NCBI GenBank assembly: GCA_018064925.1
Contig: JAGHUH010000021.1
Location: 62,001 to 126,000, forward strand
DNA from: Candidatus Cacconaster stercorequi
GTDB lineage: Bacteria; Bacillota; Clostridia; Oscillospirales; Oscillospiraceae
DNA: 64,000 nt
Direction of reading: 5' to 3'
The notes beneath the pieces are model-generated. The model had not been told where the DNA came from. It did no database searches and was given only the letters and a program-made list of their open reading frames with translations. A program made the position numbers and the translations under genes. The stretch's first letter is position 1. The number at the start of each line of letters is the position of its first letter. Of the stretch, positions 1 through 64,000 are shown piece after piece.

Positions 1-23
1 ACGGTATATGAGGAGGTAAAAGA

Positions 24-785
24 ATGTTCGGTATTGCAAGAATACTTTTTTTGATCGTAATCATTGTGGCACTCGTGGTGTTTGTGTATTATCTTTTGTA
101 TTCCCGCCGCATCAATGCAAAAATAGCAAGCGAGGAAATCGAAGGAAGACGTATGATCGACATCCCAAGCCTGATTCGTACAGTTGTCATTGTCGCTTTG
201 ATAATTTACGCTCTGATTATTACAATTACTGTAATATCCAGCGAAAAGCAAGAGAGTGTTGAAAATCGAGACGGCTTTTCGGTAATTGATTTGTCGGATT
301 ATACCTATAGTGCTTACGACGGAACACTTGTTGACACAGACGCCTCATATGTAAAAAATTATTCTAGGGAAAGCAATGAGGGATATCAAAAAAATATAGT
401 ACAGGATGGGGACTTTACTTTTACTGCTTTTACACGCACTGGAGAACATGACGTCTATCACCCCGATTTTTTCTGCTTTGTAGATTACACCGGAGAAGAT
501 GGAGCTAATCTTTCTTTATACGAATATTATGAGTTTATAGATACTATTACGGCAGAGAGATATGGTGGAATCGGATCTGGAGGCGGCATTGAAGAAAGCT
601 TCCTTATAATTGGCAATATCAATGAGACAGAATCATTTAAGATTACCTTATCACTTCTTGACGGTAAAGGTGAGGAATCATATTCTGAAGCCGATAGAAA
701 AGCTTACGAAGAAGATAAGGGCAACTTCCCTTCTGCTGCGGATTATGCATTGTCCACTGGTAGTGTTGTAATTACTGTTCAATAA
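24..785 (+). CDS. Hypothetical membrane protein with two N-terminal TM segments
   Basis: 253-aa ORF, RBS-like aggaggtaaaag upstream, hydrophobic N-terminal segments. Confidence 0.7.
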   Translation: MFGIARILFLIVIIVALVVFVYYLLYSRRINAKIASEEIEGRRMIDIPSLIRTVVIVALIIYALIITITVISSEKQESVENRDGFSVIDLSDYTYSAYDGTLVDTDASYVKNYSRESNEGYQKNIVQDGDFTFTAFTRTGEHDVYHPDFFCFVDYTGEDGANLSLYEYYEFIDTITAERYGGIGSGGGIEESFLIIGNINETESFKITLSLLDGKGEESYSEADRKAYEEDKGNFPSAADYALSTGSVVITVQ

Positions 786-880
786 GATAATGTTGAATAA
801 CATAGCAGCCGGGTACGCAAATACCCGGCTGCTGTTTTATGTACGCACCGCCGAAAACGGCGGTGTTGGTGTCTGATGTC

Positions 881-2290
881 TTATCGTTCGTCCCTGTCGC
901 GGTAGGAACGCTTCGGAGACTTTTGCGCCTCGTCCCGTATCCTGTGAAGCTGTGCCACAACGCTCCTGCGCTCCGGCGGCTTCTTTTCTTCGGCTGGCTT
1001 TCCTTCGACCTGCTGTTTCCATTCCGCAAGCTCCCACTCATAACGCTTTACTATGCTCTCAGCCTTATTGTAGGCGGCCATGAATGCCTGCCCGTCGGGG
1101 TAGCCCTGTTCCTGTACCATGCGGGAAATCCTGTCTTTGAGATCGCTGACCTTCTGTTCAGCGGTCTCTATTTTTTCTTCAATCGCTTTTCTCTCCTTGC
1201 TTTTAAAAATGCCTGTGGTTTCTGCAAGCTGTGCTCTCAGTTCCGGCAGCTCGGTGTCCTGTATCTGCTTGATTTCCGATGCACACTTTCTGAGCCGGTG
1301 CAAAAGCTCTTTCATCTCTTTGAATACTGCCATGTCGATACCGGGCTTTGGTTTCGGCGGCAGCTTTGCCTGACGGATTAAAACCTCCAAAATCGACTTT
1401 GCTTTCTGCACGATGGTGCGGAATAAACCCGGCAGCCATCCGTGTTCAGAAATGGAGTATTTACTCCTGTTTTGGATCTCCTCGTGCTTGATTTCGAGTA
1501 CCTTTTCTTCCGGTACGCCGACCACCAATGCAAGATCAGCTGTGCGATTCCAGTCCTGGCGTGCTTCATTGTCAGCACGTATTTCTTCTGCCAGAGGATT
1601 GTTCCTGCCGATCTTCTTTGTCGGCAGATATACGCTGCTCCGGTCGAATACGGCAAGCTTTTCTTCCTCCCTGACATGAAGGTTGATCTGTTCGGTCAGC
1701 AGCTCCTTTACCTCTGCCAGAAAGCCCTTGCTTTTGAAAAAGGTGTCTTTTGTCGTAAACATGTGCTGTTCGTAGATTTCCCCTTTGGGGATCACCGTGC
1801 AGCCTTTTCGGATCGTTCCATCTTCTCCCGTGATCTCTTTCTTCGTCCGTACCCGTTTCCCGGTCTCGTCGAAGTACACGGCGCGGGTGGCGATCTTGTT
1901 ATCCGGCGTTTCCAAAAGCCGCCGCTCGGAAAAGATCAGATGGATGTGATAGTTGGTCTTTGTCTTGTTGTAGTGGAGTGCGGAAGTACATTCCACTCCG
2001 TACTGCCCTTTGAACTTCTCGGTGAACTCTTTCAGTACCTCGTCGGGATCATATTCAGTGTAATTCTCCGGCAGGGCGATAATCAGTTCCCTTGCCTCGA
2101 TACATTTTCCCTCAGTGCCGCATCGTTTGAACTCCTGCCTGCTTTCCCTTGCAAGGCACGTCCAGAACTCGGTATCAGCGGTGTCATAGACGGCGAACAG
2201 ATTTTCCTGTCTGTCCGGGCTTGCGATATAGCTGATGCGTCCTTTCAGATCGGGCAGCTTGCTCATCCGGATGAACGAGTGCCGTGGCAT
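881..2290 (-). CDS. MobA/MobL-type relaxase
   Basis: ORF with SALHYNKTKTNYHIHLIFSERR (His-rich relaxase motif) and coiled C-terminus; next to excisionase/integrase. Confidence 0.8.
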   Translation of the reverse strand: MPRHSFIRMSKLPDLKGRISYIASPDRQENLFAVYDTADTEFWTCLARESRQEFKRCGTEGKCIEARELIIALPENYTEYDPDEVLKEFTEKFKGQYGVECTSALHYNKTKTNYHIHLIFSERRLLETPDNKIATRAVYFDETGKRVRTKKEITGEDGTIRKGCTVIPKGEIYEQHMFTTKDTFFKSKGFLAEVKELLTEQINLHVREEEKLAVFDRSSVYLPTKKIGRNNPLAEEIRADNEARQDWNRTADLALVVGVPEEKVLEIKHEEIQNRSKYSISEHGWLPGLFRTIVQKAKSILEVLIRQAKLPPKPKPGIDMAVFKEMKELLHRLRKCASEIKQIQDTELPELRAQLAETTGIFKSKERKAIEEKIETAEQKVSDLKDRISRMVQEQGYPDGQAFMAAYNKAESIVKRYEWELAEWKQQVEGKPAEEKKPPERRSVVAQLHRIRDEAQKSPKRSYRDRDER

Positions 2291-2541
2291 GGTTCATCAC
2301 CGTTCTTTTTTGCAACTGCATACGGCAGTTGCCGCTGCGGGAGTGGTCAGTGACCAGCAGAGCAGCGATAGAAAAATGCCGCAGCATTTTTCTCTGTATC
2401 GAATGTGAAGGATACTTCCCGAACACTCGATACAGGCCCTCCGCAGGAGCGAAATACCCGGAGTACGAACCGTCAGGTTTGTGCGAGGGGTGTATTTCGC
2501 TCTCAGACGGCGAGGCCTTGAGAGACTGCTTTTCGTAAGCA

Positions 2542-2757
2542 TCATACCACCTCCTTTACTTCGTCCCTGCATCGTAAGTTTCTTCCCTGGTTGACGGTCA
2601 TGAAACGCTCCAGTGTATCCGTCCGGATAATGGTTTTTCGTCCGACCTTGAGTACCGGGAGCTTGCCCCAATCCACCAAAGCACGCATGGTGTTTCGTCC
2701 GATCCCGGACATTTCTGCCGCTTCTTCAATAGTCATACCGATTTTTGCAACGCTCAT
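2542..2757 (-). CDS. Helix-turn-helix excisionase-like DNA-binding protein
   Basis: 71 aa; MTIEEAAEMSGIGRNTMRALVDWGKLPVLKVGRKTIIRTDTLERFM is MerR/Xis-like HTH. Confidence 0.8.
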   Translation of the reverse strand: MSVAKIGMTIEEAAEMSGIGRNTMRALVDWGKLPVLKVGRKTIIRTDTLERFMTVNQGRNLRCRDEVKEVV

Positions 2758-2806
2758 ATCTTCTTTCTCCTTTCAATAGTTCTCATCCTGCAACGATGGT
2801 AAGTAT

Positions 2807-2835
2807 AGTATACGCAATCTGCTATCACTTGTCAA
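2807..2835 (-). promoter_or_regulatory. Predicted sigma-A promoter for excisionase/relaxase
   Basis: Minus strand TTGACA-N17-TATACT. Confidence 0.65.
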
Positions 2836-2887
2836 CTCGTTTTGCAACGTATTAAAAAGAAAATATGAAAAAAGTTGCAAATTGCTA

Positions 2888-2916
2888 TTGCAAACTGCAA
2901 CGGCATGTGCTATACT
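2888..2916 (+). promoter_or_regulatory. Predicted sigma-A promoter of the XRE regulator, embedded in repeated TTGCAA(C) motifs
   Basis: TTGCAA-N17-TATACT; multiple gttgcaa/ttgcaa motifs at ~2840-2900 suggest operator sites. Confidence 0.6.
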
Positions 2917-2940
2917 AACGTCAGTGAGGTGAATAAGCCT

Positions 2941-3606
2941 ATGACAAAAGATAACAACTTCACCGCAAAACAGGTCGGTGAAAGAATCAGAGAACGCAGG
3001 ACGGAACTGCGGCTGTCCATGAGCCAGCTCGGAGATCGTCTCGGCGTAAACAAATCCACCATACAGAGATACGAGACAGGCGGCGTCGATCCGGAAAGAA
3101 CGATCCTTATCGTGCCGATTGCAGAAGCGCTGGAAACGACACCGGAATGGCTGACGGGCAAGTCTGACGCCAAGGAATACGATAGCTATACTCTGTGCAA
3201 GAAGGCTATCGAGCAGCACATTTCGGACTACCTTGACAGCATGACAAGTGCCGTACAGGGGCAGCCGCATCAGCAGCTCCTGACAACCTTCCTCGGTGAG
3301 ATCGTCGATCTCTATGCTCTGTTCTGTGAGCACTTCGCAGCGGCTATGAAAGAGGTAGACAAGATCGCAGAGGATGAAGGACTGAAAGAATCTCTGAGAC
3401 GGTATGCGATAGAATCCGGAGCAATCACGGAAAAGGTCTATCGCAAAGAGATGGAAGCACCCGTGGAAGATATGAAACGATTTATGGACGGTCTTTTACA
3501 TATCTACGATGAGGGACGCACCAATGTAAAGATCGGCGACCTCCTCGGGATCAAGCAGGAAGCGATGAGAAGGCTTCCTGAAAAAGACGAATCCGTGGCA
3601 CCTTGA
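2941..3606 (+). CDS. XRE-family transcriptional regulator
   Basis: HTH: VGERIRERRTELRLSMSQLGDRLGVNKSTIQRYETGGVDPERTIL; the ORF extends to 2875 but MTKDNN at 2941 is the likelier start. Confidence 0.8.
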   Translation: MTKDNNFTAKQVGERIRERRTELRLSMSQLGDRLGVNKSTIQRYETGGVDPERTILIVPIAEALETTPEWLTGKSDAKEYDSYTLCKKAIEQHISDYLDSMTSAVQGQPHQQLLTTFLGEIVDLYALFCEHFAAAMKEVDKIAEDEGLKESLRRYAIESGAITEKVYRKEMEAPVEDMKRFMDGLLHIYDEGRTNVKIGDLLGIKQEAMRRLPEKDESVAP

Positions 3607-3699
3607 CAACAGAGTTTACCGGCTGATCTCAGCCGATAACGAATAAAGCGTATATGTCACAGACCCGGCTGCCACGGATAGAAAGGAGAATTATTATCT

Positions 3700-4995
3700 A
3701 TGGCAAAAGGTTCTGTGAGAAAGAAAGGAAGCAAGTGGTACTACCGCTTCTATGTGGAAGATGAAAGCGGGAAGCTTGTACAGCGTGAGTTTGCGGGAAC
3801 GGCAAGCAAGAGCGAGACGGAAGCCATGCTCCGCAAGGCAATGGAGGATTATGAGGCGAAGAAGTTCGTGGCAAAATCCGAAAACGTCACCGTGGGGCAG
3901 CTCCTGGACATGTGGGTGGAGGAAGAACTGAAGCCCGGCAGTCTCAGTAACGGAACGGTATCTGCGTATCAGGGAACGGTGGGACGCATCAAGCAGTTTC
4001 CCATTGGAGACCGTAAGCTGAAAACCGTAACCCCGGAGCATCTGCAATCGTTCCTTAATCTGCTCTCCTTCGGAGGGATCGATGCGAACGGAAAAGAGGT
4101 CAAGCCCATCAGTAAAGGGTATATGCGCCTCTTCTCGGCGGTGCTGCAAGGTGCGTTCCGGTTTGCGGTATTCCCCAAGCGGCTCTTAAGCTACAACCCC
4201 ATGCAGTATGTAGTCATGCGGAAGAAGCAGGAAAGCTACGAACTGTTCTCGGATGACAACAGCGACGAGCTGGCCGTTCCTACCATCACCTATGAGCAAT
4301 ACACAGTTCTGACGGACTGGCTCAAAAAGAAGAACAATCCGGCGCTGCTCCCCATTCAGATTGCCTACTTCACCGGGCTTCGGATCGGAGAGGTCTGTGC
4401 CCTGACCTGGCAGGACATTGACCTGAAAGAACAGGTCATCACGGTACGGCGCAGTATGCGGTACAACGGGGCAAGGCACAAGACGGAGATCGGCCCCACC
4501 AAGCGGAGCAAGATCCGCACGGTGGACTTCTGTGACACACTGGCGGAAATCCTGAAAGAAGCGAAAAGGGAACAGCACAAAAACCGCTTCAAGTACGGAG
4601 AGCTTTACAGCCTGAACTACTGCAAAGAGGTACAGGAGAAGGGCCGCAGCTACTACGAACTGTACACGCTGGGAATGACGGAAGAAGTACCGGAGGATTA
4701 CAAGGAACTCTCCTTTGTCTGCCTCCGTCCTGACGGGGCTTATGAATCCGCAAGCACGGTCAGCATCATGTGCAGGACGGCGCAGGAGAAGGTTCCGGGC
4801 CTTGAAGACTTCCACTTCCATACACTCAGACACACGTTCACAAGTAACCTGCTCTCTAACGGCGCACAGCCGAAGGACGTACAGGAGCTTCTGGGACATG
4901 CGGATGTGAGTACCACGATGAATATCTACGCACACGCGACAAAGGAAGCAAAACGCTCCTCTGCAAGACTGCTGGACAAAGTGGTCGGCGAATAA
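3700..4995 (+). CDS. Tyrosine recombinase/integrase (Tn916-like)
   Basis: AMKGSVRKK-type N-terminus ([18 protein letters not shown]), catalytic [13 protein letters not shown] and [15 protein letters not shown]...[16 protein letters not shown]. Confidence 0.93.
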
Positions 4996-5145
4996 AAAAG
5001 AAAAGCTTTCCCTTGTTTTGCCGGATAAGGGCAAAAACAAGGGAAAGCAGTCGAAATCGGAGCGTTAAAACCGCGATTTTCCTTGAAATATCAGGGGCTT
5101 TGGAGATTGGGATAGATAAATCATAATTTACAGGAGTACATAAAG

Positions 5146-6267
5146 ATGGAAAAGAAAAGAATTACTGCTGTCGATGTAATGAGGGGACTTTCCCTCATCG
5201 GAATGATGCTTGTCAATCTTACACCGGATGAGGGACTTTCCTTTCCTGCTCTGGTGCATACCGAATGGTCGGGGATATCTCTGGCTGACTGTTTCTTCCC
5301 GTGCTTTCTGTTTCTGTGCGGCGTTTCGGCGGCAATCAATGCCGAACGCAAGCTGTATGGAAAGACATGGCTGCGGGATGCACTCAAGCGTGGTCTGTCC
5401 CTGATTCTGATTGGAATGATATATAATCACATTTCCTGCATCTGGGCGCTGATTTTCAATTCCGGTTACGGTTTCAATGAGTTTCTTACAGACATCACCC
5501 GTTATTTCAGACCTTTCGGCGTTTTGCAAAGGATCGGCTTTGCCTACATCTTCGGGGTAATCATCTGGCATTTTCTCAAGAGTAAGCGTGCTAACCTCAT
5601 CGCGGCTCTCGGAATCCTGGCTCTCACCACTCTCGGTTTCTTCCTCTATCAGCCCTCGGCACCTTTCTCCGAGACGTCCAACATCAGCATTTGGATGGAC
5701 CAGATTCTCCAGGGAAGCGACCATAATTATCTGCAGAAGATATTTGACCCCGAAGGGCTGTACGGCAACTTCACGGCGATTGCATCCATACTTATCGGAA
5801 TGTGTGCAGGCACCATGCTGAAAGAACGCGATCACATGGGACTTGTGAGAACAGGCGGATTTCTTTCCCTCGGCGGTTGGTTTGTCAGCGCCTTTGTACC
5901 TGCCTCCAAGCCTCTCTGGACCGCATCCTATGTGCTGATTCTGTCAGGCTGCTTTATGATCATCCTCTCCATGCTTGATGACCTTATGAACAGATCCGCA
6001 CATGCCGAAAAATGGCTGAAACTGCCTGAAATTCTCGGCGCTCATTCCATGCTGACTTATCTTATAAGCGGCACCGTGGAAGCCCTGCTCAACTCGGTGA
6101 AGGTGGGAGAAGGCAATCTGTATCATTTTCTCTGGGAACGGACAGTATGGATGCCGAAGGCTCCATCTCTTTCCTGTCTTATCGGCTCTCTTTGCGTAAT
6201 AGCGTTCGTGTGTGCCATCGTTCTTATTGTTGTTAAAGTGAAAAAGATGCAAATGAAAAACTCCTAA
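5146..6267 (+). CDS. DUF5009/heparan-alpha-glucosaminide N-acetyltransferase-like membrane acyltransferase
   Basis: MEKKRITAVDVMRGLSLIGMMLVNL N-terminus, multiple TM segments. Confidence 0.75.
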   Translation: MEKKRITAVDVMRGLSLIGMMLVNLTPDEGLSFPALVHTEWSGISLADCFFPCFLFLCGVSAAINAERKLYGKTWLRDALKRGLSLILIGMIYNHISCIWALIFNSGYGFNEFLTDITRYFRPFGVLQRIGFAYIFGVIIWHFLKSKRANLIAALGILALTTLGFFLYQPSAPFSETSNISIWMDQILQGSDHNYLQKIFDPEGLYGNFTAIASILIGMCAGTMLKERDHMGLVRTGGFLSLGGWFVSAFVPASKPLWTASYVLILSGCFMIILSMLDDLMNRSAHAEKWLKLPEILGAHSMLTYLISGTVEALLNSVKVGEGNLYHFLWERTVWMPKAPSLSCLIGSLCVIAFVCAIVLIVVKVKKMQMKNS

Positions 6268-6414
6268 GAACTTTTTTGATTACGATGACGGCGACTTTGC
6301 ACATTCGATTTCCGATAATATGGCGATGGGCTCTCCGTTGACGGATGCCCAAGCATCGACATTTGAATTTTAGATGGGTATAATTGGACTATAAAAATTC
6401 AGGAGGATGAGGGT

Positions 6415-6507
6415 GTGTCAAAAATCAATTATAATCAAAGAGCAGAAGAATTGGCGAAAGAACTATTAGGAAAGAAGATATGTTTTGGCAATAAAGAATA
6501 TATGTAG
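6415..6507 (+). pseudogene. Truncated 5' end of a 3-methyladenine-DNA-glycosylase-like gene
   Basis: AGGAGG RBS then GTG start: VSKINYNQRAEELAKELLGKKICFGNKEYM*; sequence switches to IS256-like remnant. Confidence 0.5.
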
Positions 6508-6840
6508 CGTGACATCGCCGGAGGTGGTGGTCAGGTTCCGGTCATAGTGGCCGCTGCGGTAACCCTGACGGGCTTCGCTGCGCTCGTAGCGCGCTGCCTG
6601 GATGAGAGACTCGGCCTCTTTCTCCAGCAGCTCGTTCCGTGTTTCCTCCACGCTACCGCGGACTAATTCTTTCAATTGTCCCTTGATTACTTCCTCATTC
6701 AGTTGTACAATTTTCCCGGACATAGTTTGCAGTCTCCTTTCAGAATGTTTGTGTCGCAACTTCATTCTAACAGAGTCTGCAAGCTGTGTCTTTCTATTTT
6801 TTCAATTTGCGCAACTTATTGTACCTTGTATTATAAAGTG
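6505..6840 (-). mobile_element. IS256-family (mutator) transposase N-terminal remnant
   Basis: Reads MSGKIVQLNEEVIKGQLKELVRGSVEETRNELLEKEAESLIQAARYERSEARQGYRSGHYDRNLTTTSGDVTLH then ends. Confidence 0.8.
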
Positions 6841-7032
6841 GTAAAATCTGGCATCTGAAATCTTCGCATCTGCCGCTTGCGGCGCAAGAAGAAAATCTTA
6901 TCTCGCTGCACATTTTCGTTATGCTCGAAGCTTCGCGCCTGCGGGTCGATATTGCCGTAAAATGAATTAGAAAACCGTCACTTGCCCAAGTGCGGTTTCC
7001 TCGTTTTTACATGCGGCAAATTATTCAAAAAA

Positions 7033-7061
7033 GCAGTTTGTGCAAAACTTGCACAAACTGC
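7033..7061 (-). terminator. Rho-independent terminator downstream of the RNA-repair locus
   Basis: gcagtttgtgc-aaaactt-gcacaaactgc, 11-bp stem flanked by A/T tracts on both sides. Confidence 0.85.
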
Positions 7062-7071
7062 TTTTTGTCAT

Positions 7072-8544
7072 TTACGCAGAGATGGGTGCGTACCGCTCGG
7101 CGCCGATGGTGTCCATCATCATCGAATACGGCGTGACATTCTCGCCACCAACGACCATGGAAAACAATCTGGGAGTGCAGCCGGAAATCAGCGCCACGCC
7201 CTGCTCGTTTTTCCTCACGGGCTGCTGACGGTTACGGCTGTCCACATTCCAGAACACCAGCTTGGGCAGCACATAGCCGTACTTGGCAAAGAGCCGCTTG
7301 GCGTAGTCGAAGTTTTTTACCTGCGCTCCATCGGCACAGTTGTCGAATTCCATATCGGACACGATATAGATGGTGGACGGCATCTCACTTTGCGGCACGC
7401 GATGCTTCACCGCCGTATTTAGGATCAGCTCAAACACCCTCTGGATATTCGTGTTGCTGCACTCGTTGAACTGTGCGCAGTAGCGCACCTTTTCCACGAT
7501 ATCCGCACCCTTGATCTCCACCAGCTGCGGGCGGGTGGAGAAGGTGATGAAATGATTATGGAACACACCGCGGTTGCGCTCGGCGAAATAGATGCCCAAG
7601 GACATAGCCACCGTTTCCGGTATAGGTTTGCTACCACCATACATGGAGCCGGAGCCATCCACCACGACCAGCGCATTTTCATCGCCTGCAAAATTCTCCA
7701 ACGCGTTCCAGGTGACATCCATACTGCGGCGAGCGTCCTCGCTCACATTCGCCATACCGAAACCGCGAAAGCAGGGTGCAATCACCTCATAGGGCATCAG
7801 CGTACCGGTATGCAGCGTTGCGCTGCCTTGTTCCACGCGCTCCATAAACGCACAGTAACGCTCACGGTCATTACGCATGAAGGCGCTGCGATATTTGAAC
7901 ATAGCCTTGGAGGGCTGCTTGGCGTAGTCGAAGGAATAATCCCGCTCACGCAGGTTGTTTTCCAAAATGCGAATCCTCTCGCGCAGCTTTACCAGTGTCT
8001 TGCGATAGGTCGCATCCGTCATGCCCAGAGCCCGCGCCACGCGCTTGGCGGCGCGGACGGTATCGGCATTGGACGCATTGATGGACGGCATCCACTTGGC
8101 CAGCAGCGATACCTCGCCGCCCTCTGCAAGCGCCAGCATATCCTTTGCCAACTGCTGCTTGATGCAAAGCAATGCATCCTTTTCGCACGCGGTATCCAGC
8201 AGGGACAGCAAATCATCATAGCGGCCGTATTCCGCAATATAGCGGATGTTCTTCCGGAGAGAAGCAGGCTCGTTGTCTGCCAGCCACCGGATGATGACGC
8301 GGAACACGCAGCGCTCGCCCAGACCGCCACGCACATCTCGGCCGAAGAAGAGGATCTTCATGGCAGTATCTGCATCCTCCGTATAGGCGCGGACAAAGCG
8401 GCTGATGATTTCCTCATCGGACTGTCTGCGAATCGCGCCAATGGTGGCAAACAGGTCCAGGCAGTCCGACATCGTGGTTTCGTATGTAGCCGCACCGTTT
8501 TCGGTGCGCGTCATATTGGCTTCCTTTTTCAGCAGTTCTAACAT
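7072..8544 (-). CDS. DUF2828/TROVE-like (Ro60-related) protein with C-terminal vWA domain
   Basis: N-terminal helical repeat region (ILFFGRDVRGGLGERCVFRVIIRWLAD...YIAEYGRYDDLLSLLD...LLAKWMPSINASN...PSKAMFKYRSAFMRND), vWA MIDAS DGSGSMYGGS; start moved to MLELLKK (8544) because AGGAGG lies just upstream and the longer ORF would overlap an RNA element. Confidence 0.85.
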   Translation of the reverse strand: MLELLKKEANMTRTENGAATYETTMSDCLDLFATIGAIRRQSDEEIISRFVRAYTEDADTAMKILFFGRDVRGGLGERCVFRVIIRWLADNEPASLRKNIRYIAEYGRYDDLLSLLDTACEKDALLCIKQQLAKDMLALAEGGEVSLLAKWMPSINASNADTVRAAKRVARALGMTDATYRKTLVKLRERIRILENNLRERDYSFDYAKQPSKAMFKYRSAFMRNDRERYCAFMERVEQGSATLHTGTLMPYEVIAPCFRGFGMANVSEDARRSMDVTWNALENFAGDENALVVVDGSGSMYGGSKPIPETVAMSLGIYFAERNRGVFHNHFITFSTRPQLVEIKGADIVEKVRYCAQFNECSNTNIQRVFELILNTAVKHRVPQSEMPSTIYIVSDMEFDNCADGAQVKNFDYAKRLFAKYGYVLPKLVFWNVDSRNRQQPVRKNEQGVALISGCTPRLFSMVVGGENVTPYSMMMDTIGAERYAPISA

Positions 8545-8571
8545 TTCGATCCTCCTATCTTTTCGTATCAC

Positions 8572-8639
8572 AAGGCACATGGGCTTTGCCCTATCCAATC
8601 ATAATATCTGGTGATCATATATGTTGCTGTATGTGCCTT
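8572..8639 (-). ncRNA. tRNA-like/Y-RNA-like element E, between rtcB and the TROVE-like gene
   Basis: Minus strand AAGGCACAT ACAGCAAC...GGGC-AAA-GCCC ATGTGCCTT; perfect 9-bp closing stem; shares ACAGCAA with elements B-D. Confidence 0.65.
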
Positions 8640-8671
8640 TATTGTTATTCCATTATGCGGCAGGCCTTCCG

Positions 8672-9877
8672 TTATCCTGCCTTGAAATTATAGATGGGCT
8701 TGAGCACCTCGATCACATCCACGGATTCGCGGATCACATCGATGATATCCTCCAGCGCCTTATAGGCCATAGGCGCCTCATCCAGAGTCGCCTCACTGAC
8801 GGAGGTGGTATACACGCCCGCCATGGTCTTCTTGTATTCCTCCATGTCCAGCGTTTCCTTCGCCTTATTGCGGGACATGATGCGGCCTGCGCCGTGAGGT
8901 GCAGAGTAGTTCCACGCAGGATTGCCCTTGCCCACCGCCAGCACGCTGCCGTCACGCATATTGATGGGGATCAGCACCTTCTCGCCCTTATGTGCCGCGA
9001 TAGCACCCTTACGGAGAATGCGCTCCTCCACATCGATATAGTTATGGATAGTATGGAAGCTGTCACCGCCGACCATACCGGTCATTTCCAGAATGATCTG
9101 CGCCATAGTTTCGCGGCTCAGTTTGGCAAACTGCTGGCAGATCTCCACATCGTGCAGGTAGTCATCCAAGTACTGCCCGTACACATAACAGAGGTCTGCG
9201 GGGATGGAGGGCTGCTTTGCCTGCCACTCCTCCAGCAGCTTCTTCAGCGTGGACTGGATCTCCTTGCGGCGTCCCTGCTCCTTATAGGTGCGGATGATCT
9301 CATCCCGTGCCTTGAAGAATTCCTCCTTACCAAGGTTCAGGTCAACGGCCAGGTTCTGGTAGTACCCCGCCACCTGTACGCCCAGATTGCGGCTGCCGGA
9401 GTGGATCACCAGATACTTGGTGCCGTCGGCGGCCTCATCGATCTCGATGAAGTGGTTGCCGCTACCCAGCGTTCCCACGCTGCGCTCCAAACGACGCGTA
9501 TCCTTCAGTGCACGGCAGCAGCGCAACTTTGTCAGGTCAAAATGTACCTTCCTGCCATCCCACACATTCATCCCGCTGGGAATATAGTGTGCCGCAGCAT
9601 CCACCTTTTCAAAGTCGATATCGATATTCCCGAGGCAGACCGTATACATACCGCAGCCGATATCCACGCCCACGATATTGGGAACGGCCTTATCGCGGAT
9701 GGTCATGGTGGTGCCGATGGTACAGCCCTTGCCGGCATGCACATCCGGCATAATGCAGATCTGCGAGCCTTCGGTGAACTCGTAGTCGCACATTCTGCGG
9801 ATCTGCTCAATGGCTTCCTCCTCCACAACCTTTGCATAACAAAGTGCGGTATTGACTTTTCCCTTGATCTCAAACAT
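8672..9877 (-). CDS. rtcB: RNA-splicing ligase RtcB
   Basis: MFEIKGKVNTALCYAK...IMPDVHAGKGCTIGTTM...GVDIGCGM...LGSGNHFIEI...HSGSRNLG...SAPHGAGRIMSR; AAGGAG RBS upstream; start at 9877 rather than ORF start 10057. Confidence 0.95.
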   Translation of the reverse strand: MFEIKGKVNTALCYAKVVEEEAIEQIRRMCDYEFTEGSQICIMPDVHAGKGCTIGTTMTIRDKAVPNIVGVDIGCGMYTVCLGNIDIDFEKVDAAAHYIPSGMNVWDGRKVHFDLTKLRCCRALKDTRRLERSVGTLGSGNHFIEIDEAADGTKYLVIHSGSRNLGVQVAGYYQNLAVDLNLGKEEFFKARDEIIRTYKEQGRRKEIQSTLKKLLEEWQAKQPSIPADLCYVYGQYLDDYLHDVEICQQFAKLSRETMAQIILEMTGMVGGDSFHTIHNYIDVEERILRKGAIAAHKGEKVLIPINMRDGSVLAVGKGNPAWNYSAPHGAGRIMSRNKAKETLDMEEYKKTMAGVYTTSVSEATLDEAPMAYKALEDIIDVIRESVDVIEVLKPIYNFKAG

Positions 9878-9902
9878 AACTGTCTGCTCCTTTTTATGTA
9901 AC

Positions 9903-9945
9903 AAGACGCATTTGTCATTCCATATGCAAGTACTGTGTGCGTCTT
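9903..9945 (-). ncRNA. tRNA-like/Y-RNA-like element A (minimal)
   Basis: Minus strand AAGACGCA CACAGTACTTGCATATGGAATGACAAA TGCGTCTT; perfect 8-bp stem; variant ACAGTAC motif. Confidence 0.5.
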
Positions 9946-9952
9946 TATGAAC

Positions 9953-18405: not shown

Positions 18406-19942
18406 TGATGAATGGGCATCCATGCGTGAGGCGGATTTTGATGCTATGCTGAAAAGCAGTGTTTCAGAATCCCCGCCGGAGGATGTTGTTTCTGCTGTAT
18501 CGCCATGCAAAAAAGCGCTGAATCGTGTGCTCATCGGCATTGTGCTTTCTGCCATCACATTAAACTTCTGGTGCCTGGACTATATCCTCCCCTCGGTTGG
18601 CGCATTGCTGTCTTTATTGGGTTTTCGCGCCCTGCGGCGTGAAAACAAATGGTTTTTCTATTGCTTCGCGCTGACTATTGTGAGTGGTGCGTACCTTTTC
18701 TGCGAATTGATTCTCAATACCACAATACTCCAAAGTGCCTTTTACGCTTCGTCTGTGGAAACCTTCCTGTCTGTTGTCGGTTCCCTGCTTCTCCTGCTTA
18801 AGTTTTACTGTTTTTGGCGCGGTATCTGCATTATACAGGAAAAAGCCGCGCTCCCCGCTCACGCAAACAGCGTATTGGCGTTGGTCGTCTGGTACGCCGT
18901 CATGCTGATCCTGGCCATTTTCCACTGTGAAAGTACCTTCGTCATCGGGATCGTCATTATCATTTTTGCTATCATCGTTTGCAACATTGCCAAGCTGTCA
19001 AAGGAACTCGATGCAGTCGGGTACGCCATCGCAAACACATCTCACAAAATCAGCGACAGGTGTCTTGTATGTATGATACTTGCCGCGCTTACTGTCGGCT
19101 GTGCCTGCGGCTATCTCTTCGGGGACAGTTATCGGATGGATTGGCAGACGGTGGATGCAGCGGAGCACAACAATGTGTCGGACATCAAAAGCAATCTGTT
19201 GGATCTGGGTTTCCCGGAAGCTGTACTGAATGATCTCGGCGCCGCTGATATAGCCGCCTGCAATGGCGCTGTTCAGGTCAAGAGCGGCGTTTCCGATCAC
19301 TTCGTTTACGGCTGCAGCAACCTGCCTGATGAAACATATAATAACCTCGGCTCGCATAACCTCCAGCCAACAGCGACAAGGGATCTGCGCATTACCAATG
19401 TGGCAGTCAAACTCTCCGGCACAGAGAATCGATGGATGACCTTCCAGCATTTTCGTTGGTTAAACCATCCTCGTTTTTATGGCACAGAAGCCTTTTATAT
19501 TGTCTCGCCCGCCTACCGGTATTCAAAAGATTGCAGCTGCGCCGGCGAGGCAACCGGGCGCGTATTATATGATGATGACGGCGGCAATAGTTATGCATCG
19601 CCCTACCATTTTCTTGGTGAGCAGGACAACGCCGGGGAAGTTCCTATCCTTGATTTTTCGGAAGAAGGCGGCATTATTGCCGGCTTTTCCGTGCCGCGCC
19701 AATGCCAAAATTGCCGTGGTTATATTGCGTATCCCGTTATTGCACACGGGAAAGAATATACCATCGGGAACTTTCTGAAATATTTTCATCAGCGGAGCTG
19801 CCTGCAGTATCCGGCTGTAACGGCAATGGAATTTTCCAAAGATAACGCGTGGAATACCTTCGCTTTTTCTGTATCAGCAAATGACTTTCTATTTTCCTAT
19901 GAAAGCGAATCTATCGAGGGATACAACAGGCACAGCGGATAA
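18398..19942 (+). CDS. Hypothetical membrane protein, probably anti-sigma partner
   Basis: Overlaps the sigma-factor gene; RBS GGAGGTGA; N-terminal cytoplasmic stretch then TM segments. Confidence 0.6.
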   Translation: MRNDEWASMREADFDAMLKSSVSESPPEDVVSAVSPCKKALNRVLIGIVLSAITLNFWCLDYILPSVGALLSLLGFRALRRENKWFFYCFALTIVSGAYLFCELILNTTILQSAFYASSVETFLSVVGSLLLLLKFYCFWRGICIIQEKAALPAHANSVLALVVWYAVMLILAIFHCESTFVIGIVIIIFAIIVCNIAKLSKELDAVGYAIANTSHKISDRCLVCMILAALTVGCACGYLFGDSYRMDWQTVDAAEHNNVSDIKSNLLDLGFPEAVLNDLGAADIAACNGAVQVKSGVSDHFVYGCSNLPDETYNNLGSHNLQPTATRDLRITNVAVKLSGTENRWMTFQHFRWLNHPRFYGTEAFYIVSPAYRYSKDCSCAGEATGRVLYDDDGGNSYASPYHFLGEQDNAGEVPILDFSEEGGIIAGFSVPRQCQNCRGYIAYPVIAHGKEYTIGNFLKYFHQRSCLQYPAVTAMEFSKDNAWNTFAFSVSANDFLFSYESESIEGYNRHSG

Positions 19943-19993
19943 GATGACCGCCGCACCAATCGTTCCCCCATTGCTCATGCTGCCCTTTTGTTA

Positions 19994-20030
19994 AAATCTC
20001 CGTCCGGCGATGCACGCCGGACGGAGATTT
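19994..20030 (+). terminator. Strong rho-independent (bidirectional) terminator
   Basis: aaatctccgtccggcg-atgca-cgccggacggagattt followed by T-tract. Confidence 0.9.
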
Positions 20031-20391
20031 TTTCTATAAATCTATTTGTACCGTTATTGTTCAGGTGTGTTCATTGTGGTGTTTGTTTCGGCACAAATCT
20101 GTTTCACCTTCGGCATGATGTCAATGCCGCGCCGGTAATCCGGTTTCCCCGCTCCGACAATGATCTGCCCGTTCTCGCCGTCACTGCGAATGAAGTACCA
20201 AAAGTGCGCTTAACTGTTTCTCATCCATTTTCGTTTCCTCCTGTAGCTCCAACAAATTGAAAGAACACCAATGAACGATTGCTATTAAACACATATTGGT
20301 TATACAACCGTTTGGCTTTTAATACCCCCAATGTCTGTTCTTTGCTCAATATACCAGATGAATGAAGTGCAGCATTTACGCGGCCTACGGG

Positions 20392-20663
20392 GGATCATCC
20401 CCGCGTGTGCGGGGAAAAGCCACCGGCATCTTCCCATTCGGAAAGATTTTTAGGATCATCCCCGCGTGTGCGGGGAAAAGCGCTTGACGGCAGGCAAGGC
20501 AATGGTCGGCTTCGGATCATCCCCGCGTGTGCGGGGAAAAGTTCAAACGCAGCTGCGCAAGGCGCACATAGGCGGGATCATCCCCGCGTGTGCGGGGAAA
20601 AGTCGTTCGGCTCGTCCGCAAACTCGCAGGCTACAGGATCATCCCCGCGTGTGCGGGGAAAAG
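20392..20663 (-). CRISPR. Type I-E CRISPR array: 5 identical 28-nt repeats, 4 spacers of 33 nt
   Basis: ggatcatccccgcgtgtgcggggaaaag at 20392, 20453, 20514, 20575, 20636; crRNA orientation inferred minus (CTTTTCCCCGCACACGCGGGGATGATCC), collinear with cas genes. Confidence 0.98.
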
Positions 20664-20687
20664 ACTTGTTTTTCTCTCATTTTCTTC

Positions 20688-21605
20688 TTATTTCTCGCTT
20701 TTTCTTTCTTCAGAAACAACAAGCTCCATTAACTTACCATAGACCCCATATGTCGCTTCGCAGTCGGCCATCGCACGATGCTGCCCGGTGCAGTCCAGCT
20801 TGAAGTGGTTTGCCAGCGTCGACAGCTTATAATTGTCCAGATTGGGCATCATGATCTGCGCCATCTGCTGGGTGTCGATAAAACGATTTTCCATTTCCTC
20901 GTCCATTCGCCGACAAGCCTCCTGCAAAAACGCCTGTTCAAAGGCCGCATGATGGCATACAAGGGGTAAATCCTCCACAAATTCCAAAAGTTGCCGAATT
21001 GCAATCGCCAATGGCTTTCCGGAAAGTTTCAAATCCTCATCCGTGATGCCAGTGAGATGCGTAATCTCTTTCGGGACAGGCTTGCCGCTGCATACAAATG
21101 TCTGCATTCGCTCCGCAATTTGCCCCCGCTCCACCAATAGCGCGGCAATCTCGATGATTTCATCCCTTTGTACATCCAAACCGGTCGTTTCAAAATCTAG
21201 CACGACATAGTCGGGCACCAGGAAGGCATCCAGTACATGGCGCTTCTTGGTATGCGTGGCAGCTATCCGCTGCTTGGAAAATGTAGAAAATCCCGTCTTT
21301 ACCTCCTTGTGCCCGGGAGGCAAACTCGCCCGTTCCGGACGGCGCATCATCTTAATCCCATCGTAGTCAACCGGCTCCCAGTAGGCATTGTGCACCCGGA
21401 AGTCCATGCGCTGCTCACCAGAGGCACTGTAAACCATGGTTGCATGGCCTCGCCCAATGTTTTCCGTAATCCGCAGCCACAGATTCTCCCGTACCCTTGC
21501 ACTGATATTGCCCACATAGACACCGGTGTTAATTTCAAAAAGCCATTTTGTCATGTCACCGCGCAGCTTTGGTGGACAATTGGAGAGCACTACAATGACA
21601 GGCAT
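20688..21605 (-). CDS. cas2: Cas2e fused to a DEDDh (DnaQ-like) exonuclease domain
   Basis: Cas2e N-terminus MPVIVVLSNCPPKLRGDMTKWLFEINTGVYVGNISARVRENLW...; C-terminal DFETTGLDVQRDEIIEIAA...HHAAFEQAFL...HRAMADCEAT exonuclease motifs. Confidence 0.95.
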   Translation of the reverse strand: MPVIVVLSNCPPKLRGDMTKWLFEINTGVYVGNISARVRENLWLRITENIGRGHATMVYSASGEQRMDFRVHNAYWEPVDYDGIKMMRRPERASLPPGHKEVKTGFSTFSKQRIAATHTKKRHVLDAFLVPDYVVLDFETTGLDVQRDEIIEIAALLVERGQIAERMQTFVCSGKPVPKEITHLTGITDEDLKLSGKPLAIAIRQLLEFVEDLPLVCHHAAFEQAFLQEACRRMDEEMENRFIDTQQMAQIMMPNLDNYKLSTLANHFKLDCTGQHRAMADCEATYGVYGKLMELVVSEERKSEK

Positions 21606-22553
21606 CTACAACCGCTCCTTTCCGTAGCTGTGGCCGGAGGGCAGTGTATCTCTCAGATTATCCCACAAATGCAGCTCGACGGGCGCATCCAGCTTGTCCG
21701 GCACGGCGTGCAGCAGGCTCCGAATGTCCTTGACCATGCGTTCTAAAATGTGCGCCTCCGTCATAGCATCCCGCACCTTACGCCGCATGACAGCCGGAAG
21801 ACCCGGCGGATTATCCGCAGCTACTGCAAAGGCCAGTGGAATAATCAGCTCCGCCTTGTACAGGTCGGCAATATCGTAGACGAACGAATTTTCATGTCCC
21901 ACATGGACGAACCCAAGCCCCGGCGAACAGCCCAGCGCAAATATCACCGCGTGAGCAAGGCCGTACAGACAGGCATTCCCCGCCGTCAATGCCTGATTGA
22001 CCGGGGAACCGTTCTCAAAATGCTCCGGATCATAATCGCGCCCATCCCACGGAACACCGCTCGCCTTCGATGCGCTCCGGTAGGCATTGCGAACGCGCGC
22101 CCCTTCTCGCCCGCGGAGCTGCTGCATGGTGAGCTTCGACACATCCTCTCCCGGAAAGCGCATGGCATACATGGCCCGCACCACATTCAAATGGCTTCTC
22201 TGATTGGAGACCAGCTCAGCCTGCTTCAGCAGCAGGGACGCACGGTGTGTCAACGGGCGGCCAGCGGCATAATAGCGCACACCCTTCTCCCCTACCCAGA
22301 TGACACAGACGCCCATGTCGCCGATCAGTTCCATGGCCCGGTGGGTCACATCCGTTCCGGGACCCAGCAGCAACACGGAAAAGGCGGCCGCCGGAATCAG
22401 CACGGAACCTTTCTCGTCCCGCACAACAATGGCACTGTCCTCTCGGCTGAGCTTACATCGCTCCAGATAGAGAAAGGTCATACGATCCGAGATCTGCGGA
22501 AGCGCTTGTAGTTCCGGGCGAAACATTCCGCCTGCGTCGCTCATTCCACACAC
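21606..22553 (-). CDS. cas1: Cas1e integrase
   Basis: LYLERCKLSREDSAIVV...GEKGVRYYA...LYGLAHAVIFALGCSPGLGFVHVGHENSFVYDIADLYKAE. Confidence 0.96.
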   Translation of the reverse strand: MCGMSDAGGMFRPELQALPQISDRMTFLYLERCKLSREDSAIVVRDEKGSVLIPAAAFSVLLLGPGTDVTHRAMELIGDMGVCVIWVGEKGVRYYAAGRPLTHRASLLLKQAELVSNQRSHLNVVRAMYAMRFPGEDVSKLTMQQLRGREGARVRNAYRSASKASGVPWDGRDYDPEHFENGSPVNQALTAGNACLYGLAHAVIFALGCSPGLGFVHVGHENSFVYDIADLYKAELIIPLAFAVAADNPPGLPAVMRRKVRDAMTEAHILERMVKDIRSLLHAVPDKLDAPVELHLWDNLRDTLPSGHSYGKERL

Positions 22554-23170
22554 CTCGTCACAGTCAGAAGTCCGCAGCCATAGGCCTTCTCCCGTCCGAT
22601 CCCCGATACCAGAGCTTGACGGAACCGCTGGGCATCCGTGACCGTCAGGGTTCCTTCAAAGACAGCCGTGCGGAAGGTAACGCGCCTTCCGCCGTCCGTG
22701 TTCTTGCGAAAGGATTCCCATGCGGTCTGCGTCACTGCAAACTCGTCAGGTTCAAGGTGGAAACCATGCTTTTCGGCACGATCTATCAACCATTGCGCCT
22801 GCTGGGCCACGGTCACATGGGCCAACACCTTGCCGCGTTTACCCATACCGGCACTTTTGGCAATGACCGGATTGGCTTTCAAACGAAAGTGACGGCGCTG
22901 CCCGACTCGGATATGGGCCAGAAAAGATTCGTAGTCCAGCGTTTCCCAGCCGTTTTCCGTACCGAACTGCTGCGAAGTTGTCGTTAATTCCGGCGGCGTT
23001 TCGCTGACAAGAAGCAGATAGGACTTCTTCAACAGCGTATCTCTGCGCCAGAGCTTTCTGCCCTTTCCGGCAAAGTCGTGCTCAATTGCTCCGTGGAACA
23101 GCGCAGGCGATGCCAATGCCATGATAGTCTTGCGCTGGGAGGTATCAAGTTCCATGCGTGTCAGATACAT
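22541..23170 (-). CDS. cas6e: Cas6e crRNA endoribonuclease
   Basis: MYLTRMELDTSQRKTIMALASPALFHGAIEHDF; C-terminal GIGREKAYGCGLLTV. Confidence 0.93.
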   Translation of the reverse strand: MYLTRMELDTSQRKTIMALASPALFHGAIEHDFAGKGRKLWRRDTLLKKSYLLLVSETPPELTTTSQQFGTENGWETLDYESFLAHIRVGQRRHFRLKANPVIAKSAGMGKRGKVLAHVTVAQQAQWLIDRAEKHGFHLEPDEFAVTQTAWESFRKNTDGGRRVTFRTAVFEGTLTVTDAQRFRQALVSGIGREKAYGCGLLTVTRCVE

Positions 23171-23824
23171 ATTCCGCCTCCACTTCCGCAAACGGATCGT
23201 GCTCCGTCTGCTCTTTTCCGGGGAGGATGACCTCCCGAACCTTGCGATAGCCAAATTCTCTCCGCCGGGGGCTGAAAGAAATCGGCACATCCCTGACCAC
23301 CGCAGCGCTCGAATCCAATGCCGACGCCTCCAGCACCAATCGAACGCTATCCTCGTGGATAACCAATCGAGGCTCCTCCCGCAGCACTGTTTCCAGATTG
23401 CCGTCCCGAATGCCTAACACCAACGGCAGGGTGGGTGGCAGGAGCGGCGGCCGAGAAACAGAGGGTACACCGGATGCGTCAGCCGATCTGCACAACGCTC
23501 CAACAGTTCCCGGTCATCCGAGGCAAGGCCGCAAAGAAATATGGCATCGCAGAGATAATAGCGATGGGTGACATAGGTGCTTGTGCCGTGAGCCATATGG
23601 AAGTCATGGAGCAGCTGTCCCTCCTGATCAACACGCACGCCAAATTGCAGCCGGGAAAGTTCCTGCAAGGCAAGCACATCGTCCCTGCGAAAGCCGCAGG
23701 CAGCGGCCAGCAATCCCAGAACGCCGCTTTTGGTAGGTTCGCGCTGCGTATCGCGGGTGTCGAATTTCGAATCAACGCCCCAGGACTGCATGGGTGCGGC
23801 AAGACGCAAAAGTAGCGTATTCAT
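23145..23824 (-). pseudogene. cas5e: Cas5e, split by an apparent 1-nt deletion near 23438
   Basis: MNTLLLRLAAPMQSWGVDSKFDTRDTQREPTKSGVLGLLAAACG... to ...YPLFLGRRSC in one frame (23414-23824), continuing as PPTLPLVLGIRDGNLETVL...EFGYRKVREVILPG in another (23145-23495). Confidence 0.85.
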
Positions 23825-24885
23825 ACGGTTTTCTCCCCTGTGTATTCCTCCAAACGGGCGAGGAGCGCCTTCAACGACAATACCTCGGCGTGGCCGGACA
23901 GAACCGCCTCGTCACCACAGCCCAAAGCCAGTTCCGGCTGCTCGGCAAAGCTGCTGCACAGCTTATCGGCATAGGCCAGCAGCGACTGGCAGGATTGACC
24001 GACATAGCCGTTCTTCTGATTTTTGATAGGATTTTCAAAAGCACCGGAAAGGTTTACCGGCTGGTCACGACGTATGGTAACATAGAGCAGATCCGGCAGC
24101 GTGCGGTTGGCAAAGGTATTCTGCTTGCCTGTGGGCATGGAGCAAGCAAAGGCCTCCACAAAGCCGCGCACCACCTGCGGTGTATCCGCGCCCAGATGGG
24201 TGGCCAGTTCCGTGACATTCACCGTGGCATAGCGATAGAGAGTCGCAGAGTTAAACTCCGCCGTATCCAGAAAGCCTGCACCGGATTCATCATCCGCCTT
24301 TTCATCATCTACAGCGGCGAAATAGTCGTATTCAATCTGTACGCCGTGGGTGGAGATGGCATGGGCCACCTGTGCGGTGGCATCATAATTGAGGGAGGGG
24401 TCACCGGCAACCATGCGGCCAAAGAGTGCAATATCCAGCGTGGGATGATCCTTCATAGCCTGCTTATAAACCGCTTTGTCCTTCTCTTCGGCAGCAGCCA
24501 GCGCTGCCAGTGCCCTGATCTGCGACTTGCTGACAAAGAACAGCGCCGCATTCTCGTTCTTCTTTTCGTCCAACTTGATGCCCACATTCTTCAGTGCTTT
24601 CAGTGCGGACTTCATGGCCTTTTCCGGGGCAATCGTTTCATCGATGGCCATTATCTCATCGGCAATCAGCTTGGGAAGCTGCTTGGTACGGCTACCCAGA
24701 GCTTCCACATCAAAGATCGTCTTGAAATACTCCCGTATAGCGCGCTTCCACGCCTGAGAAGACACACGGGCACGCTTCACACCGCCGTATATCGCGGTTT
24801 TGGGAGACCCGGTATCGTCTCGATTCACGCAGGAAGGCGGCACAGTCTGAATAGCATGGAGATCGATGTACAGCGAATTTTTCAT
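23821..24885 (-). CDS. cas7e: Cas7e (Cse4/CasC)
   Basis: LYIDLHAIQTVPPSCVNRDDTGSPKTAIYGGVKRARVSSQAWKRAIREYF. Confidence 0.96.
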   Translation of the reverse strand: MKNSLYIDLHAIQTVPPSCVNRDDTGSPKTAIYGGVKRARVSSQAWKRAIREYFKTIFDVEALGSRTKQLPKLIADEIMAIDETIAPEKAMKSALKALKNVGIKLDEKKNENAALFFVSKSQIRALAALAAAEEKDKAVYKQAMKDHPTLDIALFGRMVAGDPSLNYDATAQVAHAISTHGVQIEYDYFAAVDDEKADDESGAGFLDTAEFNSATLYRYATVNVTELATHLGADTPQVVRGFVEAFACSMPTGKQNTFANRTLPDLLYVTIRRDQPVNLSGAFENPIKNQKNGYVGQSCQSLLAYADKLCSSFAEQPELALGCGDEAVLSGHAEVLSLKALLARLEEYTGEKTV

Positions 24886-24908
24886 ATCTATTGTCCTTTC
24901 TCATCGAT

Positions 24909-25487
24909 TTATTGGTTGTCGGTTTTCAAGCGACAGAAATCCTCACCCCAGCAAAGCCGCACTTTGTCGGCAGTATCTGGGTTCTGGAAGAAATACAGAT
25001 CGGTTGCCAGTCGGACATAGTCCAGTGGGATATCCTTCGCCCGCAGAAGCGCAACCAAGCCGCGCAGATGGTGCGACAGTGCCGCCATATCAGAAGCCGT
25101 GGCCACGGGATAGAAGCGGCGGGAAATGCGCTCCCGATCCTCCTCACTGTCCATCAGACATCTTGCGGCGGCGCCCAAAGAATTCTCCTCACGATGCATG
25201 GCGTCATTCTTTCGGTCACGCCCCTGCTGATGCAGGGCAAACATGGTTAGTGCTGTGTAAATTGCCCACTCGGCGCGGCTCGGTTCTCCATATCCCACAA
25301 GTGCTTCCGGAAGATCCAGCAGGCACTCTCCCCAAAGCTCGGGGATCTCACCGGGGGCATGTCCGATGCCACGGCGCAGACGCGCCAACGAGGCACGCAC
25401 CGCGCTTTCAGACGGATTGGACAAGAGACGGTGAATTTTTGCTGCGGTAAATGCTTTGATTTGATCAGAATTATTCATGCGTTTCAC
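24909..25487 (-). CDS. cse2: Cse2 (Cas11e)
   Basis: Position in I-E operon; ASLARLRRGIGHAPGEIPELW, GAAARCLMDSEEDRERISRRFYPVATASDMAALSHHLRGLVALLRAKDIPLDYVRLATDLYFF. Confidence 0.92.
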   Translation of the reverse strand: MKRMNNSDQIKAFTAAKIHRLLSNPSESAVRASLARLRRGIGHAPGEIPELWGECLLDLPEALVGYGEPSRAEWAIYTALTMFALHQQGRDRKNDAMHREENSLGAAARCLMDSEEDRERISRRFYPVATASDMAALSHHLRGLVALLRAKDIPLDYVRLATDLYFFQNPDTADKVRLCWGEDFCRLKTDNQ

Positions 25488-25490
25488 CCT

Positions 25491-27077
25491 CTATACTCGG
25501 TCAATATTTCTCATGCCACTCCTGAACCACTGCATTGCCAAGGACGAGGAGTAGTATTTTTTCTTATCATTCCCCACAGAAACCATTTTTCCGATGAATG
25601 CGGATTGCCCGGCATCAGCCACCAGTTTCTCTGCCAGTTTCCACGCTGCGGCATCCGCTTCTTTGCACCAAGCATCAATCTTCTGTTCACGCGCCTCCGA
25701 AGTGTCTTCGGCATCCAGCGAGGCCAACCACTTACGGAAGGGCGCATCTATAACAAAATAGTAATGCTCTCTGGCAGCTGCATCGAGCTTGATCTTTTTC
25801 TCCTTGTCACCTCCAGAAGCGAGATACAGATCGTAGGCGAGAATACCCACCCGCTTGGCAATCCTGTCGCAGCGTGCCACCATGTCCGAGATGCGCTGGC
25901 GGTAGCTTGTCCCCAACTCAGAGAGCAGATTGAGGTGCAGAGAAAGAGAGTCAGAAAAAATGTTGTCAACCGAGGAGTGCTGCGCCTGATCATAGGTTAT
26001 GCTGACAAAGCCATAGCGCAGCATTATATTCTTCTGAATGCACTGGCCTCGTATCAGCTCAAAATGCCACTGGATAAGAAGCGAGTAAGTCTCTTTGTTT
26101 GCGATGATGCTGTCAAATTCGCGCCAGACCTGCCGCCTGTTGAGGGATCTGCACAGATTATTCTTCTCCTTCTTTTTATCCATCTTCCATATGGCCATCT
26201 GCTCGTTGTGGCTGATCTGTTCATAACATAATCCGCCCTTTGGCGACTTATAGCCCTCCAACTTTCCATTCTTCCTTACCAATTGGCCATATCTGGAATG
26301 GTAGGAGAGTATTGCCACCGGATTACGCGGGTATGCAATTTTTCGGACAGATTCATCGAATTTGATCTCTTCCTCCCAGCTTGCTGATCCGTTTTTCTCC
26401 CAGGGTGCCCCGTCACGATCCAGCAGGACAAAATTCAGCATCAATGTCTCAAAAAGCGTATTTCCCTGCGCCATAATCACTGCAAACTGGCCCAAAAGTG
26501 CCACTCCCAGCCCGCTTTTCAGCGTGTTGTCATCATATTGATTCATGCATACCAGCCAGCGGGCAGCCTCTGCATTACTGAGCGTTGTCTTTTCCGCTCC
26601 ACCTCTTTCGGAGAACAGTCTAGCCTTGTTTCCGCTTTCGGAAATTGCTCCGTTGATCTTCTGTACCGGCTCTGATTGTGGACGGGATGCCTCTGCGGGA
26701 ATGTTTGATATCTGCCAAAATGGTTTTGTGGGATGAAACAGCCAGAAGTTTTCCTCCTGTGCTTTGAGATAAGCTCGCAGCGGATCCTCTGGAAAATGCC
26801 CATACTCCCACAGTTCCATCCAGTGGTCGAGGGCATCATCGGCGTTCTCGATCTCCGTGTCTTCACCGGCAACATTCACATGCTCAAACACTGCATGGAG
26901 CACCGCCAACAGCAAGCGCAGGATGGCTGCGTCCTGCGTGGGCAGTTCTCCGGCAAGCCCTCGATAGCTGTGGGCATGGAGTAGCGCCTCTGTCAGGGAT
27001 ACCTCCTCAATACTGCAATCCTCTCGCATCACTCGAATCCAAGGCTCTTGCAGCAGGTTAAACTCTTTTCCCGCCAT
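25491..27077 (-). CDS. cse1: Cse1 (Cas8e)
   Basis: FNLLQEPWIRVMREDCSIEEVSLTEALLHAHSYRGLAGELPTQDAAILRLLLAVLHAVF. Confidence 0.95.
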   Translation of the reverse strand: MAGKEFNLLQEPWIRVMREDCSIEEVSLTEALLHAHSYRGLAGELPTQDAAILRLLLAVLHAVFEHVNVAGEDTEIENADDALDHWMELWEYGHFPEDPLRAYLKAQEENFWLFHPTKPFWQISNIPAEASRPQSEPVQKINGAISESGNKARLFSERGGAEKTTLSNAEAARWLVCMNQYDDNTLKSGLGVALLGQFAVIMAQGNTLFETLMLNFVLLDRDGAPWEKNGSASWEEEIKFDESVRKIAYPRNPVAILSYHSRYGQLVRKNGKLEGYKSPKGGLCYEQISHNEQMAIWKMDKKKEKNNLCRSLNRRQVWREFDSIIANKETYSLLIQWHFELIRGQCIQKNIMLRYGFVSITYDQAQHSSVDNIFSDSLSLHLNLLSELGTSYRQRISDMVARCDRIAKRVGILAYDLYLASGGDKEKKIKLDAAAREHYYFVIDAPFRKWLASLDAEDTSEAREQKIDAWCKEADAAAWKLAEKLVADAGQSAFIGKMVSVGNDKKKYYSSSLAMQWFRSGMRNIDRV

Positions 27078-29759
27078 TCACTCACCGATCCTTTCGTATC
27101 GTAGTCCATATTCCTTTTCGTAACACAAATGATAGCCACACAGGTCGCGTTCGCCCTTTTCATCCAGCAGGAGGATTAGCTCCCCGCTGAGCCACGGCGA
27201 TTCCTGCCAGGGTGCGAGATGTACAAGGGTTTCCCTCTCCAGTATCTCGATAACTTCGCTCTGGGTCTTCCCACAGCCGAACACAAAAGGCAGGCGCAAT
27301 CTTTGTAACGCAATCTGTCGAGCTTCCTCTTCGGAGGGGACGGTATCGCAGCGGAAAAGTGTCTCCGAAATCCACGGTAGACAGGCCACATGATCACTGT
27401 CTCTTCGGCAAAGCACCAGTACATCCACGGAAGCCGTGCCGTCTCGCACCGATGCCTCTGCTTTTTTCTCGCTTTCCATGTAATGATCCAATAGCCCGAC
27501 AATGCTATTTCTCGTTTCGCGTTTTGAATTTTTGGGACGAGGCAGGCACCAGTCATCGGCTGCGTTCTCCTTAATCTCCGTTCGGTTCCTGAACTCCATC
27601 CACGCCGGATCGTCCTGTTCTGCCTCACAGGGTTCAGCGTAGACGCTGTTTACCAACCATGGAATATCATCCGGAAGCCGGATAGTCTTTGGCAAATAGC
27701 GTCTGGTCTGCCGCAACAGCCACTCGCCGTAAATTCGGGCACTGCCTTTCTCTATCTCCTCCGTGCCCAAAACTGCACAGGACGGTTGGCATAGCGGTGC
27801 AGGACGCATGCGTTGATGGCGGTGCAGCCGTCCCATCCGCTGCAGCAGCAGATCCATAGGGCAAAGATCAGAGATCAGGTAGTCAAAGTCGATATCCAAG
27901 GATTGCTCCAGCACCTGTGTACCAACAATAATCACATGGTCACGCAATGCAGAAGTGGAGGTCTTCCCTATCCTGTCCATGAGTTCTTTTTCTCGACGAA
28001 TGCGCTCCTCTGCCAGAAATTGCGCGTGGTACACGTAGATTCTCTTGTGTGGGAGCTGTTGGCGCAGCTTTTCGGCAATCTCCTGCGCCCGTTTCACTGT
28101 GTTGACGATGACACCGGCACACCCGCCCTCTGAGAGGTGCTCTCGGAGGGCATCGGCAAGCATTCCCTCTGTAAGCGTCGTAATCACCACTTCAGAGCTG
28201 CTGGAAGTATTCTGAATTGCAATCGAGCGCACCCCATCCGCATCTGCCCATGTAAGCAGGGGGTAATCCTCCGAAGATGGCAAAAAAAATATATCTCCAC
28301 CTTTTCCGTATGGCTTACTGTACGCCTGCAGCATCTCGCGTTTTTTCTCATTCGGAAGCGTAGCGGAAAGCAGGATGACAGGTACTTGATAAGCGCCAAG
28401 CCATTGGAGCATACGGAGCAGAAAGCGGCTCATATAGGCATCATAGGCATGGCACTCATCGATTACCACCACCTTGCCGCATAGGCCCAGATGCCGCAGC
28501 ATGACATGCTTTTGCCGTAATGCGGACATCAATGCCGTGTCAACTGTCCCCACCACAAAATCTGCCAGCAGCGCCTGCTTCCTGCCAGAAAACCAGCTAT
28601 GTACTGTAAGGCCACCGTTTCCGTCTTCTTCCACCATTGCCTTTCCACGGAAGAATTCGCGATAATCCTCGTTCAGTTCTGCCATACCGTGGACAAGGCG
28701 TATGGCGTGCGTCCCGTCCTGCGACACTCGCTTTGCCCATTGGGACATACGAGGAAACAGTCCGTTGGAGGTCGCCTGTGTCGGCAGGCCGAAAAAGATG
28801 CCGCCGCATCCAGCTCTGGCGGCCAGCATTTCCGCAGCTGCTAAAGCAGCCTCTGTCTTGCCTACGCCCATCTGCGCCTCGATAAGGAGCAGTCCTCCGG
28901 GATTAGGCCTCTCCTCCTGTGCCAGTGCCATGGCTGCCTTCTGTACGGTATTGGGCATAAAATGAAACCGATCATAAAACAGCTCTTCCCCACTTTTCCC
29001 TGCAGTATCGGCGCGCCAAGCATCTGTTAGGGCAATTCTCTCCAGCGCCTGCCGCTGTCGACGGGGATACATAGCCGCTTCCCCCGCTTCATCCGCTGCC
29101 AACAGTGGGAAATACTCCTGATTGCTGGCGATCCAATCGGCTTGAATGACAAGACCGCACAGTAACATCTGGGCACAGTGAGACAGTCTGGGAAGCTCCT
29201 CCACCGCAGTATATCCGCTTTTGTGAAGTGCTTCATCCAGAAGCCGCTTCTGCATCTCGCGCCAAAGCGGCTCCTGATTAGCGTAGAAACACCTGTCATA
29301 TGCAGAGATGGAGCATCTGCAGGCATCTGCAAGATCGGTAGGCTTCCCGTGGTGCGCTCCTACTACAGAGCAAATCCCATCCGCACAACCAAAGTCCCGG
29401 AGAATCATTTCTCCAGCCAACGCATGGGAGATGTTCCCCCCAGAAGGATACTCCGACAAATCAGGAACCCTCAGGCCGTTTGCAGAAAGGCACTCTCGCC
29501 TTTCCGGTAGGTTCAACAGAATCCTTGCGGCAAAGAGCGGCGTACATTTTCCCAAATCGTGCACCATTGCCAAAAACAAGCTCACCCGAGCAAAGGTTTC
29601 TCGTTCCAGCCCCATAGCTCGGATAACAGAATACGGCACACGATTTTTACAGAGAAACTCCATAACGACTGCGGTATCTTCTAAATGCATCCACAGTGGC
29701 AAATGCGCATGGTCGTTTCCAGTTTTACCTAGCAGCAGCTCGTAGGGAAGCATTTTCAT
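27078..29759 (-). CDS. cas3: Cas3 HD nuclease-helicase
   Basis: HLEDT...MVHDLGKCTPLFAARI, IEAQMGVGKTEAALAAAEM, VVIDECHAYD, VGTQVLEQSLDIDFDYLISDLCPMDLLLQRMGRLHRH. Confidence 0.97.
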   Translation of the reverse strand: MKMLPYELLLGKTGNDHAHLPLWMHLEDTAVVMEFLCKNRVPYSVIRAMGLERETFARVSLFLAMVHDLGKCTPLFAARILLNLPERRECLSANGLRVPDLSEYPSGGNISHALAGEMILRDFGCADGICSVVGAHHGKPTDLADACRCSISAYDRCFYANQEPLWREMQKRLLDEALHKSGYTAVEELPRLSHCAQMLLCGLVIQADWIASNQEYFPLLAADEAGEAAMYPRRQRQALERIALTDAWRADTAGKSGEELFYDRFHFMPNTVQKAAMALAQEERPNPGGLLLIEAQMGVGKTEAALAAAEMLAARAGCGGIFFGLPTQATSNGLFPRMSQWAKRVSQDGTHAIRLVHGMAELNEDYREFFRGKAMVEEDGNGGLTVHSWFSGRKQALLADFVVGTVDTALMSALRQKHVMLRHLGLCGKVVVIDECHAYDAYMSRFLLRMLQWLGAYQVPVILLSATLPNEKKREMLQAYSKPYGKGGDIFFLPSSEDYPLLTWADADGVRSIAIQNTSSSSEVVITTLTEGMLADALREHLSEGGCAGVIVNTVKRAQEIAEKLRQQLPHKRIYVYHAQFLAEERIRREKELMDRIGKTSTSALRDHVIIVGTQVLEQSLDIDFDYLISDLCPMDLLLQRMGRLHRHQRMRPAPLCQPSCAVLGTEEIEKGSARIYGEWLLRQTRRYLPKTIRLPDDIPWLVNSVYAEPCEAEQDDPAWMEFRNRTEIKENAADDWCLPRPKNSKRETRNSIVGLLDHYMESEKKAEASVRDGTASVDVLVLCRRDSDHVACLPWISETLFRCDTVPSEEEARQIALQRLRLPFVFGCGKTQSEVIEILERETLVHLAPWQESPWLSGELILLLDEKGERDLCGYHLCYEKEYGLRYERIGE

Positions 29760-30546
29760 CCGTTCATACTCCTTGTATATAATCGTTCATCATGCGCTTG
29801 ATTTTTGATATTCTATTTATAATGTACTATAATTGCAGCAAAAAAGCAAATTATGTCAAGTGAATATTTGCAGATATACTGCATTTCGGACAAGTATTTC
29901 CAGCAGGCTGAACTGATTGCGCCCCGTAATGTCCAGTACGGCGTGGTGATCCGCGCGCTTTTCATTGTAGGCTTTCCAAACATATTGGACAGCAACTCCA
30001 ACGGAGGTAACCAGGGCAGATGCCTCATCGGATAATTGTTGGAGCGGTGATTATAAACAAGCAAGCTGAAACGCAAAGTCGTCTAATGAATAGAACAAAT
30101 GCGTGCTGCAGAAGCGCTTCTGATCTTCGCGGACAACTGCGCCCGACCATGCCATTGCGCCCATATAGAATCGGACCAGCTTATGCCAGATACCCAACTT
30201 TGCAGCAGCGGCCTCAAAAAGAGTCGACAGATGGTGCCTAGTATTGAAAGAAATGCACCTCCTCGGTATGTTCAAAACAAGCTGCCGGCAGTAGTGCATC
30301 TGATCCGAACGCATCACTCCCATGATGACAGAGATATGCGATTCACCATTCCAGAAGCCTTTCCACTGAGGTATCTGGATGTGCTGGACTGCAAAATGGA
30401 ACCAGCCTTTTCCACACGCCGCAGCATTTCCAACGGTCAGGTAACAGGCTATAACCGCCCGCTCAAACAAACAATTAACTTTGTAACATGATGCGCAACC
30501 GGCACAGGGGAAAGCCTCTGTGCCGGTTGCTATGTTGTCATATGAT

Positions 30547-30906
30547 TCATCTCTCATGCAGAAGACGCTGCTCCTGCTCATATAGAATGTCAATCATTGC
30601 CTTGACTGCCTGTAGGGTTTCGGGGCGGCATTTTTGTAGCTTTTCCGCAATTTCTGTTGCAATCAGGGTTTCTGACTGCACAAATGGTGTGTCCAGCAAA
30701 AAGTAATCCACACTGACATTCAAAGCAACGGCGATGCGTAGCAGCATCCCCAGCGACGGCTTGGTTTGCGCTGTTTCCACATGACTCAGGTAATTGTTGG
30801 AGCAGTCAATCTGTGCGCTTAATTCAGCTTGCGTCAAGCATTTTTCCGTACGCAGCTTACGGATGCGATAACCGATTTTTTTGTAATCAACATCAATAGG
30901 AACCAT
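30547..30906 (-). CDS. XRE-family transcriptional regulator
   Basis: IGYRIRKLRTEKCLTQAELSAQIDCSNNYLSHVETAQTKPSLGMLLRIAVALNVSVDYFLLD. Confidence 0.9.
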   Translation of the reverse strand: MVPIDVDYKKIGYRIRKLRTEKCLTQAELSAQIDCSNNYLSHVETAQTKPSLGMLLRIAVALNVSVDYFLLDTPFVQSETLIATEIAEKLQKCRPETLQAVKAMIDILYEQEQRLLHER

Positions 30907-31086
30907 ATAGCTTCACCACCCTAATAAGATGGATACATTTTATATAAATATCAAATCGCGATAAACAATCCGTAAATACATATTGCACTTATAGTTTGTT
31001 TAATTTATAATAGAAAATGCAAATTGCACTAAATGCTATTACTCCTGCAATATATTATCCATGTAACGATACTATTGAGAATTGAT

Positions 31087-31215
31087 ATGAAATGTTGGCA
31101 ATGCAGAAAAGCAAATAACAAAATCTATAAGTACTGCGTCAATTGCGGAGCGGAATTAGAGAGGGAAACCGAAAAAAATGAATGCAGGTGTGTCAACTGT
31201 GGCAGACTACTTTGA
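31087..31215 (+). CDS. Small zinc-ribbon protein
   Basis: MKCWQCRKANNKIYKYCVNCGAELERETEKNECRCVNCGRLL: three CxxC pairs. Confidence 0.5.
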   Translation: MKCWQCRKANNKIYKYCVNCGAELERETEKNECRCVNCGRLL

Positions 31216-31337
31216 TGTAATTGACTCAGGCATCTGGTCAAACAGTAATGTAAGGACGGATTGCACTATTCGAGAAAAATTCCGGTTGAGCGAGATGTGG
31301 TACGCTTTGGACAAAACAATAGAGAAAGGACGATGAT

Positions 31338-32885
31338 ATGATGAAAAAACCAACGCGATTGGCGACGGTTCTTTTGGCGCTCATCATAGTGTTCGCACTG
31401 CTCCCTGCATCAGCGTTTGCCAGCTATTCTGGCGATGCTGTCTTTGATGTCGACACTGTGGGTGAGCAGGAGGCGACTCTTCCCATGACCATGGTGAAGA
31501 GCATCGCTCCGACCGCCAATGCACCGGCAGGCGACATCAATGGCGATGGCGAGGTCAACAACAAGGATTTGACGCGCCTATTTCAGCACCTGTCGGATTG
31601 GGATGTCGAAGTTGTGGAAGCCAATCTGGACGTGAACGGCGACGGGGAGAGCAACAACAAGGATCTGACGCGCCTGTTTCAGTATCTCTCCGATTGGGAC
31701 GTGGAGATCTTCGGCGGTGCAGGAAAGGACGAGATCACCACAGAATCCTTTGTCTACGGACAGTCGGTGAGGGGCCGCGATCTGGTGTGTTACGCCATCG
31801 CGCCGGAGAGCTTCGACAAGACGATCCTGCTGGAATTTGAAATCCATGGCTTTGAGGACAGCTACGCCCACGACGGGCAGGTGCTGGTGGACACGGCAAA
31901 GGCGCTGGTGGAGCATTATTCCGCTGCGGATGATCTCAACCGCACAAGGCTTCTGATCGTTCCCAGCTCCAACCCCGACGGCCTGCTGGACGGCACGACC
32001 AACAACGGCTTTGGCCGCTGCAACGCCGACGGCATTGATCTGAACCGGGATTTTGATGCCAATTATGTGGCCTCCACCACCCCCGGGCGGAACTACACGC
32101 CCCGTGCTTTCTCCGGTGTGGAGTCTCGTGCGCTGCGGGATCTGTGTCTGGAGTATAAGCCGGATATCGTCATCGATTTCCACGGATGGGAGAGCTCGCT
32201 GATCGGTGATGTGGAGCTGTGCGATGTGTTTCATGAGGAGCTGGGGCTGAACCAGACCCATTCCTTCACGGCCACCAACTGCAAGGGTTACTTCTGCAAC
32301 TGGGCACATCAGCAGGGAGCACTGGCCATGCTGGTGGAGTTTACATCGCCTACCAGCATCAACATCACTCGGTTGGAAAATGCGGTGGACCGCTTAATCC
32401 GCAACGAGTATGACACCGGCGTTGTCACCGGCGATTACAGCATTTTGGAGGGGAAAAAGACCGTGTTTATGAATCCCTCCCATGTGGACGTAAGCACCGC
32501 TTCCGAGACCCATTATATTGAAGCCCAGGATATCTGCTATATCTCCGGCGTTGATGTAGAGAGTGGGAAGTGCACGGTGGTTTATCCCGCCAACGGCACG
32601 GATGTATTTGCGGCAGGGCAGGCCACCCGGACGGCGCAGGTTTCCCTCGCCCACATTCTGGGAAGCGGCAGCGGCTATACCATGGAGCGGAAAACCGCCG
32701 GCAGCAGCAATATCAAGGTCTATCCCACCAATGAACTGTTGAGTTACAGCACCAACTGGTATATTGACGCCGGGCAGAGCTACTACACCATTCAGGCCAC
32801 GCCCAACGCCACCGCTGTCCTCTACTATTGCAGCAGCGGCGGCCACGCAGGGTACTGGAAGATCGGCTGGATCGCCGGAGCATGA
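31338..32885 (+). CDS. Secreted M14-type zinc carboxypeptidase with N-terminal dockerin-like repeats
   Basis: Signal peptide; two DxNGDGExNNKDLTRLFQxLSDWDVE dockerin-like repeats; M14 core FEIHGFEDSYAHDG...DLNRDFDANY...DFHGWESS. Confidence 0.8.
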   Translation: MMKKPTRLATVLLALIIVFALLPASAFASYSGDAVFDVDTVGEQEATLPMTMVKSIAPTANAPAGDINGDGEVNNKDLTRLFQHLSDWDVEVVEANLDVNGDGESNNKDLTRLFQYLSDWDVEIFGGAGKDEITTESFVYGQSVRGRDLVCYAIAPESFDKTILLEFEIHGFEDSYAHDGQVLVDTAKALVEHYSAADDLNRTRLLIVPSSNPDGLLDGTTNNGFGRCNADGIDLNRDFDANYVASTTPGRNYTPRAFSGVESRALRDLCLEYKPDIVIDFHGWESSLIGDVELCDVFHEELGLNQTHSFTATNCKGYFCNWAHQQGALAMLVEFTSPTSINITRLENAVDRLIRNEYDTGVVTGDYSILEGKKTVFMNPSHVDVSTASETHYIEAQDICYISGVDVESGKCTVVYPANGTDVFAAGQATRTAQVSLAHILGSGSGYTMERKTAGSSNIKVYPTNELLSYSTNWYIDAGQSYYTIQATPNATAVLYYCSSGGHAGYWKIGWIAGA

Positions 32886-32928
32886 TGGCTTTGAACGGAA
32901 ACGGATGCGAATGATGAAGGAGGTTATT

Positions 32929-35900
32929 ATGAAAGGGAAAATGAAACGAGCAGTATCCTACTTGTTATCCATTACACTAATTATGCTTCTTTTCTGTGAC
33001 AGTACCGTAATTGCGTCTGCATATGGTGGTACAGTGAACTTTGGGGGAAAAAGCATCGTTCTTGATTATGCTCCCGGTGAATATTTTACCGATGATCACC
33101 AGACCTGCAAAGTTCATTACTCGAGCACAAAATGTAAAAGCTATTATAATGGCATTTACTTAGGATCCTGTCAATGCTTTGGATATGCAAGATATGTCCA
33201 GCAAAAACTGTTTGGTATAAACAGCTATACCAATTCAGGTAGTTTTCACAGAATCAGCAATGCGTATATGGCAGCAGGTTCAGTAACAGCCGAAAAGCTG
33301 AAAACGCTTTTTTTAAGCGGTAATGTTAAACCGGGTGCCCATCTGCGGACTCTTCCACCATCAGGCAGTACCAATGGGCATTCTATGATTATAACGAATA
33401 TCACACAGTCAGGCTTTTCCATTATTCAGTGCAACGGTTCAAATAATAACGAGTATTCCTCGTGGGAACCATGCAGAATCGGAACATATACCTACACATG
33501 GAGTTCCTATGCTTCTTCTACTTACGGAAAGCGCGGTATCGATTATATTGAGTTGCCCAACAATTATTCCTTACTGGACGACTACATCATACCCACCGTC
33601 AACTTCACAGTGGACAGCAGCTATTCCACGCCGCTGACGGCGTATCCTGCGGCGAGCTCGGGAAAGATCACCGTGTATGACATGAATCTGAATGCCTACG
33701 GAACCAGCACCAGATACATCGCCTACAATGACCAGTGCACCATCAATGCGGTGTACACCAACGGCTATTGCAGCGTCACCTATCCCACGTCGTCCGGCTC
33801 CAATACCGAGTATGCAAAGCTGTCCGACTTCATCCCCAACGGCATCAGCCACAGCAGCTGGACGGCTTCAAGCGCGACAAAGACCTATACCAAAAGTGAC
33901 ATGGCCACCTCCTTCGGCCAGATCGATTCCGGCGATCGTTGCGTGACAGTGGGGCAGTCCGGCTCTCTCAGGCAGGTGATTTATCCCATTTCCGGGGGCT
34001 ATAAGCTGGGTTGGATCGATTCCAACTATACGCCTGCACCCAAGCCGATTGAGTACAAGGACGAAGAGAAGAACATCGGCCCCGTGGCCAGCGGCGCTTT
34101 TTCCGGAAAAACCATCATCGCCACCGCACTAAACGATGTGGATCTGGGATATGATGGCTCAACCCACAGAATGATTAGCAGCGGAGATATTTGTATTCTG
34201 TCCAACGTGAATTCCTCCACCGCCCTGTGCACGGTGCAGTATCCGGTGGGCGCATCGGATGTCACGAAAGCTACCACTACCAGAACGGTTTCCAACATCA
34301 GCATCAACAACTTCATCAACTATAACGGCTCGGCCCAGGCAGAAACGACTACCATCCCCGAGCAGCTGACGGCCTATCCCACCTATGCCATGACCCATAC
34401 TGTTGGCAGCAACACCACAAACTGGTGGCTTGACCCCGGAGACACCTATACCACCATCAATAAAATCGACGGCAAGACCGAGGTGCTGTATTACTGCTCT
34501 CAGGGCGCTCACGCCGGAAAATGGAAGCTGGCCTGGGTGGCGCTGGATTACTACTACCTTGACCTGAACGGATTCATTGATGGCGCGGTCAACGGCAGTC
34601 TGTGCCAATACGGCTACGCGGATATCTATGTCAACGGAATTCTGCGGACGAAATATGCCAACAACTTTTATATCGACTACCCCCGTGGCAGTACATACGA
34701 GATCAAAAACGTGGTTGCCTATCCCGGCCACACTTATAACGGCCTTTATTCCGGAAGCCTGAAGGGCACCCTGACCGGAAATACGAAGGTCGCATTGAAT
34801 TTCACCAAGGATGCCGCCACCCTGTACGACATTTATGTCTCCCATAATCCCTCCAAGCAGGAGTATTTGGAGGGCAGTACGCTGAATACTGCGGGATTGG
34901 TTGTTACCGCTTCCTACAGTGATGGCAGCACAAGGGATGTGACCTCATCCTGCTCACTCAGTGGATTTAACGGCAATGCACCCGGTGTGCAGACCGTTGT
35001 GGCATCCTACGGCGGGAAAACCGCTTCCTTCACCGTGACGGTGAAGAGCAAATCCCCCACCGCCATTTCTATTGAAGCCATGCCCGCTAAAACCAGGTAC
35101 AAGGTCGGCGAAATATTTGATGCAAGCGGATTGAAAGTTAAAGCCACCTACGACAATGGAACCAGCGAGATTATCAGCAATTACGATGTTTTCGCCGATG
35201 ACTACATCACGGAATCCACCGGAACAAAGAACGTTTTTGTGGATTACTGTTACAATGATGTAAATGTCAGCACCTCCTTTACCATTACGGTGGTGGAGGG
35301 CAAGGTGCCCGTCATTACCGTCGATGACCTTACGGTTACGGCGGGCGAAAAGTTTTCCGTCCCAATCAAGCTGTCCAACAATCCCGGTATCGCTTCGCTG
35401 AAGCTAAAGGTTGACTATGATAGCAGCCTCATGACTCTTGACGGCGTTACATACAATTCCAGCATGGGAGGAAACTCTCAGGCACCACAAAAGCTCACCT
35501 CGCCGGTAACGCTGAATTGGTACAACGGCGCCGCAAACTATACCGGTAACTGCACCTTTGCTACACTCACATTTACCGCATTGGATACCTTAACGGAAAG
35601 CAAAACAACCAATCTTTCCATTACATACACTGACAACGATGTGTATGATATCACAGAAGAAAATCTCGGTCTGACCATTAATGTGGGCGAAATTGTGATC
35701 AGACCATCAGTACAGGAACATGTTCACAGCTATACAACCAAGGTGACAGCACCCACCTGCACGCAGCGAGGCTATACATCGCATACCTGTACCTGTGGTA
35801 ATTATTATAAAGATAACTACACAGATGCATTGGGGCACGACTGGACACTTACTGGATTTGGTACGAATACGGTTACTGGAGCGCTTGAATTCACCTTTTC

Positions 35901-37254
35901 ATGTACCCGCTGTGGTGCAACAAAGACAGAAACCTCTTCCGAGGAAGAGCACATTCACAGCTATACCGCCAAGGTAACAGCTCCCACTTGCACGATGAAG
36001 GGCTACACCACCCACACCTGCGCCTGCGGCGACAGTTACAAGGACAGCTACACCAACGCTCTGGGACACAGTTGGGACAACGGAAGGGTAACCAAGGCGG
36101 CTACGGAAACAGCTACCGGCGTTAAAACTTACACTTGCACTGTCTGCAATGCCACCAAGACGGAAGTCATCCCCATTCTGAGTCATACTCATAAGTATAC
36201 AGCGAAGGTCACCGCGCCAACCTGCACAGAGCGGGGTTACACAACATACACCTGTTCTTGCGGCGATAGTTACATGGATAACTTCAAAGCAGCGCTGGGT
36301 CATGATTGGGATGAGGGATACCTTAGCAGCAGAGCAAGCTATACCGAAGAGGGTGAGATGACTTATACCTGTAATGATTGCGGCGCTACCAAGACCGAGA
36401 CCATCCCCATGAAGACTTTGGGCAAACCCACCATCAGCGTGAGCAACACCTCCACCGGCATCAAGGTGTCGTGGGATAAGGTCACCGGCGCTACCGGCTA
36501 TAAACTCTATCGCAGAGCCGGTTCTACCACCGGCTGGACACTGGTCAAGACCATCACCGACGGCTCCACCAGCTATACCAACACCGGCCGCACCGGCGGT
36601 ACCAAGTACCAGTATAAGGTCTGCGCCATCGCGCAGGTGAACGGCGAGACGGTGAATACCGGCGCGTACAGCTCCTATAAGACCATCTATCGTCTGGCCC
36701 AGCCTTCCATCAGCAGTATTACCAACACGTCCGACGGCATCAAGTTGACCTGGGGCAAGGTGACGGGTGCTACCGGCTATAAGATCTATCGCAAGACCGG
36801 CAGCAGTACTACCTGGACGCTGGTAAAGACCATCACCTCCGGTGATACCACCAGCTACACCAACACCGGCCGCACCAACGGCACCAAGTACACCTACAAG
36901 GTGGTGGCCACCAAGACAGTGAGCGGCACCACCTACAAGAGTGCAGATTCCGCAACCAAGGTGATGTACCGCCTGACCCGTCCCACGATCTCCAGTGCCA
37001 CCAACAGCGGGGCAGGGAAGATCACGGTGAAGTGGAACAAGAACAGCTCCGCTACCGGCTATCAGGTGAAATACGTGAAGGGCGATACCACCAAGACGGT
37101 GAAAATTACCAGCAACGCCACTCTGAGCAAGGTGCTTTCAAGCCTTACCAAGGGCAGCACCTACAAGGTGTACGTCCGCAGCTACAAGACCGTGGGCAGC
37201 ACGACTTACTATTCTGCCTACTCCGCTTACAAGAGTGTAAAGGTAGTAAAATAA
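32929..37254 (+). CDS. Large secreted protein: N-terminal cysteine-peptidase/CHAP-like region, Ig-like (Big) repeats, cohesin-like domain, CxC repeat units, C-terminal Fn3-like repeats
   Basis: Signal peptide MKGKMKRAVSYLLSITLIMLLFC; SCQCFGYARYVQQKLFG...GHSMII; VTAGEKFSVPIKLSNNPGIASLKLKVDYDSSLMTLDGV cohesin-like; THTCACGDSYKDSYTNALGH repeats; ISVSNTSTGIKVSWDKVTGATGYKLYRR repeats. Confidence 0.75.
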   Translation: MKGKMKRAVSYLLSITLIMLLFCDSTVIASAYGGTVNFGGKSIVLDYAPGEYFTDDHQTCKVHYSSTKCKSYYNGIYLGSCQCFGYARYVQQKLFGINSYTNSGSFHRISNAYMAAGSVTAEKLKTLFLSGNVKPGAHLRTLPPSGSTNGHSMIITNITQSGFSIIQCNGSNNNEYSSWEPCRIGTYTYTWSSYASSTYGKRGIDYIELPNNYSLLDDYIIPTVNFTVDSSYSTPLTAYPAASSGKITVYDMNLNAYGTSTRYIAYNDQCTINAVYTNGYCSVTYPTSSGSNTEYAKLSDFIPNGISHSSWTASSATKTYTKSDMATSFGQIDSGDRCVTVGQSGSLRQVIYPISGGYKLGWIDSNYTPAPKPIEYKDEEKNIGPVASGAFSGKTIIATALNDVDLGYDGSTHRMISSGDICILSNVNSSTALCTVQYPVGASDVTKATTTRTVSNISINNFINYNGSAQAETTTIPEQLTAYPTYAMTHTVGSNTTNWWLDPGDTYTTINKIDGKTEVLYYCSQGAHAGKWKLAWVALDYYYLDLNGFIDGAVNGSLCQYGYADIYVNGILRTKYANNFYIDYPRGSTYEIKNVVAYPGHTYNGLYSGSLKGTLTGNTKVALNFTKDAATLYDIYVSHNPSKQEYLEGSTLNTAGLVVTASYSDGSTRDVTSSCSLSGFNGNAPGVQTVVASYGGKTASFTVTVKSKSPTAISIEAMPAKTRYKVGEIFDASGLKVKATYDNGTSEIISNYDVFADDYITESTGTKNVFVDYCYNDVNVSTSFTITVVEGKVPVITVDDLTVTAGEKFSVPIKLSNNPGIASLKLKVDYDSSLMTLDGVTYNSSMGGNSQAPQKLTSPVTLNWYNGAANYTGNCTFATLTFTALDTLTESKTTNLSITYTDNDVYDITEENLGLTINVGEIVIRPSVQEHVHSYTTKVTAPTCTQRGYTSHTCTCGNYYKDNYTDALGHDWTLTGFGTNTVTGALEFTFSCTRCGATKTETSSEEEHIHSYTAKVTAPTCTMKGYTTHTCACGDSYKDSYTNALGHSWDNGRVTKAATETATGVKTYTCTVCNATKTEVIPILSHTHKYTAKVTAPTCTERGYTTYTCSCGDSYMDNFKAALGHDWDEGYLSSRASYTEEGEMTYTCNDCGATKTETIPMKTLGKPTISVSNTSTGIKVSWDKVTGATGYKLYRRAGSTTGWTLVKTITDGSTSYTNTGRTGGTKYQYKVCAIAQVNGETVNTGAYSSYKTIYRLAQPSISSITNTSDGIKLTWGKVTGATGYKIYRKTGSSTTWTLVKTITSGDTTSYTNTGRTNGTKYTYKVVATKTVSGTTYKSADSATKVMYRLTRPTISSATNSGAGKITVKWNKNSSATGYQVKYVKGDTTKTVKITSNATLSKVLSSLTKGSTYKVYVRSYKTVGSTTYYSAYSAYKSVKVVK

Positions 37255-37385
37255 TGTAGCCGTCAAATCCCTCCGCGTATAGCAAGGCAGCCAGGGCACA
37301 AGCTCTGGCTGCCAATATTGGGGTTAGACCCGATAGAATAGCACTATCTTGCTATAGCCCCGGGCAATATACTCTCCGCCGTTGT

Positions 37386-37472
37386 TTAGAGCCTCTGGTG
37401 GAATCGGGCGTAATTCATATGACTATCCCAGAAAAGCTTCGCAGTGAACGGCAGAAATATGTAACAGCATAA
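37386..37472 (+). pseudogene. C-terminal remnant of an AlbA_2/AAA-4-type (Schlafen-like) DNA-binding protein
   Basis: Reads LEPLVESGVIHMTIPEKLRSERQKYVTA*, typical winged-helix tail, no upstream ORF. Confidence 0.4.
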
Positions 37473-37654
37473 TAACAAACACCACGGTATTCCCCATTCA
37501 TACCGTGGTGTTGCTATGTTTTACTTATATAACCCGCGTTCCTTCCGTTTATCCCGCCTATCGTTTATCGTGAAAATCGTACTGTTACAGGGACGAGCGA
37601 AACAGTTTTTCGTTTCGCTCGTTCTCCGGACCCAAAGCTGATTTGGTGCATTGT

Positions 37655-38302
37655 TTACTCTGCCATATCAGCAGAATTGGCACTTTGCAGCAAGTCACCG
37701 TTGGCATTGTAGTAATTGACCGTCACATCAGCCGCCTCATGTCCGGAAAAAATGCCATATACGCCACCGTACATATAAAAGGCAATCACCATAAAGCTTT
37801 CGGCCAAGCCCACATCCTCCGTACTGAGTGTCACATCAAACTGCGTGTAATCCTTGTTGTGCTTGATGCCGGTGATCGCATAGTCATCGCTGTCGATCAT
37901 TTCCTGCAGCGCCTCATCCATTCCTTCGACCATATTGTCCAGCATAGCTTTGTGCTGTTTCTTTGTCATCTTATAAGTGACGGATCCGTCATCATTCAGC
38001 TTGGCAGAAATGAATTTTTCACCGGCTTCTTCATCCAGCTTTGCCTGCGTCACATCTTCACCCGCAAAATCAGCAGGAACCGTAATCGTGACCGTCAGGA
38101 CACCATTTTCCGTCTTGATATTGCCAAGAGATTCCAGTTCATCCCAGGCAGCATCATCAACGGCGTCTTCTTCGTTACCTGTCGTTTGGGAATCAGCAGG
38201 CGCATTCTCCTCGTCCGTCGCATCATTTCCTGCAGGTGCACCGCAGGCGGCCAACGACAGCATCATGCAGAATACCAGTAGCAGCGAAATCAGTTTTTTC
38301 AT
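37655..38302 (-). CDS. Secreted lipoprotein, unknown function
   Basis: MKKLISLLLVFCMMLSLAACGAPAG lipobox. Confidence 0.8.
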   Translation of the reverse strand: MKKLISLLLVFCMMLSLAACGAPAGNDATDEENAPADSQTTGNEEDAVDDAAWDELESLGNIKTENGVLTVTITVPADFAGEDVTQAKLDEEAGEKFISAKLNDDGSVTYKMTKKQHKAMLDNMVEGMDEALQEMIDSDDYAITGIKHNKDYTQFDVTLSTEDVGLAESFMVIAFYMYGGVYGIFSGHEAADVTVNYYNANGDLLQSANSADMAE

Positions 38303-38405
38303 TGAATATCTCCCTTTTTATTTGAGTTATTGATTATGCCATCTGCATACATATCCAGTCTTTCCGTGCGATGGCAATCCCGCAGGCTGCAAGTATGTTT
38401 ATCAA

Positions 38406-39233
38406 TCATTTACCCTTGCCAGCAATGATTTCTTTTACTCTCATTCTCTGCTCAAACCGCAGCAGAATATCCTTCAGCTCATCAGGCAGGCGGTTACGCG
38501 CTTCCGCTTTCAATTCCTCCGGCACGCCGTAAAATCCCTCGGCAATGGCACCCGCCATATCCGCAATTGTATCAGAATCTCCGCCGATAGATACCGCTGT
38601 TCGAATAGCGTCCTCGAAATCTGTACTTTCCAAAAACGCGATAATAGCCTCCGGAACGCTGCCTTGGCAGCTTTCATCCATGCAATAGTCCGGACGGATC
38701 TCATTACAGGTGCGCGTAAGATCGTATCCAAATTTTTCCGTCACATAACTGCGGATTTCTTCCTTGCTACGTCCGGTACGGGCGAGGAAAATCGCAGCGG
38801 CTACAGCCTGCGCTCCTTTCACGCCCTCGGGGTGGTTATGGGATACATTTGCCGTAACCTCAGCCATATGCAGAACGGTCTCCAGATCGTCATAAAGCCA
38901 TGCTACCGATGCCACCCGCATAGCGCTGCCATTGCCGTAACTGTTATACGGGCAAGGATCGTCCAGCATGATCCACATGCCAAAATGCCTGCCATAACCA
39001 CAATCCGGATAATGGCGACCAATCCGCGGCATGACTTCGAAGAGTTTTTCCGTGATTTCTGCATCTGTCATATTGCCCGACTCCATCAAAACCTCTGCCA
39101 CGGCCAATGTCATCACCGAATCATCTGTAAAGGTGGAATCTTTCGAAAACAAAGGAAAATCCTTTGCCTTATAGTTCCATGCGGTAAACTCATAGGGACT
39201 GCCAATGATATCCCCCAAAATTGCACCGTACAT
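38406..39233 (-). CDS. ADP-ribosylglycohydrolase family protein
   Basis: MYGAILGDIIGSPYEF, FTDDSVMTLAVAE, NGSAMRV, SIGGDSDTIADMAGAIAEG. Confidence 0.94.
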   Translation of the reverse strand: MYGAILGDIIGSPYEFTAWNYKAKDFPLFSKDSTFTDDSVMTLAVAEVLMESGNMTDAEITEKLFEVMPRIGRHYPDCGYGRHFGMWIMLDDPCPYNSYGNGSAMRVASVAWLYDDLETVLHMAEVTANVSHNHPEGVKGAQAVAAAIFLARTGRSKEEIRSYVTEKFGYDLTRTCNEIRPDYCMDESCQGSVPEAIIAFLESTDFEDAIRTAVSIGGDSDTIADMAGAIAEGFYGVPEELKAEARNRLPDELKDILLRFEQRMRVKEIIAGKGK

Positions 39234-39678
39234 CAATCCTCCCCCTCTTCTTTCCGGTAAATTATCAGTTTCTCTTCTTTTCCCTCTTCGCGGCGCTGAG
39301 CACCTCATAGTTCAGTCTGGTGCCCGCGCTGTCACGCCGAAGTTGGCGGCGCGATCCCTGGTGATGCCGGAGTAGCCTGCCGTTTCGATGGCGTCTACGC
39401 GCATATTGGCAATGTCATTGCGTACGATTTCAAAAGTCATAGGGTGCCCCGTTCTCCCGCGAATGATATTTTGTCATTATTACACCATATCGTTCGGAAT
39501 TTCGCTACTGTGCTTTTTACTGAAAGGTGTGCTGCGCTTTTCGTACTGTTGTGCATCTGCGTCATAGGTAAGATGACCCATAGGCGTTTTCCCTGCATCT
39601 TGTCCCTCCGATTTCGGGGTAAAACTGCACATTGCGTACAGTCAAGCGGTTTATTTCCTGTGTGCAGCTTCAAAGCCG

Positions 39679-41379
39679 TTACGGATTGCAGTTTTTGCAG
39701 GGTTCGTATCCCTGCTGAATCAAATTGCTGCGGCTTCCTTTATACACCGCATAGTTTTCCGGACTGATCCTTGCGGCGCTGGAGCAGGACGGAGAGTGGA
39801 ATTTCTTGCTATTCGTATTCAGCACATACGAACCGGTGGTCGGCGTCGTGGTAGTCGAGCTGAGCACCTTGACCGTAATGGTCTTGATGACGGATGCCGC
39901 CTTGTAGTTGGCGGTGGAGGCGGCCTTGATCCTCACCTTGATGGTGTATGTACCGCTCTTGGTGCCCTTGGCGATCTTCACTTTGCCGGTGCTGCTCACA
40001 CTCAGGCGGCTGCTGCCGGAGTACTTGGAGCAGGTAATGCTGCCCTTCGCCTTGGCGCCAATGGAGAAGCTCTGTGCGCTGCTCTTCACCGTAGCTCTCT
40101 TATAGCTCTTTGCGGTGGTGGCCACCGTAATCTTCTGGGATGCCTTGGTGATGGTCAGCTTTACGGCGCTTGCGGTTGCGGCGTTGTGATTCTTATCGGA
40201 GGCAACCTTGGCCTTGACATAATAAGTACCGGCATACTTGGGTGCCTTGCCGGTGGCAGATGCGCCGCTGTTGGAGGCGGTGGTCTTTGTGGTGCAGGCA
40301 CTGTTCTTGTAATATGTATAGGTCACTGTGCCAGAAGATCCGGTAACGGCAGCTTTGCCGATGGCGATGGCCTTGCCGGTATAGGCCGCCGATTTGGCCT
40401 TCAATGTCACCGAAGATGCCGCCTTGGTGATGGTCAGTTTGGCAACATTGCTGGTGGCGCCCTTATAATACATATCCTCGGCAACCGTTGCCTTCACATA
40501 GTAAACGCCGGCATACTTGGGTGCCTTACCGGTGGCAGATGCGCCGCTGCCGGAAATGGTGGTCTTTTTGGTGCAGGCACTGTCGGTATAGTATGTATAG
40601 GTCACAGGCCCCGTAGAACCGGTCACCGTGGCCGAGCCAATGGCGATGGCCTTGCCGGTATAGGTTTTGGTTTTATTGACCAGCGCGATCTTGCTGGCAG
40701 GACGGACTGCATTGACCACCGTACCGGTGGCATAGTTGATGGACTTGTCGGGCTGCACATTGTGGCAGAACACATTGAAGCAAATGCCCTCGCCGCCGTC
40801 CTCCACAGACCATGCCTCCATCTGAACGCCTCTGGCAATTAAGTCATCCCCGGAAAAGTACGGCGTAACGCGGTAGAGCACATGGTTGTCGGTTTCCTTG
40901 ACATAGTCCGCAACCATATTTTCAAACGGCAGCATTCCGCTGACATTAAAATACTGTGTACCGGTGATGAGATTGTATTCGTTGGCGTTCTCACCGGCCA
41001 GTTGGAAGCCGATCAGATGGCATCTCTGCCAGCCCATGTCGGAATGCCAGCCGGTAGGATGCACGGAGCTGATATCGCCGCGTTCTTCCGTCGGCATAAG
41101 CTCTTTGCAGATGTTGGCGTAGGCAACCTGACATCTGCCCAAAGCGTCCAACTCGCTGTACCGCTCAAACGCCGCGGTGGATACCTTGTCAGATGCGGAA
41201 AATGACGGGATATTATCATTGACTTCCGTATACGGTGTTCCCTGATACTTCGGTAATGTAGTAAGCTCGGTGGCCTCTGCCACGACGATACCGCCTGCGG
41301 CCTGATTTGTGCCGATCGGCATCAGCAGGCTGAATACCATAAGAATGGCCAGAACAGCGGATTTCCATCTCATACTCAT
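39679..41379 (-). CDS. Secreted DNA/RNA non-specific endonuclease with internal MBG-like repeats
   Basis: Signal peptide; LGRCQVAYANICKELMPTEERGDISSVHPTGWHSDMGWQRCHLIGFQLAGENANEYNLITGTQYFNV; repeated KTYTGKAIAIGSATVTGSTGPVTYTYYTDSACTKKT units. Confidence 0.88.
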   Translation of the reverse strand: MSMRWKSAVLAILMVFSLLMPIGTNQAAGGIVVAEATELTTLPKYQGTPYTEVNDNIPSFSASDKVSTAAFERYSELDALGRCQVAYANICKELMPTEERGDISSVHPTGWHSDMGWQRCHLIGFQLAGENANEYNLITGTQYFNVSGMLPFENMVADYVKETDNHVLYRVTPYFSGDDLIARGVQMEAWSVEDGGEGICFNVFCHNVQPDKSINYATGTVVNAVRPASKIALVNKTKTYTGKAIAIGSATVTGSTGPVTYTYYTDSACTKKTTISGSGASATGKAPKYAGVYYVKATVAEDMYYKGATSNVAKLTITKAASSVTLKAKSAAYTGKAIAIGKAAVTGSSGTVTYTYYKNSACTTKTTASNSGASATGKAPKYAGTYYVKAKVASDKNHNAATASAVKLTITKASQKITVATTAKSYKRATVKSSAQSFSIGAKAKGSITCSKYSGSSRLSVSSTGKVKIAKGTKSGTYTIKVRIKAASTANYKAASVIKTITVKVLSSTTTTPTTGSYVLNTNSKKFHSPSCSSAARISPENYAVYKGSRSNLIQQGYEPCKNCNP

Positions 41380-41393
41380 GCTTTTCCCTCCCC

Positions 41394-41807
41394 TTATGCG
41401 CGCGTCCAGATGTCGCGCTGAATGTTTTCATGTGAATGGCCGGCAAATGCAACGGATTCCGTCTGCTCGAAGGCGCTTAAATCCATACGGAAATAAGTGT
41501 CTGCCGGATAGTCGCGATTCCAGTTATACGAAATGATCTGGTCGATATCATCCTCAAAAGGAAGATAGGCGTCGCTTTCAACAAACACGAAATCCTCCGC
41601 GCCGGCATCGGACAGGAATGACTCCTGACAGGTCAGCGCAATATTGCTGCCGTCAAAGAGTGCCAGGGATGACGGATGGATCAGCAGGTTTTTTCCGCAC
41701 AGCAGCGTCTCTATGTCGGCAATTACGGCTGCATCCCGGCTGACGCGGCGGTGATGAAATGCGATCCCCTTGTTGGATGACCAGCAAATAATCAGTTTCA
41801 TAGGCAT
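41394..41807 (-). CDS. Hypothetical protein
   Basis: 137-aa ORF (MKLIICWSSNKGIAFHHRRVSRDAAVIADIETLL...). Confidence 0.5.
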   Translation of the reverse strand: MPMKLIICWSSNKGIAFHHRRVSRDAAVIADIETLLCGKNLLIHPSSLALFDGSNIALTCQESFLSDAGAEDFVFVESDAYLPFEDDIDQIISYNWNRDYPADTYFRMDLSAFEQTESVAFAGHSHENIQRDIWTRA

Positions 41808-42087
41808 CTCCTTATCTTTTTATCTTTGTATCAAAAATTATATAACCCTCCTACCCATATGTCAAGAACTTGCAGTGCAAGCACCACTGTGTTCCTTGTA
41901 TGGCATATGACCTTCACTTTTGCAATTAACCTCCCCTCGTCTACCATTCTGCCATAGCAACTGTCCCAAAAACGGGACCACAGTCTCTAACGCTGTATAT
42001 GTTCATCATTCTCTCCGTTGTCAGGCCCTGTTCTTCGTTCCGATCGAAAAAATGGAAGAAATGGTTTTAAGCACTCTGTTCACAAAA

Positions 42088-42120
42088 ACGACTCCGCGTG
42101 GCGTAGCCACGCGGAGTCGT
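42088..42120. terminator. Strong bidirectional terminator
   Basis: acgactccgcgtggc-gta-gccacgcggagtcgt, 15-bp stem, A tract left and T tract right. Confidence 0.9.
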
Positions 42121-42139
42121 TTTATCTTCGGTAATCGGG

Positions 42140-42997
42140 TTAGACATCGGGCGTATCCGACGGGAAGCCCTCGCCCAAAATTTCGTGAACATCACACACA
42201 ATGACAAACGCATTCGGGTCAATCCCCTTCACCATCTTCTTCAGCGGCGTAATAAACCGCCGGTTAAAGGCGCAGAGGATCACATCCGTGTTTTGCTTCG
42301 TATACGCGCCAACACCCGGCAGCAAGGTCACTCCCCGGTCCATTTCCAACAGCCTCTGCGCAATGATCCCATGCTGCTCGCTGATGATAAAGGCCATTTT
42401 CTCACCTGTTGTGCCGCAAATAACCTTGTCCATAACGGTGGCGCACATATACAGCATCACAACGCTATATAGCGCAAGGGTAAATTCACGGAACGTGAGT
42501 GTATACACCGTTATCACCGCCAAATCGATGATCAGTCCGATTTTCCCGATAGATATCGACGAAATGCGGAGCTTCAGCAGCTGCGCCGCCAGCTCCGTTC
42601 CCCCCGTGGTCGCCCCTTGCCGCATCATCAATCCGAATGCTATCCCGCTCAAGATGCCGCCGTAAAGTCCCGCCAAAAGGGGATCTGTCGGCGGGAAGGT
42701 AAAAAAGCTATTGATCCCGTCAATCATCGCCGAGCTGACCGCAATGGTATACAGTGAGCCGGCCAATGTTTGCCATCCAAGTTTTCGGATGCCGATAATG
42801 AATAGCGGCAAATTCAGCACAAATGTCGTAATGCCAACCGGCAGGATCGGGAAAAACGCATTCAGGATTTGCGCGATCCCCGTAAAACCTCCGACGATCA
42901 AGTGGTTCGGCATACAACTCCAGCAAAAGGCTACTGCATATAAAACGCAGCTGGCCGTAATGATTACATATCGTTTTACAATCTGATTCAAAGTCAT
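42140..42997 (-). CDS. YitT family membrane protein
   Basis: PNHLIVGGFTGIAQIL..., FGLMMRQGATTGGTELAAQLL, C-terminal DUF2179-like region. Confidence 0.9.
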   Translation of the reverse strand: MTLNQIVKRYVIITASCVLYAVAFCWSCMPNHLIVGGFTGIAQILNAFFPILPVGITTFVLNLPLFIIGIRKLGWQTLAGSLYTIAVSSAMIDGINSFFTFPPTDPLLAGLYGGILSGIAFGLMMRQGATTGGTELAAQLLKLRISSISIGKIGLIIDLAVITVYTLTFREFTLALYSVVMLYMCATVMDKVICGTTGEKMAFIISEQHGIIAQRLLEMDRGVTLLPGVGAYTKQNTDVILCAFNRRFITPLKKMVKGIDPNAFVIVCDVHEILGEGFPSDTPDV

Positions 42998-43576
42998 TTG
43001 TACAAATCTTCACTCAATTCCGACACATCCCCAAACAGTTTTCTTCCTTCTTCGTACTTTGAGTGAAATTTTCCCTCCTTTTTAAAAAATTTACATAGCT
43101 TCTATATTTTGTCGCAGGTGCTTTCCCGCAATAAATAATTACCGTTGCCTCGCTCTCCTTATATGAAAAAGCAGCATTTTTATGCATTCCCCACCCCAAA
43201 ACATCCATGTATCGCGTACATTTTTGTTGCTTTTTTCTTTTGTTCATGTATATGGCAAAAGCGCATTCTGGCTAAAATGCCACAATATGCCGCCATTTTT
43301 TGTGCTTGCTTTGCGCACATTTTCATGTATTTTTGTCTTTTATACATAGATACACCAAAAAAATGTATTTGTCAAGCTGTGCTTTTTATGCATTTATGTC
43401 GTTATATCACTTTAAATCGCTACAATAATTGTATATTTTGCACAAATACAGTATGTGGAAATCGTGACAATTATTGTTGACTACTGTCTACATATAGAGT
43501 ACAATATGCACAGTACTTGTGTGTGAGCCGCGGATCACGCAAGTGCTCAAAAAAATGAGGAGGAAATTAACAGAAA

Positions 43577-45493
43577 ATGGAAGATAATAAATTCCAGCCG
43601 TATATTCCTGCGGACAAAGTGATGCCTGAATTCACCGTTTTTTCTGTGGTTCTCGGCATTATTCTTGCTGTTGTATTCGGTGCCGCAAATGCCTATCTGG
43701 GTTTGCGCGTCGGCTTGACAGTTTCCGCATCCATTCCGGCAGCAGTTATTTCCATGGGTGTCATCCGCTTTATTTTTAAGCGCGATTCCATTCTGGAAAA
43801 CAACATGGTGCAGACAATTGGTTCTGCCGGTGAGTCTCTGGCCGCCGGTGTTATCTTTACCATGCCTGCTCTGTTCATGTGGGCACAGGAAGGCGTATGC
43901 AATATGCCGTCTCTGATCGACCTGAGTCTGATCGCGCTTTGCGGCGGTTTGCTGGGCGTGTTCATGATGCTGCCTCTGCGTAAAGCGCTGATTGTAAAAG
44001 AGCACGGTGTTCTCGGTTATCCTGAAGGCACTGCCTGCGCAGAGGTCTTGATGGCAGGCGAAGAGGGCGGTGCAAAGGCCAGCACGGTGTTTGCCGGTCT
44101 GGGCATTGCCGCTGCCTACAAGTTCATCGCTGATGGTCTGATGATCTTCCCCAGTGAGATCAACTGGGATATCGACGCCTACAAGGGCTCCGCATTCGGT
44201 GTGGATGTCCTGCCCGCATTGGCCGGTGTTGGCTACATTTGCGGTGCACGCGTATCTTCGTACATGTTCGCCGGCGGTGTTCTGGCGTGGTTCGTCTTTA
44301 TGCCTCTGGTCGCCCTGTTTGGCAGCGATCTGGTCATTTATCCCGCAGATGTATCTGTTTCCGAGCTGTTTGCACAGGCCGGCCCTTCCGGTTTGTGGAG
44401 CAAGTTTATCCGCTATATCGGCGCCGGCGCTCTGGCTACCGGTGGTATTCTGTCTCTGGTCAAGAATCTGCCTATGATGGTCAGCACCTTCCGTGTTGCC
44501 TTTAAGGATTACGGCAAGGGCAGCGCCGGCACGCTGCGTACCGAGCAGGATATGTCCCTGAAGGCTGCGGTTATTGCGGCTGTCGTCGTATGCCTGTTCA
44601 TCGGTTTCTATCCCGGTATCCCCACCAATCTGATGGGCGCGCTGATCATTCTGATTTTCGGTTTCTTCTTTGCAACCGTTTCTTCCCGTATGGTCGGCAT
44701 GATTGGTTCCTCCAATAACCCCGTCTCCGGCATGGCAATTGCCACATTGCTGATTGCCACCATCCTGCTGAAGGCCACGGGCAATGTTGGTGGTGTCGGT
44801 ATGGTCGCCGCCATCTCCTGCGGTTCCGTTATCTGCATTATCGCCGCCATGGCCGGTGATATGTCCCAGGACCTCAAGACCGGTTTCCTGGTGGGTGCAA
44901 CCCCCAAGAAGCAGCAGTATGGTGAGATCATCGGCTCCATTGCTGCCGCCATCGCCATCGGCGCCATCCTCACCCTGCTGAACAACGCATGGGGCTTTGG
45001 TTCCGATAAGCTGCCTGCACCTCAGGCAACGATGATGAAGATGGTCGTCGAGGGCGTTATGGGCGGCAATCTGCCCTGGGCCATGATCTTTGTGGGCGTG
45101 TTCACCGCATTGTTCTTCGAAGTACTGGGACTGCCCGTACTGCCCATCGCAATCGGTATCTATCTGCCCATCCACCTGTCTGCCGGTATTATGGTTGGCG
45201 GCGTGGTTCGCTGGATCGTGGAAAAGCGCAAGTATGCCAACGAGGAAGCAAAAACGAATGCCGTTCAGTCCGGCATCCTGTATACCTCCGGTATGATTGC
45301 CGGCGAGGGTATTATGGGTATCCTTCTGGCCGTGTTGGCCGTCATCAAGGTCAACGGCACACCCGTTGGCAACATCATTGATCTGAGCAGCCACATCAAC
45401 CTGGGAAATATCGGCGGCGCAGTTGCCTTTGCACTGCTGGTCGTCACGATGTTCCTGTTTGTAAAGCGTGGCAATCGGGCCGCAAAAGAATGA
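43577..45493 (+). CDS. OPT family oligopeptide transporter
   Basis: PEFTVFSVVLGIILAVVFGAANAYLGLRVGLTVSASIPAAVISMG. Confidence 0.95.
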   Translation: MEDNKFQPYIPADKVMPEFTVFSVVLGIILAVVFGAANAYLGLRVGLTVSASIPAAVISMGVIRFIFKRDSILENNMVQTIGSAGESLAAGVIFTMPALFMWAQEGVCNMPSLIDLSLIALCGGLLGVFMMLPLRKALIVKEHGVLGYPEGTACAEVLMAGEEGGAKASTVFAGLGIAAAYKFIADGLMIFPSEINWDIDAYKGSAFGVDVLPALAGVGYICGARVSSYMFAGGVLAWFVFMPLVALFGSDLVIYPADVSVSELFAQAGPSGLWSKFIRYIGAGALATGGILSLVKNLPMMVSTFRVAFKDYGKGSAGTLRTEQDMSLKAAVIAAVVVCLFIGFYPGIPTNLMGALIILIFGFFFATVSSRMVGMIGSSNNPVSGMAIATLLIATILLKATGNVGGVGMVAAISCGSVICIIAAMAGDMSQDLKTGFLVGATPKKQQYGEIIGSIAAAIAIGAILTLLNNAWGFGSDKLPAPQATMMKMVVEGVMGGNLPWAMIFVGVFTALFFEVLGLPVLPIAIGIYLPIHLSAGIMVGGVVRWIVEKRKYANEEAKTNAVQSGILYTSGMIAGEGIMGILLAVLAVIKVNGTPVGNIIDLSSHINLGNIGGAVAFALLVVTMFLFVKRGNRAAKE

Positions 45494-45603
45494 TGATTTA
45501 ACGCTGCATGAAAGTGCAGCCCGCAAAATGTAATAATGGGCTGTATACTTCTCCCCTTAAAAGAGAGTATATAGCCCATATTGCAAAAAACTGGAGGAAA
45601 AAC

Positions 45604-45957
45604 ATGGGGAAAAAGAAAGCTGAAAACTACTTGGAATATGTTCCTGCAATCAACGGCAAAAACACATGGGACGCAGATGAAGATAAAACTGTAACAATCC
45701 ACATGGTACACACCGGATTTTATAACAAAATTGCGCAGCGTTTTTTCCATCGCCCTTGTGTCAGTCACATTAAACTGGATCAATACGGCAGCTTTATCTG
45801 GCAGCTGATTGACGGTGAGCGCACTGTTGGTGAAATTGCCAATCGGTTTAAGGCACATTTCGGTGAAAAAGCAGAGCCCCTATACGATCGTCTTGTGCAA
45901 TACATGAAGATTCTGCGCAACAATGACTTTATCTATTACGCCAAAAAGGGAGCATAA
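45604..45957 (+). CDS. PqqD-like protein
   Basis: HIKLDQYGSFIWQLIDGERTVGEIANRFKAHFGEKAEPLYDRLVQYMKILRNNDFI. Confidence 0.8.
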   Translation: MGKKKAENYLEYVPAINGKNTWDADEDKTVTIHMVHTGFYNKIAQRFFHRPCVSHIKLDQYGSFIWQLIDGERTVGEIANRFKAHFGEKAEPLYDRLVQYMKILRNNDFIYYAKKGA

Positions 45958-45960
45958 CAA

Positions 45961-46314
45961 ATGACAATAGGAAAAGGCATTCTTTTATTTTTGGCTTTTG
46001 TTTTACTCGGTGCGTTCCTCTGCCTGTGGGGCATGAAGAAATCCGAAACGCAAGCGCATGACTTGACGCAAAACCTCATGCACAACTGTGCGAACCGAAT
46101 CATCAAATATCTCAAAAAGCACGATACGATAACTCTGAAAGATGCCGCCACCCTGATTGACGGCGTTACTGCCGGCCAGTTCTGGTCGAAAAAGAAGCTC
46201 AAGGTTCAGGATCCTAAAAAATTAGCAAAACAGGTAATTGATTTTTTAATAGAGCATCACTATATTGAGCCTACCAAAAAAGGCTCTTATCGTCTGAAAA
46301 AATCCAAGAAGTAA
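45961..46314 (+). CDS. Hypothetical single-TM protein
   Basis: N-terminal TM ILLFLAFVLLGAFLCLWGM, basic wHTH-like C-terminus. Confidence 0.6.
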   Translation: MTIGKGILLFLAFVLLGAFLCLWGMKKSETQAHDLTQNLMHNCANRIIKYLKKHDTITLKDAATLIDGVTAGQFWSKKKLKVQDPKKLAKQVIDFLIEHHYIEPTKKGSYRLKKSKK

Positions 46315-46319
46315 GGAGA

Positions 46320-47765
46320 ATGTCTAAAATGGCTGTATTGGAGCACTTGGAGCCACGCGGAGTATTTCATTATTTTGAAGAATTATGTTCCATTCCCCAT
46401 GGTTCCTTTCACACGAAGAAGGTTAGTGACTGGCTGACAGATTTCGCAAGAAGCCATCACTTAGAATATATTCAAGACGAAACCAATAATGTTATCATCT
46501 TTAAAAATGCCACCGCCGGCTATGAAAATGCCGAACCTGTCATTTTGCAGGGGCACATGGACATGGTCTGTGAAAAGGCCTCCGATTGCACAAAGGACAT
46601 GGAGGTCGAAGGGCTTGATTTGATGATCGACGGTGATATCATTCGCGCAAAGGGCACCACGCTGGGCGGTGATGACGGCATTGCCGTTGCCATGATGTTG
46701 GCCTTGTTGGACGCGGAGGATCTCGCGCATCCTGCTTTGGAATGTGTATTTACCGTAGACGAAGAGGTCGGTATGCTCGGTGCCATGCACATTGATTTGA
46801 ATATGCTGAAAGGCCGCCGGATGATCAACATGGACACCGAGGAAGAGGGTATCCTGACCGTCAGCTGTGCCGGCGGCAATGTCACTCGCTGCATTCTGCC
46901 TGTTCAGCGCGCTCCCTTCCGCGGAACGGGCTGGAAGATCACCGTCACCGGTCTGGTAGGCGGCCACTCCGGTGTGGAGATCGACAAGGGGCGCGCCAAT
47001 GCCAATATGCTGCTGGGCCGTGTTCTGTATTCCCTGCACGAAGCCACTGATATGCGTCTTGTTTCTGTCAATGGCGGGCAGAAGGATAATGCGATCACCC
47101 GCGAAAGCACCGCGCTGCTCATTGCCGATGATGACGAGGCCGTAAATTCGGTCTGCAGAAAGATGAATGATTCTTTCCGCAATGAATACGCCGTCACTGA
47201 CAAGGATGTTACGGTTTGCGTAGAAAAGCTGCCGCTGGCAGATCCGATGGATGAGGATTCCACAAATCGCGTTCTTTGGTTCTTAACTTGTTCCCCCAAC
47301 GGGATTCAAGCTATGAGCGCCGATATCGAGGGGCTGGTACAAACTTCTCTGAACATGGGAATTCTGACCACAGGCGCCAGTACTGTGGAAGCCAGTTTTG
47401 GTGTTCGCAGCAGCGTTGCCACACAGTTGACCATGTTGGTGCAAAGGCTGACCGCCTTGACAACAGCGCTTGGCGGTGCTGTTGAAGTGAGCGGAAGCTA
47501 TCCCGGTTGGCAATACCGCCAGAATTCTCCGCTGCGTGACCTGGTGGTAGAAGTTTTCACGCAGCAGTATGGCCATGCACCTGCGGTTGAGGCAATCCAT
47601 GCAGGTCTGGAGTGCGGCTTGCTCTCCGAAAAGCTGCCCGGTCTGGACTGCGTTGCATTCGGTCCTGATATGAAGGAAGTCCATACCTGCCGGGAAAATA
47701 TGTCCGTCAGTTCCGTACAGCGCGTCTGGAAAATGGTCGTCGAAGTCCTCCGTCGGATGAACTGA
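46320..47765 (+). CDS. pepD: Aminoacyl-histidine dipeptidase (M20)
   Basis: ILQGHMDMVCEKA, LGGDDGIAVAMMLALL, FTVDEEVGMLGA, GLVGGHSGVEI. Confidence 0.95.
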   Translation: MSKMAVLEHLEPRGVFHYFEELCSIPHGSFHTKKVSDWLTDFARSHHLEYIQDETNNVIIFKNATAGYENAEPVILQGHMDMVCEKASDCTKDMEVEGLDLMIDGDIIRAKGTTLGGDDGIAVAMMLALLDAEDLAHPALECVFTVDEEVGMLGAMHIDLNMLKGRRMINMDTEEEGILTVSCAGGNVTRCILPVQRAPFRGTGWKITVTGLVGGHSGVEIDKGRANANMLLGRVLYSLHEATDMRLVSVNGGQKDNAITRESTALLIADDDEAVNSVCRKMNDSFRNEYAVTDKDVTVCVEKLPLADPMDEDSTNRVLWFLTCSPNGIQAMSADIEGLVQTSLNMGILTTGASTVEASFGVRSSVATQLTMLVQRLTALTTALGGAVEVSGSYPGWQYRQNSPLRDLVVEVFTQQYGHAPAVEAIHAGLECGLLSEKLPGLDCVAFGPDMKEVHTCRENMSVSSVQRVWKMVVEVLRRMN

Positions 47766-48005
47766 TTGCCCATTGCAATCCGTCTAAAATGTCTTTCACC
47801 TTAACCATACTCCTCTATATTTTCCTTTCATAATGATGCGAGCACCGTCTTAACCATAAGATGGTGCTCGCATTATTATTTGCATTGCAGACACGGCAGC
47901 AATGCAGCTCGGAAGCGCCTTTTCTGCCGTCATCTAAATAAAAATCGTGCATCCTTTGCAAGGATATGATATTATTAATATCTCGATAACGGGAGAGAAA
48001 GTCCG

Positions 48006-48164
48006 ATGAAGATTAGCCCGTCTTCTGCTTTGCGCAATAATTATACGCAAATTTCCGAACGCGCAAAAGTATCCGGTGATCCATTTTTTATTACGAATAA
48101 AGGCGAAGATGATGGCGTTTTTATGAGCATGGCGGCCTATGAAGATCGAGAGAAAATGTATCGT
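48006..48164 (+). pseudogene. Phd/YefM-like antitoxin, truncated at the mosaic block
   Basis: MKISPSSALRNNYTQISERAKVSGDPFFITNKGEDDGVFMSMAAYEDREKMYR then enters a repeated segment. Confidence 0.65.
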
Positions 48165-48636
48165 CATGGCTACTGCACAATCTGGTGGCCGGGAATGTAC
48201 CGCCTTTCATAATCTGCCATACCACACAGCCGCCCCTAACAGCCTGTGGCTATTGGGGGCGGCTTCCTCTGTAATGTGTGAAATATTTTCATCAGCGGAG
48301 CTGTCTGCAGTATCCGGCTGTAACGGCAATGGAATTTTCCAAAGATAACGCATAGTAAACGCCGGCATACTTGGGTGCCTTACCGGTAGCCGATGCGCCG
48401 CTGCCGGAAATGATGGTCTTTTTGGTGCAGGCACTGTCGGTATAGTATGTATAGGTCACAGACCCCGTAGAACCGGTCACCGTGGCCGAGCCGATGGCGA
48501 TGGCCTTGCCGGTATAGGTTTTGCTTTTATTGACCAGCGCGATCTTGCTGGCAGGACGGACTGCATTGACCACCGTACCGGTGGCATATTTGATGGACTT
48601 GTCGGGCTGCACATTGTGGCAGAATCCATTGAAGCA
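48165..48636. repeat. Mosaic block of three diverged copies of segments found elsewhere in the window
   Basis: 48165-48289 ~ 17679-17803; 48280-48351 ~ 19776-19847; 48351-48636 ~ 40497-40782 (286 nt each). Confidence 0.92.
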
Positions 48637-48957
48637 TAGGTCTTCATAAAAGAATTTGCCGGTATGGGCAAAAACCTGAATATTGCAATAACAAATTGAA
48701 CGCTCTTATCGACCGGATACGCATCAGCAAATTTCAGGCGTTCAAATCCTTTTTCGGAAATGGCTACCGTCTGCTCGCCAAGTTTGCCAAGACGGAGAGC
48801 CTTGTTCAAACTGCGGAGAGGAACGCCATCCACCACGAAAGCAGCGGATGCTTCGTTATGGAATTGCTGATTATATCTCGTTTTTCTGGTAGTCTGCGTA
48901 AGTTTAACTTGAAAAGAGTTGGCGACATGCCACTGTCCTTTGCGTTAATCAACCTGC

Positions 48958-49689
48958 TTATCTATTCTTATCCCTTACATAAGCACCGGCCAAAAACAGT
49001 TGTTCCGCGGTTCCGATATCAAACCACTCATCATTTGGGGTAAGTTCCGGCAGCATCAATCTTTCGGATTGAATCAATCGTGTTGACACGGCTGCAGCAT
49101 CTAATTCCGTAAAACTTGGCTGAATAAAGTCTTCAATCGAACCGGTAAGACTTTTGGGTATAAAATGCATCCCTATGGGGCATATCTCATTCTCGCCTGC
49201 GGTGCGATAATCATAGCTTAGTGTTCCGTCGTTTTGATTCCGCTCAAAGAATGCTGCATTTGCTCCCGGCTTTGCCTTTCCCTGTACAATACCAACTTTG
49301 TCACTCTCAAAACAGGCTTCAGCCTGCTTTTTTAAATTTATCACATCATCAATGAAATACAGGCAATCGCCCATAACCATAACGATGTTATTTCCCTTCG
49401 TAAAATCAGCACAGCTTACATATGCAGCGAGCACTCCTGCGCCTTCTTTTTGCACATACAAACTGATATCGATACCTTGTGTATCAATCTGGCGTAAAAA
49501 ATCCCGATAGCTTTTTTCGTGCTCCTCAGATATAACGATTGCAAGCTCCCGGATTCCCATGCTCGCGAAAAAAGAAATGTGGTACATCAGAGCAGGTCTG
49601 TCATATACAGGTACAAGACCTTTGCTGATGCATTTTGTGATGGGAGCAAGACGCTTTCCGTTCCCCGCGTTCAGAATGACACCCTTCAT
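48958..49689 (-). CDS. Sugar/choline-phosphate nucleotidyltransferase
   Basis: MKGVILNAGNGKRLAPITKCISKGLVPVYDRPALMYHI. Confidence 0.88.
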   Translation of the reverse strand: MKGVILNAGNGKRLAPITKCISKGLVPVYDRPALMYHISFFASMGIRELAIVISEEHEKSYRDFLRQIDTQGIDISLYVQKEGAGVLAAYVSCADFTKGNNIVMVMGDCLYFIDDVINLKKQAEACFESDKVGIVQGKAKPGANAAFFERNQNDGTLSYDYRTAGENEICPIGMHFIPKSLTGSIEDFIQPSFTELDAAAVSTRLIQSERLMLPELTPNDEWFDIGTAEQLFLAGAYVRDKNR

Positions 49690-51026
49690 TTTTCCTCCTC
49701 CTGTAAATAATCCTTATATTTTAATGTCGTTAAGCTATACAATACGGTAAACCCTATAGCGAGAAGTCCCATTACTGCTCCCATAACTTTGACGCCAAAA
49801 GACAACAGTAACGAAAGAAGCCCCGGAGCAACGACACTTACCATTGCTGTTATCGCCATCAACGGAGGATTGGCATAATAAGACTTGATTTGCTGTCGAT
49901 AAAGCTCCCGATTCCACAAAACCATACCGTGATTCTTTATAAGCTTACATAAAATTCCCGTGATCAGAAGCATTGCCGACGCCCACAGGAACGACGCGTC
50001 CAACCACAAAAATATCAAAAAGGACACGCCCATTATGATCTGAGCGCCCATTAAAATGCTGCGATTGTTGATCTTCAGCATTAACTTTTCAATAAAACGG
50101 AAGCAGAAATAAATCAAACAGCGCACAAGGATATACACATCTGATATTGTCTGCTCCGAAAAGCCAAGGTCATCCGAAAATAAGGGGAAAATGATCTGCT
50201 TATAATAGACCGCTGTCCCATTATAAAGAACGAATATAAGCAGAAGTGCAATCATGGCGGGTTTAAAAATAAATTTATATGCCCTGACGCTCATATCTTT
50301 CTTTTGTGCCCTGTCCGGCTTGTTAAACCGACTTTCCTTTTTAATAAATACAAAGCGGCCTATCACGAAAAAGCAAACAGCCGTGACAGCCTCCAGCAAG
50401 TATATCGAAGCATAACTCACATGCTCTGCTAAAAAGCCTCCGGCAAAAACGCCTAAAATTCCGGATGTCAGTAACCCGTTTTCTGTATCCGTAGTTACTG
50501 TGCGTATACCTTCATCATTATCTTTCCACAGGGATGGCAGGCGAAACAGAACCGCATTCAGGATTCCCGCCGCAATACCGCCGATGATCTTGGCCATACA
50601 CATGCCGGCTATGGAATTTGCACGCGCACACCAGATACATAAAAACGCCGAAATCGCGTAAAGCAAATAGGAAAAACCAACAATGTTTCTCGTGCTGAAA
50701 TGATTTCGCAGAGGTCGGAATATCTCTATTCCCACCACGCTGCCGATACTTGACGCAATCACAGGCAGTGTGGAAAATACATCCGAAATGCCGTTTGCTG
50801 CACATATTTTGCGTGTGAGGGTGACGATTACTATTGAATCTATCGAGCCTAACCATCCGATGCTTAGGGCAAATTGATTGGCGTTAGCAAGCTCCGGATG
50901 TCCCGGATTCAGCAGCATGACCTTTTTTCGATTTGAAAAGGAGCGCACAGCCAGTAATGCCTCGCATACCAGAATCGCAGCGATAAATATATTTACCAAT
51001 ATGGAAAGTGATTGATATATTGTCAT
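49686..51026 (-). CDS. MFS transporter
   Basis: 12-TM-like hydrophobic ORF; overlapping start/stop with neighbours. Confidence 0.8.
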   Translation of the reverse strand: MTIYQSLSILVNIFIAAILVCEALLAVRSFSNRKKVMLLNPGHPELANANQFALSIGWLGSIDSIVIVTLTRKICAANGISDVFSTLPVIASSIGSVVGIEIFRPLRNHFSTRNIVGFSYLLYAISAFLCIWCARANSIAGMCMAKIIGGIAAGILNAVLFRLPSLWKDNDEGIRTVTTDTENGLLTSGILGVFAGGFLAEHVSYASIYLLEAVTAVCFFVIGRFVFIKKESRFNKPDRAQKKDMSVRAYKFIFKPAMIALLLIFVLYNGTAVYYKQIIFPLFSDDLGFSEQTISDVYILVRCLIYFCFRFIEKLMLKINNRSILMGAQIIMGVSFLIFLWLDASFLWASAMLLITGILCKLIKNHGMVLWNRELYRQQIKSYYANPPLMAITAMVSVVAPGLLSLLLSFGVKVMGAVMGLLAIGFTVLYSLTTLKYKDYLQEEEK

Positions 51027-52387
51027 TTTTCAAATCCTGCGGCTTTCAGTTTTTCTTCGGCAGTCTCATAGCTTATTTCACCCATGTTTGCACTTTGCAT
51101 GATCTGAACATATTTGTCGCGCAGTTTATATCTTCGCAGGAGCAGCAGGGATGTGGCATATCCGATGCACGGTACCAGGGTATAAAGTATCCAGATCCCC
51201 TTTTCCGCAGTTCCGGTTTGAGTCGGCGCTCCGCTGACAAAGCCAAACAGGGCCAGCAGTGTCATTGCAATGGTATTTTGAAAACCGGAGCCGATTTTAG
51301 AGCAGAAGGTCTGGAAGGACAGGGAGATGCCCTCCGATCTTTTCCTTGTGTAATACTGACCATACTCCACAATGTCCGTCGTAAATCCATACATCAGCGT
51401 ATTCAGTGGGCCAAAGAAAATTCCGCGCAGCAGACCAAATATCAAAAGCAGCGGGATGTTGGAATATCCGACAAGACAGCACAGCGGGCTTGTCACAAGA
51501 CATCCCGCAATGCATATACGAAGTACATTGAATTTGTCAATTTTGGCTGTTATTTTATCGATTAGCAGAGAAAACGGGATGATCGGCAGCATCAGGATCG
51601 CATAAAGTATGGTTGAAAATATATCATTTTTCAAACAATACCTTGCCACAAAGGGGGCCAGAAGCAGCACGGCGTTCGTGAGCTTCAGAATTAAAATAGA
51701 GATATTGTATAGAAAGAGATATTTATTTTTGTATGCTGCTGTGAGCACCTTGCGTATGGTGATCTGTTCTTCTTTTGCGTAGTTGCGCTCTGACAGCACA
51801 AGCGGGAACGGAATCATCAGCGCAAATCCAAAAGCAGCAAAAACAATCGCAGCCGTTCCCCAGCCGATTTTAGAATAAAGCTGAGGTGCCGCAACCGAAA
51901 CTGCAATTACGGTTAAAGTACCCGCAAAGATTCTTCTTCCTGTCAGGATATTCCTTTCGTGGATTTTGGATGTCATGACTGTAGGGACGCCAAAAATCGG
52001 TACATCTCCGGTGTCATAAAATGTAGTATAGAGCAGATAGGCCACAAATGCCCAGACGATTTTCGAGGTTGTTGAAATTTCTCTTGGGATCGTAAAGATA
52101 AGTACCGTCAGGAGCGGCATAAATATTGCCGCGATCAGCATCCAGCCCCTGTACTTTCCGGTTCGAAACGGTCTCTTGTCGACCAGTATACCGAAAATCG
52201 GATCGTTGAGTCCGTCAAAAATTTGTGCCACGCCAACCAGAATGCCAATCATTGCAGCAGAAATTCCTATATCCGTCAGATATAAGTCAATATAGCTGTC
52301 AACAAAATTATTAAAAATCGGAAACCCCATACAAAACATGAAATATCCGATCCATTCTTTTCTTTTAATACTCTCCGTATGAGTCAC
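51023..52387 (-). CDS. GPH-family (MelB-like) MFS transporter
   Basis: NFVDSYIDLYLTDIGISAAMIGILVGVAQIFDGLNDPIFGILVDKRPFRTGKYRGWM. Confidence 0.88.
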   Translation of the reverse strand: MTHTESIKRKEWIGYFMFCMGFPIFNNFVDSYIDLYLTDIGISAAMIGILVGVAQIFDGLNDPIFGILVDKRPFRTGKYRGWMLIAAIFMPLLTVLIFTIPREISTTSKIVWAFVAYLLYTTFYDTGDVPIFGVPTVMTSKIHERNILTGRRIFAGTLTVIAVSVAAPQLYSKIGWGTAAIVFAAFGFALMIPFPLVLSERNYAKEEQITIRKVLTAAYKNKYLFLYNISILILKLTNAVLLLAPFVARYCLKNDIFSTILYAILMLPIIPFSLLIDKITAKIDKFNVLRICIAGCLVTSPLCCLVGYSNIPLLLIFGLLRGIFFGPLNTLMYGFTTDIVEYGQYYTRKRSEGISLSFQTFCSKIGSGFQNTIAMTLLALFGFVSGAPTQTGTAEKGIWILYTLVPCIGYATSLLLLRRYKLRDKYVQIMQSANMGEISYETAEEKLKAAGFEK

Positions 52388-52953
52388 GGTGCATTCTCCT
52401 TTTTGATATGTTGATCCAAAGCGATTGCAGCATATCCATATAAGTATGATTTACCACTTACTTCTTGCTTCACTGTCATTGTTCCGCCGATTGCCTCACT
52501 CGTCGATGTAATCGTATCCTGTCGCCGCATAGGCAGGAATCATCACGGCAGTAATCAAAGCAAGCTTATCAACCTCTTTAAGAAATTGTATCATATCATG
52601 ATCGTTTTCTCAATATTCCGATAAAAATCTCATGCTTCTTATCAAAGAATAGAGCCGGCCCTGCTGCATAGCAGAGCCGGACCGTGGGTTATCTCTTGTC
52701 TTTCAGGCAATCCGCGTATGGAGCTTTCGATGTAACGAAGGCATCAAATGTAAACTGCGCACCGAGGCGGAAAACGATGATGAAACTGATGGGCTTCACT
52801 TATTAAAGGTCCTTACCCTCATTTTTTACCGTCTCCGTTTCCGCTTGACCTTCCGCTTCCGTTTTGTATAATGTAAGAGGAGGTATCACAGATCCCTGCC
52901 ATGCCCCTTTGTCTCTGTAATATCCATGTATTCTCAAATGAGGGAGATTGAAA

Positions 52954-53322
52954 ATGGTAAAAAATTTAGGTAAAACCGGCCGATATCAGATTTTCATCGG
53001 CATGAATGATAAGGAGACCCTGCAGCAGCGCTGCTCCAAGGAGGATTTTATCCGGATCGTCAGCACTGTATGTGCCGACTACCGCATCGCGTTCTCCATG
53101 TGCGAACAGATGGGCGGCTATATGATGTCAGACGGCACCTTTATTACGGAGAACAGTCTTGTCTTATCTATCTCCGGCTTTACGCGGGAGCAGATTTTCC
53201 TGCTTGCCGAGGAGCTTCGATCGCAGCTCAATCAGGAAGCCATCATGATCAGCTTTGAATCGCCGGAGTTGTTTTTGCTGACGGAACAGGATGCGGAATT
53301 GAATAAGACCCCTCGCCCATAG
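52954..53322 (+). CDS. Hypothetical protein
   Basis: 122-aa ORF with RBS agggag; IFIGMNDKETLQQRCSKEDFIRIVSTVCADYRIAFSMCEQMGGYM. Confidence 0.7.
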   Translation: MVKNLGKTGRYQIFIGMNDKETLQQRCSKEDFIRIVSTVCADYRIAFSMCEQMGGYMMSDGTFITENSLVLSISGFTREQIFLLAEELRSQLNQEAIMISFESPELFLLTEQDAELNKTPRP

Positions 53323-53544
53323 CAGCGCGTCCGATACCGTTTTCCCATCCACGGCGCAGATTTTCCATCTGCGTGTCAGAGAGACGATCTATCCGGACAG
53401 TATGCCGGATCTGTTTTGAGCCATCGGCCGTTTATCACTTTTTACGATAAAGTATGTAACCTTACCGCTTTGGCTTCGGTATTACATATAGACAGCAATT
53501 CGGCAGCAAAGTCCGAAACATCTTTTGCCGAATCAAGATAAGAA

Positions 53545-55524
53545 ATGAGGAATGAAACTATGCCATCATCCATCTACAAGCACAGACCTGCCCCTGTGGC
53601 GGGGATGGATAACGCACACGCCGTTGAAGTTGCTCCCCTGCTGATGAAAGCGTATAACCAATCCGCCAAGATCAGCACGCCCCGACTGCTGACCGATTCG
53701 GAATTTGACGCCTTTACTGCCTATCTCAACGCCGATCCTCGGGAGGAAAATCCCCTCATCAAGGCAGAGCAGATCTATCATTCCGCGGAGTATGCCAAAT
53801 TTGAGAAGCTCAAAATGGCAGAGGTCAGCTATGAGAGCACCAAGCTGTTTTACGGGCTCCGCGAGCTTTTCGGTGATGACGGAATTACTATGGATAATCC
53901 CGAATTCCGGAAATATGCCGAGGATAATCTGCAAAATCCGTTCTTCCGCCTATCCATCGAAATGGCGGGTCATACGCCCAATCTGCAGCCGGAAAGCCTG
54001 CGGGACAACTGCAGCAGCATCGCCCGGCAGATGAATGAGCTCATGATGAGCCGTACCCTTCAGGTGCCCACACAGGAACAGCGCGAAAACCTTGCCGCTG
54101 CGCTGGGCAGCACCAAGCAGGCAGAACAGGAGATTCAAAAGAACAAGCTGACCCAAATCACGCTGGCAAAGACCATGTTTCTTGCCCATCTGGGCACATT
54201 CCATGTGGTCGATAAGAACGGGCACAACGAGCCCTACACCGGCAGCTATGCGGAAACGCTGGCGCATGGCGGACGCACCACCTTCTTCTTCGGGGCGAAC
54301 AAGCCCGGTACCGATACCATTGCACACAATCTGTTCCACGATCTGCGGGGTGACCGCGACAACGGAACAACCGTTTCCGGTCGTCTTGCCGCAACGCATA
54401 AGGCCGCCAGCGGTAAAGCCGCAGAGGGTGCCGGCGCCTATCAGGAAAAAAGCTCCAAGCTGGATATCCACGATAACTACGGCATGAATACCGCCGTGGG
54501 CGGTTTGGGCAACAAATTCGGCGAAAAGACCATGCTGAATGACGGGCGAAGCGGTCATCTCTTTATCAAGTCCATTGAAAGCACCGGGAAAAAGGGCGGT
54601 TGTCTTATGGTGGGCATGGAGGGCTCCGAAACCTTCAAAAAGGGCAAGACCGGACGGCTGCATCTGGGCGGCGGCAGTTCCAATACCTCGGCGTTCGTTT
54701 CCGGCAAGGGCGCTCCCGGCGCCAAGCTGGGGGGCCGTCTTGTGGATTTGTCCATCTGGGATCATGAAGCGCTGGGCGCGATCCTGAAGAAGTTCAACGA
54801 TGCCTACGGCCAGCTGCAGGATGACGCCTATGCGAATAAGCCGGGCGCAAAGGAAAAGCTGGATGCCGTCAACGCAAAGCTCAGCGGCAAAATGATGAAC
54901 GGTCAGGAAATAGACAAGGATGGCGTTGTGCAGTATAAGCTGGCAAAATTTCTGCAGGACGATCTGGGCATCCGGGAAATCAACATCAAGGGACACGATG
55001 TAACGCTCCGTAGCCTGTTGGAATACCGTGATCATTTCGGCGCCCGCAATTTCCAGGCAATGAATCAGACAGCGGCGAAGCGGGACAATGCCCTGCTGGA
55101 AAGCGGCGTGAGCAACGAACTGGATTATACCCCCAGCCCGGACTTTGAAACGCTGTCCGGTGAACTGGATCAGGCCAAGCGCTTTGTGCTCGGGAAAGAG
55201 AAGAATTCTCCGGAAATGCAGTTGGTGAAGCAGGCCATGGATCAGACGATGCTGCTGGTGAATGACCCGGAGGTCAACGGCTATGCCATGCGCCTGCAGT
55301 TGAAGCAGTTGAAAAAGATGACGGAAGTGTATCTGGGCAGCCGCAAAAAAGACAATGACCGGCGAAAAGTCGTCAGCAAAATTGATGCGCTGGCACAGCG
55401 CGAGCTGCAGCGCATCGACAGGATCATCGGGCCCGCCGATGCCCCCAACGCAGTGCCGCCGGCGCCGCACGAACAGCACATTGCCAAAACGCACACCGCT
55501 CCGTCGCTGGGCAGCTTAAAGTAA
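53545..55524 (+). CDS. Large soluble protein of unknown function (659 aa)
   Basis: Long ORF, no signal peptide; central Gly-rich region HGGRTTFFFGANKPGTDTIAHNLFHDLRGDRDNGTTVSGRLAATHKAASGKAAEG. Confidence 0.75.
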   Translation: MRNETMPSSIYKHRPAPVAGMDNAHAVEVAPLLMKAYNQSAKISTPRLLTDSEFDAFTAYLNADPREENPLIKAEQIYHSAEYAKFEKLKMAEVSYESTKLFYGLRELFGDDGITMDNPEFRKYAEDNLQNPFFRLSIEMAGHTPNLQPESLRDNCSSIARQMNELMMSRTLQVPTQEQRENLAAALGSTKQAEQEIQKNKLTQITLAKTMFLAHLGTFHVVDKNGHNEPYTGSYAETLAHGGRTTFFFGANKPGTDTIAHNLFHDLRGDRDNGTTVSGRLAATHKAASGKAAEGAGAYQEKSSKLDIHDNYGMNTAVGGLGNKFGEKTMLNDGRSGHLFIKSIESTGKKGGCLMVGMEGSETFKKGKTGRLHLGGGSSNTSAFVSGKGAPGAKLGGRLVDLSIWDHEALGAILKKFNDAYGQLQDDAYANKPGAKEKLDAVNAKLSGKMMNGQEIDKDGVVQYKLAKFLQDDLGIREINIKGHDVTLRSLLEYRDHFGARNFQAMNQTAAKRDNALLESGVSNELDYTPSPDFETLSGELDQAKRFVLGKEKNSPEMQLVKQAMDQTMLLVNDPEVNGYAMRLQLKQLKKMTEVYLGSRKKDNDRRKVVSKIDALAQRELQRIDRIIGPADAPNAVPPAPHEQHIAKTHTAPSLGSLK

Positions 55525-55686
55525 GCTGATGGAGTAAAAAAATCCGTTTTCTCGTATCATCGCCTGTTGAAACCGCGTTGGCGTTTTTATTGCGATCATA
55601 CGCGTGTTTTTCGCTATCTTTTTCGTTGATAATCTAAAATGAATAAAAATCGCGAAGCCACCCAACAGGAATTCAATTCTGCAAAC

Positions 55687-55723
55687 CGTGTCTTTCTTAT
55701 TTTCAATTTGCGCCACTTATTGG
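55687..55723. mobile_element. Short remnant resembling the IS256-like end at 6785-6822
   Basis: gtgtctttcttattttcaatttgcgccacttattggccctta vs gtgtctttctattttttcaatttgcgcaacttattgtacctt. Confidence 0.55.
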
Positions 55724-55844
55724 CCCTTATCTGGCTCAGGCGGATATAAGCAGCGCCGGCAGAACGATAGACTGACAATTGCATAAAAAACAGCAGGGGA
55801 TAAAAAAGTCCCCTGCTGTTTTCTCAACTTGTGCTATTATTCGC

Positions 55845-57185
55845 TTACCAGCCGGCACGGTACTGCATGACATCATCGGGAATGCGGCCGGCCATATAAT
55901 CCTCGATGGACTCACCGATTATGGCAAAGCCCTTGCGAATCTGCTCCGGTGTAATGACCAAAGGCGGCTGGATACGCAGAATATGATTTGCCAGAGAAAT
56001 AACGATCAAGCCCTTTTCGTAGCTGCGATACAGAATCTTAAAGGTACCGTCCGGATCCTCTTCCTTGGTGCCATCAGGCAATGTGCGGCAGATGCCGATA
56101 CCCATGGACATACCGACATTGCGGACAAAATGAACGATTTCCGGATATTTCTCCTGCAGCTTGGCGGCCTCTTCCTCCAGCACGGAGATATTCTCCTTCA
56201 GCATATTCTGGAATTCGTCTGTCTTATAGTAGTCAAAGGCTGCAATACCTGCGGCGCAGGCAAGTGCATTGCCGCCCAGTGTGAACAGATGCGCAGGCGC
56301 GGGCAGGCTGTCGATCAGTTCACTGCGTGCCATAAATGCTCCCAGTGTCAGGCTGCCGCCAATGGACTTTCCCATAATGATACCGTCGGGAATAATGTCA
56401 TAATTTTCGATGCCAAAGAACTTACCCGTGCGCCAGAAGCCCTGCTGCACTTCTTCGCTGATAAAGAGGATCCCCTTCTCCTTGCACAGCGCATAGAGCT
56501 TTTTCATAAAGATGGGGTGTGCAGGCAGGACTCCGCCGTCGCCTTGAATCGGCTCAATGACAACGGCTGCCACCTCGCTGACAGGAAGCCATGTGGAAAA
56601 TGCCCGTTCCATATCGCGCAGGCACTCCCTCTCCACCGTTTCATCGTCCTGGTCGATGCCAAAGTACGGGAACGGATAGATCTCCGGAAGGAACGGTCCC
56701 ATTTTCTCGTGCATATTGATCGAGCAGGTGGTCATGGAGGAAGAACCGTAGGTCGAACCATGGTAGCCATTCACGAATACAATAATCTTATGCCTGCCGG
56801 TATATGCTCTGGCAAACTTCACAGCAGCATCATTGGCATCGCTGCCGCAGTTGCCGAAGGCAACCTTAACATCCAGGCCACCGGGATAAGCAGACACCAA
56901 TCGCTCCGCGTAGGCCGTGGTCTTTTCATTATATGTATATGCCACAGAGTATTGCGTAAATCGGTCCATCTGTTCCTTGATGGCCTTCTGAATGATAGGA
57001 TGTCTGCTGCCCAGATTCAGTGATGCAGCGCTGGACAGGAAGTCAATAAAAGTATTGCCGTCTGCATCGGTGATCGTTGCACCGTCGCAGGACTCTATAA
57101 CCAACGGATAATACGACAAGTGGCTGCACGCAGCGCACACCTTCTTATCACGCTCAACAATAGCTTTGCATTTTTCTGTATTCAT
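55845..57185 (-). CDS. Class III PLP-dependent aminotransferase (GABA-aminotransferase-like)
   Basis: VKVAFGNCGSDANDAAVKFARAYTGRHKIIVFVNGYHGSTYGS...LFISEEVQQGFWRTGKFFG...GKSIGGSLTLGAFMAR. Confidence 0.93.
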   Translation of the reverse strand: MNTEKCKAIVERDKKVCAACSHLSYYPLVIESCDGATITDADGNTFIDFLSSAASLNLGSRHPIIQKAIKEQMDRFTQYSVAYTYNEKTTAYAERLVSAYPGGLDVKVAFGNCGSDANDAAVKFARAYTGRHKIIVFVNGYHGSTYGSSSMTTCSINMHEKMGPFLPEIYPFPYFGIDQDDETVERECLRDMERAFSTWLPVSEVAAVVIEPIQGDGGVLPAHPIFMKKLYALCKEKGILFISEEVQQGFWRTGKFFGIENYDIIPDGIIMGKSIGGSLTLGAFMARSELIDSLPAPAHLFTLGGNALACAAGIAAFDYYKTDEFQNMLKENISVLEEEAAKLQEKYPEIVHFVRNVGMSMGIGICRTLPDGTKEEDPDGTFKILYRSYEKGLIVISLANHILRIQPPLVITPEQIRKGFAIIGESIEDYMAGRIPDDVMQYRAGW

Positions 57186-58019
57186 TGCCTCTCCTTTCCT
57201 GCGGGTGAGCTAAAAAATCTGTGTACGCCCTCCCGCTTTCGTACGGCCTTTTGCACTCTTTACAGCTATTATCTAACACATTTCGCAACATAGTGGTTAT
57301 CGCGCTTTATGCACAAAATGCGTCGCCAAAATGCGGTATCTAACCGGAAATCTGATGCTCATCTTCTGCTTTCCGTGCATCGTCCCGTCATGGTGCATAC
57401 CATATTTTTATATTTTACTGGCTATTTCCCAAATTATCAAGTACTTTTCTCTTTTCCCGCCCGTTTTGGGATAATGTGCAGGTCTCAAATCTCTGCACGC
57501 ATAAATTTAGACACAGCAGATTCATTACCTGCTGTGTCTGGATCGTTTATTCATTTGGTATCCCGCACGCATCCGGTGCGTAGGCGGGCGTGAGTTGTTC
57601 CGCCCGTGCTGTGTCCGTTTCGCTCAGCTTCGGTGTGGACTTCGGCGCGGTTTTTGCCTGCATCTCATTTGCCTATGACAACAGTGCGTATAAAACAGGT
57701 TTTTCCTGTTCCAGCCGCTTTTCATATCGTTCTTCTATCGTCAACTCCGCAAATGCCTGCTCCAACTTGATCCACTGCTTCGGCAGTCCTGCATATGCGC
57801 GCCCATTCCTGCAGCTTTGATTGGTGCTTCAATTCTCTACTTGTCACCCAATACACCTCCTGATAATGACAGTGGCGGAACATTGCAAAATGTTCCGCCA
57901 CTATTGTCTCATGGGTGTCTATGCGTACACTGATTTGACGGTTACACAAAATTTGGAATTGAGCCTTTATTTAGATATTTAGAACCCGCCGGATATAAAA
58001 TCCAGCGGGTTCTTATGTC

Positions 58020-58676
58020 TTAATGCTTTCTCTGCTTCTTTCTCTCGAAGAACATCACGACAACCGCAGTTGCACTTATCATCGTCAGAGCTGTCCACAG
58101 CAACAGATGGGATTCATCACCTGTTTTGGGCGGTTGAGGGTCATCGGGAGAAACCGGTAATTCTTCGATTTTGAACTGCCAGTCCAGATAACCGATGGCA
58201 TCCTGAAACTTATCACCCATGTCAGGCGATACATCCAGCGTCACATCCAGTGTGATCTTTCCACCGGAATAGATCGTTCCCAGACAAACCCAATCGGTCA
58301 ACTGCGCTGTTTCATCCGCCGGTGCGTCAAAGAGGTTGGATGTTCCGTTCTGTTTTACGGTCAGTGTCATCTGCGACAGGAAATCATCCGTATCAAGCTG
58401 AGCGCCGAAAGAGCGCATATACAGTTTGATCTTTACCTTATTCTTCGCATCGTTATTGACGAAAATCTGCTGCGTCAGCGAATCGCCGGGCATAACACCT
58501 TTGAAGTTGTCAGCAAAGAGGTCTGTCAGAGAGTATTCACTGCCAGGCGCAAAGATGAACTTCTCGGCTCCGCCTACATAACTGACATTTCCGTCAGCGG
58601 CAAAGGCGGGGACACAGAGGCTGAGCGTCATGACCATAATAAAAAGTACTGAGAGAATCTTTTTAGATATTTTCAT
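58020..58676 (-). CDS. Cell-wall-anchored secreted protein with C-terminal PKTGD sorting signal
   Basis: Signal peptide; PQPPKTGDESHLLLWTALTMISATAVVVMFFERKKQRKH. Confidence 0.8.
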   Translation of the reverse strand: MKISKKILSVLFIMVMTLSLCVPAFAADGNVSYVGGAEKFIFAPGSEYSLTDLFADNFKGVMPGDSLTQQIFVNNDAKNKVKIKLYMRSFGAQLDTDDFLSQMTLTVKQNGTSNLFDAPADETAQLTDWVCLGTIYSGGKITLDVTLDVSPDMGDKFQDAIGYLDWQFKIEELPVSPDDPQPPKTGDESHLLLWTALTMISATAVVVMFFERKKQRKH

Positions 58677-58688
58677 GTTACCGCCTCC

Positions 58689-59219
58689 TTAATTAGAACT
58701 GAGAGAAGCAGGAGACACGCCCCATGCATCCTGTGCCGCACTTGCAGGCTGTGACTGGATCGCTTCCGCCAGGATCGTGACCTGAATACCTTCAAGGTTA
58801 ATGGATTCTGTCAGCAACTCACCGGTTCCTTCATTGGGTGCTACCGGAATTGTGTAGTAGTAATAGTCACCGGATTTGACCCATCCATCTCCGCACAGGT
58901 AGCCGCTCACATCGGCTGCTCCGTTAATGTTGCCTTCATCATCCACAGTGTTCGCGATGACCGCCGCACGAATATACGCTGCCGTCTTTCCAGTGTTTTT
59001 GACTTTAACACTGCTCTTTACTCCGCCGTCAACTTTTTCATCGATCTGGCATGTAATCTCAGAGGGAGAAAAGTCATTCTTCACCTGATTTGAGGAATGG
59101 TTGATGTATGCAATCGTTGTACCGACAGCAGCAACAAGAAGTACTGCCAGTACAAGAGCAATTACCAGACTATTTCTTTTATTCGGCTTTTTCTTTCTTG
59201 GAGATTTGCCTTGATACAT
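58689..59219 (-). CDS. TasA/CalY-like (camelysin-type) secreted protein
   Basis: VLLVAAVGTTIAYINHSSNQVKNDFSPSEITCQIDEKVDGGVKSSVKVKNTGKTAAYIRAAVI. Confidence 0.7.
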   Translation of the reverse strand: MYQGKSPRKKKPNKRNSLVIALVLAVLLVAAVGTTIAYINHSSNQVKNDFSPSEITCQIDEKVDGGVKSSVKVKNTGKTAAYIRAAVIANTVDDEGNINGAADVSGYLCGDGWVKSGDYYYYTIPVAPNEGTGELLTESINLEGIQVTILAEAIQSQPASAAQDAWGVSPASLSSN

Positions 59220-59234
59220 TTGCTATTCCTCCTT

Positions 59235-64000: not shown

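Follow-up and report, generated by a model that had tools for sequence, protein, structure and literature searches.

Three ordered, diverged copies of upstream loci interrupt a Phd antitoxin gene and point to a trimmed direct duplication

In bacteria, the process called short-patch double illegitimate recombination (SPDIR) replaces single stretches of DNA with patches of a few to tens of bases. What is known of complex microhomology rearrangements in bacteria comes mostly from laboratory amplifications under selection. In the Escherichia coli Lac system, amplicon junctions carry 2–15 bp of microhomology and about a quarter of the amplicons are complex (PMC2621351), and one direct duplication that carries a deletion between its repeats has been read as two direct template switches (PMC3161906). 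Here we describe a block in a bacterial contig that would be a natural, unselected and slightly aged example of this kind of event.

The block lies in a window of 64,000 nucleotides, the whole stretch of DNA analysed (62001–126000 of a 132-kb contig), from a 1.83-Mb genome of Candidatus Cacconaster stercorequi in 46 contigs (88% complete); positions below are those of the window. Self-comparison of the window and the contig by repeat search and BLAST confirmed the proposal of a first-pass annotation that the block (48165–48636, 472 bases) is made of diverged copies of three distant loci, which follow one another directly and all read on the forward strand. Segment 1 (48165–48288) is 98.4% identical to 17679–17801, with one substitution and one 1-nt indel, and contains the last 15 codons and stop of an ABC-associated gene, a hairpin and the start region of a sigma-factor gene. 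Segment 2 (48279–48351) is 98.6% identical to 19776–19848, within the 3′ part of the sigma-linked membrane gene, and segment 3 (48351–48636) is 96.9% identical to 40497–40782, within a secreted nuclease gene to which it is antisense. The three loci are those named earlier, with two corrected ends: donor 1 stops at 17801 and not 17803, and donor 2 at 19848 and not 19847. Against the whole genome, the matches have E-values of 3.5e-55, 6.8e-30 and 1.2e-134 for segments 1 to 3, far beyond chance. Each segment has a single matching place, except that segment 3 is also 82% identical to an internal tandem repeat of the nuclease gene. The final 12 bases of segment 3, past two adjacent mismatches, may instead belong to the right flank. 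The copied pieces span 72–286 bp and hold about nine substitutions in total, so that all counts of changes are small.

All three donors are in place on the forward strand: donor 1 at an intact gene end and the adjoining intergenic region, donor 2 within a gene for a 517-aa membrane protein, and donor 3 within the intact nuclease gene (39679–41379, reverse strand). We also considered whether the C terminus of donor 2 might be the altered version, as a stop follows the copied piece directly in the block; homologues of the membrane protein run on beyond that point. The intact donor genes and these longer homologues indicate that the block is the derivative.

The donors are collinear with the block (17679 < 19776 < 40497 < 48165), share its orientation and all lie 30.5 to 7.4 kb upstream of it on the one contig, features that the first-pass annotation did not mention. 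By our arithmetic, under a uniform model, the observed order and orientation would arise by chance about 1 time in 48, and three random donors would all fall within 30.5 kb on either side with a probability of about 4e-5. Segments 1 and 2 meet, as had been proposed, at a shared TGAAATATTT (48279–48288, forward strand), an exact 10-nt microhomology common to donors 1 and 2; an overlap of at least 10 nt occurred at a frequency of about 1.4e-5 among two million random joins of the window. Microhomology at the join of segments 2 and 3 is 1 nt. At the right edge, CATTGAAGCA (48627–48636, forward strand) is a 10-nt stretch common to donor 3 and the block past the two adjacent mismatches; it is probably the microhomology of the last join, the alternative being that it is the end of segment 3. 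On the left, the likeness to intact antitoxins reaches a histidine codon that coincides with the CAT of CATGG in donor 1, and a microhomology of at least 3 nt (CAT) is therefore likely there. Set against the range of about 2–15 bp for the class, the joins carry probably at least CAT (left), 10 nt (1/2), 1 nt (2/3) and probably 10 nt (right).

Because the donors are co-oriented, ascending and within 30.5 kb upstream, they point to a direct duplication of 17.7–48.2 kb with large internal deletions and not to random capture. We infer that the block is probably the scar of a direct duplication from ~17.68 to ~48.16 kb, joined tail to head inside a Phd gene, with three large deletions and with joins formed by microhomology-mediated switching or slipped mispairing. 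The three donors elsewhere in the same genome are what the template-switch/MMBIR class predicts, and their direct orientation and collinearity with the source are what a direct duplication with embedded deletions predicts. Most of the second copy would have been lost, namely about 2.0 kb (17.80–19.78), about 20.6 kb (19.85–40.50) and everything from 40.78 kb to the right flank, in which a search for remnants of 40.8–48.2 kb gave chance-level matches only. A DNA polymerase could have made the joins by switching templates at microhomology, or short direct repeats could have mispaired by slippage. Under the duplication reading, segments 1 and 2 would meet where 2 kb was deleted in ordinary fashion between direct repeats of 10 nt. 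All joins may date from one replication accident (MMBIR or a long-distance template switch), or the duplication may have come first and the trimming later; both routes, the one-step template switch and the duplication with subsequent deletion, would end in an identical sequence. The 1-nt microhomology at the join of segments 2 and 3 counts against the reading as a duplication scar. Since RecA recombination normally removes large tandem duplications cleanly, a trimmed remnant is unusual. The block had previously been attributed to templated-insertion or template-switch repair: a DNA template switch does fit the microhomology joins and close donors, but the order and orientation of the donors argue for a direct duplication over a patchwork of three unrelated loci assembled at a break.

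The interruption of a Phd-like antitoxin gene, also noted in the first pass, is supported by a Phd/YefM match (PF02604, E=1.5e-8) for its 5′ part (48006–48164, forward strand), which is cut off after about 53 codons. This part is 65–67% identical to the intact Phd of genomes G029 and G003; intact relatives in two genomes of the genus have 88 aa and are directly followed by a ParE-like gene, which marks the gene here as truncated and suggests, by comparison with these other species, that the locus once held a Phd–ParE site. The reading frame enters segment 1 in frame and stops at 48212, giving a product of 68 residues that borrows its tail (the final 15 codons) and its stop from the ABC-associated gene. 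A terminator-like hairpin is predicted to follow (48228–48264, forward strand). It folds better than that of the donor (predicted free energy −34.6 kcal/mol for 48221–48282 versus −29.4 kcal/mol), as one inserted base completes the stem. No ParE remnant was found beside or to the right of the block, and the locus holds less than a complete Phd/YefM–ParE module of full antitoxin followed by toxin. Under the duplication reading, the event would have broken the module and left a 68-residue Phd with a borrowed tail, stop codon and terminator; such events could thus leave readable traces and remove a toxin gene while sealing a truncated antitoxin.

The right flank contains a fragment of a DUF3990-family gene (48691–48860, reverse strand) that is 49% identical to a protein of genome G018; that protein matches PF13151 at 8.6e-42, whereas the fragment itself reaches only E=0.02. 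No further copy of the fragment was found in this 88%-complete genome. The site therefore holds remnants of at least one toxin–antitoxin module and of one further gene. Searches of relatives in the genus gave no match to the block beyond 24–40 nt, and PepD and nucleotidyltransferase searches in the genus for an empty site returned distant relatives only. On the left, a long near-perfect hairpin with 23-nt arms (47830–47879), a strong terminator-like structure, separates an M20 peptidase gene from the truncated Phd gene. In genome G029, contig C115 carries two Phd copies 2.9 kb apart (L070, 832–987; L075, 1501–1656), the first followed by a ParE-like gene, and a duplication of the module is possible there.

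An artefact of assembly or strain mixture, in which metagenome assembly inserted here reads from a second strain that is about 2% diverged, is unlikely. With its 46 contigs and 88% completeness, the assembly is fragmented and most probably metagenomic, and a divergence of 2–3% is the size of within-species differences. The first-pass annotation had taken the divergence as an argument against simple assembly chimerism, which is sound for a chimera of duplicate reads and leaves strain mixture as a rival. Assembler k-mers are normally longer than 10 nt, and a usual assembler should not be misled by overlaps as short as the 1 and 10 nt at these joins. Several such joins would have to fail independently, and a usual short read would be longer than segment 2. 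The differences in segment 3 are, moreover, not mainly synonymous: four of the seven clear changes are non-synonymous. These changes fit a copy under little constraint that is about 2% diverged, albeit in small numbers, and the block may have drifted to that divergence after its formation with no clear constraint.

Unrelated short pieces of chromosome captured at a double-strand break, in any order, by end joining or by uptake of degraded DNA in transformation, are a less probable source and one that we regard as quite unlikely. The shortness of the pieces (72–286 bp), the join with almost no microhomology and the presence of ComEC in the genome are in its favour. Collinear, co-oriented and local donors are not what it predicts, however, nor is a 10-nt overlap expected of blunt joining. 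For capture by non-homologous end joining (NHEJ), Ku (PF02735) was also sought in this 88%-complete genome without a match, which favours joins made by a polymerase or by slipped mispairing over such capture, given that 12% of the genome may be missing.

The rearranged stretch might also have formed in another strain of the species and been imported by homologous recombination, in which case the divergence would reflect the distance between strains and not the age of the block. No long neutral drift would then be needed to account for about 2% divergence, yet nothing tested specifically supports an import, and the segment 3 differences that can be polarised with the tandem paralogue in the nuclease gene lie mostly on the block side (three, versus one on the donor side); we judge an import improbable. 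Similarly improbable is a single multi-jump template switch whose product was kept because the Phd–ParE module became a lone, shortened Phd repressor with an in-frame tail, stop codon and terminator. Reverse-transcription-like patching, in which a break was filled with cDNA made by a reverse transcriptase that switched transcripts, had also been put forward and is hardly credible. Segments 1 and 2 do have the sense orientation of their genes, and an mRNA 3′ end lies in segment 1. Segment 1 continues beyond the hairpin into the following gene, however, segment 3 runs antisense to the nuclease gene, and no reverse transcriptase domain (RVT_1, PF00078) was found in the 88%-complete genome.

We also looked for a mobile or packed element, and found no convincing inverted-repeat pair bounding the block and no other copies in the genome; the same join was absent from the viral contigs searched. 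A 494-kb sample (27%) of the genome contained no second place that joins pieces of several donors, and so gives no sign of a dedicated system.

The proposed duplication scar resembles the complex Lac amplicons in its direct orientation, its duplication join with embedded deletion, its microhomology joins and its donors kilobases to tens of kilobases away (PMC3161906). Those amplicons are selected, young and identical in sequence, whereas the block is unselected, older and diverged, and would retain just 472 bp of a second copy reduced by three deletions. Several microhomology joins, short copied stretches and a discontinuous duplication also agree with the MMBIR/FoSTeS model (PMC2621351), although the block has no inverted pieces and its mechanism is deduced here from anatomy alone. 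The block can be read best as an ordinary kind of rearrangement that is rarely preserved, which calls for no new mechanism. With SPDIR it shares short intragenomic patches inserted at microhomologies; its pieces are much longer and form an ordered chain.

Elsewhere in the window, 20391–29759 holds a Type I-E CRISPR–Cas locus with a short array (28–29 nt repeats, 61 nt period). A Cas2–RNase T fusion, Cas1, Cas6e, Cse1 and Cas3 are assigned by Pfam, Cas7-like and Cse2-like open reading frames by position only, and the Cas5-like frame appears frameshifted near 23.44 kb (ORFs 23414–23824 and 23145–23495). A 46-nt stretch occurs at 6776–6821 and 55678–55722 (89% alike), outside long ORFs in both places, and the neighbouring 6684–6754 has a 90% match on another contig (C5:148116–148186); no Rfam family matched. 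A 659-aa ORF at 53545–55524 carries an Ntox11 domain (E=3.3e-14), and an inverted copy of 139 bp of it (54987–55125), 90% identical, lies close to one end of the other contig (C5:190567–190705).
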